Assembly (NCBI RefSeq): GCF_900111365.1
Contig: NZ_FOGZ01000004.1
Location: forward strand, 62,001 to 126,000
Reading direction: 5' to 3'
DNA: 64,000 bases
Source of the DNA: Propionibacterium cyclohexanicum
GTDB taxonomy: Bacteria > Actinomycetota > Actinomycetes > Propionibacteriales > Propionibacteriaceae
Shown: in pieces, positions 1 to 64,000 of the stretch
Position numbering within the stretch: the first letter of the stretch is position 1
Layout: every line of letters starts with the position of its first letter
The notes under the pieces: model-generated
The model's input: only the letters and a program-made list of their open reading frames with translations
Told to the model about the DNA's origin: nothing
The model's database searches: none
Made by a program: the position numbers and the translations under genes

Positions 1-1208
1 CCGACGGCTTGGGCGATCTCGTACTTCTCCTTCTTCAATCCGTAGGTGCCTGCGATTCCACAGCAGTTCTCGTCGGACTCCACGACCTGGACCCCTGGCA
101 CCAGCTCCATGAGCCGGATGGCGGGCATGCCCATGCCCTGGGCCTTGAGCTGGCAGGGGGCGTGGTAGACGAAGCGGCTGTCTATGCGCCGGAAATCGGT
201 CGGCAACTGCCCGTGGTCGTACAGATCGAGCAGGAACTCGCTCGTCTCGCGCAGCCTGGCGCCGACGTCGAGCACCTGGGGGTCCTCGACGCCCATGATC
301 TCGTGGGCCTCGTGCTTGACCATCCCTGCGCACGAGCCGGAACTCGAGACGATGGTGGGCTCACGGCCTGCCGCAGACAGCTGCTCGCACAGCGCGCGGA
401 TCTTCGCGCGCGCGCCATCGAACAGGCCGTTGGACTGCTCGGCCAGGCCGCAGCAGCCTTGCTTGGGCACGATGACATCGAAGCCGAGGTATTCGAGCAC
501 CTCAATGGTCTTCTTGGAGGTCTCCACCTCGAAGTAGGCACCGGCACAGCCGGTGAAGAAGATCACCGGGCCGCGGGCGGGCTGGTCGGACCGCCGGGGG
601 GTGGGGCCACTCCGATGCTTGAGCCAGCCCTGCACGGTCTGGCGCTGTGCCACCGGCATGGGGGCGTCGCGGTGCACGCCCACCACCTTCTCGACCGCCA
701 CCCGGATCGGCTTGCGGCGAAGCGCCCAGTTCGCCACCGGTGCGATGGGCGTCATGAGCTTGCCCTCAAGGGTGGTCTGGGTGATGAGCCGGTCGCGCAG
801 CGGCATGTGGCCCTGCTTCATGACCGCCCTGGCCATGGAATTGATCTCGGCGACGCGTACCCCTTGAGGGCACGCAAGGGTGCAGATGCCGCAACTGGAG
901 CAGTAGTCCAGGGTATGGTCGACCGACTCGCCGTTGCGGAAACGTTCCGCCTGGGGACCGACGTACTTGGGTCCGCTGAACAGCTCGGTGACGCGGGCCA
1001 CCGGGCACTGCGTCTCGCAGATGGTGCACTTGACGCACTGGTCGAGGGAGACCCGATTGAGCTGCTGAGCCTCGTAACTGTTGGGATTGTGGTTGAGACG
1101 CGGGCTCGCCTTCCTGAGGTGTTCCCACACCGACATATCCGAGCCGTTGCCCGACCAGGCCTGGGTGGGCTGTCGGGTCGACGCATCCAGACGACGGGTT
1201 TCAGTCAT
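1..1208 (-). CDS. glpC: Anaerobic glycerol-3-phosphate dehydrogenase subunit C (GlpC), C-terminus beyond window
   Basis: This is the membrane-associated iron-sulfur subunit that passes electrons from the GlpAB flavoproteins to menaquinone. About 402 residues are visible, starting at an ATG (1208-1206) that overlaps the end of glpB by 8 bp; the frame is open to base 1, so only a short C-terminal tail is missing. Two ferredoxin-type cluster motifs are clear in the first 110 residues (CVKCTICETQCP and CSSCGICTLACP). Two cysteine-rich CCG-type motifs follow, GCCGLA in the middle and NCCGIAGTYG near the visible end, as in GlpC and heterodisulfide-reductase-like proteins. It is the last gene of glpABC. 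The family and partner assignment is secure; menaquinone as acceptor is family knowledge. Confidence 0.93.
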   Translation of the reverse strand, partial: MTETRRLDASTRQPTQAWSGNGSDMSVWEHLRKASPRLNHNPNSYEAQQLNRVSLDQCVKCTICETQCPVARVTELFSGPKYVGPQAERFRNGESVDHTLDYCSSCGICTLACPQGVRVAEINSMARAVMKQGHMPLRDRLITQTTLEGKLMTPIAPVANWALRRKPIRVAVEKVVGVHRDAPMPVAQRQTVQGWLKHRSGPTPRRSDQPARGPVIFFTGCAGAYFEVETSKKTIEVLEYLGFDVIVPKQGCCGLAEQSNGLFDGARAKIRALCEQLSAAGREPTIVSSSGSCAGMVKHEAHEIMGVEDPQVLDVGARLRETSEFLLDLYDHGQLPTDFRRIDSRFVYHAPCQLKAQGMGMPAIRLMELVPGVQVVESDENCCGIAGTYGLKKEKYEIAQAV

Positions 1209-2514
1209 GGTCCTTCTCCTCACAACGAGCGACGATGGCCTCACAGGCCCGCATTGCGCTGGCAAGCGCAATGCCCTCCCCGGACTTCTCATCCCACCGC
1301 TGGGCCCCAGCCAGGATTCCGCCGGCGGCGTGGAGATTTCGATGGACGGGCCCTCCGGTGCGGGGATCGAGCACCACCATGTCGGTGTCGGTGGCAAGCC
1401 CGGCGCGGAACAGCGGCTGTTCGCGGGCCCAGGAGTCGTTGATCAGCTCGCCGCTGGGACGGGCGACGGGCAGATCGAGGATCGGCTCGGACAGCTGCTG
1501 GTAGGAATCGAGGCGCAGGGCGCCGGACTCGAAACCGCCGGGCGCAAGCAGCACCGCGCGGGCGGGAATGTGGGTGTCGTGCCCGCTGGTGGCGACGATG
1601 ACCTCGCTGACCCGGTCCGCCTCGGCCGTGATCCCGGTGAGCGCGCTGCCGGAGATGATCTCCACCCGTTCGGCCCGGGCGATCCGAGTGAGCTTTTCGT
1701 TGATCCGCATCCCCGGCACACCCGGTGGTGGTAGCGGAATCTCGAACAGTGCAGTGCCGAGTTGGGCTCGCAACTCGGGGAAGGCCCGGGCATCCTCGAT
1801 GCCCAGCACGGCGGGCAGGGCCACCGTCTCCCCCGGCTCGACGACCGCGCTGAGCACCCGGGCGAATTCGCTGCGCCGCGCAGGGTCGTCGAGGGCCCGG
1901 GCGATATTGAGGCCCGTGGAGTCGACCTCAGACCCGCGCGCCGGAAAGGACACCTGGGCAGCTCGCGTGCTGAGCCGCCCGCCATCCGGCAGATCGGTGG
2001 CTGCCAAGTTCCCGGCGATGAGCTGCGCCGGGAAGTCCTTCAACTCATCGATGCCGACGACCACAACCCGGCATCCCGCGTGCAGCGCACCGGGCTCAGC
2101 GGGGTCGAGACTGACCAGGCCATCGGCCATGCTCGGCTGGTAGAGGCTGGTCGGACGCAGTGCCCCGATGGCAGTGGGCAGCGCCACATTCGTGTGGACA
2201 TCGCCCACCAGCAGCTGCGGCCCGACGAGCTGTGACAGGAAGCCGACTCCCTCGGTGATCGCCTCGGGCCCGGTCACCGCATAGGGATGACTGGGGCCTC
2301 CTTGCCGCTCCTGTGCTGCCAGGAAATCGGCGAGTTCGTCCAGCGGCCTGGCCACCCTCTCGGGCCGGTAGCCGAGCACGTCGATCGTGCCCTGCCCGAG
2401 CTGGAGGCCCCCGATTCCCTGGTGCACGAGTGTGACCTCAAGGCCCGCCCGGCGCAGCCGGATGGACGCCACTAGCCCAGTCAGTCCTGCTCCCACAACG
2501 ACGACGTCGCGCAT
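1201..2514 (-). CDS. glpB: Anaerobic glycerol-3-phosphate dehydrogenase subunit B (GlpB)
   Basis: GlpB is the second flavoprotein subunit of the anaerobic glycerol-3-phosphate dehydrogenase; the complex oxidises glycerol 3-phosphate to dihydroxyacetone phosphate. The 437-residue product opens with an FAD-binding Rossmann motif (VVGAGLTGLVASIRL, residues about 5-19) and has a typical GlpB C-terminus with the NLHAAGGILAG flavin segment. Its ATG shares a base with the TGA of glpA (TGATG), so translation is probably coupled, and its end overlaps the start of glpC. Length and order match glpABC operons. Confidence 0.93.
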   Translation of the reverse strand: MRDVVVVGAGLTGLVASIRLRRAGLEVTLVHQGIGGLQLGQGTIDVLGYRPERVARPLDELADFLAAQERQGGPSHPYAVTGPEAITEGVGFLSQLVGPQLLVGDVHTNVALPTAIGALRPTSLYQPSMADGLVSLDPAEPGALHAGCRVVVVGIDELKDFPAQLIAGNLAATDLPDGGRLSTRAAQVSFPARGSEVDSTGLNIARALDDPARRSEFARVLSAVVEPGETVALPAVLGIEDARAFPELRAQLGTALFEIPLPPPGVPGMRINEKLTRIARAERVEIISGSALTGITAEADRVSEVIVATSGHDTHIPARAVLLAPGGFESGALRLDSYQQLSEPILDLPVARPSGELINDSWAREQPLFRAGLATDTDMVVLDPRTGGPVHRNLHAAGGILAGAQRWDEKSGEGIALASAMRACEAIVARCEEKDHD

Positions 2515-4157
2515 CAGGCCACCTCCGCCTTCTGCTCGGATCCAGCCGGCTGGCCATCGTGGCGCGGCGCTCCGATCGGGAAGCGCTCGGGAGGATCGGC
2601 CTGTCCGGGCGCGTGGTCAATGTCGAGGGTTCCCCTCGCGATCCACTCGTCGAGCGCATTCTGGCGTACCTGCGCACCGGCCAGGATCGGCCACAGCCCG
2701 ATCCAGCGGTGCTTGAGGAACTCGCGTAGCTCGATGGTGGCGGTCGGCGCGTCGGTCTGGCCCTGCGAGCACAGCAGCCCGGCCGCCCTGGTCGAACAGA
2801 AGCCGCCCTGGCATGGCCCCATCCCGATCCTCAGCCGTCGTCTCAGGTCGTCGAGGGTGGCCAATGGCTCTGCCGCAAGCAGGTCGACGAAGGCGGAGCG
2901 GCTCATCAGCTCGCACTCGCAGACGATCTGATCGCGTTGCCAGGCCTGCTCTCGTTCGGCGAGCCGGTGGGTCACCCGATAAGTGGGACTGCCCACGGCG
3001 GCAGGAACTGCCTCGTCGGCTGTGGTGCATGCTCGTTGTTCACCCATCTGGGCGCACATCTCATCGACGATGCGCTGAGCCATGAGCCGGTAGGTGGTGA
3101 GCTTGCCGCCGCTGATGCTGAACAGCCCGGCCAGCCCGTCACGTTCCCGGTGGTCGATGACGGCCATGCCGCGGCTCATGTGGCGGGTATCGCCGGCCGC
3201 GACGCGGGTGTCCTTGACGAGCGGACGAGCACCTGACCAGGCATGGACGGCGCGGGCTTCGCGGAATCCCGGGACGAGGGCCTCGCCGGCATCCAGCATC
3301 TGCTGGACCTCGGCGCGCGGGATGGCTAGCCGGTCCGGGTCGGGCGCCTTGACATCGGTAGTACCAATTATCGAGACAGTGTGCACTGGAACGAGGATGT
3401 CCCCGTCGGCCGGGCGGATACACCGGTTGACAACGGTATTGACCAGCCTGTGGTTCATCGCGATCATGATCCCCCGGCCGGGCACCACCTGAACGTCGTG
3501 GCAGCCCGCCATGGCCGCCACCTGCCCGGCCCAGGCCCCGGCCGCGTTGATGACGAAACGGCAGTCGATCGACAGTTCCCGGTCGTTCTTCACGTCGTGG
3601 CAGCTCACGCCGACCACCCGACCATTTTCGCGATGAATCCGAGTGAGGCGGTGGTAGCTCAGAATCGTGGCGCCGTGCTCCCTGGCCGACTCGGCCGCCC
3701 CCCAGACCATCTGCCAGCCGTCGACAGTGCCGTCGAAGACGGCGAATGCGCGTTTGATACCCGGATTGAGCCTCGGTTCGCGCGCCAGCGCCTGGGAGAC
3801 CGAGATCTCCTCGGCCGGGACCGTGGCGGCGTGGGCCGCCGCGAGAAAGCCGTCGGCGTAGTCCTCGGAATCCTCCGGTGTCACGACGAACAGCCCTCCG
3901 GTCTGCTCGACCGCATCGGCGTGGATGCGTGTCACGATGGCGTTCTCCTGGGCGCATTCACGCGCCGATTCCGGATCGGAGACCACATAACGGCCCCCGG
4001 AGTGCAGCAGGCCGTGATACCGGCCCGTTGTGCCCTGGGCGAGGTCAGCACGCTCTAGCAGGACGACATCCAGCCCTCGCATTGCCGCATCCCTGGCCAC
4101 CCCGACCCCGGTGGCGCCGCCGCCGACGACGACGACATCCACTGAAAAGTCCGCCAT
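2514..4157 (-). CDS. glpA: Anaerobic glycerol-3-phosphate dehydrogenase subunit A (GlpA)
   Basis: GlpA is the catalytic FAD subunit, oxidising sn-glycerol 3-phosphate to dihydroxyacetone phosphate. I chose the start MADFSV (ATG 4157-4155) because AGGGGG lies just upstream; an in-frame ATG six codons earlier (4175) lacks such a site. The protein is 547 residues: an N-terminal GGGATGVG dinucleotide-binding motif, the HSGGRYVV segment of GlpA/GlpD dehydrogenases, and a C-terminal BFD-like [2Fe-2S] domain with CECEL and GPCQGGFC cysteines, which separates GlpA from aerobic GlpD. It is the first gene of glpABC and diverges from a patatin-like gene across about 200 bp. No glycerol kinase or facilitator is in the window, so the substrate source (glycerol or lipid-derived) cannot be judged here. 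Confidence 0.94.
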   Translation of the reverse strand: MADFSVDVVVVGGGATGVGVARDAAMRGLDVVLLERADLAQGTTGRYHGLLHSGGRYVVSDPESARECAQENAIVTRIHADAVEQTGGLFVVTPEDSEDYADGFLAAAHAATVPAEEISVSQALAREPRLNPGIKRAFAVFDGTVDGWQMVWGAAESAREHGATILSYHRLTRIHRENGRVVGVSCHDVKNDRELSIDCRFVINAAGAWAGQVAAMAGCHDVQVVPGRGIMIAMNHRLVNTVVNRCIRPADGDILVPVHTVSIIGTTDVKAPDPDRLAIPRAEVQQMLDAGEALVPGFREARAVHAWSGARPLVKDTRVAAGDTRHMSRGMAVIDHRERDGLAGLFSISGGKLTTYRLMAQRIVDEMCAQMGEQRACTTADEAVPAAVGSPTYRVTHRLAEREQAWQRDQIVCECELMSRSAFVDLLAAEPLATLDDLRRRLRIGMGPCQGGFCSTRAAGLLCSQGQTDAPTATIELREFLKHRWIGLWPILAGAQVRQNALDEWIARGTLDIDHAPGQADPPERFPIGAPRHDGQPAGSEQKAEVA

Positions 4158-4360
4158 TGTTACCCCCTGGTACATTCGCCGCCTCGGTGCGGCGCTGGCT
4201 GGCTCCTACGCTAGACGTCCACCGCGGCGCCGTCGCGCCGCACGCACAGATGTGCACGAGCCGATGGGCTCCCGCACACGGATGACGCCATGGCCTCGTC
4301 CGGTTCCATCGGCTCGGTCCTGTTCCCCGATGCGCGCTCGGTTGCGCGACACTGGGGGCC

Positions 4361-5287
4361 ATGGATCCGCTGCCCCATGAGCTGTACAGCAATGTCACCG
4401 ATACTGCTCTCATCTTCGAGGGCGGCGGGATGCGCGCCAGCTATACGAGTGCCCTGGTCTGCGCGATGCTCCGTACACAGATCCATGTGAACTGGGTGGC
4501 CGGCATCTCGGCGGGGTCGAGCAACACAGTGAACTATGTCTCCCGCGACATTCACCGCGCGGCCGTCAGTTTCGTGGACTTCGCCGCGGACCCGAGGTTC
4601 GGTGGACCGGTGAGCATGCTGCGGGGCCACGGCTGGTTCAACGCGGAGTACATCTACGAACAGAGCTATCTGCCCGGGCAGGTATTGCCCTTCGACTACG
4701 CGACCTATTCCGCCAATCCCGCTGCGACTCATATCGGTGCATTCCGTGCCGATACCGGTGAGGAGCAGTGGTTCACCAGGCGTGACGCAGCGAGCGCAGC
4801 AGCTCTGGTACGGCAGGTCAGGGCCTCCTCGACGATGCCGGGGCTCATGCCGATGGTCACCATCAACGGCATCGACTACGTCGATGGGGCGCTCGGCCCG
4901 GGAGCCGGTATCGCACTGCCCCGTGCGCAGGAGGCCGGATTCACGAAATTCCTGGTGGTGCTCACCCGGCCCCGCGACTACCGCAAACCCCCCATGAGGG
5001 CCTCGCAGCTGCGTTTCCTCTCCCGCCTGTTTCGTCGTCATCCTGCCATCACCGAAGCCTTGGCCACCAGACCTGCCCGCTACAACCGGATACGCGAGGA
5101 ATTGTTCGATCTCGAATCCGGTGGACAGGCCTATCTCTTCGTGCCGCACACGATGCAGGTCGCCAGCACCGAGAGACGGCTGGCGGCGCTGCGTGCCAGT
5201 TTCGCGGCGGGGAAGGCCCAGGCCCACCAGGAGCTGGCGGGAATAGCCCAGTTCCTGGGCGTGGACTCCTTCGCGCAATTCCGATGA
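4361..5287 (+). CDS. Patatin-like phospholipase family protein
   Basis: Predicted serine acyl hydrolase of the patatin family (308 residues). The oxyanion-hole glycine loop EGGGMRASY (residues 20-28), the nucleophile elbow GISAG (Ser50) and the catalytic aspartate in VDGA (Asp175) are all present, so the Ser-Asp dyad is intact. No signal peptide or membrane segment is apparent, so it is probably cytoplasmic. It resembles the short bacterial YjjU/RssA-like branch. The natural substrate (phospholipid, acylglycerol or other ester) cannot be told from sequence. Divergence from glpABC makes a lipid/glycerophosphate link tempting, but that is inference from position only. Confidence 0.85.
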   Translation: MDPLPHELYSNVTDTALIFEGGGMRASYTSALVCAMLRTQIHVNWVAGISAGSSNTVNYVSRDIHRAAVSFVDFAADPRFGGPVSMLRGHGWFNAEYIYEQSYLPGQVLPFDYATYSANPAATHIGAFRADTGEEQWFTRRDAASAAALVRQVRASSTMPGLMPMVTINGIDYVDGALGPGAGIALPRAQEAGFTKFLVVLTRPRDYRKPPMRASQLRFLSRLFRRHPAITEALATRPARYNRIREELFDLESGGQAYLFVPHTMQVASTERRLAALRASFAAGKAQAHQELAGIAQFLGVDSFAQFR

Positions 5288-5424
5288 CCTGCACCACCGA
5301 TGGCCCACGGGAACTGGGCAATAACCGAGGCGGTAAGGCGCCAGTACGGCCGCACGGCACTATAGCGCCACCCCAGCAACTCGACGAGAATGCCATCGTC
5401 AGGTGCACGTGCACGCAAACAGGA

Positions 5425-5463
5425 GTGACGGCGCCCCCAGCTCAAGGCTGTTGGCACCGTCAC
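5425..5463. terminator. Inverted repeat between convergent patatin gene and nrdJ
   Basis: GTGACGG (5425-5431) pairs with CCGTCAC (5457-5463), extended by GCC/GGC after one mismatch. It lies 137 bp beyond the patatin stop and 33 bp beyond the nrdJ stop, so it could end transcription from both sides. There is no T-run, which is common for GC-rich actinobacterial terminators. The rest of 5288-5495 shows no gene. Confidence 0.4.
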
Positions 5464-5495
5464 CCCCGATGGGCACTGCCCGCAGGCAGCTCGGA

Positions 5496-8375
5496 TCAGC
5501 TGCAGCCGCTGGTGGACCCGCATCCTTCGCAGATATAGCACGAGCCGCTGGGGCGCATCTTGGTGCCGCAGGTCATGCACAACGGCGCATCGAAGGACTC
5601 ACCAGTCAGCTGCTCCATCACCTCGGTCGTCGTGTGCGGGGCATGAAGCGGGGCCTGGCTGATGGCGTCCACATCGATGAGGCTGGGCTGGCGAGGTCCG
5701 GGCCCGTCAACCTTGATGTCGTCGGCCGCATCGTTCTTCAGTGCCTCGCTCTCGATCATCGCCGCCTCGTCCTCCTCTGAGAGGTACGAGCCGGTCTCCA
5801 CATAGTGGGTGCGCTCGTCGGCGGTGTAGATGCCCAGTTCGGCGCGCTCGTCGAAATCGAGATGGTCGAGCGCCAGGCGGCGGAAAACGTAATCGAGGAT
5901 CGACTGGGCAATGCGGATGTCCGGATCGTCGGTCAGCCCGGCGGGCTCGAACTTCAGATTGGTGAACTTCTGCACGAAGCTCTCCAGCGGAACACCGTAC
6001 TGCAGGCCGATCGACACGGCGATGGAGAAGGCGTCCATCACTCCAGCGAGCGTAGATCCCTGCTTGCCCAGCTTGAGGAAGATCTCGCCGAGCTTGCCGG
6101 AATCGTAGGAGCCCGTGGTCATGTAGCCCTCGGCGCCGGCCACCGAGAAGCTCGTCGTCCGGGCGGCACGGCTCTTGGGGAGCCTGCGGCGACGGGGCCG
6201 GTACTCGACGCGCACCTGCGGCTTGGCCTGCCCCGACTCGGACGTGGCGTTGTCGTCCTTGCCCTCCGAACCCGAGCTCAGCGGCTGTCCGACCTTGCAG
6301 TTGTCACGGTAGACGGCCACGGCCTTGAGCCCGAGCTTCCAGCCCTGCATGTAGACATCGGCGATGTCCTCGACACTCGCCTCGGACGGGAGATTGACGG
6401 TCTTGGAGATGGCGCCCGACAGGAAGGGCTGGACGGCAGCCATCATCCGGACATGGCCCATGGCCGGGATGGCGCGAACACCCATGGCGGTGTCGAAGAC
6501 CTCGTAGTGCTCGGGACGCAGCCCCGGGGCATCCACGACATTGCCGTTCTGCGCGATATAGGCCACCACTGCTTCGGCGGTGTCCTTGTCATAGCCAAGA
6601 TTCTTCAGGGCCCGCGAGACGGTGTGGTTGACGATCTGCATCGAGCCGCCACCGACGAGCTTCTTGAACTTGACGAGCGAGAAGTCCGGCTCGATACCCG
6701 TCGTGTCGCAGTCCATCATGAAGCCGATCGTGCCGGTGGGGGCAAGGACCGAGGCCTGCGCATTGCGGAAGCCATTCTTTCGCCCTGCGGAGACCGCCTC
6801 GCTCCACTGGACGGCGGCCGCACTGTGCACCTGCCGGTCGACCTCGCTGATGGTCTCGACCTCGTCATTGGCCGCCTGGTGCTTGAGAATCACCTGCTGA
6901 TGGGCCTCGGCATTGGGCGCGTAGCCGCTGTAGGGGCCGACGACCCCGGCGAGCTCCGCGCTGCGCCGGTAGGCGGTGGCAGTCATGAGCGAGGTGATCG
7001 CGGCAGCGAGCACACGTCCACCGTCGGAGTCATAGCCCTTGCCGAGTGCCATGAGCAGAGCGCCCAAATTGGCGTATCCGATACCAAGCTGGCGATAATC
7101 GCGGGTCGTCCGGCCGATCGCTTCGGTGGGGAAATCCGCGAAGCAGATCGAGATGTCCATGGCAGTGATGATGAGTTCGACGGCCTTGACGAAACGCTCC
7201 GTATCGAAGGTGTCGTCCTCGCGCAGGAACTTGAGGAGGTTCAGGCTCGCCAGATTGCACGAGCTGTTGTCCAGGCTCATGTACTCACTGCAGGGGTTCG
7301 ATGCCATGATCCGGCCGGACGCCGGAGTGGTGTGCCACGAGTTGATCGTGTCGTCGTACTGGATTCCCGGATCGGCACATTCCCAGGCGGCACGTGCCAT
7401 CTTGTCGAACAACGTGCGGGCATCGACGGTTTCGACGACCTCCCCGGTGGTCCGGGCATGCAGATCGAAGCTCTCCCCCATCTCCACGGCGCGCATGAAG
7501 GCATCGGAGACCCGCACTGAGTTGTTCGCGTTCTGATACTGCACCGAGGTGATGTCGCGCCCGCCGAGGTCCATGTCGAAGCCGGCGTCGCGCAGCGCGC
7601 GGATCTTATCCTCCTCGCGCGCCTTGGTCTCGATGAACTCCTCGATATCGGGATGGTCGACGTCGAGGACCACCATCTTCGCGGCGCGGCGGGTGGCACC
7701 ACCGGACTTGATGGTGCCGGCCGAGGCATCGGCGCCCCGCATGAAACTCACCGGGCCGGAGGCAGTGCCGCCGCTGGAGCGCAGCAACTCCTTCGAGGAA
7801 CGGATCCGGGAGAGGTTGATGCCGGCACCCGAGCCGCCCTTGAAGATCATCCCCTCTTCCTTGTACCAGTTGAGGATCGACTCCATCGAGTCATCCACCG
7901 ACAGGATGAAACAGGCACTCACCTGCTGGGGGCTCGCGGTGCCGACATTGAACCAGACTGGCGAGTTGAAGCTGAAGTACTGGTGGACGAGCATCCAGGT
8001 GAGCTCTGCCCCGAAGATCTCGGCGTCCGGCTTGCCGGCGAAGTAGCCGTTGTCCAGGCCGGCCTTGACATAGGTCGACACCACCCGGTCGATGAGCTGC
8101 TTGAGGCTGCTCTCGCGCTTGTCGGTGCCCGCTGCGCCACGGAAGTACTTGGTGGTGACGATCGTCGAGGCGTTGACGCTCCAGAAGTCGGGGAACTCCA
8201 CGTTCTTCTGCTCGAAGACCACCTCGCCGGTCTTCCAATTGGTCTGCACCACATCGCGGCGCTCCCAGGTGACCTCGTCATAGGGATGCACACCGGGCGT
8301 GGTGAAGACGCGCTGCACGGCGAGCCCGCTCGGTTTCCTGCTCGCTCGACGGGTCTCAGTCGTCGTCTGTGTCAT
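5496..8375 (-). CDS. nrdJ: Adenosylcobalamin-dependent class II ribonucleoside-diphosphate reductase
   Basis: Reduces ribonucleotides to deoxyribonucleotides using adenosylcobalamin to generate the thiyl radical, so it works with or without oxygen. The open frame runs upstream to 8825, but the real start is MTQTTTETRR (ATG 8375) after an AGAGAGG ribosome site; this gives 959 residues, normal for NrdJ. Visible hallmarks are the N-terminal substrate-site cysteine region (SACFILSVDDS), the radical-site segment NPCSEYMSLDNSSCNL, APTGTIGFMMDCDTTG, and a C-terminal Zn-ribbon-like cysteine cluster (CMTCGTK...CYICEGCG) typical of long class II enzymes. It follows nrdR by 145 bp and probably shares its NrdR-controlled promoter. 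Need for B12 fits a cobalamin-making propionibacterium. Confidence 0.96.
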   Translation of the reverse strand: MTQTTTETRRASRKPSGLAVQRVFTTPGVHPYDEVTWERRDVVQTNWKTGEVVFEQKNVEFPDFWSVNASTIVTTKYFRGAAGTDKRESSLKQLIDRVVSTYVKAGLDNGYFAGKPDAEIFGAELTWMLVHQYFSFNSPVWFNVGTASPQQVSACFILSVDDSMESILNWYKEEGMIFKGGSGAGINLSRIRSSKELLRSSGGTASGPVSFMRGADASAGTIKSGGATRRAAKMVVLDVDHPDIEEFIETKAREEDKIRALRDAGFDMDLGGRDITSVQYQNANNSVRVSDAFMRAVEMGESFDLHARTTGEVVETVDARTLFDKMARAAWECADPGIQYDDTINSWHTTPASGRIMASNPCSEYMSLDNSSCNLASLNLLKFLREDDTFDTERFVKAVELIITAMDISICFADFPTEAIGRTTRDYRQLGIGYANLGALLMALGKGYDSDGGRVLAAAITSLMTATAYRRSAELAGVVGPYSGYAPNAEAHQQVILKHQAANDEVETISEVDRQVHSAAAVQWSEAVSAGRKNGFRNAQASVLAPTGTIGFMMDCDTTGIEPDFSLVKFKKLVGGGSMQIVNHTVSRALKNLGYDKDTAEAVVAYIAQNGNVVDAPGLRPEHYEVFDTAMGVRAIPAMGHVRMMAAVQPFLSGAISKTVNLPSEASVEDIADVYMQGWKLGLKAVAVYRDNCKVGQPLSSGSEGKDDNATSESGQAKPQVRVEYRPRRRRLPKSRAARTTSFSVAGAEGYMTTGSYDSGKLGEIFLKLGKQGSTLAGVMDAFSIAVSIGLQYGVPLESFVQKFTNLKFEPAGLTDDPDIRIAQSILDYVFRRLALDHLDFDERAELGIYTADERTHYVETGSYLSEEDEAAMIESEALKNDAADDIKVDGPGPRQPSLIDVDAISQAPLHAPHTTTEVMEQLTGESFDAPLCMTCGTKMRPSGSCYICEGCGSTSGCS

Positions 8376-8520
8376 CGTGACCTCTCTATGTGCTGCTGTC
8401 CGGCGATCGCCGGTGGCTTTGGTGCGGAAATGATCGATGGATGTGGCGTCCGGTGTCGGCGCACGACGCCGAGGGCGCAATGGTGGGCGGCCCCTCGACC
8501 TCAGGGGACGCCACCGTGGA

Positions 8521-9015
8521 TCAGGGCGTGCCGGGCGTGGTGGACGAGGCGGACTCGTGCTCGGGGATGATCCCGTCCGAGCGAAGCCGGGCAATCTCGT
8601 CGACGAAATCGTCGACTGACTGGAAGTGCTGGTAGACGCTCGCGAAACGCAGATAGGCGACCGGGTCGAGCTGGCTGAGCGGCTTGAGGATCGCGATGCC
8701 CACCGACTCGGTAGGAACCTCCGCGACACCGCTGGCCCGCAGGCTGTCCTCGACGGTCTGGCCAAGCCGGGCCAGCTGGGCCTCGCTGACAGGGCGCCCC
8801 TTGCACGCCTTGCGAACCCCGGCAATCACCTTGTCCCGGCTGAACGGTTCGACCACTCCGGACTTCTTCACGACGACCAGCTGCATCTGCTCGATGGTCG
8901 TGAAGCGGCGCTCGCACTGGGGACACTGGCGACGCCGGCGAATGCTCGCGCCATCCTCGGCCACCCGCGAATCGAGCACCTTCGAGTCGCTGTAATGACA
9001 GTAGGGGCAGTGCAT
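8521..9015 (-). CDS. nrdR: Transcriptional repressor NrdR
   Basis: NrdR represses ribonucleotide reductase genes in response to dATP/ATP. The frame is open to 9075, but the conserved family start [17 protein letters not shown] fixes the ATG at 9015, with GAGGAG upstream; length 164 residues. It has the four-cysteine zinc ribbon (CPYC...CPQCERRF) in the first 34 residues, then the ATP-cone domain ([16 protein letters not shown] onward). It is upstream of nrdJ in the same orientation, and two NrdR-box-like sites lie about 110-155 bp upstream of its start, so autoregulation together with nrdJ is expected. Confidence 0.95.
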
Positions 9016-9085
9016 GCCGATCAGCTCCTCACCCGGGACGAATACCCAGCCGAAACGCACAGCCCCTGGGGACAACTCGGCTGTG

Positions 9086-9105
9086 CTGTGGATAGCTGTG
9101 GATGC
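9086..9105. promoter_or_regulatory. DnaA-box-like tandem repeat upstream of nrdRJ
   Basis: CTGTGGATAG is followed directly by CTGTGGATGC, a 10-bp (one helical turn) tandem repeat. Read on the minus strand the units contain CTATCCACA and GCATCCACA, one and two mismatches from the DnaA box TTATCCACA. They lie 70-90 bp upstream of the nrdR start. DnaA control of RNR genes is known in E. coli; here it is only a sequence resemblance. Confidence 0.35.
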
Positions 9106-9121
9106 ACGCCACTACGGATAA

Positions 9122-9137
9122 GCACAACTTGTGGGTT
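9122..9137. promoter_or_regulatory. Candidate NrdR box 2 (degenerate)
   Basis: GCACAACTTGTGGGTT aligns with the stronger site at 9154-9169 in 10 of 16 positions, and its centre is exactly 32 bp away. NrdR sites typically occur as tandem boxes about three helical turns apart. An 11-bp inverted repeat, CACAAcTTGTG, is inside it (9123-9133). A further small inverted repeat, GGGTT/AACCC (9133-9147), lies between the two boxes. Confidence 0.5.
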
Positions 9138-9153
9138 TCCCGAACCCGTGCAA

Positions 9154-9169
9154 CCACTACATGTAGTAA
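9154..9169. promoter_or_regulatory. Candidate NrdR box 1
   Basis: CCACTACATGTAGTAA contains the perfect 12-bp palindrome ACTACATGTAGT (9156-9167), close to the published NrdR box form ACACtAtATaTaGTGT. It lies about 140 bp upstream of nrdR on the same intergenic segment as box 2. The rest of 9016-9337 contains no gene that I can support. Confidence 0.62.
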
Positions 9170-9337
9170 CACTACACCGCCCGAGAACCATACCGGGAAT
9201 CCCGGCGGACAACGATGCCCCCCCATCCGAGCCCCCGCTCCGCCGGTACGCACGCCCCGGTCAGTCCCGTCCCGGTCAGTGCTGCCCCGGTCCGCCCTGG
9301 CATCGGGCAGGGCCGGTTCGCAGAGCAGGAGAGGATC

Positions 9338-10018
9338 TCAGGACTGGCTGACCTGCGCATCATCCGCCGTCCATGAGCCCGATGGCCCGGGCGCGGCGAC
9401 GGCGGCCGGCTGGGGCGACTGCTGCCCGGTATCGCCGATCCCGACAAGGCTGTACACGACCGCGGCGACGCCCACCGCCATGCAGGCAGCGAAGAATGCC
9501 ATGACGACGGCCAGGCCGCGGGTGGTCAGATACCACCCCGAGCCCGACGAGGGCACAGCCCGGGTCCGCGACGCCGAAGCCGGGACCCGGCTCCCCGCTG
9601 GCAGCGTCCCGCGCGGTGTACCGGCCATCGGCCCACCGGATGTGGGCAGATCGTCCGTTGGCACCACGAAGCTCGCCATTTCCGCCGCGGCGGTTCCTGC
9701 CGGCACCGCTGCGGGGCTGCCCCACAGGTCGATGCGCACAAGGCTCGGACCAGCAGGGCGCTGAGGTGAACCCGGGTTCTTCGGCTGATTCGGCCTGGCC
9801 CGGGGACCACGCGAGTCGCAGCGGGCCGCGGCGAGGTGTCCCTGGGCGCAACGCCCTTGGATGCTGGGCCCTTGGATGCTGGGCCCTTGGATGCTGGGTG
9901 CCTGGGCGCTGGACCCCTGGGCGCTGAGCTGCTGGGACCTCGACCCTCGGGTGCTGGGGGCTGCCAGGCCCCGTCCCCCTTGAGCGCGCATCGCACTCCT
10001 GCACTTCGTGGTGCTCAT
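9338..10018 (-). CDS. SOS-linked single-pass membrane protein, positional counterpart of DivS/Rv2719c, lacking LysM
   Basis: Small membrane protein (226 residues) divergent from lexA. The ATG at 10018 is preceded by AGGAGG at ideal spacing; the frame is open further upstream, but that extension would run through the LexA box and promoter. The N-terminal half is basic and low-complexity, with imperfect pentapeptides of the form S-I/A-Q-G-x (about residues 40-70). One hydrophobic segment (TTRGLAVVMAFFAACMAVGV and the following residues) lies near residues 165-190, followed by a tail of about 35 residues. In mycobacteria and corynebacteria this position holds SOS-induced division inhibitors (Rv2719c/ChiZ, DivS), some ending in a LysM domain. 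I see no LysM here in any frame downstream. A promoter with an overlapping LexA box sits upstream. Role as a damage-induced division suppressor is inference. Confidence 0.72.
   Translation of the reverse strand: MSTTKCRSAMRAQGGRGLAAPSTRGSRSQQLSAQGSSAQAPSIQGPSIQGPSIQGRCAQGHLAAARCDSRGPRARPNQPKNPGSPQRPAGPSLVRIDLWGSPAAVPAGTAAAEMASFVVPTDDLPTSGGPMAGTPRGTLPAGSRVPASASRTRAVPSSGSGWYLTTRGLAVVMAFFAACMAVGVAAVVYSLVGIGDTGQQSPQPAAVAAPGPSGSWTADDAQVSQS
9854..9898. repeat. 15-bp tandem repeat (3 perfect units plus degenerate flank)
   Basis: CCCTTGGATGCTGGG occurs three times head to tail at 9854, 9869 and 9884, followed by two to three degenerate copies up to about 9930. It lies inside the lexA-divergent membrane protein gene and encodes its S-I-Q-G-P pentapeptides. 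A unit of 15 bp keeps the frame, so copy number can vary without destroying the protein. Confidence 0.85.
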
Positions 10019-10086
10019 GCTGGCCTCCTGACCCGCGTGCGCCAAGGCTCTCGCTCTCGACCGAATGCGCGGTGCCAGCGATGCCT

Positions 10087-10112
10087 TCGAACGTATGTTC
10101 GAGTTCATAATA
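10087..10112 (-). promoter_or_regulatory. LexA box and promoter of the DivS-like gene
   Basis: TCGAACGTATGTTCGA (10087-10102) is a perfect actinobacterial LexA operator (GAAC-N4-GTTC with matching flanks). On the minus strand a good -10 hexamer TATTAT lies at 10112-10107, with TGGACG (10134-10129) 16 bp further up as a possible -35. The expected start point near 10100 falls inside the operator, so LexA would block initiation. It is 69 bp upstream of the minus-strand start codon. Confidence 0.8.
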
Positions 10113-10219
10113 GGACACTTGTTCGGTTCGTCCAGTGGATTCGGCTCTCTGGTCCGATTCGACGCCCGCCCGCGCGGCGCCCCCAGTCTCGAGCGGGCAC
10201 TGGAGCACCCCGCCCCTGG

Positions 10220-10237
10220 GCCCCCGGGCCCGGGGGC
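10220..10237. other. 18-bp perfect palindrome in the lexA intergenic region
   Basis: GCCCCCGGGCCCGGGGGC is fully self-complementary. It lies midway in the 370-bp gap between the two divergent genes (10019-10388), away from both LexA boxes. It may form a cruciform or mark a bidirectional boundary; no specific protein site is recognised. The rest of the gap holds only the two promoter/operator regions listed. Confidence 0.5.
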
Positions 10238-10342
10238 GGCCGACTCGCTCGGCACAGCCCTCTGGTGCGAGATCCGCATGGGAACAACGAAAACAGCCAC
10301 CACTGACAGAATCCGGACCTCCTCGCGGGATTCCGCCCCGGA

Positions 10343-10382
10343 TCGAACAACCGTTTGATTCATCGGCGCTGACCGATATCCT
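10343..10382 (+). promoter_or_regulatory. LexA box and putative leaderless promoter of lexA
   Basis: TCGAACAACCGTTTGA (10343-10358) matches the LexA operator with one base off symmetry (GTTT for GTTC). It overlaps a -35-like TTGATT (10355-10360); 16 bp further is TATCCT (10377-10382). A start point 6-7 bp after that falls on or next to the ATG at 10389, so lexA mRNA may be leaderless, which fits the lack of a ribosome site. This is a standard autorepression arrangement. Confidence 0.68.
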
Positions 10383-10388
10383 GCTGTC

Positions 10389-11234
10389 ATGGCATCCCAC
10401 ACCGCGCGGCCTCATCCGGCACAGACGCCGAGCGCCGACCCCGAGACGGCAACCGCGGTGCACGCCGGTGTCCCGCGGCGAGCGGGTAGGCCGAGCTCAG
10501 CTCGTGTCGATGCCGAACTGCGTGCGGCCCAGCGCCGGCGCGACGCAGCACCCCACGCTCCGGCTCATTGCGCTGCGGGCCCGCGCGAGGAGGAGCTCAG
10601 CCCGCGTCAGCGTCGCATCCTCGAATTCATCCAGATGAGTGTCGAGTCCCGCGGTTACCCGCCGAGCATTCGCGAGATGTGCGACGCGGTCGGTCTCACG
10701 AGCCCCTCGAGCGTTTCCCACCAATTGAAGGTCCTGGAGGCCAAAGGCTTCCTGCGCCGCGATCCCAAGCGTCCCCGCGCCCTCGAGGTGCGATCCATGG
10801 CCGATGCCACCTCGTCCGGGTCCCCGGTCGACGTGACGGACATCGGCGATGCGTTCCCGAACGCGGTCAATGTGCCGGTGCTCGGTCGGATCGCAGCGGG
10901 CGCCCCGATCCTGGCCACCGAACAGGTGGAGGAGGTCATGCCACTGCCTCGCGAGCTCGTGGGCAGCGGAACGGTCTTCATGCTCGAGGTCCGCGGCGAC
11001 TCGATGATCGACGCTGCGATCTGCAACGGCGATTATGTGGTGATCCGCCAGCAGCCCACCGCCGAGAACGGTGACTTCGTCGCTGCCCTCCTCGACGATG
11101 AGGCCACCGTCAAGGAGTTCCGGCGCGTCAACGGTCATCTTCGCTTGCTGCCGCACAACAGCGCCTACGAGCCGATCGATGGCGACCGGGCCACCATCCT
11201 CGGCAAGGTTGTTGCCGTCCTACGACGGGTCTGA
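10389..11234 (+). CDS. lexA: SOS repressor LexA
   Basis: Represses DNA-damage genes and self-cleaves when activated by RecA filaments. In order: an unusually long, probably disordered N-terminal extension (about 65 residues), a winged HTH beginning [12 protein letters not shown] with recognition region [11 protein letters not shown], then the S24 peptidase domain. The cleavage bond Ala170-Gly171 (RIAAGAPI), the nucleophile Ser205 (GDSMID) and the general base Lys242 (ATVKEF) are all present. At 281 residues it is longer than the usual 200-240. No ribosome site precedes the ATG; the promoter position suggests a leaderless message. It diverges from the DivS-like gene and carries its own operator. 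Confidence 0.96.
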
Positions 11235-11426
11235 TGCCGCGGCTCGTTGCCGGCCTACACGCGGCGAAGCCCGATCAACCCGGCACGGGAGCCTCCCGAC
11301 AGGCACCAGGGCAGCCGCCAGCGGCACCGCACTGAGCGGGCGAGACCATCGCGCTTGCGCCAGCCCAATTCACCCCCGGACCTGCCCGTTGGCAATCCCA
11401 TTGCTGCGCGGGGCTGCAGGCTCAGC

Positions 11427-12272
11427 TCAGGGGACATGCTTCGAAGCCACGGCTGCGCGCACCTTGAGCAGTTCGGCGTCCGCCGCTGCCCCATAGCGCC
11501 GACTCAGCTCGGTGAACAGGACGTCCACGAGGCCTATCTGGGAGGTCACCGAAACGAGCGCCTCCGCCCGGTACCTGGTGTCCTCGGACAGCGACGAGAA
11601 ACGGACCTCAGCTAGGTGGGCGAGCGGCGAATTGGGATAGCTGGTGATCGCGATCGTAGGCACCCCGTGCTCGCGCAACTGCTCGGCCAGCAGATTGATG
11701 TCCGCATCGTTTCCGGTGTGCGAGATAATCAGGCCGACATCGCCGGGGCTCAACTTGGCGGCGGCCATGAGCTGCATGTGATAGTCGCCGGGCTGGACCA
11801 ACCGCAGTGGCAATCTCAAGAGCATGTGGTACGCATACTGGGCAACGACATTGGAACTGCCCAGCCCGAAAATCCCGAGGGTTTGCGAGTCACTGATCAG
11901 CTGGACAGCATGATCCACGTCGGTGCCGTCGATGAAGTCCGCCGTTCCTCGGAGTGCCTCGATATTGGTCTCCAGCGTCTTGCGGGCACTTTGCAGAGCC
12001 GAATCGGAATCCTCGACCTCGCCGCGAGGGTCGTCCGCGCGGGTGAGCTGACTCGACAGTCCGAGCCTCATCTGGGAATAGGAGCCGTAACCCAGCACCT
12101 TCGAGAACCGCGAAACGGTGGCCGTGGAGACGCCGATCTCACCAGCGAGCTGCTCGACCGTGCATTCCAGCACCCGATCGGGATTGTCGAGGAAGAACTG
12201 CGCCACTCGTCTGCTGGTGGCACCCATGCTCGGCATGAGCTGTGCGATCCGTGCACTCGTCGTCGTGTTCAC
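11427..12272 (-). CDS. MurR/RpiR family sugar-phosphate-responsive regulator of the ula operon
   Basis: Transcription factor of 281 residues with an N-terminal RpiR-type HTH (about residues 1-75, STATVSRFSKVLGY recognition region) and a C-terminal SIS sugar-phosphate-binding domain (about 120-250, with IFGLGSSNVVAQY and LIISHTGNDADI). It starts at GTG 12272 after GGGAGG. It is divergent from the ascorbate-type PTS operon, with the operator candidates between them, so control of that operon by a phosphorylated intermediate (for example ascorbate 6-phosphate) is likely. The classical Enterobacteria regulator UlaR is a DeoR-type protein, so this is a different regulator family. Whether it represses or activates is not visible. 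The 192 bp to lexA hold no gene. Confidence 0.85.
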   Translation of the reverse strand: MNTTTSARIAQLMPSMGATSRRVAQFFLDNPDRVLECTVEQLAGEIGVSTATVSRFSKVLGYGSYSQMRLGLSSQLTRADDPRGEVEDSDSALQSARKTLETNIEALRGTADFIDGTDVDHAVQLISDSQTLGIFGLGSSNVVAQYAYHMLLRLPLRLVQPGDYHMQLMAAAKLSPGDVGLIISHTGNDADINLLAEQLREHGVPTIAITSYPNSPLAHLAEVRFSSLSEDTRYRAEALVSVTSQIGLVDVLFTELSRRYGAAADAELLKVRAAVASKHVP

Positions 12273-12295
12273 TGCGCCCTCCCGTGTGTCATGAC

Positions 12296-12305
12296 GATAG
12301 CTATC
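12296..12305. promoter_or_regulatory. Palindrome upstream of the RpiR regulator gene
   Basis: GATAGCTATC is a perfect 10-bp palindrome 24 bp upstream of the regulator's GTG start. Its right half continues as GCTATCCTCC (12300-12309), which recurs exactly at 12378-12387 over the ula -10 region. It could be part of an autoregulatory site; this is not demonstrated. Confidence 0.35.
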
Positions 12306-12355
12306 CTCCGCGTCGACGTCCGCACTCGTCGGCCAACACTGTCACCTCTGGCCGG

Positions 12356-12402
12356 TTGCCAAGTAGGCAGACGCACGCTATCCTCCTCTGTAAGAACGTT
12401 AC
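12356..12402 (+). promoter_or_regulatory. ula operon promoter with overlapping operator candidate
   Basis: TTGCCA (12356-12361) and TATCCT (12379-12384) are separated by exactly 17 bp, a good primary sigma promoter, giving an expected start near 12391. GTAAGAACGTTAC (12390-12402), an inverted repeat around the palindrome AACGTT, covers the start point, where a repressor would act. The ulaC ATG follows at 12453 with AGAAGGA at 12436-12442. Confidence 0.6.
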
Positions 12403-12424
12403 AGTGTCAGTGACCGTTCACTGT
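12401..12424. promoter_or_regulatory. Second inverted repeat in ula leader
   Basis: ACAGTG (12401-12406) pairs with CACTGT (12419-12424), and inside it GTGA-N4-TCAC (12410-12421) forms a nested inverted repeat. It lies just after the predicted transcription start. It could be a regulator or catabolite-control site, or an RNA hairpin; I cannot choose between these. Confidence 0.4.
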
Positions 12425-12452
12425 ATGAAACTTTTAGAAGGATGGCCTTCAG

Positions 12453-12905
12453 ATGAGCAAAGAGGCTCTGACCCCCCGTTTCGTGCAGCTGGGTGTCGCC
12501 GCAGGCGACTGGCGAGACGCGCTACGGCGGGGCGCAGTTCCCCTCCTCAATGCGGGGAACATCACCGAGACCTATGTCGACAACATGATCCAGGCCGTCG
12601 AGACGCTCGGCCCCTACATCGTCATTGCACCGGGCATCGCGCTCGGCCATGCTCGTCCGGATCGCAGTGTCCTGCACACCGGATTCAGCCTCTCCACATT
12701 GACCATGCCCGTCGAGTTCGGCTCGCAGTCCAATGATCCTGTGGACATCGTCGTCATCCTGGCGGCCGTGGACGCCAGCTCGCACATCAATGCGCTGCAC
12801 CACCTGGCCACCTTCCTCGGCAGCAAGGACAATCTCGCCCTGCTGCGGGGCGCCTCCACTCCCGCGGACATCGACGAGGTCGTCGACCGCATCAACAAGG
12901 GATGA
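12453..12905 (+). CDS. ulaC: PTS ascorbate-type transporter subunit IIA
   Basis: Cytoplasmic PTS phosphocarrier of the mannitol-fructose-like IIA fold (150 residues). The phosphorylated histidine is His66 in GIALGHARPD. It accepts phosphate from HPr and passes it to IIB (the 14262-14549 product). It starts the PTS operon, followed after 3 bp by the membrane subunit IIC, and is preceded by a clear promoter and operator region. Ascorbate as substrate is inferred from the IIC and lactonase neighbours. Confidence 0.9.
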   Translation: MSKEALTPRFVQLGVAAGDWRDALRRGAVPLLNAGNITETYVDNMIQAVETLGPYIVIAPGIALGHARPDRSVLHTGFSLSTLTMPVEFGSQSNDPVDIVVILAAVDASSHINALHHLATFLGSKDNLALLRGASTPADIDEVVDRINKG

Positions 12906-12908
12906 AAC

Positions 12909-14213
12909 ATGGGAATTCTCCACTTCCTCGTCTTCCAGCTGCTCAGCAATCAAGTCATCTTCTTGGGTCTGGTGGCCTTGCTCGGGCTGCTCCTACAGCG
13001 CAAGAAACTACCCCAGGTCATCGACGGTGTCGTGAAGACCATTGTCGGGCTACTCGTGTTGTCCGCAGGCGCAGGAATCCTCATCAATGCGATATCTCCG
13101 GTCGTCCAGGAACTCAATAAGTCCCTTGGCGTACAAGGAGTCTTGCCGACAAACGATGCAGTCTTCGGTGTCGTACTACAATTCGCCACCCCGATACGCG
13201 ATGCCGTGCTGATCTTCTTGCTGGCCTTCCTGCTTCATCTGGTCCTCGTGCGGGTTTCCCCCTGGAAAGACACCAAGAATGTCTATCTCACGGCCCACCT
13301 CATGCTGTACCATGCGGCATTCATGGCCGTCACGCTGCCTCACGTCCTGCATGCCAATAGCGTGGTGACGATCATCCTGGGTACGATTTTCAACGCCGTC
13401 TATTTCACTTTCTCTCCGGCGATAACCCGAAAGCTCGCGAGATCGTGGACGAAAGACGTGCAGACTCTGGGATTCATGGACCAAGTGGGAGCCATCCTCG
13501 CCCACTATCTCGGCACGTGGTGTGGAAGCAATGACCCGAACCAGGACGCCGACCACCTGAAACTGCCCAAGTGGGCTTCGATGTTCCGCGACAGCACCAT
13601 CGTGTTGTTCCTCCTCATGCCGATCATCTTCCTGGGAATCGGGATCGCAGTCGGCCGCGATGGCATCTCGACGCTGTCCGGAACCACGAACTGGATCCTG
13701 TGGCTGATCCTGCAAGGCTGGCAGTTCACCGCCGGAATCGTCATCCTGTTGTCCGGCGTGCGCATGTTCATCGGATCCATCGTGCCCGCCTTCAAGGGAA
13801 TCTCCGACAAATTCCTGCCGGGCGCGGTACCTGCCCTGGATGCGCCGACGTTCTTCCCGTTCTCCCCGATGGGTGGCATGTTCGGCTTCCTCGGCTCCAC
13901 GGTGGGCGCCATCATGGTGACAATACTCACGATCGCCTTGCATTCACCGGTGATTGTTTTCCCATCGCCGATCATCATGTACTTCGATGGCAATGTCATG
14001 GGGGTCTTCGGGAACAAAGCCGGTGGATGGCGTGGCGCCCTCATTGCTGGTTTCGTGACCGCAGTGATTTCCTCGACCGCCGTCATTGCGTTGTACCCGC
14101 TCACGGGTCCGGCATTCGGCAGTGGACTCACCTGGTCGAACATCGACTACGCGCTGGTGTGGACGCCGCTCATGTACCTGCTCAAGGGAATCAGGCTGGT
14201 GTTTGGATTCTGA
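12909..14213 (+). CDS. ulaA: PTS ascorbate-type transporter subunit IIC
   Basis: Membrane permease of the SgaT/UlaA family (434 residues), moving L-ascorbate (or a close relative) in as its 6-phosphate. The sequence begins MGILHFLVFQLLSNQVIFLG and has about ten hydrophobic segments across its length, with the family's conserved loops such as RDAVLIFLLAFLLH and HAAFMAVTLPHVLH. It sits between IIA and IIB, an order common in ula operons of Gram-positives. Base use is slightly lower in GC than the neighbouring housekeeping genes, but no junction sequence marks a transfer. Confidence 0.91.
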   Translation: MGILHFLVFQLLSNQVIFLGLVALLGLLLQRKKLPQVIDGVVKTIVGLLVLSAGAGILINAISPVVQELNKSLGVQGVLPTNDAVFGVVLQFATPIRDAVLIFLLAFLLHLVLVRVSPWKDTKNVYLTAHLMLYHAAFMAVTLPHVLHANSVVTIILGTIFNAVYFTFSPAITRKLARSWTKDVQTLGFMDQVGAILAHYLGTWCGSNDPNQDADHLKLPKWASMFRDSTIVLFLLMPIIFLGIGIAVGRDGISTLSGTTNWILWLILQGWQFTAGIVILLSGVRMFIGSIVPAFKGISDKFLPGAVPALDAPTFFPFSPMGGMFGFLGSTVGAIMVTILTIALHSPVIVFPSPIIMYFDGNVMGVFGNKAGGWRGALIAGFVTAVISSTAVIALYPLTGPAFGSGLTWSNIDYALVWTPLMYLLKGIRLVFGF

Positions 14214-14261
14214 GCAGGAAGAATTGTAAATCAAGCATGGTGAAACGAGAAGGAGTTTGAT

Positions 14262-14549
14262 ATGAAGATCGTCGCAGTGTGCGGTTTCGGCGTGGGTTCC
14301 AGTGTCATCGCAAAGATGAACATGGAGCAAATCCTCGCCCAACGCGGAGAAGAAGACATCGACGTCGAGACAGTCGATCTCGGCAGCGTCACCAGTGTCG
14401 ATGCCGATCTATACGTCACCACTCATGAACTGTTCGACCAGTTCCCGGAATCCATAACGGACAAGACCTTGGTACTCAACAATTTCGTCGACGTCAACGA
14501 GATCAGAGAGCAGCTCCTGCCCCGGGTCGATGCCCTGCGCGATCGTTGA
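14262..14549 (+). CDS. ulaB: PTS ascorbate-type transporter subunit IIB
   Basis: Small cytoplasmic phosphotransfer subunit (95 residues) with a Rossmann-like lactose/cellobiose IIB fold. The phosphorylated cysteine is Cys7 in the P-loop-like VAVCGFGVGSS. It transfers phosphate from IIA to the sugar bound by IIC. AGAAGGAG stands 7 bp before the ATG. Length, loop and position are all typical of UlaB. Confidence 0.92.
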   Translation: MKIVAVCGFGVGSSVIAKMNMEQILAQRGEEDIDVETVDLGSVTSVDADLYVTTHELFDQFPESITDKTLVLNNFVDVNEIREQLLPRVDALRDR

Positions 14550-14609
14550 GCATGGACCATCCAGATCATCGGGAATCCATGGGGCGCACACAAACAAGGC
14601 AGGTTAACA

Positions 14610-15683
14610 ATGAGTGACGATGACATCTTTGCGGTGAGTGAGGACAGCTGGCGCCGCGAGGTTTTCCCGGAATGGGGCAGCTGGCTCAACGAAGAGATCG
14701 AGTCCAGCCGCGTGGCGCCAGGGCACCTGGCCATGTGGTGGATCGGGAACATGGGGATCTGGCTCAAGACCTCCGCCGGCACGGGAGTGGCGGTGGACCT
14801 ATGGTGCGGCACCGGAAAGCGCAGCCACCTCACTCCCGAAAACCCCCCTCGGCACCAGTGGCGCCGCCAGCTCGGCAGCAAGGCACCCCAGCCGAATCTG
14901 CGCACCCAACCAATGACCCTTAACCCCTTTGCGATCCACGACCTCGATGCACTGCTGGTCACCCACTTCCATCACGACCACCTCGACCGTCATGTCGCCG
15001 CCGCGATCGTGCAGAACGTGGCCTCCCCGATCCCCTTCGTCGGCCCCCAATCGGTCGCCAACCAATGGCTCGCGTGGGGAGTGCCGCGCGACAGGATCGT
15101 GGTCGTCCATCCCGGCGATTCGCTGACGATCGGCGATGTCACGGTGGACGTCCTGGAATCCTTCGACCGCACGGCACTCATCACCGATCCAGTGGGGATG
15201 GAACTGCCAGATGACGACCATCTCCCGGCAATGGCCGAACGGGCAGTCAGCTATCTGCTGCGCACTCCCGCGGGCTCGGTCTACCACGCTGGCGACTCCC
15301 ACTACTCCGTGAGATTCGCCGAACAGGGAGATCGCTTTCCGATCGACATTGCGCTGCTCGCCTATGGCGAGAACCCGGTGGGCGTGCAGGACAAGATGAC
15401 CTCGTCCGACATTCTGCGCGCTGCAGAGGCCCTCGGCACGAAGGTGGTCATCCCGCTGCACTGGGACGCCTGGACCACGATGCGCGCCGACCCGGCCGAG
15501 GTGAGCTATCTGTGGCGTCTTCGCCGAGACCGCTTCGACTACCGCTTCCACCCCTTCAGCTGGCTTCCTGGGGGTCATTTCGACTGGCCCGCAGACCGGG
15601 CTCGCATCGAGTACCTCTATCCCCGGGGATTCACCGACCGATTCAGCGAGCCGACGAACACGCCCTACCCGGAAATGTTCTGA
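14610..15683 (+). CDS. ulaG: L-ascorbate-6-phosphate lactonase
   Basis: Metal-dependent metallo-beta-lactamase-fold hydrolase (357 residues) that opens the lactone of L-ascorbate 6-phosphate to 3-keto-L-gulonate 6-phosphate. The metal site HFHHDH is at residues 119-124 (HxHxDH), with later ligands in VYHAGDSHYS and IPLHWDAW. The length and the UlaG-specific N-terminus (SWRREVFPEWGSWLNEEI) separate it from generic lactamase-fold proteins. It ends the PTS operon. The next enzymes (UlaD, UlaE, UlaF) are not adjacent. Its stop lies 18 bp from the convergent helicase gene. Confidence 0.93.
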   Translation: MSDDDIFAVSEDSWRREVFPEWGSWLNEEIESSRVAPGHLAMWWIGNMGIWLKTSAGTGVAVDLWCGTGKRSHLTPENPPRHQWRRQLGSKAPQPNLRTQPMTLNPFAIHDLDALLVTHFHHDHLDRHVAAAIVQNVASPIPFVGPQSVANQWLAWGVPRDRIVVVHPGDSLTIGDVTVDVLESFDRTALITDPVGMELPDDDHLPAMAERAVSYLLRTPAGSVYHAGDSHYSVRFAEQGDRFPIDIALLAYGENPVGVQDKMTSSDILRAAEALGTKVVIPLHWDAWTTMRADPAEVSYLWRLRRDRFDYRFHPFSWLPGGHFDWPADRARIEYLYPRGFTDRFSEPTNTPYPEMF

Positions 15684-15701
15684 GCTCAGCTGCCACGATG
15701 C

Positions 15702-17801
15702 TCAGCGGTGTCCGCCCAATCGCCGCAACGCGTTGACCGCAACGTCCAGGGAGCTTGTCCTCCAGAAGGGCGGCAAAGAGGCTTGGAGATAGGGGCCGTA
15801 GCGAGCCGTGACCAGCCGGGGATCCAGCACCGCCACCACCCCCCGATCAGCACTGCTGCGGATCAGACGTCCGGCACCTTGGGCGAGCAGGAGAGCGGCG
15901 TGCGATGCGGCTATCCGCATGAATCCGTTGCCTCCTGCACCGTTGACCGCCTGCTGACGCGCCTGGCTCAGCGGATCGTCGGGGCGCGGGAACGGAATCC
16001 GATCGATGATGACGAGTTGGCACGACTCCCCCGGCACGTCGATGCCCTGCCACAACGACATCGTGCCGAACAGGCTGGTGGCTGGGTCGGCAGTGAACCG
16101 CCGAGTCAGCTCCGGCAGTTGCATCTCCCCCTGGCACAGCAGGGGCAGCGAAGGCAGCTCGGCGCGGACGTGGCGCGCCGCCAGCTCCGCATTGCGCTGG
16201 GAGGAGAACAGGCCCAGGGTCCGGCCGTGTGCTGCCCAGATCAGCTGCGCGATCTGGTTGAGGACCTCCTGGGCCATGCCCTCGCGGGCCGGCCTGGGCG
16301 CTGCGGAGGCGATATAGAGAATGGCCTGATGTGCGTAATCGAAGGGGGACCCGACATCGATTCCGCGCCAGTTGGAGATGTCCTCGGGTTCGTCCGGCGC
16401 CTCTGCGCCCTCACGCGGCCCGGCAGACCCGATGTGCGCGACGGACTCGACCCGATCCGCCGATCGCAGACCCACCTGACCGGCCATCGCCTCGAACGAC
16501 CCGCCGATGGCCAGCGTCGCCGAGGTGAGGACTGTCACTGCTCGCGAGAGAATCGCATGGCGCAGCAGCCCAGCCACCGACAGAGGCGCCACGTTGAGCT
16601 GGCGCCCGGCGAACCTGCTCTCGCTGACCCACACCACATCGGTGTCCGCGAGTGCCGCCATCCGCTCGCAGCTCTCGAAGACCTCCTGCATCCCGGCCTG
16701 AGCCTGGGCGCGCTCGGTGTCCACCTCGGCCTTGGGGCCCCTTTGGGTCAGTGCGCTCAGCGCCGAGCGGGACAGCTCTCGCAGTCTGGCGAGGGCCAGC
16801 ACCGTTGTCGCCTGAGGACTGGTCACCCTGCCCAGATCCCCCAGGGCCAGGGCACCGAGCAGCGAATCGGCGGCCTCGATCAGATCCGTGCTCACCTGGT
16901 CGTTCAGCCATGGGGCGGACCGGCGCGCTGCTCTCTCGATGCGCTGGGGACTCAGTTCCTGACTGGCGGCTCCGGTCACCCGGGCGGTCAGCTCGTGAGC
17001 CTCGTCGATGATCACCGCGTCGTGTTCGGGGATGACACCTCGCTGGTTGAGGGCATCGATCGCGAAGAGAGCGTGGTTGGTGACGATCACATCGGCCTGA
17101 CGGGCCCTGGCCCTCGACTGCTCGGTGAAGCACTCGTCGTAGAACGGGCAGCGTGAGCCCAGGCATTCGCGCGAGCTGATGCTCACCTGGGCCCAGGCCC
17201 GGGCCGAGTGCCGGGGTGCGTCGTCCCGGTCGGCAAGACCGTGCTCGGCCCGCTCGTGCCCGATCCACTCGCGCAGCGCGATCACCTCGGCTCCCAGTGC
17301 CGTATCGGGATCGGCAGCAGCATGCGCCGCCTCATTGATCTCCTCACCCCCGATCAGCGCCTCCTGCTCCTCAGCGCCACCCTCGAGGGCCCGCAGCAGG
17401 CAGGCGTAGTTGCGCCTGCCCTTCACGATCGCGGCAACCGGTTCACGCCCTGTCACCGCCGCGACGGCGGCTGCCGCCGCGGGGATGTCCTTGGTGGCCA
17501 GCTGGGCCTGCAAGGCCAGCGTTGCGGTCGCCACCACCACCGCATGCCCGCTGCGCTGCGCGTGGACGAGTGCGGGCGCCAGATAGCCCAGCGACTTTCC
17601 GGTGCCGGTGCCCGCCTGTACGAGCAGATGGCATCGGCCCTCGAGGGCGTGGGCCACTGCGTCGGCCATCTTCTCCTGGCCCTCGCGCGGCGCACCGCCG
17701 ATCGCCTCGATCGCCGCGGCGAGCACCTCGCGGTGCCGGCCGATGCCATCGTCGTCCTTCGCGGCGGATGGGGCGGTAACCGTATCGGTCCTGGCGCTCA
17801 T
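15702..17801 (-). CDS. dinG: DinG-family ATP-dependent DNA helicase
   Basis: XPD-like superfamily 2 helicase, 699 residues. Walker A is AGTGTGKSLGYLAP near residues 62-75, the DEAH box is IIDEAHEL, and the iron-sulfur cluster cysteines are the first one in NYACLLRAL plus the group ECLGSRCPFYDECF. C-terminal motifs include MSLWQGIDVPGESC and QGAGRLIRSSADRG. Its ATG overlaps the hflX stop by 4 bp (ATGA), so it is the last gene of a coupled minus-strand operon. Roles in unwinding R-loops or forked DNA are known for the family; no LexA box is visible nearby, so SOS control is not indicated. Confidence 0.9.
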   Translation of the reverse strand: MSARTDTVTAPSAAKDDDGIGRHREVLAAAIEAIGGAPREGQEKMADAVAHALEGRCHLLVQAGTGTGKSLGYLAPALVHAQRSGHAVVVATATLALQAQLATKDIPAAAAAVAAVTGREPVAAIVKGRRNYACLLRALEGGAEEQEALIGGEEINEAAHAAADPDTALGAEVIALREWIGHERAEHGLADRDDAPRHSARAWAQVSISSRECLGSRCPFYDECFTEQSRARARQADVIVTNHALFAIDALNQRGVIPEHDAVIIDEAHELTARVTGAASQELSPQRIERAARRSAPWLNDQVSTDLIEAADSLLGALALGDLGRVTSPQATTVLALARLRELSRSALSALTQRGPKAEVDTERAQAQAGMQEVFESCERMAALADTDVVWVSESRFAGRQLNVAPLSVAGLLRHAILSRAVTVLTSATLAIGGSFEAMAGQVGLRSADRVESVAHIGSAGPREGAEAPDEPEDISNWRGIDVGSPFDYAHQAILYIASAAPRPAREGMAQEVLNQIAQLIWAAHGRTLGLFSSQRNAELAARHVRAELPSLPLLCQGEMQLPELTRRFTADPATSLFGTMSLWQGIDVPGESCQLVIIDRIPFPRPDDPLSQARQQAVNGAGGNGFMRIAASHAALLLAQGAGRLIRSSADRGVVAVLDPRLVTARYGPYLQASLPPFWRTSSLDVAVNALRRLGGHR

Positions 17802-19279
17802 GCCCGGGCGAACTGGCGCAGTTCCCCCGCCAGATCGGGGTGCACCTGGGCGACGAGGTGTGTGCCTTCAGCCACATACTCGTCCACACTGATCTGGCCG
17901 TTGCGGTGCACCCTGTCGACCAGATCGCCCCTTCCCCAGGGAATGACGACGTCGATGGACTCCTGGGGGGACGGCAGCCCGTCCTCGATCGCGGCACGTA
18001 GCTCACCGAGCCCATCGCCCGATCGCGCACTGACCAGTACCACCCGGTCCCCCGCATTGCGCAATGCGGCCAGCACCTCGGGTTGGGCTTGATCGATCTT
18101 GTTGACGGCCAGCAGCTCGGGCCGTCCAGCCGCGCCGATCGACTCGAGGACGCCCCGCACGGCATCGATCTGCCCCTGTGGGTCGGGGTCCGAACCGTCG
18201 ACCACATGCACCAGCAGGTCGGCCTGGACCGACTCCTCCAGGGTGGAGCGGAAGGCCTCGACAAGATCGGTGGGCAGGTGCCGCACGAAGCCCACCGTAT
18301 CGGTGAGGGTGTAGACCCGCCCATCGGCGGTCCGGCAACGCCGAGTGGTCGGGTCCAGGGTGGCGAAGAGCGCGTCCTCGACAAGCACCCCTGCCCCGGT
18401 GAGCCGGTTGAGCAGTGAACTCTTCCCCGCGTTGGTATAACCCACCAGGGCCACCGAGGGCACCCTGCTGCGACGGCGGTCGCCCCGCTGCACCTGGCGG
18501 GTGGCCTCCATGGCTCGCAATCTCTTGCGCAGTATTGCGATCCTGGTGTTGATCCGGCGCCGGTCGGTCTCGATGCGGGTCTCACCGGGGCCTCGGCCAC
18601 CGATACCCACGCCACCGGCGGCCCGTCCGCCGACCTGACGAGACAGGCTCTCGCCCCAGCCACGCAAGCGCTGCTTCATGTAGTTGAGCTGGGCCAGCTC
18701 CACCTGCGCCTTGCCCTCCAGGCTGCGAGCGTGCTGGGCGAAGATGTCGAGGATGAGCGCGGTGCGATCGACAACCTTGACCTTGACCTGGTCCTCCAGG
18801 TTCCTCAGCTGGGCAGGAGTCAGTTCGCCATCGGCGATGACGGTGTCGGCACCGGTTGCCAGCACCACCTCACGGAGCTCCGCCACCTTGCCGCTGCCGA
18901 GATAGGTGGCGGCCTCGGGCCTGGAACGGCGCTGGATGAGGCCATCGAGCACCTGGGAGCCGGCAGTCTCGGCGAGCGCCTTGAGTTCCGCCATCGCATT
19001 GAGCGCATCGGCCTGGCTGCCATGGGTCCACACCGAAATCAGGACGACGCGTTCCAGGCGCAGCTGTCGGTACTCGACCTCGCTCTCGTCCTGAAGCTCC
19101 GTGGACATGCCCGGCACCCGGGTGAGGGCAGCCCTGTCCTCCAGGTCCAGCTGGTCCCCGTCGTCGTGCCCGTCGAATCGGGCGTTGTCCGGCTGCTGGT
19201 CACCCAGCGAGCCGGCGGGTTCATCGGCGAACCACTGGGCCTGCGGCTCGGGTTCGTGAGCATCATGGGAATCGTTCAT
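17798..19279 (-). CDS. hflX: Ribosome-associated GTPase HflX
   Basis: GTPase that splits and rescues stalled ribosomes. The N-terminal HflX domain (GSGKVAEL and GGRGPGETRIETDRRRI) is followed by a G domain with P-loop VGYTNAGKSSLLN, DPTTRR, DTVGFV and NKID. I prefer the ATG at 19279 (MNDSHDAHEP), preceded by GGGGGGA, which gives 493 residues; an in-frame TTG at 19327 overlaps the dapF stop and would add 16. It is downstream of dapF and overlaps dinG. An acidic, low-complexity stretch of about 50 residues precedes the conserved domain. Confidence 0.94.
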   Translation of the reverse strand: MNDSHDAHEPEPQAQWFADEPAGSLGDQQPDNARFDGHDDGDQLDLEDRAALTRVPGMSTELQDESEVEYRQLRLERVVLISVWTHGSQADALNAMAELKALAETAGSQVLDGLIQRRSRPEAATYLGSGKVAELREVVLATGADTVIADGELTPAQLRNLEDQVKVKVVDRTALILDIFAQHARSLEGKAQVELAQLNYMKQRLRGWGESLSRQVGGRAAGGVGIGGRGPGETRIETDRRRINTRIAILRKRLRAMEATRQVQRGDRRRSRVPSVALVGYTNAGKSSLLNRLTGAGVLVEDALFATLDPTTRRCRTADGRVYTLTDTVGFVRHLPTDLVEAFRSTLEESVQADLLVHVVDGSDPDPQGQIDAVRGVLESIGAAGRPELLAVNKIDQAQPEVLAALRNAGDRVVLVSARSGDGLGELRAAIEDGLPSPQESIDVVIPWGRGDLVDRVHRNGQISVDEYVAEGTHLVAQVHPDLAGELRQFARA

Positions 19280-19323
19280 CGTCCCCCCAGCCTGGCACAT
19301 CGCGCCTGGACCCCCAAGGGCAC

Positions 19324-20166
19324 TCAAGGTCTTGGCAGATCGGGCAGGTAGACGGTGCCGGTGGCAACGATGACAGCCGGCCCGGTGAGGAAGGCGTGGG
19401 ACCCGTCGATGTCCACGCTGAGCTCGCCTCCGGGCACTGTCACATCGACCCGGCCCGACTCACCGAGCCGGCCCAGCTGCGCTGCGGCGCTGGCCACCAC
19501 TCCGGTACCGCACGAAAGGGTCTCGCCCGAGCCCCGTTCGTGGACACGCATCCGCAGGGCGCGGGGCTCCTGGGCCCAGACGAATTCGAGGTTCGCCCCT
19601 TCGGGATAGGCATCCGAGTCGAACTGTGGCAGGCCAGTGAGATCCAACGCGTCGAGCTCGGCGGCAGAGTCGAGGAAGACCACCGCATGCGGATTGCCGA
19701 CGTCGACATGAACCGCCTCGTAGTGCGCTGCGGCCAGGCGAACCGCAGTCCTGGGCTCACTGACCTCCAGGGGACCAAGGTCGGCCCGGAAGCGTCCGTC
19801 GTTGAGCTCCCTCACCGACTTCGTGCCGGCCCGGGTCGCCACCTGGATGTCCTTCTCGTTCACATAGTCCTCGTCGAGCAGATATCTCGCGAAGACCCGT
19901 AGCCCATTGCCGCACATCTGGGCGATCGAGCCATCGGCATTGCGGTAGTCCATGAACCAAAGGCTGGGGTCACCATGCCATTCGGGCAGGAACTCGGCCT
20001 TGACGGCCCGGATCACCCCGTCCGCGCCGATCCCGCGATGCCGGTCGCACAGGAAGCGGACATCCTCGGCGCACAGCGGCGTGGAGTTCGTCCGGTCCTT
20101 GAGCAGGACGAAGTCATTCGAGGTGCCATGGCCCTTGGAGAATCCCCACGATCGCATGGCAGTCAT
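19324..20166 (-). CDS. dapF: Diaminopimelate epimerase
   Basis: Interconverts LL- and meso-diaminopimelate for lysine and peptidoglycan synthesis. The 280-residue protein has both catalytic cysteines in their family contexts: AQMCGNGLRVFARY (first half) and LSCGTGVVASAAA (second half). The N-terminal KGHGTSNDFVLL is typical. It lies between miaA (23 bp upstream) and hflX, the usual actinobacterial order. Confidence 0.95.
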   Translation of the reverse strand: MTAMRSWGFSKGHGTSNDFVLLKDRTNSTPLCAEDVRFLCDRHRGIGADGVIRAVKAEFLPEWHGDPSLWFMDYRNADGSIAQMCGNGLRVFARYLLDEDYVNEKDIQVATRAGTKSVRELNDGRFRADLGPLEVSEPRTAVRLAAAHYEAVHVDVGNPHAVVFLDSAAELDALDLTGLPQFDSDAYPEGANLEFVWAQEPRALRMRVHERGSGETLSCGTGVVASAAAQLGRLGESGRVDVTVPGGELSVDIDGSHAFLTGPAVIVATGTVYLPDLPRP

Positions 20167-20189
20167 TCTTCCACTGCCGCCGCGACCGG

Positions 20190-21134
20190 CTATTCGGAAG
20201 CCTTGTCGTGCACCAGGAGCTCGGCGATGTGCTCCTCAAGTCCAGGCGCGAGGGCCGGCAGCCAGCGAATCCGCGGGTCGCGGCGGAACCAGGAGAGCTG
20301 TCTGCGGGAGAAGCGTCTGGTCTGTTCGATCGTCTTGGCGATGGCCTGCTCCTCGCTCAGCGCACCGTCCAGCATGGCAAGCACCTGGCGGTAACCCAGT
20401 GCCCGAGATGCCGTGACGCCCTGGCGCAAGCCCTGCCGCACCAGCGTGCGCACCTCCTCGACCAGCCCCGCGTCGAACATGGCGTGAACGCGCTCGTCGA
20501 TGCGCCGGTCCATGGTCACCCGGTCCAGCTCCAAACCGAACTGATGCACGTCGGCCAGCAGATAGCGAGGCTCAGGAAGGCCTACCTCGAAGTGGCCCGT
20601 GAGGTCGAGGACCTCCAGGGCGCGCACCACTCGACGGGCGTTGCCGGGAAGGATCTTCGCCGCCGCTGCGGGGTCCCGCTCGGCGAGCACCTCATGGAGC
20701 GCCTCGGCGCCGAGGCGATCCAGCTGAGCCTCCCAGCGTTTGCGTACCGCAGGATCGGTGCCAGGAAACCGGAAGTCATCGATGACGGCCCTGGTGTACA
20801 GCGAAGAGCCCCCCACGAGGATCGGTGCGACGCCGCGCGCCCGCAGCACCTCGATGGTCCGGCGCGCCAAGACCTGGAAGTTCGCCACCGTGGAGCTCTC
20901 GCGGATGTCGAGGACATCGACGAGGTGATGAGGCACCATGGCCTGTTCCCTGGCGCTCGGCTTGGCCGTGCCGATGTCCATACCCCGGTAGAGGGCCATC
21001 GAGTCGGCATTCACTATCTCAGCCGGGAGTCCGAGGCCGGCCAGCCGCAAGGCCAGCCGGACGGCCAGGGAGGACTTCCCAGAGGCCGTCGGGCCGATGA
21101 TCACCGCCAGCGGCGGCGCTGAGCCAGGCTTCAC
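20190..21134 (-). CDS. miaA: tRNA dimethylallyltransferase
   Basis: Adds the dimethylallyl group to A37 of tRNAs that read UNN codons. The 314-residue protein has P-loop [14 protein letters not shown] at residues 12-25, [18 protein letters not shown] and [15 protein letters not shown]. Its start overlaps the end of miaB by 4 bp. MiaB acts next on the same base, so the pair forms a functional unit. Normal length for the family. Confidence 0.96.
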
Positions 21135-22645
21135 TGCCGGGACGGGATGGACGGCATTCCCAGCCCCACCCGCTCGTCGTGGCCAGCGTCCGCACCGGTG
21201 CCAGCCTGTCGAGCAGCCCAGGCGTCCCCTCCCCTGGTGCGCCGCAACCCGTGCAGTGGCGCGTCGGCGACCAGATGATGGGGGGCGCCGTAGGTGATCT
21301 CCACCTCGGCGATGTCACCTGGCCGTGGCATCTCCTCGCGGATCGAAGGCGCCGCGACGTGCACGAGCCGGTTGTCACGGGCCCGCCCCGACAACCGCTC
21401 GAGCTGCCCGTCCTTGCGCCCGGCCTCTGAGCCGAACATCACCTCGACGCGCGAGCCGACGAGTGACTGGTTTTCGCGCCAGGAGATCGCCTCCTGGACG
21501 GCAACGAGGCGCTCGTAGCGTTCCTGGACCACCTCGCGCGGCACCTGATGGTCCATCTCGCCAGCCGGAGTACCCGGGCGGATGGAGTACTGGAAGGTGA
21601 AGGCATTGGCGAACCGGGCCTGCTCGACGACGTCGAGAGTTGCCCGGAAGTCGTCCTCGGTCTCCCCCGGGAAACCGACGATGATGTCGGTGCTGATGGC
21701 AGCATCGGGCATCGCAGCCCGCACCCGCTCGAGGATCCCGAGGAAGCGCTGGGACCGGTAGCTGCGCCGCATCGCGTGAAGCACCCGGTCCGAGCCCGAT
21801 TGCAGAGGCATGTGTAGGTGGTGCATCACCGCAGGAGTCTGTGCCATCGCGTCGATGACATCATCGGTGAAGGCGGCGGGATGCGGGCTGGTGAAGCGCA
21901 GCCGCTCCAGGCCGTCGATGCGGCCGCAGGCACGCAGGAGCTTCGCGAACGCCGCCCGGTCACCGAACTGCGCGCCGTAGCTGTTCACATTCTGCCCCAG
22001 CAGGGTGATCTCCTGAACGCCCTCGTCGACGAGCATCCTCACCTCGTCGAGGATCTCGCCTGGACGCCGATCCGTCTCCTTGCCCCGTAACGAGGGAACG
22101 ATGCAGAAGGTGCAGGTGTTGTTGCAGCCGACACTGATCGAGACCCAGGCCGAATAGGGGGATTCCCGGTGGGTGGGCAGGTCGGAGGGGAACACCTGAA
22201 GTGCTTCGGCGATCTCCACCTGGCTCTCCTGGCGCATTCGGGCGCGTTCGAGCAGCAAGGGCAGGGAGCCAAGATTGTTGGTACCGAAGACCACATCGAC
22301 CCAGGGAGCCCGGCTGAGCACCGTCTCGCGATCCTTCTGGGCCATGCACCCGCCTACCGCTATCTGCATGCCCGGGTGTTGCTGCTTGACGGAGGCCATG
22401 TGCCCCAGGTTCCCGTACAGCCGGTTGTCGGCGTTCTCGCGCACGGCGCAGGTGTTGAAGACCACGACATCGGCGTCGGAGAATCCGCCATCGGCGGGCT
22501 CGGGTGCCCGCCGGTAGCCGGCTGTCTCCAACAGCCCGCCGATCCGCTCCGAGTCGTGCACATTCATCTGGCAGCCGTAGGTCACGACGTGGTAGGTGCG
22601 CGGCTCGCGCTCGAGGTGCATCGCTGTAGGCTGAGTAGTCGGCAT
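21131..22645 (-). CDS. miaB: tRNA-2-methylthio-N6-dimethylallyladenosine synthase
   Basis: Radical-SAM methylthiotransferase that makes ms2i6A37 in tRNA. The N-terminal MTTase domain has cysteines in [23 protein letters not shown] and VGGCMAQKD; the radical-SAM motif is [20 protein letters not shown]-like C-terminus follows. The ATG at 22645 is preceded by GGAGGGG. It overlaps miaA. The C-terminal 60 residues after the TRAM region are less conserved. Distinguished from RimO (34966-36429) by the NTCAVRENA motif. Confidence 0.95.
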
Positions 22646-22772
22646 GGCCCCTCCATGCTAGTGCCGCATCCCCGGTTCTCTTCCAGACGCGGCATTCGGG
22701 GGATGACCAGGCCGATCAGGATAGCGCCCAGACGGTCCATTACAAACCTGTTACAGCTTGTGATCAAACTCA

Positions 22773-22798
22773 TTACCGCATTCGTTGGCCGCTAATCT
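22773..22798 (+). promoter_or_regulatory. Putative promoter of gluABCD, possibly leaderless
   Basis: TAATCT at 22793-22798 is a good -10 hexamer only 6 bp before the gluA ATG (22805), so transcription would start at or next to the initiation codon. TTACCG (22773-22778) is a weak -35 at a short 14-bp spacing. Two TTACA words lie further upstream (22741-22755). No ribosome site precedes gluA, in agreement. Confidence 0.45.
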
Positions 22799-22804
22799 TC
22801 GGCC

Positions 22805-23593
22805 ATGGCCCAGCTCCAGGACAAACCCTCGATTCCCCAGCACCATGGCGCCACCGCCGAGCCGATCGTCGAGCTCAAGAAGGTCAACAAGTCGTTCGGT
22901 GACAAGCAGGTGCTGTTCGACATCGACCTCACGGTGCGCTCTGGTGAGGTGGTCGTGATCCTCGGCCCCTCGGGCTCGGGCAAGTCAACCCTGTGCCGCA
23001 CGATCAACCGCCTCGAGGCCATCAATTCCGGTGAAATCCGGGTGGGCGGCCAGCTGCTGCCCGAGGAGGGCAAGGCGCTGGCCCAGCTCCGTGCCGAGGT
23101 GGGGATGGTCTTCCAGAGCTTCAACCTCTTCGCTCACAAGTCGGCGCTGGAGAACGTCACGCTCGGGCCGATCAAGGTGCGGGGCATGTCGAAGACGCAG
23201 GCCGAGGAGAAGGGCATGGCCCTGTTGCGCCGGGTTGGCGTCGAGGACCAGGCACACAAGTTGCCGGCCCAGCTGTCCGGTGGACAGCAACAGCGCGTGG
23301 CGATCGCGCGAGCGCTCGCGATGGATCCGAAGGTCCTGCTTTTCGACGAGCCCACCTCCGCGTTGGATCCCGAGATGGTCAACGAGGTCCTCGACGTCAT
23401 GAACGACCTGGTCAAGGCAGGCATGACGATGATCGTGGTGACCCACGAGATGGGCTTCGCCCGTCACGCCGCCGATCGGGTGGTCTTCATGTCCGACGGC
23501 CACATCGTCGAGGAGAACGATCCCGACAGCTTCTTCGACCATCCGCGAACCGAGCGGGCGAAGGACTTCCTGTCCAAACTGCTCACCCATTGA
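22805..23593 (+). CDS. gluA: Glutamate/polar amino-acid ABC transporter, ATP-binding protein
   Basis: ATPase of a polar amino-acid importer (262 residues). Walker [13 protein letters not shown] (about residues 59-70), Q-loop VFQSFNLF, signature [15 protein letters not shown], Walker [15 protein letters not shown] and switch VVTHEMGF are all intact. About 20 extra residues precede the conserved domain. The four-gene set ATPase, binding protein, two permeases in this order matches actinobacterial gluABCD. Glutamate specificity is by similarity of arrangement, not proven. Confidence 0.93.
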
Positions 23594-23657
23594 TCTGCGT
23601 GCGGCCGACCATCCCAGGTCACCTGGCCGTCACCCCCCACCAGAAAGGAAGTGCACG

Positions 23658-24527
23658 ATGTTCCACCACTTCACGGCAGCCACCGCCCGGGCAGCGGCCG
23701 GCGCAGCACTGGCGTTCGTGCTCGTCTCGTCGATGTCAGCGTGCAGCGGCACGTCCGGATCCTCGGACGCCACCGGGTCCGCCCAGGGCAGGATCGCGAT
23801 CGGCGTGAAACTCGACCAGCCGGGAACCAGCCTCAAGGTCGGCAATGACCTCAAGGGCTTCGACGCCGACGTGGCCCGCTATGTCGCCGCCAAGATGGGC
23901 TACCAGCCGAGCCAGATCGACTTCAAGGAGGCCGTCTCGGCACAGCGCGAGACGATGATCGAGTCAGGTCAGGTGAAGTTCGTGGTCGGAACCTATTCGA
24001 TCACCGACTCTCGCAAGCAGCGGGTCGACTTCGCCGGACCCTACTTCATCGCGGGCCAGGACCTCCTGGTGCGCAGCGACGACAACTCGATCACCGGCCC
24101 CGACTCGCTCAATGGCAAGAAGCTGTGCTCGGTGACCGGCTCCACCTCGGCACAGACCATCAAGACCAAGTACGCCACCGGAGTTGACCTGCAGGAGATG
24201 GACTCCTACTCCAAGTGCGTCCAGGCCCTCGCCGGCGGACAGATCGATGCGCTGACCACCGACAATGTGATCCTGGCCGGCTATGCCGCCCAGAGCCAAT
24301 ACCAGGGCAAACTCAAGCTCGTGAACAAGCCCTTCACGACCGAGAAGTACGGTATCGGCCTGAAGAAGGGCGACACCGCCACCTGCACCACGCTCACCGA
24401 GGCCATCTCCACGATGATCAGCTCGGGCGAGTGGCAGAAGTCCGTCGACGAGAACCTCGGCAAGGGTGGCTTCACGGTCGACACGTCGACCAACCCGCCG
24501 ACACCTGCCGCGAACTGCGGCAATTGA
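23658..24527 (+). CDS. gluB: Glutamate-type ABC transporter substrate-binding lipoprotein
   Basis: Extracytoplasmic solute-binding protein (family 3), 289 residues. A signal peptide ends in the lipobox SMSAC, with Cys29 as the lipidated residue, followed by a Ser/Gly/Thr linker. The mature part has the amino-acid-binding pattern LKGFDADVARYVAAKMGY and the second-domain KKLCSVTGSTSA. Lipid anchoring places it outside the membrane near GluC/GluD. A strong hairpin directly after the stop may raise its transcript level over the permeases. Confidence 0.92.
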   Translation: MFHHFTAATARAAAGAALAFVLVSSMSACSGTSGSSDATGSAQGRIAIGVKLDQPGTSLKVGNDLKGFDADVARYVAAKMGYQPSQIDFKEAVSAQRETMIESGQVKFVVGTYSITDSRKQRVDFAGPYFIAGQDLLVRSDDNSITGPDSLNGKKLCSVTGSTSAQTIKTKYATGVDLQEMDSYSKCVQALAGGQIDALTTDNVILAGYAAQSQYQGKLKLVNKPFTTEKYGIGLKKGDTATCTTLTEAISTMISSGEWQKSVDENLGKGGFTVDTSTNPPTPAANCGN

Positions 24528-24533
24528 GCCCCA

Positions 24534-24574
24534 CCGGGGCCGCGAGGGGGAACCGATGTCCCCCGCGGCCCCGG
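24534..24574 (+). terminator. Strong intercistronic hairpin after gluB
   Basis: CCGGGGCCGCG and GGGGGA pair with TCCCCC and GCGGCCCCGG across a 7-nt loop, with a single bulged A; about 16-17 bp in all. It begins 7 nt after the gluB stop and has no T-run. Such hairpins often stabilise the binding-protein message and partly terminate before the permease genes. A second small hairpin, GAGGC/GCCTC, follows near 24612-24626. Confidence 0.6.
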
Positions 24575-24690
24575 CTGCACCTCCCTGATGGCTGTGCGGC
24601 CGCCCCCTGTGGAGGCTGTCCGCCTCGTGAATGGGGGCCCTCGGGGAGGTTGCCGACGATGGGCGCGGACATGGACAAGAAAGTGATCAG

Positions 24691-25374
24691 ATGAACGATT
24701 TGCTCGACCTGATGCGGCAGTTCCACATCCTCGAGGCCTTCTGGATGACGATCAAGATCTCCCTGCTCGGCATGCTCGGAGCACTTGTCCTGGGCACTGT
24801 CGTGGCGGTGATGAGGGTCAGCCCGATCGGCGTCTTCCAACTGTTCGCCAAGGCCTACGTGAGCCTGTGCGTGAATCTGCCGCTCACCCTCGTGGTCTTC
24901 TTCGCCTTCTTCGCCATGTTCCTGCTCCTGGGTATCCACCTGGCACCCCCGGGATCGCGCAACAGCACCGAGGCCTTCTTGTGGGGAGTGGTGGCCATAG
25001 CGGTCTATCACAGCGGTTTCGTCGCGGAGGCAATCCGCTCGGGTATCAATACAGTTCCTTTGGGACAGGCCGAGGCGGCCCGCGCGATCGGCCTCACCTT
25101 CGGCCAGACCCTCACCTCCGTGGTTCTTCCCCAGGCCCTGCGCGGCGCGATCTCCCCCTTGGGCACCACGGCGAACTCGCTGGTCAAGAACACTACGGTG
25201 CTCGCCACAATCGGCGTAGCGGAAGCGAGCTACCAGATGGCCAATATGATCGAGTTCCGCTCCGATGCGCTCTACGCGATCTTCTTCATCATGGCGGCCG
25301 GATTCGTCATCTTGACCTTGCCGCTCAATGTCTTCTTCACCCGGCTGTCCACGAAGCTGGCGGTCACCCGATGA
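24691..25374 (+). CDS. gluC: Glutamate-type ABC transporter permease 1
   Basis: Inner-membrane permease of the HisMQ type, 227 residues from MNDLLDLMRQF; the frame is open from 24631 but those residues do not fit the family. It has about five membrane segments and the cytoplasmic EAA loop that contacts the ATPase (GQAEAARAIGLTFGQTLTSV). The stop overlaps the gluD start by 4 bp (ATGA). It forms the pore with GluD. Confidence 0.92.
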   Translation: MNDLLDLMRQFHILEAFWMTIKISLLGMLGALVLGTVVAVMRVSPIGVFQLFAKAYVSLCVNLPLTLVVFFAFFAMFLLLGIHLAPPGSRNSTEAFLWGVVAIAVYHSGFVAEAIRSGINTVPLGQAEAARAIGLTFGQTLTSVVLPQALRGAISPLGTTANSLVKNTTVLATIGVAEASYQMANMIEFRSDALYAIFFIMAAGFVILTLPLNVFFTRLSTKLAVTR

Positions 25375-26240
25375 GCGAGGGTCAGTCCGTCCTGTTCGAT
25401 GTCCCCGGTCCACGCACCCGCCGGCGCAACCGGATCATCGGGGTGGTCGGCGGCGCCCTCATCCTCGCGCTCCTGGCAGGTCTCGTCTGGGGGCTGCGCG
25501 AACAGTTGGCTCCGCGCAAGTGGCAGCCGTTCGCGGATGCCACCACATGGACCGCCTATCTGCTGCCGGGCCTGCTGGCCACCCTGCGGGCGGCGGTCAT
25601 CTCGGTGCTGGCCTCCTCAGCAATCGGCCTGCTGCTGGGCATGGGACGGCTTTCTCATGTCAAGGCGATCTCCTGGCTCTGCGGACTCGTCGTGGAGTTC
25701 TTCCGCAGCGTGCCTGTGCTCATGATGATGGTCTTCTCGTACTACGCGTACCTGTCGACCGGGCTGTTCAGCGGGGATGTCCTGTCCCTGATGGGCGTCG
25801 TCACCGGCTTGACGGTGTACAACTCCTGCGTCATGGCTGAGCTGGTCCGAGCCGGAGTCCACGGTCTGCCGGCCGGCCAGCTCGAGGCCGGTCAGGCCAT
25901 TGGCCTGACACACTCCCAGGTCCTGCGATCCATCCAATTGCCGCAGGCCATCTCAGCCATGCTCCCGTCGCTGGTCAGCCAACTCGTCATCATTCTCAAG
26001 GACACGGCGCTGGGCTATATGATCACCTACCCGGAGCTGCTGCGCGCCGCCCAGTACATCGATGCGGTCTACGGCAACCTGGTGGTGGGATTCCTCATCG
26101 TTGCCGTCATCTTCTACATCCTCAATTGGTCGCTCACCCGCTTGGCGCACATGCTGGAGGCGCGCCTGCGCAGCCGCCGGATTGCCCCCGCGAGGATCGT
26201 GGGGCCCGGTGCACCGCTCGACGAGGTGGAGATCAGCTGA
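25371..26240 (+). CDS. gluD: Glutamate-type ABC transporter permease 2
   Basis: Second HisMQ-type permease subunit (289 residues), starting at ATG 25371 inside the gluC stop. It has a longer N-terminus with one extra hydrophobic segment (IIGVVGGALILALLAGLVWG), then the permease core with EAA loop GQLEAGQAIGLTHSQVLRSI. The C-terminal 35 residues are charged and cytoplasmic. Last gene of the operon; it converges on recX with 17 bp between stops. Confidence 0.92.
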   Translation: MSEGQSVLFDVPGPRTRRRNRIIGVVGGALILALLAGLVWGLREQLAPRKWQPFADATTWTAYLLPGLLATLRAAVISVLASSAIGLLLGMGRLSHVKAISWLCGLVVEFFRSVPVLMMMVFSYYAYLSTGLFSGDVLSLMGVVTGLTVYNSCVMAELVRAGVHGLPAGQLEAGQAIGLTHSQVLRSIQLPQAISAMLPSLVSQLVIILKDTALGYMITYPELLRAAQYIDAVYGNLVVGFLIVAVIFYILNWSLTRLAHMLEARLRSRRIAPARIVGPGAPLDEVEIS

Positions 26241-26257
26241 AGCCGGGCCACGCTGGC

Positions 26258-26827
26258 TCAGAAATCGTCGTTGCCCTCGCGGCCCCCGCCCAGCTCCTCG
26301 AGCACCTGCGTGACCACCGATACCACGGTCGAGGTCTCGAAGCCCTTACGTGCCAAGGCGCCCGCCAACCGCCGGAATGCCACCTCGTGCTCAAGGCCGT
26401 GCACTCGCGAGGCCCTGGCGCGGCATGCCTGGAGGGCCAGCTGGCGTTCCCCCTCGCCATCGACCTCATCGTCGCGGGCCAACGCGGACTCGATCACTTC
26501 GGCATCGACCTTTTTGGCCCGCAGTTCCTGGGCAAGTGCCCGTTGCGAGAGCTGCTTGGTGCGACGGCGCGAATCCACCCAGGAGCGGGCGAAACGGGCG
26601 TCATCGACCAATCCGACCGACTCCAGCCGCGTGAGCACCTGATCGACCACCTCGGGTTCGGCGCCGCGGCGCACCAGATATGCGGCCAGCTCGGCTCGGG
26701 AGTAGTCGCGCATCTCAAGTCGGCGCAGTGCCATCTCCCGAGCGATCTCGACAGGATCGGGCTCCAGATCGCCTCCGCCCGCGTCCGGGGGTACGTGCGC
26801 CGGTGTGCTTCCGATTCGCCCGGGCAC
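26258..26827 (-). CDS. recX: Regulatory protein RecX
   Basis: Modulator that caps or inhibits RecA filaments. 189 residues, made of three-helix repeats: MALRRLEMRDYSRAELAAYL, then LESVGLVDDARFARSWVD, then the C-terminal FRRLAGALARKGF repeat. It is 68 bp downstream of recA in the same orientation and should be co-induced in the SOS response through the recA promoter. Length and context are typical. Confidence 0.93.
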   Translation of the reverse strand: MPGRIGSTPAHVPPDAGGGDLEPDPVEIAREMALRRLEMRDYSRAELAAYLVRRGAEPEVVDQVLTRLESVGLVDDARFARSWVDSRRRTKQLSQRALAQELRAKKVDAEVIESALARDDEVDGEGERQLALQACRARASRVHGLEHEVAFRRLAGALARKGFETSTVVSVVTQVLEELGGGREGNDDF

Positions 26828-26895
26828 GCTCTCGTCCGGCCGGGAGCGAGCCGGGCCACCATCGCGAGTTCGTGGGCTTCGTCTCGATGCGCGAA

Positions 26896-27942
<1,047 letters not shown>

Positions 27943-28067
27943 GTCGTGTCCTTTCCTCGCGTCGGCTCAGGACCGACTGTGTTCATCCGACGCTTCGACT
28001 GTATGGGCGAGGTCCGACGATTCTTCATCCTGCGCGCACCTGTGGACGAACCATCACCGCACACAAG

Positions 28068-28088
28068 TCTATACGAACACGCGTTCGA
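28068..28088 (-). promoter_or_regulatory. LexA box and -10 of recA
   Basis: ACGAACACGCGTTCGA (28073-28088) contains GAAC-N4-GTTC exactly. On the minus strand it is followed at once by TATAGA (28073-28068), a good -10 for recA. LexA bound here would cover the -35/-10 gap. A clear -35 is not visible. The divergent DUF3046 gene starts 113 bp away on the other side. Confidence 0.82.
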
Positions 28089-28201
28089 ACAGAACCGAGT
28101 GCTCAGGCCGTCTGTGTGCCCCAGCCATCCTCGCGGGGAAGGACCGGCCCGCCGCCAACTTGCCGGGTGTCAACCAGCCTGGCGCCAACTAGCCTGGGCT
28201 G

Positions 28202-28396
28202 GTGCGTGAAACCGAGTTCTGGCGCAGGATGACCGAGCAGCTGGGAGAGGACTATGCGCGGGTGTGGGCCGACCAGGTGGTGCTCGGCGAACTCGGCAAC
28301 CGCACGGTCAAAGAGGCGATCGAGGCGAAGGTGGCCTTCAAGACCATCTGGCTGGGCGTATGGCACTTCCTCGAGCTGCCGGCCCATGACCGCTGA
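28202..28396 (+). CDS. DUF3046 domain-containing protein
   Basis: Short conserved actinobacterial protein of unknown function, 64 residues, starting at GTG 28202 (RETEFWRRM). The full DUF3046 pattern is present: LGEDYARVWADQVVLGELG, then the fixed K-x-V-W-x-W-like C-terminus FKTIWLGVWHFLELP. Genes of this family are found beside recA in many actinobacteria, here divergent from it. Soluble and acidic, no membrane segment. A role tied to recombination is guilt by association only. Confidence 0.85.
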   Translation: MRETEFWRRMTEQLGEDYARVWADQVVLGELGNRTVKEAIEAKVAFKTIWLGVWHFLELPAHDR

Positions 28397-28518
28397 GCGA
28401 GCGCGGCGGGCCCGGGGATTCCCTCAGACGGCCAGGCCGGTGCCCGGCACCACCGGCGCGGATCGGCCCCGCGCGAGCCAGCTCGAAAACGTCACTGCTC
28501 CGCGCCAGACTGGCCCCC

Positions 28519-31500
28519 ATGACAGCCAGTGACCCAGCCCCGGCCAGCGCCGATGCGCTCAATGGCTTCGGCGAGGCCACCAGACGCTGGTTCACCGATG
28601 TCTTCGAGGCGCCCACGCCCGCCCAACTGGCCGCCTGGCAGGCCATCGGCTCGGGGGAGAACGCCCTGGTCATCGCGCCAACCGGTTCCGGGAAGACACT
28701 CGCGGCCTTCCTGCACAGCCTTGACCGGCTCTCGCGCCCCGAGCACGCCCCTCACCCCCTCCCCTGGGCCGCAGCGCTCGGTGCCCAGCCCCCGATCATC
28801 GATGCGGCGGACGCGGGAGTATCCGACAGCCCGCCCACGGCCGGTGTGAAGGTGCTCTACATCTCTCCCCTCAAGGCGCTCGCAGTCGACGTGGAACGCA
28901 ACCTGCGCGCACCGCTGAGAGGCATCGCTGCCACAGCCGAGCGTCTGGGTCTCAGCGCGCCACAGGTGAGCGTGGCGGTGCGCTCGGGGGACACTTCCGC
29001 CGCCGAGCGGCGTGCCTTGAGCAGCCATCCCCCCGACATCCTCATCACCACTCCGGAGTCGCTGTTCCTCATGCTGTCGAGCCAGGTCGCCACGACGCTG
29101 GATTCGGTCCAGACCGTCATCGTCGACGAGGTCCATGCCCTGGCAGGCAGCAAGCGGGGAGCCCATCTCATGGTGAGCCTGGAGCGTCTCGAGTCAATGG
29201 GCACACGAGGCGGGTTCCAGCGTATCGGGCTGTCGGCGACAGTCCGGCCTGCACAGCGCGTGGCCGAATTCCTCGGTGGGCGCCATCCGGTACGCGTCGT
29301 GAGCCCACCCGCGGACAAGACCTGGCAGCTCAAGGTCGTGGTGCCGATCGAGGACATGACGCAGCTGCGCACCCCCGCCGCGCCGGACCCGCCGGATTCG
29401 GCGCCGGACCAGCAGTCCATGTGGCCTCCCATCGAGCGAGCAATCCTCGACCTCGTCCTCGCGCATCGCTCCACTCTCTGTTTCGTCAACTCCCGTCGCC
29501 TCGCCGAGCGCCTCACGGCACATCTCAACGAACTGCATGCGGCCGACCTCGGCGCCCACCCCGAGCCCCATCCCCTGCCGGCGCAGGTCATGACAGCGTC
29601 GGCCACCACGCATGGCATGGACGGCACCGAATACCCGATCATCGCCTGCGCCCACCACGGTTCGGTGTCCAAACAGCGCCGCAGCCAGATCGAATCCGAT
29701 CTGAAGAGCGGCCGGTTGCCGTGCGTCGTGGCCACCAGCTCCCTGGAACTTGGCATAGACATGGGGGCCGTCGACCTCGTGATCCAGGTGCAGTCGCCGC
29801 CGTCGGTCTCCAGCGGCCTGCAACGCGTCGGTCGCGCCGGTCACCAGGTCGGGGCGGTCTCCGAGGGCATCTTCTTCCCCACCTCGCGCGGCGATGTCCT
29901 GGAGTCCGCCGTCGTGGCTGGCCGGATGGAGCAGGGCGAAATCGAGGCGGTCCGTCAGCTGCGCAATCCGCTCGATGTGCTGGCCCAGCAGCTGGTCTCG
30001 ATGTGCCTGTCGCACTCGCCCACCTCGGCCGAGCTGTACCGAATCGTGCGCGGGGCCGATGCCTTCCGGGAGCTGCCGCGCAGCGCATTCGATGCCGTGC
30101 TCGACATGCTCACCGGACGCTATCCCAGCGAGGACTTCGCCGAACTGCGGCCCCGGCTCGTGTGGGACCGCGCCACCGATGTGCTCAGCGCCCGCCCGGG
30201 AGCCCGCCGGCTGGTCACCACGAGTGGCGGCACGATCCCCGACCGGGGACTGTTCGGGGTCTTCCTCGTCGGAGAAGGCACCGCGTCGGGCAAGCACCAG
30301 CCGGGCCGCCGGGTGGGCGAACTCGACGAAGAGATGGTCTACGAGTCGCGGGTGGGCGATGTCTTCACGCTGGGCACCTCCAGCTGGCGCATCGAGGACA
30401 TCACAACGAGTCAGGTCCTCGTCTCTCCTGCCCCGGGCTTGCCGGGCAGATTGCCCTTCTGGCGCGGGGATTCCCCGGGCCGCCCCGCGGAGCTGGGGGC
30501 CGCCCTGGGCCGGGCAGTGCGCGAGCTGGGCCAACTGGCCCATGGGCGCGCTGCGGAAAGGCTCACCAGCAGGGGTCTCGATCCGCGCGCTGCGGAGAAT
30601 CTGCTGTCCTACCTGGACGACCAGCGCTCGGCGACCGGAGTGCTTCCCGACGACCGGACGATCCTCGTCGAGCGCTTCCGCGACGAGATCGGCGACTGGC
30701 GGATCTGCGTGCATTGCGCGCTGGGCTCCGCGGTCCTCCAGCCCTGGGCGCTCGTCATCGGGGCGAAGGCCCAGGAACGCTACGGCGTCGAGGTGCACGC
30801 TACCGCCACCAATGACGGCATCATCATCCAGCTGCCCGACACCGATCAGGCGAGCCCGGACTCATCGCTGCTGGACATGGCCCCCTCGGATGTGGAATCC
30901 CTGGTGAGCGAGCAGGTCTTCGGCTCCGCTCTGTTCGCTGCCAGGTTCCGCGAATGCGCGGCCCGGGCGTTGCTGCTGCCCCGGCGCAATCCGGGGCAGC
31001 GTTCCCCCCTGTGGCAACAGCGCATCAAGTCCGCGCAGCTATTGGGCGTCGCCGCCGGGTACCGGGACTTCCCGATCGTCGTCGAGGCGATGCGCGAATG
31101 CCTCCAGGACGTCTTCGATCTCCCGGCTCTCACCCGGCTCATGTCCGAGATTGCGGCACGCCGCGTCCGTGTGGTGGGCATCGAAACACCCCAGCCGTCT
31201 CCCTTCGCTCGCAGTCTCATGTTCGGTTATGTGGGCGAGTTCGTCTACGACAGCGATCAGCCGCTCGCGGAGCGCCGGTTGGCCGCACTGACGGTCGACT
31301 CCGGGATCCTTGCCGAGCTGCTGGGCCGCGAGGGCGCGGAGGAACTGCTCGACCCCGCCATTGCCGCCGCCATCGAGTCCGAGCTCCAGGCCCTGGCCCA
31401 CGACCGCCAGGCCACCACCGCCGAGCAGCTGTGGGAGCTGGTACGAACCATCGGGCCGCTCACTGCGGCGGAGTGTCGCGAGCGCAGTGCCGGTGACGCC

Positions 31501-33189
31501 GACCTTTGGATAGCGCAGCTCATCGAGCATCGGCGGATGAGCACCGTCCGGGTGGCGGGAATCCCGATGGTCTGCAGCGATACCGACATCGGCCTGTTAC
31601 GCGACGCATTGGGCGTTCCGGTGCCCCCGGCCATGTCCGCGCCCCCGCCGCGCGCCGTGGAGGAGGCCCTGGCCGACGTGGCGCTGCGCTGGGTGAGGCA
31701 CCACGCCCTGTGCACTGCAGATTCACTGGCACAGCGCTACGGGCTGGCTCTCGACACGGCTCGCTCGGCCCTCGACCGTCTCACCGATGCCGGCACCCTG
31801 GTACGCGGCACGATCCTGCCACACCCCGGCGAAACTGACTCCCCGCCGGACTTCGCCGCGCTCGGCGAGGATCCCGCTGCCACCCAGTACTGTCATGAGC
31901 GGGTGCTCACGCTCATCAAGCGGCGCACCCTCGCAGCGCTGCGCAACGACGTTGAGGCGGTGGACCAGCAGCAGCTCGCGCGTTTCCTCGATGCCTGGCA
32001 GCAGCTCGCCCCGATCGAGGCCCGGCAGGACCCGCTCCCTACTCCGCAGACCAGCCTCGACGATCTGCTGGGCGTCGCCGATCTGCTCACCGGGTATCCC
32101 CTGCCCGCCTCCATGCTCGAGTCCGTGGTGTTGCCGGCCCGTCTCCCGGGATACCACCCAGCACTGCTGGACGAGGCGCTGGCCACCGGCGAACTGATCT
32201 GGATGGGTTCCGGGGCCATCGGATCCCATGACGGCTGGGTGACACTGTGGCCGGGCGGGGTGCAGCCCCCTGCTCCCCCGGCACCGGAATCGCTGAGCCC
32301 CCTCGCCAAGGAACTCATCACCAGGCTGGCGGCCGGCGGCGGCTGGCGGGTGAGCGATCTCGTGAGCCCTCAGCAGGGCCCGGGCGCTGTCCAGGATGCG
32401 CTGTGGGAGCTGGCCTGGGCCGGGATGGTGACCACCGACACCTTCACCTCGGTACGAGCACTGACCACCCAGGGCAGCCTGAAGCGACCGGCCACCCCAC
32501 ATCCCCGACGCCAGAGGCTGCGGCCGCGCGGCCGGGACGCGCCCCTCACAGGTGAGCGGTGGGCGGCCGTCGTGCATCGGGGCGACGAGCCCAACCGGCT
32601 CCTCGAGTCCCTCGACACACAGCTGGCACGCTACGGCGTCCTCACGAGGGGAAGCGTGCTCAGCGAACCGGCGACGCCCAGCTTCGCGCAGGCATACCGG
32701 GTCCTGGCACGGATGGAAGAATCCGGGGTCGTCCGCCGCGGCTATTTCGTCACTGGGCTGGGAGGAGCACAGTTCGCCATGCCCGGAGCCGTGGACCGCC
32801 TGCGCCAGGCGGCGCCGACCCCCATGCGGCTGCTCGCCGCGTGCGACCCGGCAAACCCTTACGGGGCGGCACTGGAGTGGCCGTCCAGCAAGGGCCATCG
32901 ACCGACGCGCAAGGCGGGGGCGCTGGTAGTGCTCGCCGATGGAGCACCGGTGTGCTATCTGGAACGCGGCGCGCGCACCCTCGTCACCTTCGACTCGACC
33001 AACGCGGAAGACCTCGCGCAGGCCCTCGCGCTCATGGGTGAGGCCGTGGATCGCTCGGCGATCCAGCCGATCTCGATCGACCGGGTGGATGGTGCCGCGG
33101 CCCTGTCCGAGGGAGTCCATACCGAGGCGATGGCCGCTGCGGGGTTCGTCATGGTGCCCCAGGGCTACAAGCGCCGCCGCCACGGCTGA
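28519..33189 (+). CDS. lhr: ATP-dependent helicase Lhr
   Basis: Very large superfamily 2 DNA/RNA helicase (1556 residues), the 'large helicase-related' type of actinobacteria. Two RecA-like domains lie at the N-terminus: APTGSGKTLAAFLHS (about residue 53), DEVHALAGSKRGAHL, then SSLELGIDMGAVD and QRVGRAGHQ. The winged-helix and beta-barrel Lhr-core follows (to about residue 850). The remaining 700 residues form the actinobacterial Lhr-C extension. It unwinds RNA:DNA hybrids and has been tied to DNA repair in mycobacteria. It stands alone on the plus strand; no LexA box is visible at its start. Confidence 0.94.
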   Translation: MTASDPAPASADALNGFGEATRRWFTDVFEAPTPAQLAAWQAIGSGENALVIAPTGSGKTLAAFLHSLDRLSRPEHAPHPLPWAAALGAQPPIIDAADAGVSDSPPTAGVKVLYISPLKALAVDVERNLRAPLRGIAATAERLGLSAPQVSVAVRSGDTSAAERRALSSHPPDILITTPESLFLMLSSQVATTLDSVQTVIVDEVHALAGSKRGAHLMVSLERLESMGTRGGFQRIGLSATVRPAQRVAEFLGGRHPVRVVSPPADKTWQLKVVVPIEDMTQLRTPAAPDPPDSAPDQQSMWPPIERAILDLVLAHRSTLCFVNSRRLAERLTAHLNELHAADLGAHPEPHPLPAQVMTASATTHGMDGTEYPIIACAHHGSVSKQRRSQIESDLKSGRLPCVVATSSLELGIDMGAVDLVIQVQSPPSVSSGLQRVGRAGHQVGAVSEGIFFPTSRGDVLESAVVAGRMEQGEIEAVRQLRNPLDVLAQQLVSMCLSHSPTSAELYRIVRGADAFRELPRSAFDAVLDMLTGRYPSEDFAELRPRLVWDRATDVLSARPGARRLVTTSGGTIPDRGLFGVFLVGEGTASGKHQPGRRVGELDEEMVYESRVGDVFTLGTSSWRIEDITTSQVLVSPAPGLPGRLPFWRGDSPGRPAELGAALGRAVRELGQLAHGRAAERLTSRGLDPRAAENLLSYLDDQRSATGVLPDDRTILVERFRDEIGDWRICVHCALGSAVLQPWALVIGAKAQERYGVEVHATATNDGIIIQLPDTDQASPDSSLLDMAPSDVESLVSEQVFGSALFAARFRECAARALLLPRRNPGQRSPLWQQRIKSAQLLGVAAGYRDFPIVVEAMRECLQDVFDLPALTRLMSEIAARRVRVVGIETPQPSPFARSLMFGYVGEFVYDSDQPLAERRLAALTVDSGILAELLGREGAEELLDPAIAAAIESELQALAHDRQATTAEQLWELVRTIGPLTAAECRERSAGDADLWIAQLIEHRRMSTVRVAGIPMVCSDTDIGLLRDALGVPVPPAMSAPPPRAVEEALADVALRWVRHHALCTADSLAQRYGLALDTARSALDRLTDAGTLVRGTILPHPGETDSPPDFAALGEDPAATQYCHERVLTLIKRRTLAALRNDVEAVDQQQLARFLDAWQQLAPIEARQDPLPTPQTSLDDLLGVADLLTGYPLPASMLESVVLPARLPGYHPALLDEALATGELIWMGSGAIGSHDGWVTLWPGGVQPPAPPAPESLSPLAKELITRLAAGGGWRVSDLVSPQQGPGAVQDALWELAWAGMVTTDTFTSVRALTTQGSLKRPATPHPRRQRLRPRGRDAPLTGERWAAVVHRGDEPNRLLESLDTQLARYGVLTRGSVLSEPATPSFAQAYRVLARMEESGVVRRGYFVTGLGGAQFAMPGAVDRLRQAAPTPMRLLAACDPANPYGAALEWPSSKGHRPTRKAGALVVLADGAPVCYLERGARTLVTFDSTNAEDLAQALALMGEAVDRSAIQPISIDRVDGAAALSEGVHTEAMAAAGFVMVPQGYKRRRHG

Positions 33190-33430
33190 ACGGCGGGAGC
33201 GAGGGGGCCGGCGAGGAACGCGCGGATCGGCCGCCCGGCCGCCCAGGACCGCGCGTGCATCGCCACGGGCCGCCTCCTCGCCAGACGAGGCCGGTGCCGC
33301 CATGACCTGCTGGTGCATCGACGCGAGAACTGGGCGCGCCACGGGACGCACGGCGCGGCTGGCGCCTCACATGCGGACAGATATCACGATATGGGGGGTG
33401 CGACTGCGCCGCACCCCCGGGAAACGACGA

Positions 33431-33730
33431 TCACGCCGCTGCAGCGACCGGCTGACGTGCCACGCCGAGGCGCTGATTGCCCCGCTCGGACTCCAACAGC
33501 AGCATCTTGTCACTGACCCGCTGCAGGATCTCCGAGAGCGGGGCATGAAGCGCGGCACAGATGGCGAAGAGCAGTTCGCTGGAGGCCTCCTTCTGGCCCC
33601 GCTCAACTTCAGACAGATAGCCGAGGCTTACCCGGGCAGCCAGCGACACGTCGCGCAGCGTCCGCCCCTGGCTCACTCGGCGCTCACGCAATGCCTCGCC
33701 CAACAGCTCCCTGACCAGTAGTGGCTTCAC
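33431..33730 (-). CDS. clgR: XRE-family regulator, ClgR-like
   Basis: Small helix-turn-helix activator (99 residues). The HTH spans about residues 8-65: [20 protein letters not shown], then [17 protein letters not shown]. This matches ClgR, which in actinobacteria turns on clp protease and related genes after envelope or proteotoxic stress. Placement downstream of ftsK, pgsA and cinA agrees with mycobacterial and propionibacterial clgR. The last residues (QPVAAAA) could act as an AA-type degradation tag, as known for ClgR. The 241 bp to lhr contain no gene. Confidence 0.82.
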
Positions 33731-33816
33731 GGTGCCCTCCCATCACGCGCCTCACGATGAGGTCACTGGTCCTAACGTGACGCCGAGCCCGTTCATTCCC
33801 GCGCCGCCCGGATAAT

Positions 33817-34365
33817 TCAACCTTCCACAAGGGTGTCCGAGAGGAGTTCCAGGGCGGCCCGCACGGTGGCCCGCCGGACCAGGCAACGATCTCCGCTCAG
33901 CGTCACATGACGGGTCAGGGTCCGCTCGGGGGCGCTCACACACAGCCAGACACTTCCTGGCGGCACGCCATCTTGGCCTTCGGGTCCGGCCGTACCGGTG
34001 GCCGCCACTGCCACGTCGGCTCGGCAGAGCTGGCGGGCTCCGGCAGCCATCTGCCGGGCGGTCGTCTCATTGATGACGCCGTGTCCGGCTACGTAGTGCT
34101 CGTCGACTCCTGCCAGGGAGACCTTGAGATCGGTGGCGTAGGTGATGAGCCCGCCGCGGAAGACCGATGAGGAGCCCGCAATGCTGGTGAGCACCCAGCC
34201 GATTCCGCCACCGGTGATCGACTCACAGCTTGCCAAGGTCAACCCTCGGGCCCTGAGCGCTGCCAGGATCCGTGCCGCCGCGCTGGCTTCCCCCTCGGCT
34301 GCATCGAGGGCACCCGGTACATCAGCCAAGGCGGTGCTTCTTGAACTCGTCGTAGTCGATGGCAT
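33817..34365 (-). CDS. CinA-family nicotinamide-nucleotide amidohydrolase (C-terminal domain only)
   Basis: Predicted NMN deamidase (182 residues), returning nicotinamide mononucleotide to the NAD cycle. It consists of the CinA C-terminal domain: LASCESITGGGIGWVLTSIAG, VFRGGLITYATDLK, then VAATGTAGPEG and GSVWLCV. The N-terminal molybdopterin-like half of full-length CinA is absent, which is normal for PncC/YgaD-type proteins. The ATG start overlaps pgsA by 44 bp; an in-frame TTG at 34329 would cut the overlap to 8 bp and remove only non-conserved residues. Confidence 0.85.
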   Translation of the reverse strand: MPSTTTSSRSTALADVPGALDAAEGEASAAARILAALRARGLTLASCESITGGGIGWVLTSIAGSSSVFRGGLITYATDLKVSLAGVDEHYVAGHGVINETTARQMAAGARQLCRADVAVAATGTAGPEGQDGVPPGSVWLCVSAPERTLTRHVTLSGDRCLVRRATVRAALELLSDTLVEG

Positions 34366-34969
34366 GGCCCGCCGCCAGCGACACCCGGCGCAGCCGCGCA
34401 GCGTCCACGAGATAGTCGAGCCCGGTGAGTACCGTGAGGCCGAACGCCGCCCACATGAAGACCCACTTTGTCACATAGAACCAGGTCCCGAAGACCGGTA
34501 GCCCGAGCAGGAAGAGTGTCAACGCCACGCCCTGCAGAGCAGTCTTCAGCTTGCCGCCCCTCTTGGCCGACATAACGCCGTAGCGCAACATGCGCACCCG
34601 CATGAACGTGATGCCCCACTCCCTGAGAAGGATGATGACGGTGATCCACCAGGAAAGCTCACCGATCAGCGACAGGCCGACGAATGCCATGCCGGTGATG
34701 GCCTTGTCCGCGACCGAATCCCAGATCTTCCCGAAATTCGTCACCTGGTGGAGCTTGCGGGCCAGACGCCCGTCGACGAAGTCGGTGAGGATGGCCACCG
34801 CGAACACCACGGCCGCACCGATCCGCCAGCCCTGCGACTCAGGATGCACGAGCAGCACCACGGCGAAGACCGGCACGAGGACGAGCCGGGTGATGGTGAG
34901 AATATTCGGGATGTTCCAGGCGAAGTCGAGCGTCGTCGTCTCGTCTGGCGATTCGGACGATGTGCTCAT
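34322..34969 (-). CDS. pgsA: CDP-diacylglycerol--glycerol-3-phosphate 3-phosphatidyltransferase
   Basis: Membrane enzyme making phosphatidylglycerol phosphate, the route to phosphatidylglycerol and cardiolipin (215 residues). The CDP-alcohol phosphotransferase signature D-G-x2-A-R-x8-G-x3-D-x3-D is complete (starting at DGRLARKL, about residue 66). About five membrane segments. It overlaps the rimO stop by 4 bp and cinA downstream. Actinobacteria have several paralogues of this family; the position after ftsK matches the pgsA3-type locus, so the exact product could differ. Confidence 0.88.
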
Positions 34970-36429
34970 ACCCGCGATGCCCCTTCGTGAGCTGATCGGT
35001 CGGTGATCTCGGCCGTGAGGTCGACTCCCTGCGACGAGATCACGTGCGCCGCCACAATATCGCCGACCGCGACCTGACGAGATGCCTCACCGGCGGGGCA
35101 GACCAGCTGCGTGGCGCCGTCGACGTCCGGACCCTGGTGACTGGCGCGCCCCCAGATGCCCTGCTCGTCGATCGTCTCCACGAGCGCAGTGGTGTCCTCA
35201 CCGACCCGCTCGGCGGCACGCTGATCGCACAGTTCTGCCGCCAGCGCACTGATCCGCTCGACGCGCACGGCAATGTCGTCCTCGTCGATGTGCCCGGGCA
35301 ACTCGGCGGCAGCAGTGCCGTCCTCGTCGGAGTACCCGAAGACGCCGATCGCGTCGAGCCCCGCCCGGCCCAGGAAGGATTCGAGCACCCCGAGATCGTG
35401 TTCCGTCTCGCCGGGAAAACCGACAATCACATTGCTGCGGATTCCTGCCCTGGGAGCCCGGCTCCTGATCTGCGCGATGAGTTCGAGAAAGCTGTCTTCG
35501 TCGCCGAAGCGCCGCATCGAGCGAAGCAGAGCGCGCGAGGCATGCTGGAAGCTCAGATCGAAGTAGGGGATCACCTTCTCGGTGCCGCACATGACGTCGA
35601 TGAGGCTCGAACGCATCTCGGCGGGTTGCAGATAGCTCACTCGAATCCACTCCAGCCCGTCCACACCGGACAGCTCACCGAGCAGGTTCTCCAGGGCCCT
35701 CAGCTGGCCCAAATCCTTTCCGTAGCTCGACGAGTTCTCCGACACCAGCAGCACCTCGCGGACGCCCTGCTGCGCCAGCCACCGCGCCTCGGTGAGAATC
35801 TCGCTGCCCAGGCGCGACAGATAGGCGCCACGGAAGCTGGGGATGGCACAGAATGCGCAGCGCCGGTCGCACCCCGAGGCGATCTTCAGAGGTGCCCAGG
35901 GAGCCTGGTTCAATCGGTGCCGCAGCACCCGGGGACCGGATGCGGGAGCAATCCCCTCGGGCAGATCCCCCTGGTGCCCCGGCACCGGCAGGCGCACCGC
36001 ATGCCGGTCCACGGGAGCGATGGGCAACCCAGCGCGCCTGTCGCGGGGAATGTGCGGTGCCGGCGGATGTCCTTCGAGGATCTCGCGCAGCCGATGGGCG
36101 ATCTGCGGATAGGAATCGAATCCGAGGACTGTGGCTTCGGGCAGCTCAGCGGCCAATTCGGCGCCGTAGCGTTCGGCGAGGCAGCCCACGGCGACGACCG
36201 GCCGGTGGTGGCCTCCCGTGTCGGGGTCGGCGGCAGCCAGGATCGTGTCGATCGAGTCCTTCTTGGCCTGGGCCACGAAGCCGCAGGTGTTCACCATCAC
36301 GGCATCCGCCGCCTGGGCGTCGTCGACCAGGGTGAAACCGCCCGCTTCCAGGCGGGCGGCAAGCTCCTCAGAATCCACGTCATTGCGCGCGCAGCCCAAG
36401 CTGACCAGATGAACAGCGGTTTTCGTCAT
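34966..36429 (-). CDS. rimO: Ribosomal protein S12 methylthiotransferase RimO
   Basis: Radical-SAM enzyme that methylthiolates the conserved aspartate of ribosomal protein S12. 487 residues from [16 protein letters not shown] (ATG 36429, GGGGAG upstream); an upstream ATG at 36504 would overlap ftsK and does not fit the family. N-terminal cysteines are in [26 protein letters not shown] and VGCLAERYG; the SAM-radical triad is [20 protein letters not shown] instead of NTCAV marks RimO rather than MiaB. Its end overlaps pgsA. Confidence 0.95.
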
Positions 36430-36500
36430 GATGCTCCCCAGTATTCCCGAGTCCGGCGACCGGGCGTCCCGCGGCCAGGCCGTCGCAGTGGCCGCGATCC

Positions 36501-39089
36501 TCACTCAGCCTGTTCGCCCGCCAGCCCGGCCAGCACATCGTCGAGCGCCTCGGGCTTGACGAGCACCTCGCGGGGCTTGCTGCCCTCGCTGGGCCCGACC
36601 ACCCCGCGAGTCTCCAGGATGTCCATGATCCGTCCTGCCTTCGCGAAGCCGATACGCAGCTTGCGTTGAAGCATCGACGTCGACCCGAGTTGTAGCTCGA
36701 CGACATGGCGGGCCGCCTCGAGCACCAGCTCGAGGTCGTCGCCGATGTCCTCGGCGACCTTCTTCTCGCCACCGGCCGGCGTCGTGACATCGTTGCGGTA
36801 GCTGGCCTCGAGCTGCCCCTTGACGCGGGCCACCACTTCGCGCACCTCGGCCTCGGTGACCCAGCTGCCCTGGACACGCTTGGGATTCGCCGCACCCATC
36901 GGCAAGAACAGTCCATCGCCTTGCCCGACGAGCTTTTCGGCGCCGGTCTGGTCGAGGATGACCCGCGAATCGGTCGCCGAGCTCGTGGCGAAGGCAAGCC
37001 GCGAGGGGATGTTGGCCTTGATGAGACCGGTGACCACGTCCACGGAGGGACGCTGGGTTGCCAACACGAGGTGGATTCCCGCCGCGCGCGCCAGCTGGGT
37101 GATCCGCACGATCGAGTCCTCGACATCACGGGGGGCGACCATCATGAGATCGCTGAGCTCATCCACCACCACGAGCAGATAGGGGTAGGCGGTGAGGACG
37201 CGCTCGGAACCGGCAGGAAGGGTCACCTGGCCGGCCCGTACGGCCTTGTTGAAATCATCGATGTGGCGGAATCCGAAGGCGGCCAGGTCGTCGTAGCGTC
37301 GCTCCATCTCCTGGACCACCCACTCCAGGGCCTGGGCGGCCTTCTTCGGATTGGTGATGATGGGGGTCACGAGGTGGGGGATGCCCTCGTACTGGTTGAG
37401 TTCGACACGTTTGGGATCGACCAGGATCATCCGCACCTCGTCGGGAGTGGCGCGCATCATGATCGAGGTGATCATCGAGTTCACGAAACTCGATTTGCCG
37501 GAGCCGGTGGCGCCCGCGACGAGCAGATGGGGCATCTTCGCGATATTGGCGAGGACGACGCGGCCCTGCACATCCTTGCCGAGGCCCACGACAAGAGGCT
37601 TGTCGCTGGCACGGGCCTGCGCGCTGCGCAGCACATCGCCGAGACTCACGACCTCCTTGTCCCGATTGGGGATCTCGATCCCGATCGCGGACTTGCCCGG
37701 TATGGGAGACAGAATCCGCACATCGGGCGAGGCCACCGCATAGGCGATGTTGCGGTGCAGCGCGGTGACCTTCTCCACCTTGACGCCGGAGCCGAGTTCC
37801 ACGACGTACTGGGTGACGGTCGGGCCGCGCGTGTAGCCACTGACCCGGGCATCGATGTCGAACTCGGAGAAGACCTCTTGCAGGGCCCCCACCACATGGT
37901 CTGATGCCTCGGTGCGGGCCTTGGGGGCCGATCCGGCCTTGAGCAGACCGAGTTCGGGCAGCACATACTGCACATCGCCGGACAGCTGCAGTTGCTCGAC
38001 GCGCGGTGCGGCCGGCAGGTGCTCCGGGGGCGCCAGATCCGGTGCCGACGCGGGTGCCTCGGCACTGACCGACGCCGCAGTGTCCCCGCCAGGGGCCTGG
38101 ACTGCCTCATGCGCCGTGGCCCCCGCCGTGGAAAGAGGATTCGCTGCGCCCTCTTGCTCCATCGAGGGCTCAGTCCGGCCCGGAGCGTGCCCCGCCGGCC
38201 CTGGGGGCAGGGGATCGGTGCGGGACGCAGAATCCCGCTCCTCGATGATGGGCGTGTCGAAGGCCTCGTCCACACCGAAACGCAGCCTGTCGGCCTCACG
38301 CCGGTCGCGTCGGGTCCGCATCCGCTCGCTGACCCCCGTGGCGAGTTCGCGCAGCTGGGCGATGATCTCGTGGATGGGTCGCCCCACGATCACCAGCAGG
38401 GCGAAGCCGATCAGGACGACGAGCAGCACGGCGGCGAACCAGGCCGGCACCAGCTGGGTGAGCATCGAGCTGGAGATGTAGCCGATGATGCCGCCATGGG
38501 CCCTCATGAGCTCAGGGGCGGCCGGTGTGGGCAGCGGTGTCACGGTGAGGTTGACCAGACCCAGCAGGCCCAGGCACAACAGCGACCAGCCGAGCACTTG
38601 ACGGCCGGCTGGACCATTGCGGCGCGGATCGCGAAGCGTGCGCCACGACATCGCCGCCAGCAGCACCGGGAGGACCGGGCTCAGCGCGCCGAACAGGCTG
38701 GAGACCGCCACCTCGACGCTGTGACCGAGGGGTCCAGGCAGTCCCACCCAGAATTGCGCCGCGACAAGCAGCGCGAGGACGAACAGCGCCAGGCCTGCGC
38801 CGTCGCGCCGCAGCGCGGGATCGCTGTCGCGGGCCGAACGGCCGATGCCGCGCACCAGGGCACCCAGACCGTGGGCAAGTCCGAGCCAGACCGCGACCAC
38901 ACCGCGCAGCACGGGATTGGGCCTGGGCGCGCGGCTGCGGGCCCGCCCGCCGTTCGAGGGCCGGGTGGACACGGATTTCTTCTTGCTTCCGCTCGGTCGC
39001 GTGCTCGTGGTGCGGCGCGAAGTGCTCTGGCTGCGCTTCGTGCTGCGTGTACCGCGAGTCCGCGTCGGGGAAGACGCGCGGGTCGCCAT
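36501..39089 (-). CDS. ftsK: DNA translocase FtsK
   Basis: Septum-anchored motor that pumps chromosome ends and aids dimer resolution (862 residues from MATRASS). Order: a basic, Ser/Thr-rich N-terminus (1-65), four hydrophobic segments (about 70-240), an Ala/Pro-rich linker (about 260-370), the alpha/beta motor with Walker [15 protein letters not shown] and Walker [14 protein letters not shown], and the gamma winged helix that reads KOPS ([20 protein letters not shown]). An in-frame ATG 15 codons upstream exists; neither start has an obvious ribosome site. First gene of ftsK-rimO-pgsA-cinA-clgR. Confidence 0.95.
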
Positions 39090-39135
39090 GACACGCAGGC
39101 TACCCGGAGCCCGCCGGATCCACCGAGAACCCACG

Positions 39136-39204
39136 CCGCAGGCGTCCCAGACAGCGCGCCGCAGGCGTCCCAGACAGCGCGCCGCAGGCGTCCCAGACAG
39201 CGCG
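39136..39204. repeat. 23-bp tandem repeat, three perfect copies, between ftsK and thiL
   Basis: The 23-bp unit begins CCGCAGGCGTCCCAGACAGC and recurs without change at 39136, 39159 and 39182. The array starts 46 bp upstream of the ftsK start and ends 9 bp before the thiL stop. It codes for nothing I can support. As the copies are identical, the array is probably recent and likely variable between strains. Confidence 0.9.
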
Positions 39205-39212
39205 CCGCGCCA

Positions 39213-40193
39213 TCAACCTCGCCGGAAGTGCTCCCACCCGCTCGCGCCTTCGTGGGGGCGCCCGTCAACGGTCACCATTGGACCGGACTCATCGGCTTCG
39301 CGCACCGTGCCGATGCCCACCCACCCACTGGGCAGCTCCCCCATCGGGAAGCAGGCAGCCAGCGCATGGTCCTCACCGCCGGTGAGGACGAAGTCGAGGG
39401 GGTCCTTTCCCACCGCCGAGGCCACGGCGGCAACGGGTTCGGGAATCTCGAAGGCGGCCGTCTCCACGTCGATCCACACGCCCGAGGCCTGCGCCACGTG
39501 GTTGAGATCGGCCAGCAGCCCGTCGGAGATGTCGATCATCGCCGTCGCTCCCCCGAGGGCGGCGCGCCGGCCCTCCCCATAGGGCACGACCGGCACCCGC
39601 TGGGAGTCCACCGCGGCCCGCGGGCTGCGGAATCCCCTTCCCAGGGCGGTCAGCCCGGCAGCCGCCCAGCCGAGGCGTCCACATACTGCCACGACCTCAC
39701 CGGGCGTCGCCCCGGTGCGCAGCACGGGCTCCAGAGCACCGGTCTCGCCGATCACGGTGACACTGATGGTGATGTCGCGCGCCGAACTGGTGTCGCCCCC
39801 CACGAGCGCCAGCCCCGCGGTGTCCGCCTCGGCGCGGAAACCGGCAGCGAAGTCCTTCACCCAGCGCACGGGCAGGTCGCCTGGCACACCCAGGCTCATG
39901 ACGACGGCGACCGGTGTGGCCCCCATCGCCTCGATATCGGCGGCATTGACAGCGACGCTCTTGCGTCCGATCTCGGTGGCGCTGGACCAATCGCGCCGAA
40001 AGTGCACTCCCTCGATGAGGATGTCGGTGCTCGTGACCGCCGAGCCGTTGATCAGATAGACGGCCGAGTCATCGCCGGGCCCCACGGAGACGGCCGGGGT
40101 ACGGCTCAGTCCCCGGATGATGTTGGCGATGAGGCCGAATTCCCCGATGTCGGCGACTGTCTGTTCGGCGGATGATGGTGTGCTTCGCGGCAT
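39213..40193 (-). CDS. thiL: Thiamine-monophosphate kinase
   Basis: Phosphorylates thiamine monophosphate to the active cofactor thiamine diphosphate. 326 residues from MPRSTPSSAEQ (ATG 40193). Family motifs: GEFGLIANI, GPGDDSAVY, STDILIEGVHFRRDW, NAADIEAMGATP and VGGDTSSA, all Mg-ATP or substrate contacts of the PurM-like fold. It follows ddl by 63 bp, the usual actinobacterial pairing. No thiamine riboswitch is visible. Confidence 0.95.
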   Translation of the reverse strand: MPRSTPSSAEQTVADIGEFGLIANIIRGLSRTPAVSVGPGDDSAVYLINGSAVTSTDILIEGVHFRRDWSSATEIGRKSVAVNAADIEAMGATPVAVVMSLGVPGDLPVRWVKDFAAGFRAEADTAGLALVGGDTSSARDITISVTVIGETGALEPVLRTGATPGEVVAVCGRLGWAAAGLTALGRGFRSPRAAVDSQRVPVVPYGEGRRAALGGATAMIDISDGLLADLNHVAQASGVWIDVETAAFEIPEPVAAVASAVGKDPLDFVLTGGEDHALAACFPMGELPSGWVGIGTVREADESGPMVTVDGRPHEGASGWEHFRRG

Positions 40194-40256
40194 GAGGCAC
40201 ACGCTAGCGTTCGCACGGCGTGCTGTCGTCCGGTGATTTTTCCGCCTGCCGTCGGC

Positions 40257-41384
40257 TCAGCGCAAGACCGTCGACGGGCGCGCCAGCGCGGCGTCGATGA
40301 GCCGGTCGATGAGCTGCGGGTACTCGATGCCCGAGGCTCGCCACAGGCTCGGGTACATCGACAGCGCGGTGAACCCGGGCAGTGTATTGATCTCGTTGAC
40401 GAAGACCTCGCCATCGGGCATGAGGAAGAGGTCCACCCGGGCCAATCCCTCGCAGTCGAGTGCCGTGAAACAGCGCACGGCGAGCTCCTGGACGCGCCGA
40501 CGCGCCGCGTCATCCATGGGTGCCGGCACGCGAAGCTCGACCTCCCCGTGCGGCAGGTACTTCGCCTTGTAGTCGTAGAAGCCATCGTTTGCGTGCATGG
40601 CGATCTCGCCGGGCACGGAGGCCTGCGGCTCACCGGGCACCGCCTCGAGCACCGCGCACTCGACCTCGCGTCCGCCTACGATGCCCTGCTCCACGATGAC
40701 CTTCGGGTCGAATCTGCGGGCGTGCTCGATGGCCTCGGGCAAGTTCTGGGGCTCGGCGACCCTGGCGATGCCGACCGAGGAACCGCCCCGGGAGGGCTTG
40801 ACGTAGACCGGGAAGCGCAGCTCCTCACGGATCCGCGTGAGCAGCTCGTCGGAATGCCGAGGCCACTGGTGCGAGCCGATCGCGAGCCACGGGCCCACCG
40901 GAATGCCGGCCTGCTGGAAGCAGATCCTCATGAACTGCTTGTCCATGCCGATCGCGCTGCTCGTGACGCCGCAGCCGACATAGCGCAGGCCCAGCATCTC
41001 GAAGTAGCCCTCGATGGTGCCGTCCTCGGCGTAGGCCCCGTGCATGAGGGGAAAGGCCAGGTCGATGGGCGTCTCCTCGGACAACCGCTGGCCGTCGATG
41101 CTCGCGAGGCGCACCCCCTCTGCGCCGCGCACCAGCACTGCTGCGGGCCGGTGCGGATCGACCACCGGCAGCTGCTCGCCCACCACCTGAAGGGCACGGA
41201 TCTCCTCTGGACGGTAGCGATGCCAGATGCCCGACTTGTCGATACCGATTCCGTGCACCTCGTAGCGGGAGGTGTCCATGGCGCCGAGCGCCGCGGCCGC
41301 CGTGAGGCAGGACACCTCGTGCTCGGTGGACTGCCCCCCGAAGACGACGGCAATGCTGATCCGCTCATTGAGCTGTCCGGGCAT
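40257..41384 (-). CDS. ddl: D-alanine--D-alanine ligase
   Basis: ATP-grasp enzyme joining two D-alanines for peptidoglycan precursors. 375 residues from MPGQLNERISIAVVFGG (ATG 41384, GAGAGGA upstream); the frame is open to 41456 without family similarity. Motifs: FGGQSTEHEVSCLTA, HGAYAEDGTIEGYFE, KPSRGGSSVGIARV and the metal site FVNEINTLPGFT. The Y-type ligase loop suggests D-Ala-D-Ala, not D-Ala-D-Lac. 68 bp lie between plsC and this gene. Confidence 0.95.
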   Translation of the reverse strand: MPGQLNERISIAVVFGGQSTEHEVSCLTAAAALGAMDTSRYEVHGIGIDKSGIWHRYRPEEIRALQVVGEQLPVVDPHRPAAVLVRGAEGVRLASIDGQRLSEETPIDLAFPLMHGAYAEDGTIEGYFEMLGLRYVGCGVTSSAIGMDKQFMRICFQQAGIPVGPWLAIGSHQWPRHSDELLTRIREELRFPVYVKPSRGGSSVGIARVAEPQNLPEAIEHARRFDPKVIVEQGIVGGREVECAVLEAVPGEPQASVPGEIAMHANDGFYDYKAKYLPHGEVELRVPAPMDDAARRRVQELAVRCFTALDCEGLARVDLFLMPDGEVFVNEINTLPGFTALSMYPSLWRASGIEYPQLIDRLIDAALARPSTVLR

Positions 41385-41452
41385 GGATTCCTCTCGGTTG
41401 GACGACCTGACAAGACTAGTGAGGTCCGCGCCGCGGCGGGACCTGACTTCGG

Positions 41453-42271
41453 TCACAGCACGGCGGCCTGCACGTCGACGCGTTCGCGCCGGCCCGGATG
41501 CCAGCGCCCTGCGGGAGGTTCGAGCCCTCTGACCCGGCTGACCTCGGCAGTGATGGCATTCATGATCCGGGTGGTGGCCTCGAAGACGGCGTGCCGGTCA
41601 TGGTCGCCTTCGCCCAGTCCGGCGAGATCGACCAGTGGACCGGCCGAGACGGTGACATCCGTGGCAGGCAGCAGGTGGACCGGCCGCTTGTGACGCGGCG
41701 GGACGATGAAGTTGGCACCCCACTGACCGATCGGCAGCACGGGCGCGCCGGTCTCCAGGGCAAGCCTGGCCGCCCCGGTGTGCCCGGCCATCGGCCACTC
41801 GTCGGGGTCGTAGGTGAAGGTGCCCTCGGGATAGACGATGACGGCCAGTCCCTGGTCGAGACGCTCGCGGGCGGTGCGCAGCGAGTCTGCCGCGCTGATG
41901 GATCCGCGGGTCACCGGGATCTGCTCGAGGGCGCGCAGCAGGGTGCCCAGACCACGGACCTCGAACAGATTGGCCCGGGCGAGGAAATGCGGCCATCGTC
42001 CCGAGTAGGCCAGATAATGGCCGACGATCACCGGGTCGAGCGAGCAGATGTGATTGGGGACGACGATGAGCGGGCCGGCAGCGGGCACGCGGTCCTGGTT
42101 GAGATAGTGCAGATGGGTGAACGGCGCCAGAAGTGCGGTCGCGGCATGAGCACACCAGGCGAAGGATCGATTGGCCGGCTCGTGGTTGACTCGTCCGAGT
42201 CTTCCGGCATACCGCCGTCTTCCCGGCGCTGGTCGTCCGGGCGGCTGCGAGATCGTGCTCATGGCCGACAT
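41453..42271 (-). CDS. 1-acyl-sn-glycerol-3-phosphate acyltransferase (PlsC-type)
   Basis: Membrane-associated acyltransferase making phosphatidic acid. About 272 residues; the start is MSAM (42271) or the ATG three codons later (42262), neither with a good ribosome site. The HX4D catalytic motif is NHICSLDP, and the substrate-binding motif is YPEGTFTYDPDEWP. One hydrophobic stretch near residue 45. In many actinobacteria the genes plsC-gpsA-ddl-thiL are consecutive; gpsA is missing here. No second domain. Confidence 0.87.
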   Translation of the reverse strand: MSAMSTISQPPGRPAPGRRRYAGRLGRVNHEPANRSFAWCAHAATALLAPFTHLHYLNQDRVPAAGPLIVVPNHICSLDPVIVGHYLAYSGRWPHFLARANLFEVRGLGTLLRALEQIPVTRGSISAADSLRTARERLDQGLAVIVYPEGTFTYDPDEWPMAGHTGAARLALETGAPVLPIGQWGANFIVPPRHKRPVHLLPATDVTVSAGPLVDLAGLGEGDHDRHAVFEATTRIMNAITAEVSRVRGLEPPAGRWHPGRRERVDVQAAVL

Positions 42272-42335
42272 TGTGCCAGCGCCGTCCTCCTCGCGTCCCG
42301 GGCGCCCGCGGTATGCGGGAGCCCGGCGGCCGGTG

Positions 42336-42932
42336 TCAGGCTGCTTCGGGAGTGGTGGGCTTGAAGCTGGGGCGGCGCGCCTCGTACGCGTCGATGTTGT
42401 CGGCGTGGCGCAGCGTGATGGCGATATCGTCGAGGCCTTCGAGCAGACGATGCCTGGTGTAGTCGTCGACGGCGAAATCCACCATGAGATCGCCCGCCGT
42501 GACGGTGCGGGCCACCAGGTCAACGGTGATGGCCTCGCCGGGACGGGTCTCGGCGAAGTCCCACAGCCGGCTCACCTGCTCAGGAGCCAGGGTTGCCAGG
42601 AGCAGTCCGGACTTGCCGGCGTTGCCGCGGAAGATGTCGCCGAAACGCGAGCCGATCACGACCTTGAAGCCGTAATTCTGCAGGGCCCACACGGCGTGCT
42701 CGCGCGATGAGCCGGTGCCGAAGTCGGGGCCGACGACGAGGATGGTGCCGTGGCGATAGGCAGGCTGGTTGAGCACGAAGTCCGGGTCGTCGCGCCAGCT
42801 CTTGAACAACCCGTCCTCGAAACCGCTGCGGGTGATGCGCTTGAGGTAGACGGCGGGGATGATCTGGTCGGTGTCCACATTGCTGCGACGCAGCGGTACG
42901 GGGATTCCGGTGTGTACGGAGAACTTGTCCAT
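42336..42932 (-). CDS. leuD: 3-isopropylmalate dehydratase small subunit
   Basis: Small (swivel) subunit of isopropylmalate isomerase, 198 residues. Motifs: [20 protein letters not shown], the [14 protein letters not shown] phosphate-binding loop and [10 protein letters not shown]-like [15 protein letters not shown]. It is 27 bp downstream of leuC. With citramalate-derived substrates the same enzyme serves the isoleucine branch started by CimA (47606-49219). Confidence 0.95.
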
Positions 42933-42959
42933 GTCAGATTCCTTCTGTTCCGCGTGGGA

Positions 42960-44369
42960 CTACGACAGATCGGCCGGAGCAGCCAGATGGCCCGCCACGG
43001 CGGTGGCGGCGGCGACCGCTGGGCTCACCAGGTGCGTCCGTCCACCACGGCCCTGGCGCCCTTCGAAATTACGGTTCGAGGTGGATGCGCTGCGCTCCCC
43101 GGGGGCCAGCTTGTCCGGATTCATGGCCAGGCACATCGAACATCCCGCGTGGCGCCACTCGGCTCCGGCGTCGATGAAGATCTGGTCGAGGCCCTCGGTC
43201 ATGGCCTGCGCGCGCACCGAATCGGAGCCGGGCACTACGAGCATTCGGACACCGGGAGCCACCTTGTGGCCCTTGATGACGGCTGCTGCGGCCCGCAGGT
43301 CTTCGATGCGCCCGTTCGTGCACGAGCCGAGGAAGACTGTGTCGACGTGGATCTCGCGCAGCGGCGTGCCGGCCTTCAGGTCCATGTACTCCAGCGCCCG
43401 GCGGGCAGCCACGCGTTGCACCTCGCTGGCGAAGCTGCTGGGGTCGGGCACCGTGGCATCCAGCGGAACGCCCTGCCCGGGGTTGGTGCCCCAGGTGACG
43501 AAGGGCGTCAGGCTGGCTGCATCGAGCACCACCTCGGCGTCGTAGCTGGCGTCGGGGTCGGAGCGCAGACTCGTCCAGTACTCGACGGCATCGTCCCATT
43601 CGGCACCCTTGGGGGCGTGGGGCCGGCCCTTGAGATAGGCGAAGGTGGTGGCATCGGGCGCGATGAGCCCGGCCTTGGCACCCCATTCGATGGACATATT
43701 GCAGATCGTCATACGCCCTTCCATCGACATCGCCTCGATGGCCTCACCGCGGTACTCGGCGATGTATCCCTGCCCACCGCCGGTGCCCACCTGTGCGATG
43801 AGGGCGAGCACGAGATCCTTGGGGGTGACGCCGTGCGGGAGGCGTCCCTTCACTGTGACGGCCATCGTCTTGGGCCGCGCCTGGGGCAGCGTCTGGGTGG
43901 CTAGCACGTGCTCCACCTCGCTGGTGCCTATCCCGAAGGCGAGTGCGCCGAACGCGCCGTGGGTGGCGGTGTGCGAGTCGCCGCAGACGATCGTCATACC
44001 CGGTTGGGTGAGCCCCAGCTGGGGACCCATCACGTGGACGATGCCCTGCTGCGTGTCGCCCAGGGGGTGCAGCGGGACGCCGAACTCCTGGCAGTTCTTG
44101 CGCAGTGTCTCGACCTGGGTCCGCGAGACCGGATCGGCGATCGGCCGGTCGATGTCCACAGTGGGGATGTTGTGGTCCTCGGTGGCCACCGTCAGCTCGG
44201 GACGCCGCACGGGCCGGCCCGCCTGACGCAACCCTTCGAATGCCTGGGGACTCGTCACCTCGTGCACCAGATGCAAATCGATGTAGAGCAGATCGGGCTC
44301 CCCCGCGCCGCGCCATACCGTGTGATCGTCCCAGATCTTCTCCACCAGAGTCCGTGCCATGGGCGTCAT
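42960..44369 (-). CDS. leuC: 3-isopropylmalate dehydratase large subunit
   Basis: Aconitase-fold subunit carrying the [4Fe-4S] cluster (469 residues). Cluster cysteines are in [13 protein letters not shown] and [12 protein letters not shown], and the substrate loops [14 protein letters not shown] and [15 protein letters not shown] are intact. The start could be MTPMART (44369) or the [13 protein letters not shown] three codons later. It is divergent from the IclR-type regulator with only 44 bp between starts, so both promoters and operators must overlap. Confidence 0.95.
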
Positions 44370-44394
44370 TATCGCTCTGGACATACCAAAATGC

Positions 44395-44408
44395 GAGATG
44401 GTAATCTC
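44395..44408. promoter_or_regulatory. Operator candidate between leuC and IclR regulator
   Basis: GAGATGGTAATCTC is a perfect 5-bp inverted repeat (GAGAT/ATCTC) with a 4-bp spacer, 5 bp before the regulator's ATG and 26 bp before the leuC start. It has the symmetry expected of an IclR dimer site and sits where it would affect both genes. The binding site of LtbR in corynebacteria has a related GARAT-like core; binding here is inference. Confidence 0.5.
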
Positions 44409-44413
44409 ACCCT

Positions 44414-45142
44414 ATGGACAACACGAGTGGTGTCGGGGTTCTCGACAAAGCAGCACTGGTGCTCACCGCGCTGGAACAGGGTCCCACGACTCTGGCTGGC
44501 CTGGTGCAGGCGACCGGTCTGGCACGGCCCACTGCCCACCGCCTCGCCGTGGCCTTGGAACATCATCGCCTGGTGGGGCGCGATCTGCAAGGGCGTTTCG
44601 TGCTCGGACCACGACTGGTCGAGCTTGCTTCGGCGGCCGGGGAGGATCGCCTGCTGGCGACTGCCGGTCCCATCCTCGCCAGATTGCGGGACATCACCGG
44701 CGAGTCCTCCCAGCTCTTCCGCAGACAGGGGGACATCCGGATCTGCGCCGCCGCGGCCGAGCGTCCCTCGGGACTTCGCGACACGATCCCGGTAGGCGCG
44801 CAGGTGACGATGAATGCGGGGTCGGCAGCACAGGTGCTGCTCGCCTGGGAGGACTCGGACCGGATCAGGGAGGGCCTGGCCTCAGCCACCTTCTCGGCGG
44901 TGGCCCTGAACACCGTGCGCCGGCGCGGCTGGGCCCAGTCGGTGGGTGAACGTGAGCCCGGTGTTGCCTCGGTCTCGGCGCCGGTGCGCTCCCCCGGCGG
45001 GAAGGTCATCGCCGCCGTCTCGGTGTCCGGTCCCATCGAGCGTCTCACCCGCCAGCCGGGGCGTCTCCACGCACCTGCGGTGATCGCGGCAGCGGAGCGG
45101 CTGTCTGAGGTCTTGCGCCGTGCCGGCGGCGAAGAGCACTGA
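44414..45142 (+). CDS. ltbR: IclR-family regulator of leucine genes (LtbR-like)
   Basis: Transcription factor of 242 residues: winged HTH (about 8-70, TTLAGLVQATGLARPTAHRL) and an IclR effector domain (about 90-235, with VGAQVTMNAGSAAQVLLAWE and SVSAPVRSPGGKVIAAVSVSG). Divergence from leuCD is the hallmark of LtbR, the corynebacterial repressor of leuB and leuCD that also affects tryptophan genes. A short intergenic palindrome is a fitting site. The effector is unknown. Confidence 0.85.
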   Translation: MDNTSGVGVLDKAALVLTALEQGPTTLAGLVQATGLARPTAHRLAVALEHHRLVGRDLQGRFVLGPRLVELASAAGEDRLLATAGPILARLRDITGESSQLFRRQGDIRICAAAAERPSGLRDTIPVGAQVTMNAGSAAQVLLAWEDSDRIREGLASATFSAVALNTVRRRGWAQSVGEREPGVASVSAPVRSPGGKVIAAVSVSGPIERLTRQPGRLHAPAVIAAAERLSEVLRRAGGEEH

Positions 45143-45343
45143 GCGCACCACCTCGCGGCACCGACCAGAAATGCCGCCACAGCTGGAGGCTTTGGCCGGT
45201 CATGCCCGCCTGCCACATCGGAGAACCGGCATAGCCAGCACCACCGAGTTCGCCCGGGTCGACTCGGTGGGTTTCCAGGCTCGCGTAGACCCATTACGCG
45301 TCCATGCGATACGCACAGACTCGACACGCAGGGTCACCGACAC

Positions 45344-45379
45344 GTCGAGGGGCCCCGCGTGCCCGCGGGGCCCCTCGAC
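45344..45379. terminator. 16-bp perfect GC hairpin (bidirectional terminator)
   Basis: GTCGAGGGGCCCCGCG (45344-45359) and CGCGGGGCCCCTCGAC (45364-45379) are exact complements around a 4-nt loop. It lies 24 bp beyond the 3' end of tRNA-Glu (minus strand) and 201 bp beyond the ltbR stop (plus strand). There is no T-run on either side. The remaining sequence from 45143 shows no gene. Confidence 0.7.
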
Positions 45380-45402
45380 ACATCATCTGCCCTGACATCA
45401 CC

Positions 45403-45478
45403 TGGTAGCCCCGAGCGGATTCGAACCGCCGTTTCAGCCTTGAGAGGGCCGCGTGCTAGGCCGCTACACAACGGGGCC
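45403..45478 (-). tRNA. tRNA-Glu (anticodon CTC)
   Basis: Complete 76-nt cloverleaf on the minus strand. Acceptor GGCCCCG pairs with CGGGGCT (one G-U), the anticodon loop is CTCTCAA with CTC at 34-36, the T arm is GGCGGTTCGAATCCGCT, and the 3' CCA is encoded. It follows tRNA-Gln by 105 bp in the same orientation and is ended by the strong hairpin at 45344-45379. CTC reads GAG, the dominant Glu codon in this GC-rich genome. Confidence 0.95.
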
Positions 45479-45583
45479 AGGTACTTTCTTGTTCACTTGT
45501 ACCGCTGGTTCAGCCGAATCGACTGCTGCTCCACCACGGTTGCCGCCCACCGGCCCCGCCCTTGGGCGGAAACCCGATGTGCG

Positions 45584-45655
45584 CTGGGGTACCAGGACTC
45601 GAACCTGGACTGACGGAACCAGAATCCGGCGGGCTGCCAATTACCCCATACCCCA
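45584..45655 (-). tRNA. tRNA-Gln (anticodon CTG)
   Basis: 72-nt cloverleaf on the minus strand: acceptor TGGGGTA pairs with TACCCCA, the anticodon loop is TTCTGGT with CTG at 34-36, and the T arm is CCAGGTTCGAGTCCTGG. CCA is not encoded, unlike the neighbouring tRNA-Glu. It lies 64 bp after the CAAX-protease gene and is read in the same direction, so the two tRNAs may be transcribed together from a promoter just upstream or as read-through. Confidence 0.94.
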
Positions 45656-45719
45656 AATGCGCTTGCGGTCCCCCGCGTCGGCAACGTCCACAGACTCTAG
45701 TGGATACAGCCCCATGAGA

Positions 45720-46730
45720 TCAAACCGGAGTCTGTGGGGTACGCGTCCGCGCCTTGGCCACCCGGGTGACGAGCACCGCGAGCGCACCGGCCAGGGCATA
45801 GGAGAAGACATTGACCGCGGCACCGCTCCAGCTGCTCTGGCTCACCGTGCGCGTCTGCGCAACCGTGCCGGCCATGATGGCGTAGCAGAAGGTGCTCACA
45901 TTGTTCGCCGCATGGACCGCGATGGAGGCCTCCAGCCCGCCGGTGAGCACCACCATGTACCCGGCCACCAGACCGAAGCCGAGCCGGTCTGCGAACAGCG
46001 GCAGGTTCTGGGTTCCGTGCATCAGCGCGAAGACCAGTGCCGAGACGAGCACCGCTACCCAGGTCCGCCTGCTCACCGCACCCACCGCCTGCTGGAGATA
46101 GCCACGAAAGAGGAATTCCTCGCCGGCCGCCTGGAGCGGGGAGGTGAGCACGACGAGCACGATCCACAGCCACGCATGCTCGGGCGGGGCAAACTGCCAT
46201 TGGGTGCCCATCCGGCCGGCCAGGTAGACACCGTTGAGCACCACGAAACCGATGACGAGGAAAGCCGCCAGGAGCCCCCATCTCATGCCCGGGCGCACCG
46301 AGACGAGCCATCCAGGGGCCATATGGTGCATCCAGTACATGGCCGCCATCGCCACCGGGATCGCCGAAGCCAGCGCCAGATCGACGATGAGCACGCCCTC
46401 GGGCAGCTGGTAGCCGACGACCTGCGGGGAGAAGCTGCCGAAACTGCCCGGTCGCCCCCTGGCCAGCCACGCGACCCACGAGCCGACAGAGACGAGCAGC
46501 TGGCTCACCACCAGATAGCCCAGCAGCACCAACGGGATTCCCGCCAGTGCCCGCGTGCCCGCCTCGGGCAGCGGGCCGGCCAACACATGGGTGTAGTCCA
46601 CGTCCGCGGGCGGACGGCCCGACACTCCACGACGAGTTCCGCGAGGCGAGGGGCCCGGGGCCGCCGGGCGGGACTTCGCGCGATGGCTGAGCCTCGCGGG
46701 GCGCGCAGGCCTCTTGCGGGGAGTGCTCAC
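45720..46730 (-). CDS. CPBP-family intramembrane glutamic endopeptidase (CAAX protease-like)
   Basis: Polytopic membrane protein (336 residues) with the ABI/CPBP protease core. Motif 1 is EEFLFRGYLQQ, motif 2 ALMHGTQN, and motif 3 HAANNVSTF, so all catalytic residues are present. It starts at GTG 46730, which overlaps the stop of the upstream hydrolase by 3 bases; the open frame continues to 47075 only as a shadow. About eight membrane segments. A basic, proline-rich N-terminal tail of 40 residues precedes the first. Substrate unknown; bacterial members are often immunity or maturation proteins, but no bacteriocin gene is near. Confidence 0.85.
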   Translation of the reverse strand: MSTPRKRPARPARLSHRAKSRPAAPGPSPRGTRRGVSGRPPADVDYTHVLAGPLPEAGTRALAGIPLVLLGYLVVSQLLVSVGSWVAWLARGRPGSFGSFSPQVVGYQLPEGVLIVDLALASAIPVAMAAMYWMHHMAPGWLVSVRPGMRWGLLAAFLVIGFVVLNGVYLAGRMGTQWQFAPPEHAWLWIVLVVLTSPLQAAGEEFLFRGYLQQAVGAVSRRTWVAVLVSALVFALMHGTQNLPLFADRLGFGLVAGYMVVLTGGLEASIAVHAANNVSTFCYAIMAGTVAQTRTVSQSSWSGAAVNVFSYALAGALAVLVTRVAKARTRTPQTPV

Positions 46731-47557
46731 CGGGCCTCGTCGAAGCCGAGATCTGCCGCACCGTCGATAACCGGATTGGTCAGGGAACCGATCGATTCGA
46801 TCTCGACACAGACCTGCTGGCCAGGTCGCATCGGCCCCACACCGGCCGGCGTCCCGGTGAGGATCACGTCGCCGGGCAGCAGGGTGGTGAACTCGGAGAC
46901 GAAGCTCACCAGTTCGTCGATCGGATGGATCATCTGCGAGGTGATGCCCTGCTGGCGGACGGTGCCGTCCAGGGTGGTCGTGATGTGCAGCCTCGCCGCC
47001 TCGCCGGGCTCGAGATGGCTGACGATCCAGGGGCCAAGCGGGCAAAAGCTGTCCCAGCCCTTTGCCCGGGTCCATTGACCGTCGCTGCGCTGCAGGTCAC
47101 GGGCCGTCACGTCGTTGGCGACGGTGTAGCCAAAGATCACCTCCGGCACCCGGGAGCGGGGTACCTGGCGGCAGATCCGCCCGATGACCACCGCGAGCTC
47201 GCCCTCGTAGTGGAGTTCATTGGTCTGGACGGGCTTGATGACGGGATCGCCAGGGCCGATCACGCTGGTGTTGGGCTTGAGGAAGACCAGCGGGGTCTGG
47301 GGAACATCATTGCCCAGTTCGCGGGCATGGTCGGCATAGTTGCGACCGATGCCGACGATCTTGCTCCTGGGGATCACCGGGGCGAGCAGCCGGACCTCGT
47401 CGAGGCCGTGCCGCTCGCCGGTGTACTTCACCGCCCCGGCCAGCGGGTCGCCGCTGATCGCGGCGATGGTCTGGGGATGCTCCCCCTCGTCAACGGCCAA
47501 CTCGACGATGCCGAAGCTCGGGTCCTGGCCGTCGAGGCTGTATCGGGCAATGCGCAT
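46727..47557 (-). CDS. Fumarylacetoacetate hydrolase family protein
   Basis: Mg-dependent hydrolase or decarboxylase of the FAH fold (276 residues). Motifs: VGIGRNYADHARELG, the metal ligands in LHYEGELAVVIGR, FGYTVANDVTARDLQ and VILTGTPAGVGPM. Actinobacterial members beside cimA or ilvE are usually annotated as 2-hydroxyhepta-2,4-diene-1,7-dioate isomerase-like; the true substrate is unclear, and oxaloacetate decarboxylation is another known activity of the family. It follows cimA by 48 bp and overlaps the protease gene. Confidence 0.84.
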   Translation of the reverse strand: MRIARYSLDGQDPSFGIVELAVDEGEHPQTIAAISGDPLAGAVKYTGERHGLDEVRLLAPVIPRSKIVGIGRNYADHARELGNDVPQTPLVFLKPNTSVIGPGDPVIKPVQTNELHYEGELAVVIGRICRQVPRSRVPEVIFGYTVANDVTARDLQRSDGQWTRAKGWDSFCPLGPWIVSHLEPGEAARLHITTTLDGTVRQQGITSQMIHPIDELVSFVSEFTTLLPGDVILTGTPAGVGPMRPGQQVCVEIESIGSLTNPVIDGAADLGFDEAR

Positions 47558-47605
47558 GGGGCCAATCTATCCCGGGGTGGGCAGCGGTCCCGGCCCTGCG
47601 CGGGC

Positions 47606-49219
47606 TCACCGGGCGAGGCCGTAGCGCTTCGTCAGACCGAACAGATAGGCCTCGGTCAAGGCCTCCCAGCTTGCCTCGATGACGTTCTCCCCCACCCCGA
47701 CAGTCGTCCAGGTGATCTCCTCGCAGGTGGTGTCGATCTGCACACGTACTGTCGCGTCGGTGCCATGGCCCCGATCGAGAATGCGGACCCGGTAGTCGGT
47801 GAGCTCGAACTGGCGCACCTGGGGATAGACCGGGCTGAGGGCCCGGCTCAGCGCCTGGTCGAGAGCGTTGACCGGACCATTTCCCTCGCCGACGTAGAGC
47901 TGGCGGGTGCCCTTGGCGGCCAGCTTCACGGTGGCCTCGGAAGCAGCCACGCTGTGGTCCGGGTCGTCGGCCGGCATGACTCCCTGTTCGGTGAAGACGC
48001 GCCAGCTGATGACCTCGAACGGCGCATCGTCCCCCGTGCCTGCCATCCGGCGCACGAGCAACTCGAAGCTCGCATCGGCTGCTTCATAGGCGTAGCCGCG
48101 CGCCTCGCGCTGCTTGACCGCATCGGCCACCCGGCCGGCCAGCTCGCGATCCGACAGATCCAGGCCCAGCTGCTCGCCCTTGATCTGGATATTGGCCCGC
48201 CCGGCCATCTCGCTGATGAGCATCCGCATGTCATTGCCCACCGCTGCGGGTTGCACGTGCTGGTACAGGCCGTCGTTCACCTTGAGGGCACTGGCATGCA
48301 GCCCTGCCTTGTGGGCGAAGGCGGACTCACCGACGAAAGGCTGACGAAGCTGGGCCGGCTGGTTGGCGATCTCGGCGACGGTGCGCGACACCTGGGTGAG
48401 CATTCCCAGCTGCTCGGGGGTGACCACCGGCCAGCCGTACTTGAGCTGGACGTCGGCGATGAGCGTCGTGAGATCCATGTTTCCGGTGCGCTCGCCGTAG
48501 CCATTGATGGTGCCCTGCACCTGGCTGGCGCCTGCCTCCAGGGCAGCGAGGCTGTTGGCCACCGCGCAGCCGGAGTCGTTGTGACAGTGCACCCCGAGCT
48601 CGACACCGATCGACGCCGAGGACGAGACGATGTCGCCCATCCAGCTTGGCAGCATGCCGCCATTGGTGTCGCACAGCACGACTGTCTGGGCACCGGCCTC
48701 GGCCGCGTCACGGATCACCTCGAGGGCGTAGGCGGGATTGCTACGGAAACCGTCGAAGTAGTGCTCGGCGTCGACAATGACCTTCTTGCCCTCACCGATC
48801 AGGTACTCAACGGTCTCGGTGACCATCGCGAGGTTCTCGTCGAGGGTGGTGTGCAGGGCCTGGGTGACGTGCATGTCATGGGCCTTGGCGACAACGCAGA
48901 CCCATTCGGTCCCGGCCTCGCACAGCGCCCGCAACTGGGGGTCGTCCCCCGCCCGGCGTCCTGCTCGTCTGGTGGACCCGAAGGCCACCAGACGAGCATT
49001 GCGCAACTCGAGGGATGCCGCGCGGGCGAAGAACTCGGTGTCGACCGGATTGGATCCGGGCCAGCCGCCCTCGATGAAACCGACCCCCAGGGAGTCGACC
49101 AATTCGGCGATCTTCAGCTTGTCGGCCACGGAGAACTGGATGCCCTCCTGCTGGCCGCCATCGCGCAGGGTGGTGTCATAGAGCTGGAGATTCTCCGGGT
49201 GTACCGGGTCCACGGTCAT
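47606..49219 (-). CDS. cimA: (R)-citramalate synthase
   Basis: Condenses pyruvate and acetyl-CoA to citramalate, the first step of threonine-independent isoleucine synthesis. 537 residues from MTVDPVHPENL (ATG 49219, GAGGA upstream). The catalytic TIM barrel has LYDTTLRDGGQQEGI, FIEGGWPGSNP (specific for the TIGR00977 group), the metal site VHCHNDSGCAVAN and NGYGERTGN; the C-terminal 130 residues form the LeuA-type regulatory dimer domain. Residue patterns favour CimA over 2-isopropylmalate synthase. 25 bp after ilvE, so co-expressed with the final transaminase. Confidence 0.92.
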   Translation of the reverse strand: MTVDPVHPENLQLYDTTLRDGGQQEGIQFSVADKLKIAELVDSLGVGFIEGGWPGSNPVDTEFFARAASLELRNARLVAFGSTRRAGRRAGDDPQLRALCEAGTEWVCVVAKAHDMHVTQALHTTLDENLAMVTETVEYLIGEGKKVIVDAEHYFDGFRSNPAYALEVIRDAAEAGAQTVVLCDTNGGMLPSWMGDIVSSSASIGVELGVHCHNDSGCAVANSLAALEAGASQVQGTINGYGERTGNMDLTTLIADVQLKYGWPVVTPEQLGMLTQVSRTVAEIANQPAQLRQPFVGESAFAHKAGLHASALKVNDGLYQHVQPAAVGNDMRMLISEMAGRANIQIKGEQLGLDLSDRELAGRVADAVKQREARGYAYEAADASFELLVRRMAGTGDDAPFEVISWRVFTEQGVMPADDPDHSVAASEATVKLAAKGTRQLYVGEGNGPVNALDQALSRALSPVYPQVRQFELTDYRVRILDRGHGTDATVRVQIDTTCEEITWTTVGVGENVIEASWEALTEAYLFGLTKRYGLAR

Positions 49220-49244
49220 GTTCGGCAGTCCTCGTCGCAGCGGC

Positions 49245-50330
49245 TCAGCAGACCTGCTCGGTCCAGCCATGCGTGTCGGCGATGCGACCGTACTGGATGT
49301 CGATGAGGAGATTGCGCAGGGCAATGGTGCGACCGCCGTCAGCGGGCACGTTCACCTCGTGACGGCCGGACTCATCGGTCAGCGAGCCGATGGGCGTGAT
49401 CACCGCGGCGGTGCCGCACGCGAAGAGCTCGGCGATCGTGCCCTTGGCCAGGCCCTCGTAGACCTCGGCGAGGCTCACCGGGCGCTCCTGCGCCGTGAGC
49501 CCCACCTCGGGTGCCAGGGTGAGCAGGGAGTCGCGGGTGATGCCCGGCAGGATGTTGCCGTTGAGCTCAGGAGTGATGAGTTCGTCGTCCTTGGTGATGA
49601 TCGCGAAGTTCATGCCACCGAGTTCCTCGACCCACGTGTGCTCGGCGTTGTCGACGAACATCACCTGGTTGCAGCCGTGCTGATAGGCGATCTCCTGGGG
49701 CAGCAGGCTGGCGGCATAGTTGCCACCGCACTTGGCCGCCCCCGTGCCGCCGTTCGCGACCCGGCTGTAGTGCGTCTCGACCCAGATGTCGACGGGGGCG
49801 ACCCCGCCCGCGAAATAGGAGCCGACCGGCGAGGTGATGACACAGTAGGTGACGGCCTTGCCCGGCCGCACACCGAGGAAGGACTCGGTGGCCACCGCGA
49901 AGGGGCGAATGTACAGGCTCTGTTCGTGCCCGGAGGGCACCCACCGGGAGTCCACCGCCACGAGCTGGCGCACCGACTCGACGAAGTCGTCCTCGGGCAG
50001 CTGTGGCAGGGCCAACCTCGCGCACGAATTCGCGAAGCGCTGGGCGTTGCTGCGCGGCCGGAACAGCCAGGTCGAGCCGTCGGCGCGGCGATAGGCCTTG
50101 AGGCCCTCGAAGGCCTCCTGGGCGTAGTGATAGACCGATCCGGCAGGATCCATCGAGAACGGCGTGTGGTCTACGATCCGGGCATTCGTCCAGCCGAGTT
50201 CAGAGGTCCAGTCGATGAGCGCCATGTGATCGGAGAAATAGACGCCAAAGCCAGGGTTCTCGTGAATCTTCGCAATCGCGTCATCGGCAAGATAGGACGG
50301 ATTACTCGGTGTGCTGATCGTCAATGCCAT
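49245..50330 (-). CDS. ilvE: Branched-chain amino-acid aminotransferase
   Basis: PLP fold-type IV transaminase for leucine, isoleucine and valine (361 residues). The cofactor lysine is in [30 protein letters not shown] and [10 protein letters not shown] are family segments. It heads the ilvE-cimA-hydrolase-protease operon and diverges from leuB across 118 bp. Typical length for the class II actinobacterial enzyme. Confidence 0.96.
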
Positions 50331-50448
50331 GCTCGGAGTTTATCCCCTGCCGGGACGCTCGCCCGGTGTCCCATTCATAGTTCGGGCACCGCTCACCGGT
50401 TCTGATCCGCACACCGCAGGGCACAGTGGCGCGGATAGAGTGACCGCC

Positions 50449-51513
50449 ATGGCGCAGACGACCCGAAACCCTTCCCTCGCAGTCATTCCCGGCGACGGCA
50501 TCGGCCCCGAGGTGGTGGGCGAGGCCCTCAAGGTCCTCACGGCCACCGTGGGCGAGAACGCGTTCGACATCACCCACTACGAGCTGGGTGCCCAGCACTG
50601 GCTGGAGACCGGCGAGGTGCTCTCGGACGACACGCTGGCCGAGCTCGCGGGCAAGGACGCCCTGGTGCTCGGGGCGGTGGGGGCGGCGCCCGGATCCACG
50701 ACGATCCCCTCCGGCCTGCTCGAGCGTGGCCTGCTGCTCAAGCTTCGGTTCGCCTTCGACCAGGACGTCAACCTGCGCCCCTCGATCCGCTATCCCGGCG
50801 TGACGAGTCCGCTGTCCCAGGCGGTGCTGGACAAGGGCCCGATCGACTTCGTCGTCGTCCGCGAGGGCACCGAAGGCCTCTATGCCGGCAACGGCGGCAC
50901 GCTGCGCGCCGGCACCCCACAGGAGATCGCCACCGAGGTGAGCGTCAACACGGCGTTCGGCGTGGAGCGGGTGGTGCGCTATGCCTTCGAGCTGGCGACG
51001 CGGCGGCGCAATCGGCTCACCCTCGTGCACAAGCACAATGTGCTGGTCAACGCCGGGGGGCTGTGGCGCCGCATCACCGAGCAGGTCGCCGAGCAGTTCC
51101 CCCAGGTGCACCACGACTACCTGCACGTGGACGCGGCCACGATCAGCCTCGTCACCGATCCCCAACGCTTCGACGTCGTCGTCACCGACAACCTGTTCGG
51201 CGACATCCTCACCGACGAGGCTGCGGCGATCACCGGCGGGATCGGCCTGGCGCCCAGCGCGAACATCAACACCGCGCGGACCTTTCCCTCGATGTTCGAG
51301 CCGGTCCACGGCTCGGCTCCCGACATCGCAGGCAAGGGCATCGCCGATCCCAGTGCCGCGATCTCCTCGATGGCCCTCCTGCTGCGCCATCTCGGACGCG
51401 AGGCCGACGCGGAGCGCATCGAGCGCGCCGTGGCAGCCGACATCGCCGAACGAGGCACTGCCGCCCGCTCGACCTCGCAGATCGGCGAAGCGATCGTCAC
51501 CCGGCTGGGTTGA
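50449..51513 (+). CDS. leuB: 3-isopropylmalate dehydrogenase
   Basis: NAD-dependent oxidative decarboxylase of leucine synthesis (354 residues from [22 protein letters not shown]). Motifs [15 protein letters not shown], the metal-binding [20 protein letters not shown] and [14 protein letters not shown] are complete. Upstream residues of the open frame (to 50311) do not belong. TAGAGT at 50436-50441 could be its -10. It probably also oxidises beta-methylmalate in the citramalate route, as LeuB does elsewhere; that activity is inference. Confidence 0.95.
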
Positions 51514-51576
51514 GCAACCGGCCGGGCCCGACGGCGGGCCGGGTCGGCCCTAAGGCGCGCGCCCAGCTGCCAGCTC

Positions 51577-52014
51577 TCAGGAGACCGCTGAGCCCACCAG
51601 TCCGCGCAGCACCGACTCGACACCGGGGGTCCATTGTGTCAGCGCGAAGCTGGTGGGCCACATGGGGCCGTCGTCGAGATGGGCCACGTCCTGGAAGCCG
51701 AGCGTGCAGTAGCGGCTCTTGAACTTTCCGGCGTCCTGGAAGAAGACGACGACCTTGCCCTGCTCGTTCGCATAGGCCGGCATTCCGTACCACGTCTTCG
51801 GCATGAGCTGGGGTGCCACGCCGGTCACCAGTTCGTGCACTTTGAGGGCGAGCGCCCGGTCGGGCTCGTCCATCTTCTCGATGCGCTCGAGCACGGCCTT
51901 GAGCCCGCTGGCCCGCTTGTCGGTGCTGCGGCCCTGGGCGCGCAGCTCGGCCGCTCGTGACGCCATGGCCTCGCGCTCCTGCGCGCTGAATCCGCCGGCT
52001 GATGTCTCGGTCAT
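51577..52014 (-). CDS. DUF1801/YdhG-like protein
   Basis: 145-residue soluble protein of the DUF1801 (YdhG/YdeI-like) fold: LALKVHELVTGVAPQLMPKT, WYGMPAYANEQGKVVVFFQD and KFKSRYCTLGF are the conserved blocks. Function is unknown; related proteins have been called iron chaperones (frataxin-like) without strong evidence. Charged N-terminal 45 residues resemble a helical leader. It stands alone, convergent with leuB, and faces a 456-bp non-coding region upstream. Confidence 0.78.
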   Translation of the reverse strand: MTETSAGGFSAQEREAMASRAAELRAQGRSTDKRASGLKAVLERIEKMDEPDRALALKVHELVTGVAPQLMPKTWYGMPAYANEQGKVVVFFQDAGKFKSRYCTLGFQDVAHLDDGPMWPTSFALTQWTPGVESVLRGLVGSAVS

Positions 52015-52135
52015 GCGATCCAGTCTGCCCGTTCCTCAAAACGCGCCGACCCGACAACAGACGGGGGAACGGAAAACAGGTTGGGGCATCGTAAACAGGC
52101 GGGGCAGCCACCTTTCGACGAACCGATGCCAGGTG

Positions 52136-52190
52136 CACCGAGAGGAGCCCGGCACACCGAAGGGAAAACAGGTGCACCGAAGGGAAACAG
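52136..52190. repeat. Degenerate ~20-bp tandem repeats upstream of the DUF1801 gene
   Basis: CACCGAAGGGAAAACAGGTG (52155-52174) is followed by CACCGAAGGGAAACAG (52175-52190), with a diverged copy starting CACCGAGAGG at 52136. Related words (GGAAAACAGG, GTAAACAGG) occur a little upstream. The 52015-52470 region holds no gene I can support; it contains these repeats, a large inverted repeat and the ilvC terminator. Confidence 0.65.
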
Positions 52191-52342
52191 CTCAGGAATT
52201 GCATGGCGAATTCGGGGACGTCCGATGCGGACCCGATCATCGCGATAATCGGGCCCGAATCCGGCCCGAACGCGTCGACCTACCAGCGACGCGCACGATT
52301 CTGGCGCGCACAATTCAGACGCACGGGATGCTGGCGCATGCA

Positions 52343-52403
52343 ATCCTGAACTGCGTGATCCTCAATATCACGGTGGGATTTCTGACAGCACGCAGTTCAG
52401 GAT
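52343..52403. repeat. 15-bp perfect inverted repeat with 31-nt loop
   Basis: ATCCTGAACTGCGTG (52343-52357) and CACGCAGTTCAGGAT (52389-52403) are exact complements separated by 31 nt. There is no open frame inside and no flanking target duplication that I can see. It may be a second terminator after ilvC or the remains of a small mobile or REP-like element. Confidence 0.7.
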
Positions 52404-52426
52404 CACCATTGCAGGGTGATCGAATG

Positions 52427-52459
52427 GGGGTGCCTGGGGTGGGGCACCGCAGGCACCCC
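52427..52459 (-). terminator. ilvC terminator hairpin
   Basis: GGGGTGCCTG (52427-52436) pairs exactly with CAGGCACCCC (52450-52459) over a 13-nt loop that can pair further (GGGGTGGGG...). It begins 11 bp after the ilvC stop on the minus strand. There is no T-run, as with other hairpins in this window. Confidence 0.68.
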
Positions 52460-52470
52460 ACCCCAGACGG

Positions 52471-54064
<1,594 letters not shown>

Positions 54065-54068
<4 letters not shown>

Positions 54069-55840
54069 AGCTCCTCCTCGTGCCACTCGGGGGCCATTCC
54101 CCGGGCGATCATGATCTCGTCGTTGCTCGTCCCGGCAGCCACCATGGGCCACACCATGGCGTCCTTCTCGCAGACGAACTCCATGACCACTGGGCGGTCA
54201 TCGATGGCGGCGGCCTGGGCGAGCACCTCGCCCACCTCGTCGAGCGTGCGAGCTCGCAGTCCGACACAACCCATCGCCTCGGCGAGCATCGGGAAATTGG
54301 GCACCACATCGCTGTCCAGGTCGGTCTGCGAGTAGCGGCGGCTGTAGAACAGCGACTGCCACTGCCGCACCATTCCAAGCGTGTTGTTGTTGATGATGGC
54401 GATCTTGATCGGGATGTGGTTCACCGCGCAGGTGGTGAGTTCCTGGTTGGTCATCTGGAAACAGCCATCGCCGTCGATGCCCACGACCACGCTGTCCGGG
54501 CATCCGACCTTGGCTCCCATGGCCGCCGGCACGCAGTAGCCCATCGTTCCCGCGCCGCCCGAGGTGAGCCAGTGTGCCGGGTGCTCCATGGGCAAGAAGT
54601 GCGCCGACCACATCTGGTGCTGCCCCACGCCAGTGACATAGATGGCATCGGGGCCGAAACACTCCCCGATCTTCGAGATCACCTGCTGGGGTGACAGCCG
54701 GCCAGTGCTCGGCTCCTCCCATCCTGCGCGGTAGCGGGCCTTGAGATCCTTGACATAGCGGCGCCACGGCTCGATGTCGGCCAGCTCGCGGTTCCCGAGC
54801 AGCTCGGTGAGTCCGGAGAACACCTTCCGGGCATCCCCGACGATCGGCACGTCGGCGACCCGGTTCTTGCCGATCTCGGCAGGGTCGATGTCGGCGTGCA
54901 CGACAGTGGCACGGGGCGCGAAGCTCTCGAGCTTGCCGGTCACCCGGTCGTCGAAGCGCATGCCCACCGCGATGAGCACGTCGGCGCGCTGGATGGCGCC
55001 GACGGCGGCCACCGTGCCGTGCATGCCCGGCATCCCCAGGTTCAGCTCGTTGCTCGATGGGAACACTCCCCTGGCCATCAAGGTGGTCACGACCGGGATC
55101 GCGCTGAGCTCGACGAAGGCGGCGAGCTCGTCCCAGGCCCGGGACTTGACGACCCCGCCGCCGACCACGAGCACCGGACGTTCTGCTGCGGCGATGACAT
55201 CGGCCGCCTGGCGCAGCTGACGATTGTGCGGGGACACTGTGGGCTTGTAGCCGGGTAGGTCGACCGAATCGGGCCATAGGAAGGGAACTTGCGCGGTGAG
55301 CGCGTCCTTGGCCACGTCCACGAGCACCGGGCCGGGGCGCCCCGTTGACGCAATGTGGAAGGCCCGCTTCACGGCGAGCGGGATGTCCTCGGCCCGCGTG
55401 ACGAGGAAGTTGTGCTTGGTGATGGGGGTCGTGATTCCCCGGATGTCGGCCTCCTGGAAGGCATCGGTGCCGATCGAGGCGGAGTTCACCTGCCCGGTGA
55501 TCGCGACGACGGGGACCGAGTCCATGTAGGCGTCACCGATGGCGGTCACCAGATTCGTGGCGCCTGGCCCCGAGGTGGCGACGCAGACACCGACCTTGCC
55601 CGTGGCCACCGCATATCCCTCGGCTGCATGACCGGCGCCCTGTTCGTGGCGCACGAGGATGTGGCGGATCGGCGAATCGCACAGTGGATCGTAGAGCGGC
55701 AGGATCGCCCCGCCTGGAAGCCCGAACACGACATCGACGCCGCACTTCTCCAGCGATCGCAGGAGCGCTTGGGCGCCAGTCAACATGGGCGCATCCTTGC
55801 GCCGGGCTGTTCCCTCGTTCGGCACGAACGACCTCCTCAT
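54065..55840 (-). CDS. ilvB: Acetolactate synthase large (catalytic) subunit
   Basis: Thiamine-diphosphate enzyme making acetolactate and acetohydroxybutyrate. 591 residues from [11 protein letters not shown] (55840); MLTGAQALL at 55786 is an alternative start with AAGGA upstream and is where family similarity begins. Catalytic glutamate in [14 protein letters not shown], the FAD region, and the ThDP motif [17 protein letters not shown]...NNNTLGM are intact. Preceded by an attenuator (55957-56047). First gene of ilvBNC. Confidence 0.95.
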
Positions 55841-55956
55841 CTGCAGCCGGTGATCTGCACCGGTATGCATCAACCGTGGGTGAAACCCTCGCCCCAGGCC
55901 ACCGCGTGGTCTGGATGCATCGTGTCCGTCAGCTCGAGCTCCCGATTCCGGCCAAC

Positions 55957-55989
55957 AAAAAACCCTCGCTGCCAAGGGGCAGACGAGGG
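55957..55989 (-). terminator. Attenuator terminator in the ilvB leader
   Basis: On the minus strand CCCTCG-T-CTGCC pairs with GGCAG-CGAGGG over a CCTT loop (11 bp, one bulge) and is followed directly by six Ts (55962-55957). It is a textbook intrinsic terminator, and the only T-run hairpin noted in this window. It lies 116 bp before the ilvB start and 26 bp after the leader-peptide stop, the place of an attenuator. Confidence 0.88.
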
Positions 55990-56016
55990 AGCGCTTCGTT
56001 GAATCAACGAAGCGCT
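55990..56016 (-). promoter_or_regulatory. 12-bp hairpin between leader peptide and terminator
   Basis: AGCGCTTCGTTG (55990-56001) and CAACGAAGCGCT (56005-56016) are perfect complements around a 3-nt loop. On the minus strand it begins inside the leader-peptide stop codon and ends at the first base before the terminator stem. A ribosome at the leader stop would disrupt it, so it is the probable sensing or pause element. Confidence 0.75.
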
Positions 56017-56047
56017 AGGCAAGTACCAGAATTCGTCCTGCAAGCAC
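56015..56047 (-). CDS. ilvB operon leader peptide
   Basis: Short open frame too small for ordinary gene calling: from GTG 56047 it reads M-L-A-G-R-I-L-V-L-A and stops at TAG (56017-56015). Four consecutive Ile-Leu-Val-Leu codons stand just before the stop and lead straight into the hairpin and terminator. This is the layout of branched-chain leader peptides known upstream of ilvB in actinobacteria. The exact start is uncertain; the same frame is open further up (VV, then WHTD), and no clear ribosome site is visible. The function as attenuator is strongly suggested by position, not proven. Confidence 0.72.
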   Translation of the reverse strand: MLAGRILVLA

Positions 56048-56095
56048 GACGTCAGTATGCCAGCCCGGGCTCCGCAACGCGACAGGGTGTATCAA

Positions 56096-56123
56096 TTGGT
56101 AAGACCGATCGACCGGATCGCAA
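56096..56123 (-). promoter_or_regulatory. Putative ilvB leader promoter
   Basis: On the minus strand TTGCGA (56123-56118) and TACCAA (56101-56096) are separated by 16 bp, giving an expected start near 56089, about 40 nt before the leader peptide. The hexamers are modest matches and other placements are possible. Confidence 0.35.
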
Positions 56124-56129
56124 GACGCC

Positions 56130-56273
56130 CGCGGCGCGTCGAGCCTATGACTAGGCACAACGCCGGCGGGCGTCGAGCCCATGATCACGCAAGACACCGG
56201 CGGGCGTCGAGCCCATGATCACGCCAGACGCTCTCGAAGCGTCGAGCCAACGATCACGCACAACGCGCAGCAC
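56130..56273. repeat. ~34-bp tandem repeat, four degenerate copies
   Basis: CGTCGAGCC begins units at 56137, 56171, 56205 and 56240 (periods 34, 34, 35). The middle two share CGTCGAGCCCATGATCACGC exactly. The array covers the last codons of the membrane-protein gene (stop 56219) and runs into the region upstream of the ilvB leader. The copies have no unique spacers between them. Confidence 0.8.
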
Positions 56274-57439
56274 CCCATCACCGGCCCGACCCACAATGCC
56301 GCTTCGCCGAGAACTCCCCGGGCACTCATCTGGGCCACCAGGTCAACCGGCACGAGACAGGTCCAGCCCGCCCAGGCAGCTACCGCGGCCCGCTGGGGCC
56401 ATGCCAGCTTGGTCCGCACGAGAACCAGGGCCACGACGAGCGCTACCGCGCCCTGGCCCGCGAACTGGGCCGGAAGCCCGATGGCCATCGCCAGGCAGAC
56501 GTACACCAGGGCCGCGCGGATCCGGCCGGCCCGCACCTGCGCAGCCGCGCTGAGTAGGCCGCCCATCGCCAGCAGTCCCCCCAGGATCCAGCCAGCCAGC
56601 CCGGCTCGTGCCCCGAGGCTGGGATCGAGCCCGGTGCCGACCCCGGCAGCGCCGCGCCGGATGAGCCACCAGTAGTCATTGGTGGCCCAGGGCAGCGCAA
56701 ACAGGGCGCACAGCGTGATGAACAGCGCGACGCCCAGGGCCACCAGGCCCCGGTACGCTGCCTGGAATCGCTGCTGGGGAGCACGGACCAGCCGGACCAG
56801 GCGCCGCCAGCCCCTCGGCAAGCCCCCTGCGATGAGCGCCACGATCGCCACCAGCGGCCCAATCCAGACCGCCGCCGCGAGGCCCACAGCCACTGCGCCG
56901 CGACCGGTGGCCGGCCGCCGCGGCCACAGACCCGCCACGAGCAGGCAGACCATGAGCAGGTCGAGAGTCCCCTGGCCCACCGCCACCCGTGCGGGCGCGG
57001 TACCGGCCATCACGAGGGCCGATACCAGGGTCAGTTTCCAGCCCGAGAGCCCCGCACAGCGATGCACCAGCCATGTGAGGGCTCCCGCCGAGAGGGCGAG
57101 GAAGAGCAGCTGCCAGCCGAACCAGGAGCCCAATGACATGACGGTTGCCGCCCCGGCCCCTACGGAGCTGAGCGGGAAGAGCATGGCGCTCGAGGGATCG
57201 GGGCTCAGGTAGATCTGCTGAAAGGAGACGATCTGGTGCCCGCTGAACCACATGGCCCGGGCATAGGGCATCGTCGGATTCCAGGGCGACACCGTGCCAC
57301 CGGGGGCCAGACGGGGTGCCATCGCGACAGCAATGAGCCAGCTGGGCAGCGCCGGGACGACGGACCGCAGGGCAGCAATGAGCCGTTGCGCGTGGATTGT
57401 CGCTGAGGACCGCCGCGGTCGGGAGAGCACCGGCTCCAC
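56219..57439 (-). CDS. Polytopic membrane protein, glycosyltransferase-87-like (function uncertain)
   Basis: About 406 residues with roughly ten hydrophobic segments, resembling DUF2029/GT87-type polyprenyl-phosphate mannosyltransferases: an extracytoplasmic loop after segment 1 (WFSGHQIVSFQQIYLSPDP), later LLVAGLWPRRPATGRGAVAVG, and a long loop WLIRRGAAGVGTGLDPSLGA. I cannot identify a catalytic aspartate with confidence. The start may be GTG 57439 or TTG 57463, which would overlap the hisF stop (TTGA). The C-terminus runs into 34-bp tandem repeats. It could instead be an unrelated multi-spanning protein. Confidence 0.6.
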   Translation of the reverse strand: MEPVLSRPRRSSATIHAQRLIAALRSVVPALPSWLIAVAMAPRLAPGGTVSPWNPTMPYARAMWFSGHQIVSFQQIYLSPDPSSAMLFPLSSVGAGAATVMSLGSWFGWQLLFLALSAGALTWLVHRCAGLSGWKLTLVSALVMAGTAPARVAVGQGTLDLLMVCLLVAGLWPRRPATGRGAVAVGLAAAVWIGPLVAIVALIAGGLPRGWRRLVRLVRAPQQRFQAAYRGLVALGVALFITLCALFALPWATNDYWWLIRRGAAGVGTGLDPSLGARAGLAGWILGGLLAMGGLLSAAAQVRAGRIRAALVYVCLAMAIGLPAQFAGQGAVALVVALVLVRTKLAWPQRAAVAAWAGWTCLVPVDLVAQMSARGVLGEAALWVGPVMGCCALCVIVGSTLRERLA

Positions 57440-57459
57440 AGCGGTGCCCGGGCTCGCGC

Positions 57460-58224
57460 TCAAAGACGCACCGGGAAGCCGGCTCGGGCGAGTTCCTGCT
57501 TCACCTCGGCAATGGTGAGCTGACCGTAGTGGAAGACACTGGCGGCGAGGACGGCGTCGGCACCGGCACGGACCGCCTCGACGAAGTCGGAGGGCCTGCC
57601 CGCTCCGCCGGAGGCGATGAGCGGGACGTTCACGACCTCGCGTACCGCGCTGATCATCTCGAGATCGAAGCCCTGCTCGGTGCCGTCCGCGTCCATGGAG
57701 TTGAGCAGCACCTCGCCGCAGCCGCGTGCCACCGCCTGCTGGACCCACTCCAAGGCGTCCAGGCCGGCTGAGCGCGTGCCACCGTGGGTGGTCACGCCGA
57801 ATCCCGAGGGCATCGCAGGCTCGCGTCGGGCATCGAGGCTGAGCACAAGCACCTGGTTGCCGAAGCGCTCGGTGATCTCGCCGATCGCCTCGGGGCGGGC
57901 AATCGCACCGGTGTTGATGCCCACCTTGTCGGCGCCACAGCGCAGCAGCGCGTCCACGTCGTCGACTCCCCGCACGCCACCGCCGACGGTGAGCGGGATG
58001 AACACCGTGGACGCACAGCGCGTCACCATCCCGCGAGTGGTCTCACGGCCCTGGGTGCTGGCCGAAATGTCCAGGAAGGTCAGCTCATCGGCTCCCAGCT
58101 CGCCGTACCGGCCCGCCAGTTCGACCGGGTCCCCGGCGTCGCGCAGCTTCGTGAAGTTGACCCCCTTCACGACCCGGCCGTCCGTCACGTCGAGACACGG
58201 GATGACCCGGATCGCCACACTCAT
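57460..58224 (-). CDS. hisF: Imidazole glycerol phosphate synthase cyclase subunit
   Basis: Cyclase half of the HisFH synthase in histidine synthesis; uses ammonia from HisH to form imidazole glycerol phosphate. 254 residues (start at ATG 58224; another at 58233). The catalytic aspartates are in [18 protein letters not shown] and [12 protein letters not shown]; phosphate sites are VGGGVRG and [11 protein letters not shown]. No other his genes are in the window. It diverges from the aldo/keto reductase. Confidence 0.95.
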
Positions 58225-58298
58225 GGCGGACACCCTATCTCGCCGGGGTGCAATGATCGGAGGTGACGAATGACAGCATCGGTCCCAAAGGAGCAGAC

Positions 58299-59309
58299 AT
58301 GAAATTCCGCTATCTCGGCGACTCCGGTCTCAAGATCAGCGAGATCACCTATGGGAACTGGCTCACCCATGGCGACCAGATCGAGAACGACACGGCCACC
58401 GCCTGCGTGCATGCCGCGCTGGACGCAGGGATCACCACCTTCGACACTGCGGACGTCTACGCGAACACGAAGGCGGAGAGCGTGCTCGGACAGGCACTGG
58501 CCGGTCAGCGGCGTGAGTCGCTCGAGATCTTCACGAAGGTCTACTGGCCGACCGGCCCGAGGGGGCACAACGACTGTGGCCTGTCGCGCAAGCACATCCT
58601 GGAGTCGATCAATGGTTCCCTCACCCGGCTGCGCACCGACTACGTGGATCTCTACCAGGCCCACCGTTATGACACCGAGACTCCCCTGGAGGAGACGCTG
58701 CTGGCCTTCGCCGACGTGGTGCGCGCCGGGAAGGCCCTCTACATCGGCGTAAGCGAGTGGACGGCCGAGCAGATCCGCGCCGCCAAGCCCATCGCCGACG
58801 AACTCCACGTCCCGCTGGTGAGCAACCAGCCGCGCTACAACATGGTGTGGCGGGTCATCGAGGATCGCGTCATCCCCACCTGCAAGGAGCTGGGCTTGTC
58901 GCAGATCGTCTGGTCACCGATTGCCGAGGGGGTACTCACCGGAAAGTACCGCCCCGGCCAGCCGGTGCCCGCCGGTTCCCGGGCGGCCTCCAAGGTCGGC
59001 ACCGGGCTGGCGCAGCGACTCAGCTCGGACCAGACGCTGCTCGAGCGCGTGCAGCGGTTGCGCCCGATAGCCGAGGGCCTGGACCTCACGCTGGCCCAGC
59101 TGGCAGTGGCCTGGGTGCTGCACAACGACAATGTCGCGGCGGCCCTGGTGGGTGCCTCGCGACCCGAGCAGATCGCGAGCAATGCGAAGGCCTCGGGAGT
59201 CGAGCTGCCGGCCGAGGCCCTGGCGAAGATCGACGAGGTGCTGGGCGACTCGATCATCCGCGACCCGGAGTTGACGGCCGCGAACGCTCCCTCATCGCGT
59301 CCCTGCTGA
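58299..59309 (+). CDS. Aldo/keto reductase family oxidoreductase
   Basis: NADPH-dependent carbonyl reductase fold (336 residues from [18 protein letters not shown] upstream). Catalytic tetrad: Asp and Tyr in [13 protein letters not shown], Lys in FTKVYWPTG, His in YQAHRYD. The C-terminal cofactor region has [13 protein letters not shown] and [12 protein letters not shown]. The sequence type is that of the voltage-gated potassium-channel beta-subunit/YghZ branch. Substrate unknown; no metabolic neighbours help. Confidence 0.9.
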
Positions 59310-59359
59310 GTAGCCGCGGTGGGCCGGACGACTGCTCCGCCGGGAAACTGCCTGGCGGC

Positions 59360-62146
59360 TCAGTCGTCCGGTCCGAGGCTGACATCGACGATGCCGCGCC
59401 GGATCATGGTGACCAATGACCGTGCTGCCGGACCGAGCTTCGCCGCGCCGATCCCGTCAAGGCCCGGTGCAGCCCCGATCTGGCCTGCCAGGTCGATGAC
59501 CTGACGGATCCAGCGGACGAAGTCGCCGGCCAGGAATCCGGTCTGCGAGAGCACGGTGGCCAGATCGGCGCCGTGGGCCCACAGCCACACGGCCTGGGAA
59601 AAACCGGTGTCCAGGTCGCGGCCGCGCTCGACACGGTGGTCGCGCTCCACCATCCCGACATCGCGCCAGACGCCGCGCAATGCCTGATAGGCCCGTTCGC
59701 TTGCTTCATCGGGCATCTGCGCGGGGCCCGGACCGGTGGCACGGGACTCGTAGAGCAGGCTGGCCAGCACGGCACCCAGCGCCGGGCCGGTCAGTTCGCC
59801 GAAGACCCCACGGCGGATCGCCTCGACCGTCACGAGATCGAGTTCTGTGTAGATCCTGGTGAGCACGAGACCGGGGACGGGGAGTTCCCTGCCACCGCGC
59901 GGATCCAGATAGCCCAGTGCATCAAGGACGGCGCAGGTGCGGTCGAAGCGGGCAGCCACCGAATTGGCGCGGGCCGCTCCCCGTGCCCGGCTGTGCTGCT
60001 GCTCCCTCTCCAGGCGCAGGGCCTGCTCGGCCAGGCGGGCATGGCTCTCGCGCTCGGGGCAGCTATGACAGGGGTGGACCAGCAGCGCTGCGCGCAGGGC
60101 ATCGAGCTGGGCGCTGATCTGCTCGTCCAGGGGCACCGAGGGCGCTGGGCCCACCGATTCGTCGAGACTGGCCACGCGCGCGTCGAAGGCACGGGCCAGC
60201 GTGCGTCGGTCGGTCGCGGAGTGCACGGTGAACCGCTTGGGGATCCTCACCCTGCTGACCACCTGCGGCGGGCCGGTCAGCTCCGCGGGGACGATCCGCA
60301 CCAGCTGGTGCTTCTCGTCCATGACGAGCGGGTGGACCTCGCGCGCTCCCGGGACGCCAGCCTGGACGACCACCATCCAGCCGCGGTGCCTGCCCCCGCC
60401 CACCCGGCACAGATCGCCGGGTTCGAGTCTCTCGAGAGCATCGAGGACGCCAGCCCGCCGATCCTGGCGCCGCAGCCGCGCGCGCTCGTCCTCCAACTCG
60501 CCGATCTGCTCGCGCAGCCGTGCATACTCGGCGAAATCCCCGCGATCGCATCGGGCCTGCTCCCACAGCTGGTCGGCCCTGGCCTGCACCGCGCTGCCCT
60601 GCCGGGCCAGCGCCACGACCTGCCGGTCGGCCTGGAACTGGGCGAAGCTCTGCTCCAGCAGTCCCCTGGCCTTCGACCTTCCCACCGTGTGCACGAGGTT
60701 GACGGCCATGTTGTAGTTCGTCGAGAAGCTCGAGCGCAGCGGGTAGGTGCGTCGGCTCGCCAGCCCGGCCACTGCGCGGGGATCCATGCCGGGCTGCCAC
60801 AGCACGACGGCGTGGCCCTCGGAGTCGATCCCGCGCCGTCCCGCGCGCCCCGTGAGCTGGGTGAACTCCCCGGGCGTGATGTCGGCATTGCTTTCGCCGT
60901 TGTACTTGACGAGGCGCTCGATCACCACGGTACGGGCCGGCATGTTGATGCCAAGCGCCAGGGTCTCGGTCGCGAACACCACCTTGATGAGGCCCGCCGT
61001 GAAGCCCTCCTCGACGATTGCCTTGAAGGTGGGCAGCAGGCCCGCGTGGTGGGCGGCGACTCCACGGGTGAGCGCTTCGACGAAGCTGTGCCAGCCCAGG
61101 ATGCGCCGTTCCTCCGCGCTGAGCGCCGCCGCATGTCGCTCGGCGATCTCGCGCAGTTGGGCCGCCTGGGGTCGTGAGGTGAGCCTGACATCCGAATTGA
61201 GGAGTTGCCGGACGGCCCCGTCGCAGCCCTTGCGGCTGAAGATGAAGAAGATTGCCGGCAGCAGCCCGGCGCGGCTCAGCGCGTGCACGGTGCCTGCGCG
61301 AGTCGGTGTGAGGCGAGGGCCCTCCGCGTGGCGCTGGGTGAAGTGCCCCGATGCCGCTCCACCGAACTGTCCCGAGCCGAAGGTCACGGTCCGTCTGCCA
61401 CGGCCGTTGCGTCCTCGGGGCCGTCTGGAATCGTCGCGCTGGGCGCGAGCCTCCTGTTTGGCCAACTGCATGAGCGCAGGATTGACCCGCGCCCGGTCGT
61501 CGCCGAACAGGTCGAGCAGTTCGTGACCCGCCATGACGTGCTGGTAGAGCGGAACCGGACGGTTCTCCCAGACAATGACGTCGACATTGCCACGGACGGT
61601 GTCCAGCCAGTCCCCGAACTCCTCGGCATTGCTCACGGTCGCCGACAGCGCGACGATCTGTACCGAGTCCGCGAGGCCGAGAATGACCTCTTCCCACACG
61701 GCGCCGCGGAAGCGGTCGGACAGATAGTGCACCTCGTCGAGCACGACATAGCCGAGCGTGCCGAGCCCGCGTGAACCGGCGTAGATCATATTGCGCAGCA
61801 CCTCGGTGGTCATCACCACCACCGGGGCGTCGCCATTGATGGCCATGTCCCCGGTGAGCAGCCCGACATTGCCCGAGCCATGGCGTTCGACGAGGTCGTG
61901 ATATTTCTGATTGCTCAGGGCCTTGATCGGCGTCGTGTAGAAGCAGCGCCGGCCCTCGCTGAGGGCGCAGTAGCAGGCGTACTCCCCAACCACGGTCTTG
62001 CCCGAGCCGGTCGGTGCAGCGACCAGGACACCGTGACCCGCATCGATGTCGGCACATGCCTCCAGCTGGAAGGGATCGAAGCGGAAACCGTATCCCGCAG
62101 CAAATCCGGTCAACCGTACACTCATGACGGGCGGTTCAGGGCTCAC
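59360..62146 (-). CDS. helY: Ski2/Mtr4-like DEAD/DEAH-box helicase HelY
   Basis: Large superfamily 2 RNA helicase (928 residues, GTG start 62146; an ATG seven codons later is possible). Walker A APTGSGKTVVGEYA (about residue 43), TPIKALSNQKY, DEVHYLSDRFRG, SATVSNAEEFGDWL, and ATETLALGINMPARTVV/QLTGRAGRRGID; the last 170 residues are the DSHCT-like domain (ANSVAARFDRTCAVLDALGY onward). Actinobacterial HelY sits next to the Tat genes, as here. RNA processing or degradation is expected. Confidence 0.92.
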   Translation of the reverse strand: MSPEPPVMSVRLTGFAAGYGFRFDPFQLEACADIDAGHGVLVAAPTGSGKTVVGEYACYCALSEGRRCFYTTPIKALSNQKYHDLVERHGSGNVGLLTGDMAINGDAPVVVMTTEVLRNMIYAGSRGLGTLGYVVLDEVHYLSDRFRGAVWEEVILGLADSVQIVALSATVSNAEEFGDWLDTVRGNVDVIVWENRPVPLYQHVMAGHELLDLFGDDRARVNPALMQLAKQEARAQRDDSRRPRGRNGRGRRTVTFGSGQFGGAASGHFTQRHAEGPRLTPTRAGTVHALSRAGLLPAIFFIFSRKGCDGAVRQLLNSDVRLTSRPQAAQLREIAERHAAALSAEERRILGWHSFVEALTRGVAAHHAGLLPTFKAIVEEGFTAGLIKVVFATETLALGINMPARTVVIERLVKYNGESNADITPGEFTQLTGRAGRRGIDSEGHAVVLWQPGMDPRAVAGLASRRTYPLRSSFSTNYNMAVNLVHTVGRSKARGLLEQSFAQFQADRQVVALARQGSAVQARADQLWEQARCDRGDFAEYARLREQIGELEDERARLRRQDRRAGVLDALERLEPGDLCRVGGGRHRGWMVVVQAGVPGAREVHPLVMDEKHQLVRIVPAELTGPPQVVSRVRIPKRFTVHSATDRRTLARAFDARVASLDESVGPAPSVPLDEQISAQLDALRAALLVHPCHSCPERESHARLAEQALRLEREQQHSRARGAARANSVAARFDRTCAVLDALGYLDPRGGRELPVPGLVLTRIYTELDLVTVEAIRRGVFGELTGPALGAVLASLLYESRATGPGPAQMPDEASERAYQALRGVWRDVGMVERDHRVERGRDLDTGFSQAVWLWAHGADLATVLSQTGFLAGDFVRWIRQVIDLAGQIGAAPGLDGIGAAKLGPAARSLVTMIRRGIVDVSLGPDD

Positions 62147-62187
62147 CCCACCAGCCTAGTGAGGCCCGACGCGAGCACCTCGCGTCC

Positions 62188-63165
62188 TCACCGCCCCGAG
62201 CCGGCAGCCTTGCGCGGGGCCGAGGCGACGATGATCTCCACACAGCCCGGGTCGACACCGAGGTCGAGCGCCGCCGGTCCCAGTGTCTCCCCATCGGCGG
62301 TGGCGCACGGCCAGTCGCCGTCGAGGTGCACCGAACGGACCCGGTAGGTCTCCGCTTCGTCGATGCGGGTGAAGTTGCCTGAGTACAGCTGCGGGAAGAG
62401 ACGGACCAGCGTGCGCAGGCCGACCGGCCGCACCAGTGTCACGTCGAGCAGCCCATCGGTCGGGTCGGCCTGCGGGCAGATCCTGATTCCTCCGCCGATG
62501 TATCCGGCATTGCCCACGGCGACGATCATGGCCTCGACCTCGCGCACCGGTCCCGAATCCAGCCGGATCGCGTAGTGGCGGGGATGGAAGCGGCGGGCCT
62601 GTGAGAACACCGCCCAGGCGTACGAGAGCTTGCCCAAGTCGAACGCCGAGTCGTTGACGCGCAGATTGACCTCGGCATCGTATCCGGTGGAGACCACCGA
62701 GCCGACCCTCTTCTCGTGGCGGTCCCCGGCCAGCGCACCGCGTGCCACGAGCAGGTCGATGCGTCGGGTGTGGCCTGCGATGAGAGCTGCCACCGCGTGG
62801 TCGGGCCGTCTCGGGGCGCCCACTCCGCGGACGAAGTCGTTGCCGGTACCCACCGGTATCACGGCCAGCTGGGTGCTGCTCCCTGCGCACGCGTTGAACC
62901 CCACACTGGCCGTTCCGTCCCCGCCCACCACGCACAGCACATCGGGCCGGCGCCCTGCCTCACGGGGATACTCACCCTTCTCGACGGCCTCCTGGGCGAG
63001 CGCCCGGGCATCGGCGGGACTGGTGGAAACGACCACCCGCAGCTGGGAATCCGGCAGCGCGGCAGCCACTCGGCGCGCGATACGGGGAGCCATGAGATGC
63101 GCCACCCCATGGCCTGCCGCCGGATTCACGAGGAGCGTCACTCGGGCAGGATCGGATGTGCCCAT
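62188..63165 (-). CDS. Diacylglycerol kinase family lipid kinase
   Basis: Soluble lipid kinase of the DagK/YegS fold (325 residues; ATG 63165, 8 bp after the tatC stop). Catalytic domain: LLVNPAAGHG, LCVVGGDGTASVGFN (glycine-rich ATP site) and VIPVGTGNDFVRGVG; C-terminal lobe with GYIGGGIRICPQADPTDGLLD and the catalytic-base region ATADGETLG. It could phosphorylate diacylglycerol or a related lipid. Between tatC and helY, the usual actinobacterial arrangement. Confidence 0.9.
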   Translation of the reverse strand: MGTSDPARVTLLVNPAAGHGVAHLMAPRIARRVAAALPDSQLRVVVSTSPADARALAQEAVEKGEYPREAGRRPDVLCVVGGDGTASVGFNACAGSSTQLAVIPVGTGNDFVRGVGAPRRPDHAVAALIAGHTRRIDLLVARGALAGDRHEKRVGSVVSTGYDAEVNLRVNDSAFDLGKLSYAWAVFSQARRFHPRHYAIRLDSGPVREVEAMIVAVGNAGYIGGGIRICPQADPTDGLLDVTLVRPVGLRTLVRLFPQLYSGNFTRIDEAETYRVRSVHLDGDWPCATADGETLGPAALDLGVDPGCVEIIVASAPRKAAGSGR

Positions 63166-63173
63166 CGCGGCGT

Positions 63174-63962
63174 TCAGTCGTCGGTCTCGCGCGCCGCCGC
63201 CCGGCGCTTGTCGGCCCGCCGGCAGATGATCTCGGCGATGACATAGAGCAGGGACATCGGGATGGCCAGCACCGACATCGAGATCGGATCCGTGGACGGC
63301 GTGGCCACTGCGGCGAACAGGAAGCACAGGAAGATGGCGACGGTACGGAACTTGGCCAGCCCGGCTCCAGTGACGATGCCGAAGGAGTTCAGCGTCACGA
63401 GGACGACGGGCAGCAGGAAGCTGACGCCGAAGACCAGCAGCAGGGTCAACTCGAAGGTGAGGAACTGGTTGGCGTCGTTCAGGTTGAGCACGCCGGGAGG
63501 ATTGAACTGCAGGAGGACAGCAAAGCCCTTGGGGGCGATCCAGTAACCAAGAAGCACGCCCGCCAGGAACAACGGAATTGCCGAGAGCAGGAAGCGCATG
63601 GCGGCACGCTTCTCGGTGGCGATGAGACCTGGTGCGATGAAGGCCCACACCTGGTAGAGCCAGATCGGGCAGGAGAGGATGAATCCCGCGATGATGGGCA
63701 CCTTCATGAACAGCGAAAACCCGCCGGTGAGATTCGCCGTGGTGATCTCCACCTGGGCACCCGGTGAGGTCGCCTTGTACATGGCGATGGCCTGCTCGAT
63801 GGGCGCGAACGCGATTGCCATGAGCTGGTTGAAGAAGATGAAGCACACGAGCGCGACCATGAGGACGGCAACCATCGAGACGATGACGCGATAGCGCAAC
63901 TCCCTGAGGTGGTCGATGAGCTCCATCGACCCGTCTTCGCCGATCTCGGGAGGCCTGAGCAT
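63174..63962 (-). CDS. tatC: Sec-independent protein translocase subunit TatC
   Basis: Polytopic core of the twin-arginine translocase (262 residues, six membrane segments). The N-terminus has the signal-binding MELIDHLRELRYRVIVS (residues 13-29); SCPIWLYQVWAFIAPGL and FLAGVLLGYWIAP are conserved. The start at 63962 (MLRPPEIGEDGS) or at the MELIDHL methionine (63926) cannot be settled; neither has a clear ribosome site. tatA would lie just beyond the right edge. Confidence 0.94.
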   Translation of the reverse strand: MLRPPEIGEDGSMELIDHLRELRYRVIVSMVAVLMVALVCFIFFNQLMAIAFAPIEQAIAMYKATSPGAQVEITTANLTGGFSLFMKVPIIAGFILSCPIWLYQVWAFIAPGLIATEKRAAMRFLLSAIPLFLAGVLLGYWIAPKGFAVLLQFNPPGVLNLNDANQFLTFELTLLLVFGVSFLLPVVLVTLNSFGIVTGAGLAKFRTVAIFLCFLFAAVATPSTDPISMSVLAIPMSLLYVIAEIICRRADKRRAAARETDD

Positions 63963-63992
63963 CGCAGGCAGGATGTGAAGACGTCTGCGATG
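63960..63992. promoter_or_regulatory. Inverted repeat covering the tatC start codon
   Basis: CATCGCAG (63960-63967) and CTGCGATG (63985-63992) are exact 8-bp complements. The tatC ATG (63962-63960) lies in one arm, so an mRNA hairpin there could limit initiation at this codon and favour the downstream ATG. Confidence 0.4.
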
Positions 63993-64000
63993 ATGCTTGG

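Follow-up and report, generated by a model that had tools for sequence, protein, structure and literature searches.

The gene that diverges from lexA in Propionibacterium cyclohexanicum, here called gene X, raises the question of whether an SOS-controlled division inhibitor may work without a LysM domain. The need for LysM in SOS division inhibitors is unsettled: the domain is essential in YneA, dispensable in ChiZ as described, and absent from DivS and SosA. A sequence-only reading of the locus had proposed that X, at the position held by ChiZ and DivS, is either a divisome inhibitor lacking LysM or a lineage-specific replacement. The locus was analysed within a window of 64,000 nucleotides (the whole stretch of DNA examined), in lexA loci of the Propionibacteriaceae and in those of other Actinomycetes.

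The gene X locus

The features of the locus are collected in Table 1. The reading frame of X begins with ATG, 5 nt after AGGAGG, and its product is a predicted single-pass membrane protein, as the sequence-only reading had described it. NrdR, RecA and RuvC, and the helicase and HflX neighbours, are what we take those proteins to be on recognition of their sequences. AlphaFold2, given the single sequence of X (mean pLDDT 51), predicted one helix as the sole element, with block means of 76–93 over residues 161–190 and 37–64 elsewhere. The predicted layout places the basic N-terminus inside, one helix in the membrane and the C-terminus outside. The tail is 27 residues long counted from the AlphaFold2 helix and 38 counted from the best 19-residue hydropathy window, so the earlier figure of 35 residues was a fair one. 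G+C at third codon positions of X is 0.80 versus 0.68–0.69, only mildly richer.

Table 1 Features of the gene X locus and of the recA-like gene (window coordinates).
Feature	Position	Strand	Description and basis
Gene X	9338..10018	-	226-aa single-pass membrane protein (helix predicted); probable LysM-less ortholog, lexA-divergent ChiZ/DivS-position gene
Ribosome-binding site AGGAGG of gene X	10024..10029	-	Precedes ATG; read from sequence
lexA	10389..11234, stop included	+	TIGR00498 over cut-off; divergent from gene X
nrdR-like gene	8521..9015	-	Next downstream of gene X; start chosen by the authors
N-terminal residues 1–167 of X	9518..10018	-	Predicted disordered up to helix; net +14 (17 R, 2 K, 5 D+E)
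15-nt tandem repeat in X	9853..9898	-	GPSIQ-type units; 3.1 perfect copies and degenerate flank
Inner-edge motif LTTRG, X residues 164–168	9515..9529	-	Sequence and family alignment
Predicted membrane helix, X residues 166–199	9422..9523	-	AlphaFold2
27-residue tail past the X helix	9341..9421	-	Without LysM; net -3 over last 32 residues
Perfect LexA box TCGAACGTATGTTCGA (TCGAAC-N4-GTTCGA)	10087..10102	.	Pattern search; similar boxes family-wide
Promoter-like site TGGACG-16-TATTAT for gene X	10134..10107	-	Consensus match only
Near-box TCGAACAACCGTTTGA before lexA	10343..10358	.	1 mismatch
recA-like gene	about 26899-27942	-	Recognised from sequence
One-mismatch LexA box	28073-28088		132 nt upstream of recA-like gene; pattern search

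The X product matched 0 families in Pfam and 0 in NCBIfam, and a LysM profile run on minus-strand frames of at least 35 residues in the 2.3 kb upstream of lexA in the window gave no match at E ≤ 10. For the protein and for these minus-strand frames, the earlier claim that LysM is missing down to nrdR was borne out. The possibility that a LysM-bearing copy of the gene sits elsewhere was also considered. Three LysM matches in genome G000 fall in two reading frames, one of 1036 residues and the other shorter; we take the shorter, by its appearance, to be a secreted Rpf-like protein.

The pentapeptide repeats reported earlier for the N-terminal half stand as a 15-nt tandem repeat in the DNA. Membership of the pentapeptide-repeat protein family was rejected, no Pfam pentapeptide match being found. 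The repeat was sought in 20 aligned relatives and is not common to them; locus L244 has another repeat at that place.

The LexA box and the promoter

The box upstream of X is the sole zero-mismatch site among five sites with ≤ 2 mismatches in the window. Five such sites were seen against 2.3 expected, a number also attained in 12 of 100 shuffles; weight therefore attaches to the perfection and placement of this match and not to the count. The only promoter-like site between 9000 and 10600 is the one listed in Table 1 (0.2 expected in shuffles), and the start point predicted from this consensus match falls inside the LexA box, in agreement with the sequence-only reading. The near-box before lexA probably serves autoregulation of lexA.

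The pattern CGAAC-N4-GTTCG occurs at 10 places in the genome of the window compared with 4 for the reversed control, and some of the 10, lying inside long reading frames, may be chance matches. The places include the X/lexA region, the recA-like gene and a ruvC-like gene, and on this pattern the genome looks like one with an ordinary LexA regulon using the same box.

Gene X in the Propionibacteriaceae

Of 198 Propionibacteriaceae genomes searched for LexA, 180 had a match at E ≤ 1e-30. A set of 106 family loci was assembled from 100 lexA-upstream regions chosen over genera from the matches listed, together with the window, G001, G002, G003, G008 and G014; the loci were oriented by tblastn, the strand of lexA differing between them. 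X was picked automatically in 100 loci and five picks were judged wrong by eye (G105, G146, G187, G200 and G203); the core profile and charge counts were made without them (n = 95), the LexA-box counts with them (n = 100). The 95 accepted proteins were recognised by position, hydropathy and short tail. A search by motif alone misses genera with WTxRG or with no motif, and hydropathy found those. Two more loci later yielded X: G200 at E 1.6e-13, and G206 only weakly at E 0.055, where the FLSVPN tail decided for acceptance.

Across the lexA loci of the family compared in this way, X was recovered in 97 of 106 and was not found in G001, G018 and G105 (625–1,099 bases upstream covered in these three), nor in G130, G146, G159, G166, G187 and G203. 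LysM was found in 0 of the 106 loci with the LysM profile (threshold E 1e-8; best family E 3.5), so a LysM protein retained at this locus by relatives, which would have spoken against the earlier reading, was not encountered. The profile was built from 102 sequences of these same loci and its positives match by construction; the test therefore lies in the gap in E values, with 130 segments under E 1e-8 and the next at 0.0078, and in the family best of 3.5. Pfam LysM likewise matched 0 of 21 Propionibacteriaceae proteins, X included, which places X outside the LysM-containing ChiZ/YneA subtype.

Between the helix and lexA, a perfect LexA box is present in 69 of 100 family loci and one with ≤ 1 mismatch in 95, and the reversed control gave 0 of 100 within 2 mismatches; the scored region spans 165 to 1,825 bases, and a box in it may serve lexA and not X. 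Past the best 19-residue window, tails run from 5 to 46 residues with a median of 23 (n = 95). The 60 residues before the helix are net positive in 91 of 95 proteins, and the residues after it are neutral or acidic in 84 of 95. The strict motif [LW][TS]xRG was found in 62 of the 95 accepted proteins and is missing from 33, among them 15/15 of g26, 3/3 of g34, 3/3 of g8 and 2/2 of g14. In the aligned core, R of the motif is present in 88%, G in 89%, L in 74% and T in 72% of filled rows. The identity of family members to X is 19–35% (20 relatives aligned). Many loci of g26 (L192, L205, L211 and others), a genus code that includes named Arachnia and Tessaracoccus contigs, have a VAGDPAWAHV-like tail after the helix.

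LysM-bearing and LysM-less counterparts in other Actinomycetes

For the outgroup, 172 lexA loci of other Actinomycetes were taken from named relatives and from samples; L040 and L245 belong to one genome, giving at most 171 genomes. The syntenic gene carries LysM in 127 of these loci, and of the 34 families sampled outside the Propionibacteriaceae, 32 have LysM-bearing genes. This gene, in Nocardioides, Paractinoplanes and other Actinomycetes, resembles X in synteny, LexA box and shared core and differs in the presence of LysM. A further 18 loci, a class selected using the LTRRG-type motif, combine that motif and the helix with a true stop and lack LysM. In the remaining loci, three genes are cut by the end of the available DNA and in 24 none was found (seven with < 1,600 bases upstream; L276 and L277 are counted here). 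Among 16 outgroup proteins, ten of which had been classed beforehand as LysM-bearing, Pfam detected LysM in 10. A LexA box with ≤ 1 mismatch is present at 112 of the 127 LysM-bearing genes.

Actinoplanes accounts for 16 of the 18 LysM-less outgroup genes (L063, L092, L106, L109 and 12 more loci). Each has an LTRRGR-type motif, one helix and exactly 31 residues from motif to stop, and four of the proteins, with the start placed by the ribosome-binding site, are 45–46 residues in total. The boxes of these LysM-less genes are weaker, with 9 of 16 at ≤ 1 mismatch and 16 of 16 at ≤ 2, against 0 of 16 within 3 for the control. Two more LysM-less cases, L023 (G023) and L292 (G292), are each confined to a single lineage and keep an LTxRG motif.

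In family f7, the helix proteins that diverge from lexA at L276 (G299) and L277 (G237) have neither LysM nor the motif and are possibly DivS-like. The aligned LysM-bearing f7 locus L267 is also without the LTRRG motif. Gene X was found in 0 of 3 loci of family f19, which we assume to be Streptomyces. If that guess is right, the result agrees with a remark in part of PMC9380542 that Streptomyces is without clear homologs.

Homology, loss of LysM and constraint on the core

A core profile was built from the 18 residues before the helix window and the 28 from its start in the 95 Propionibacteriaceae sequences and was run on 11,098 reading-frame segments of the outgroup loci. At E ≤ 1e-3 it matched 30 segments, of which 29 are the syntenic gene, and at E ≤ 0.01 it matched 64, of which 60 are the syntenic gene. 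With 60 of 148 outgroup syntenic genes recovered at E ≤ 0.01, specificity is high and sensitivity modest; matches of the membrane helix may partly reflect hydrophobicity. Because 29 of the 30 matches of the profile at E ≤ 1e-3 fall on the syntenic gene, X appears to be an ortholog, and these sequence comparisons favour reading it as the gene of the ChiZ/DivS position after loss of LysM and not as a replacement. We therefore do not favour the lineage-specific replacement offered by the earlier reading. That an unrelated gene took the place of a ChiZ-type gene at the Propionibacteriaceae lexA locus would account for the low identity of family members to X and for the third of them that lack the strict motif; with the outgroup gene picked almost alone by the core profile, and with place, orientation and box the same, we consider such a replacement highly improbable.

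Mapped on a LexA tree with 104 rows, the presence or absence of LysM requires 4 changes (shuffled mean 24) and the starred branches force at least 3; the tree is a quick one, of a single gene, with few starred branches and only 9 family rows. All 9 rows of the Propionibacteriaceae group together (support 92), as do the 16 of Actinoplanes (94); the Actinoplanes clade lies inside LysM-bearing relatives and thus favours loss of LysM there. The remaining two LysM-less changes are the single rows G023 and G292. To judge by these sequences, the absence of LysM is family-wide and recurrent, with a separate loss in Actinoplanes that led to proteins of ~45 residues.

Core pN/pS over 32 codons was 0.35 in LysM-less Actinoplanes (16 species) and 0.17 in LysM-bearing relatives (16), and it was 0.18, 0.26 and 0.55 in three Propionibacteriaceae genera, the highest value being that of g30. 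These values are means over non-independent pairs from hand-chosen sets (4 of g7, 11 of g30, 4 of g9, 16 Actinoplanes and 16 LysM-bearing relatives). The core is constrained, with pN/pS < 1 in five of five sets, and in the Actinoplanes comparison it is looser without LysM. The same values bear on whether X is the decaying, functionless remainder of a ChiZ-like gene that lost its LysM through a truncating mutation. The variable N-terminus and tail, the tandem repeats, the motif missing from 33 of 95 proteins, the g30 value and the doubling of pN/pS in LysM-less Actinoplanes relative to LysM-bearing relatives would all suit decay. However, the open frame and helix persist in 97 of 106 loci, a box with ≤ 1 mismatch in 95 of 100, pN/pS stays below 1 throughout, and no LysM remnant was found in minus-strand frames near these genes, which makes decay improbable.

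Genera with lost or altered LexA

Direct reading of twelve more genomes that had no close lexA match (7 of g14 and 5 of g4) showed that all keep a short-tailed X-like gene, in none of which was LysM visible by this reading. We presume that g14 is Cutibacterium and g4 Acidipropionibacterium. In g4 (L237–L241; G006 and G037–G040), lexA is missing between X and the helicase-like gene. TIGR00498 was absent from four of the five g4 genomes and gave in the fifth a 64-bit match in a 138-aa frame, so that no full lexA was found in them. The CGAAC-N4-GTTCG box is absent at X in g4, though X is kept, and this retention points to a use or a regulator of X outside classical LexA control.

LexA was found in 7 of 9 g14 genomes (L230–L236) in a divergent form, scoring 49–70 bits against a curated TIGR00498 cut-off of 111. 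Upstream of X in g14 no classical box was seen. All 7 of 7 loci share the stretch CCGCTCCCGTCAGCG there without a difference; it is nearly an inverted repeat and by its sequence could be a changed operator. X may be under another regulator in both genera.

Comparison with known systems

ChiZ (Rv2719c) of mycobacteria is, like X, a lexA neighbour with a basic, disordered cytoplasmic N-terminus and one helix, and differs in its outer LysM, the two being compared by description. Passages of PMC7355643 describe ChiZ 1–64 as a disordered inner region of net +10, report two-hybrid contact with FtsQ and FtsI, and state, second-hand, that the N-terminus and helix suffice for filamentation and Z-ring mislocation. 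The LysM of ChiZ is described as not necessary in a passage of PMC3989709. By analogy, X has the predicted layout of those parts of ChiZ that are reported as sufficient.

DivS of Corynebacterium glutamicum had been cited in the sequence-only reading as a holder of this position, in contrast to which X was noted for its missing LysM; this requires correction, because DivS and SosA are both without LysM according to a passage of PMC6851548. DivS is likened to X by that description, as a lexA neighbour with a single helix and no LysM. SosA of staphylococci is, as partly described there, lexA-divergent and LexA-controlled (for X, a box by sequence), has a single helix and no LysM, and inhibits division; it has 77 aa, belongs to another phylum and has a conserved stretch just C-terminal of the helix, so that the likeness is one of layout only. 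YneA of Bacillus subtilis, an SOS-induced division inhibitor, shares with X the lexA neighbourhood and the single helix and differs in that its LysM is essential for activity. Passages of PMC13396833 state this requirement and report binding to FtsW; models described there put ChiZ and SosA on FtsW TM7 and are called not of high confidence by their authors.

Proposed role of gene X

The explanation that we favour, and hold to be rather probable on sequence and analogy, is that X, a LysM-less ortholog of the lexA-linked gene, would be induced in the SOS response and inhibit division by acting with its helix on the septal machinery. DNA damage would inactivate LexA, X would be made, and the protein would insert into the membrane so that the basic, disordered N-terminus stays in the cytoplasm while the short tail lies outside. 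The helix and its inner edge ([LW]TxRG in most, not all, genera) would then engage the septal wall-synthesis complex, at FtsW, FtsI or FtsQ, and so delay division until repair. In LysM-bearing relatives LysM would be an accessory and not the inhibitory part. The locus, the box, the core homology and the absence of LysM are read from sequence, and from them we infer the induction, topology, target and phenotype of X. The half of the earlier reading that made X a LysM-less divisome inhibitor would fit synteny, box, shared core and the reported sufficiency of the ChiZ parts.

The pN/pS values below 1, the boxes at the recA-like and ruvC-like genes and the charge pattern across the helix were counted in favour of this explanation. 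Counted against it were the strict motif missing in 33 of 95, the core profile recovering only 60 of 148, the 9 of 106 loci without X, the requirement of YneA for LysM, the low-confidence FtsW models and the presence of X in g4 without lexA or box. The last of these would also suit an SOS-induced membrane protein with a different task and without a divisome component as its direct target. Such a protein might, being small and hydrophobic, reduce the energisation of the membrane or modify the envelope once damage has occurred; the single helix of X, the LexA box before its gene and the shortening to ~45 residues in Actinoplanes could point that way. We regard this as unlikely, since X has the same locus, orientation, box and core as the LysM-bearing genes, LysM in the relatives points to wall work, and published phenotypes, as partly described in the sources above, are known for ChiZ, DivS, YneA and SosA at such loci.

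Beyond the septal inhibitor proposed for X, a wider reading is tentative and held at somewhat less than even confidence. In it, the helix and inner edge would be the working part of an actinobacterial lexA-linked division checkpoint, and LysM would be an accessory that has disappeared several times (the four changes fall in the Propionibacteriaceae, in Actinoplanes and in two single lineages), leaving in Actinoplanes a microprotein of ~45 residues; in g4 the gene would have outlived LexA and be run by another signal. Our confidence in this wider reading, already a little short of even, was lowered slightly because the motif is present in 62 of 95 proteins and not in nearly all.

Implications

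The kind of protein is already known, and the absence of LysM alone is familiar from DivS and SosA; the recurrent loss of LysM and the ~45-residue form are new as far as literature searches show. Among the matches listed for Propionibacterium, Cutibacterium, Actinoplanes and actinobacterial LexA regulons, titles and abstract openings contained no description of gene X. For structural studies of FtsW, FtsI and FtsQ, the Actinoplanes form with its ~45 residues offers a minimal candidate inhibitor, and the repeated natural loss of LysM with the helix under constraint amounts to an evolutionary experiment on the need for LysM. The small lexA-adjacent membrane protein is probably a brake on cell division, and its loss of LysM in the Propionibacteriaceae suggests that the wall-binding domain is optional for that brake.
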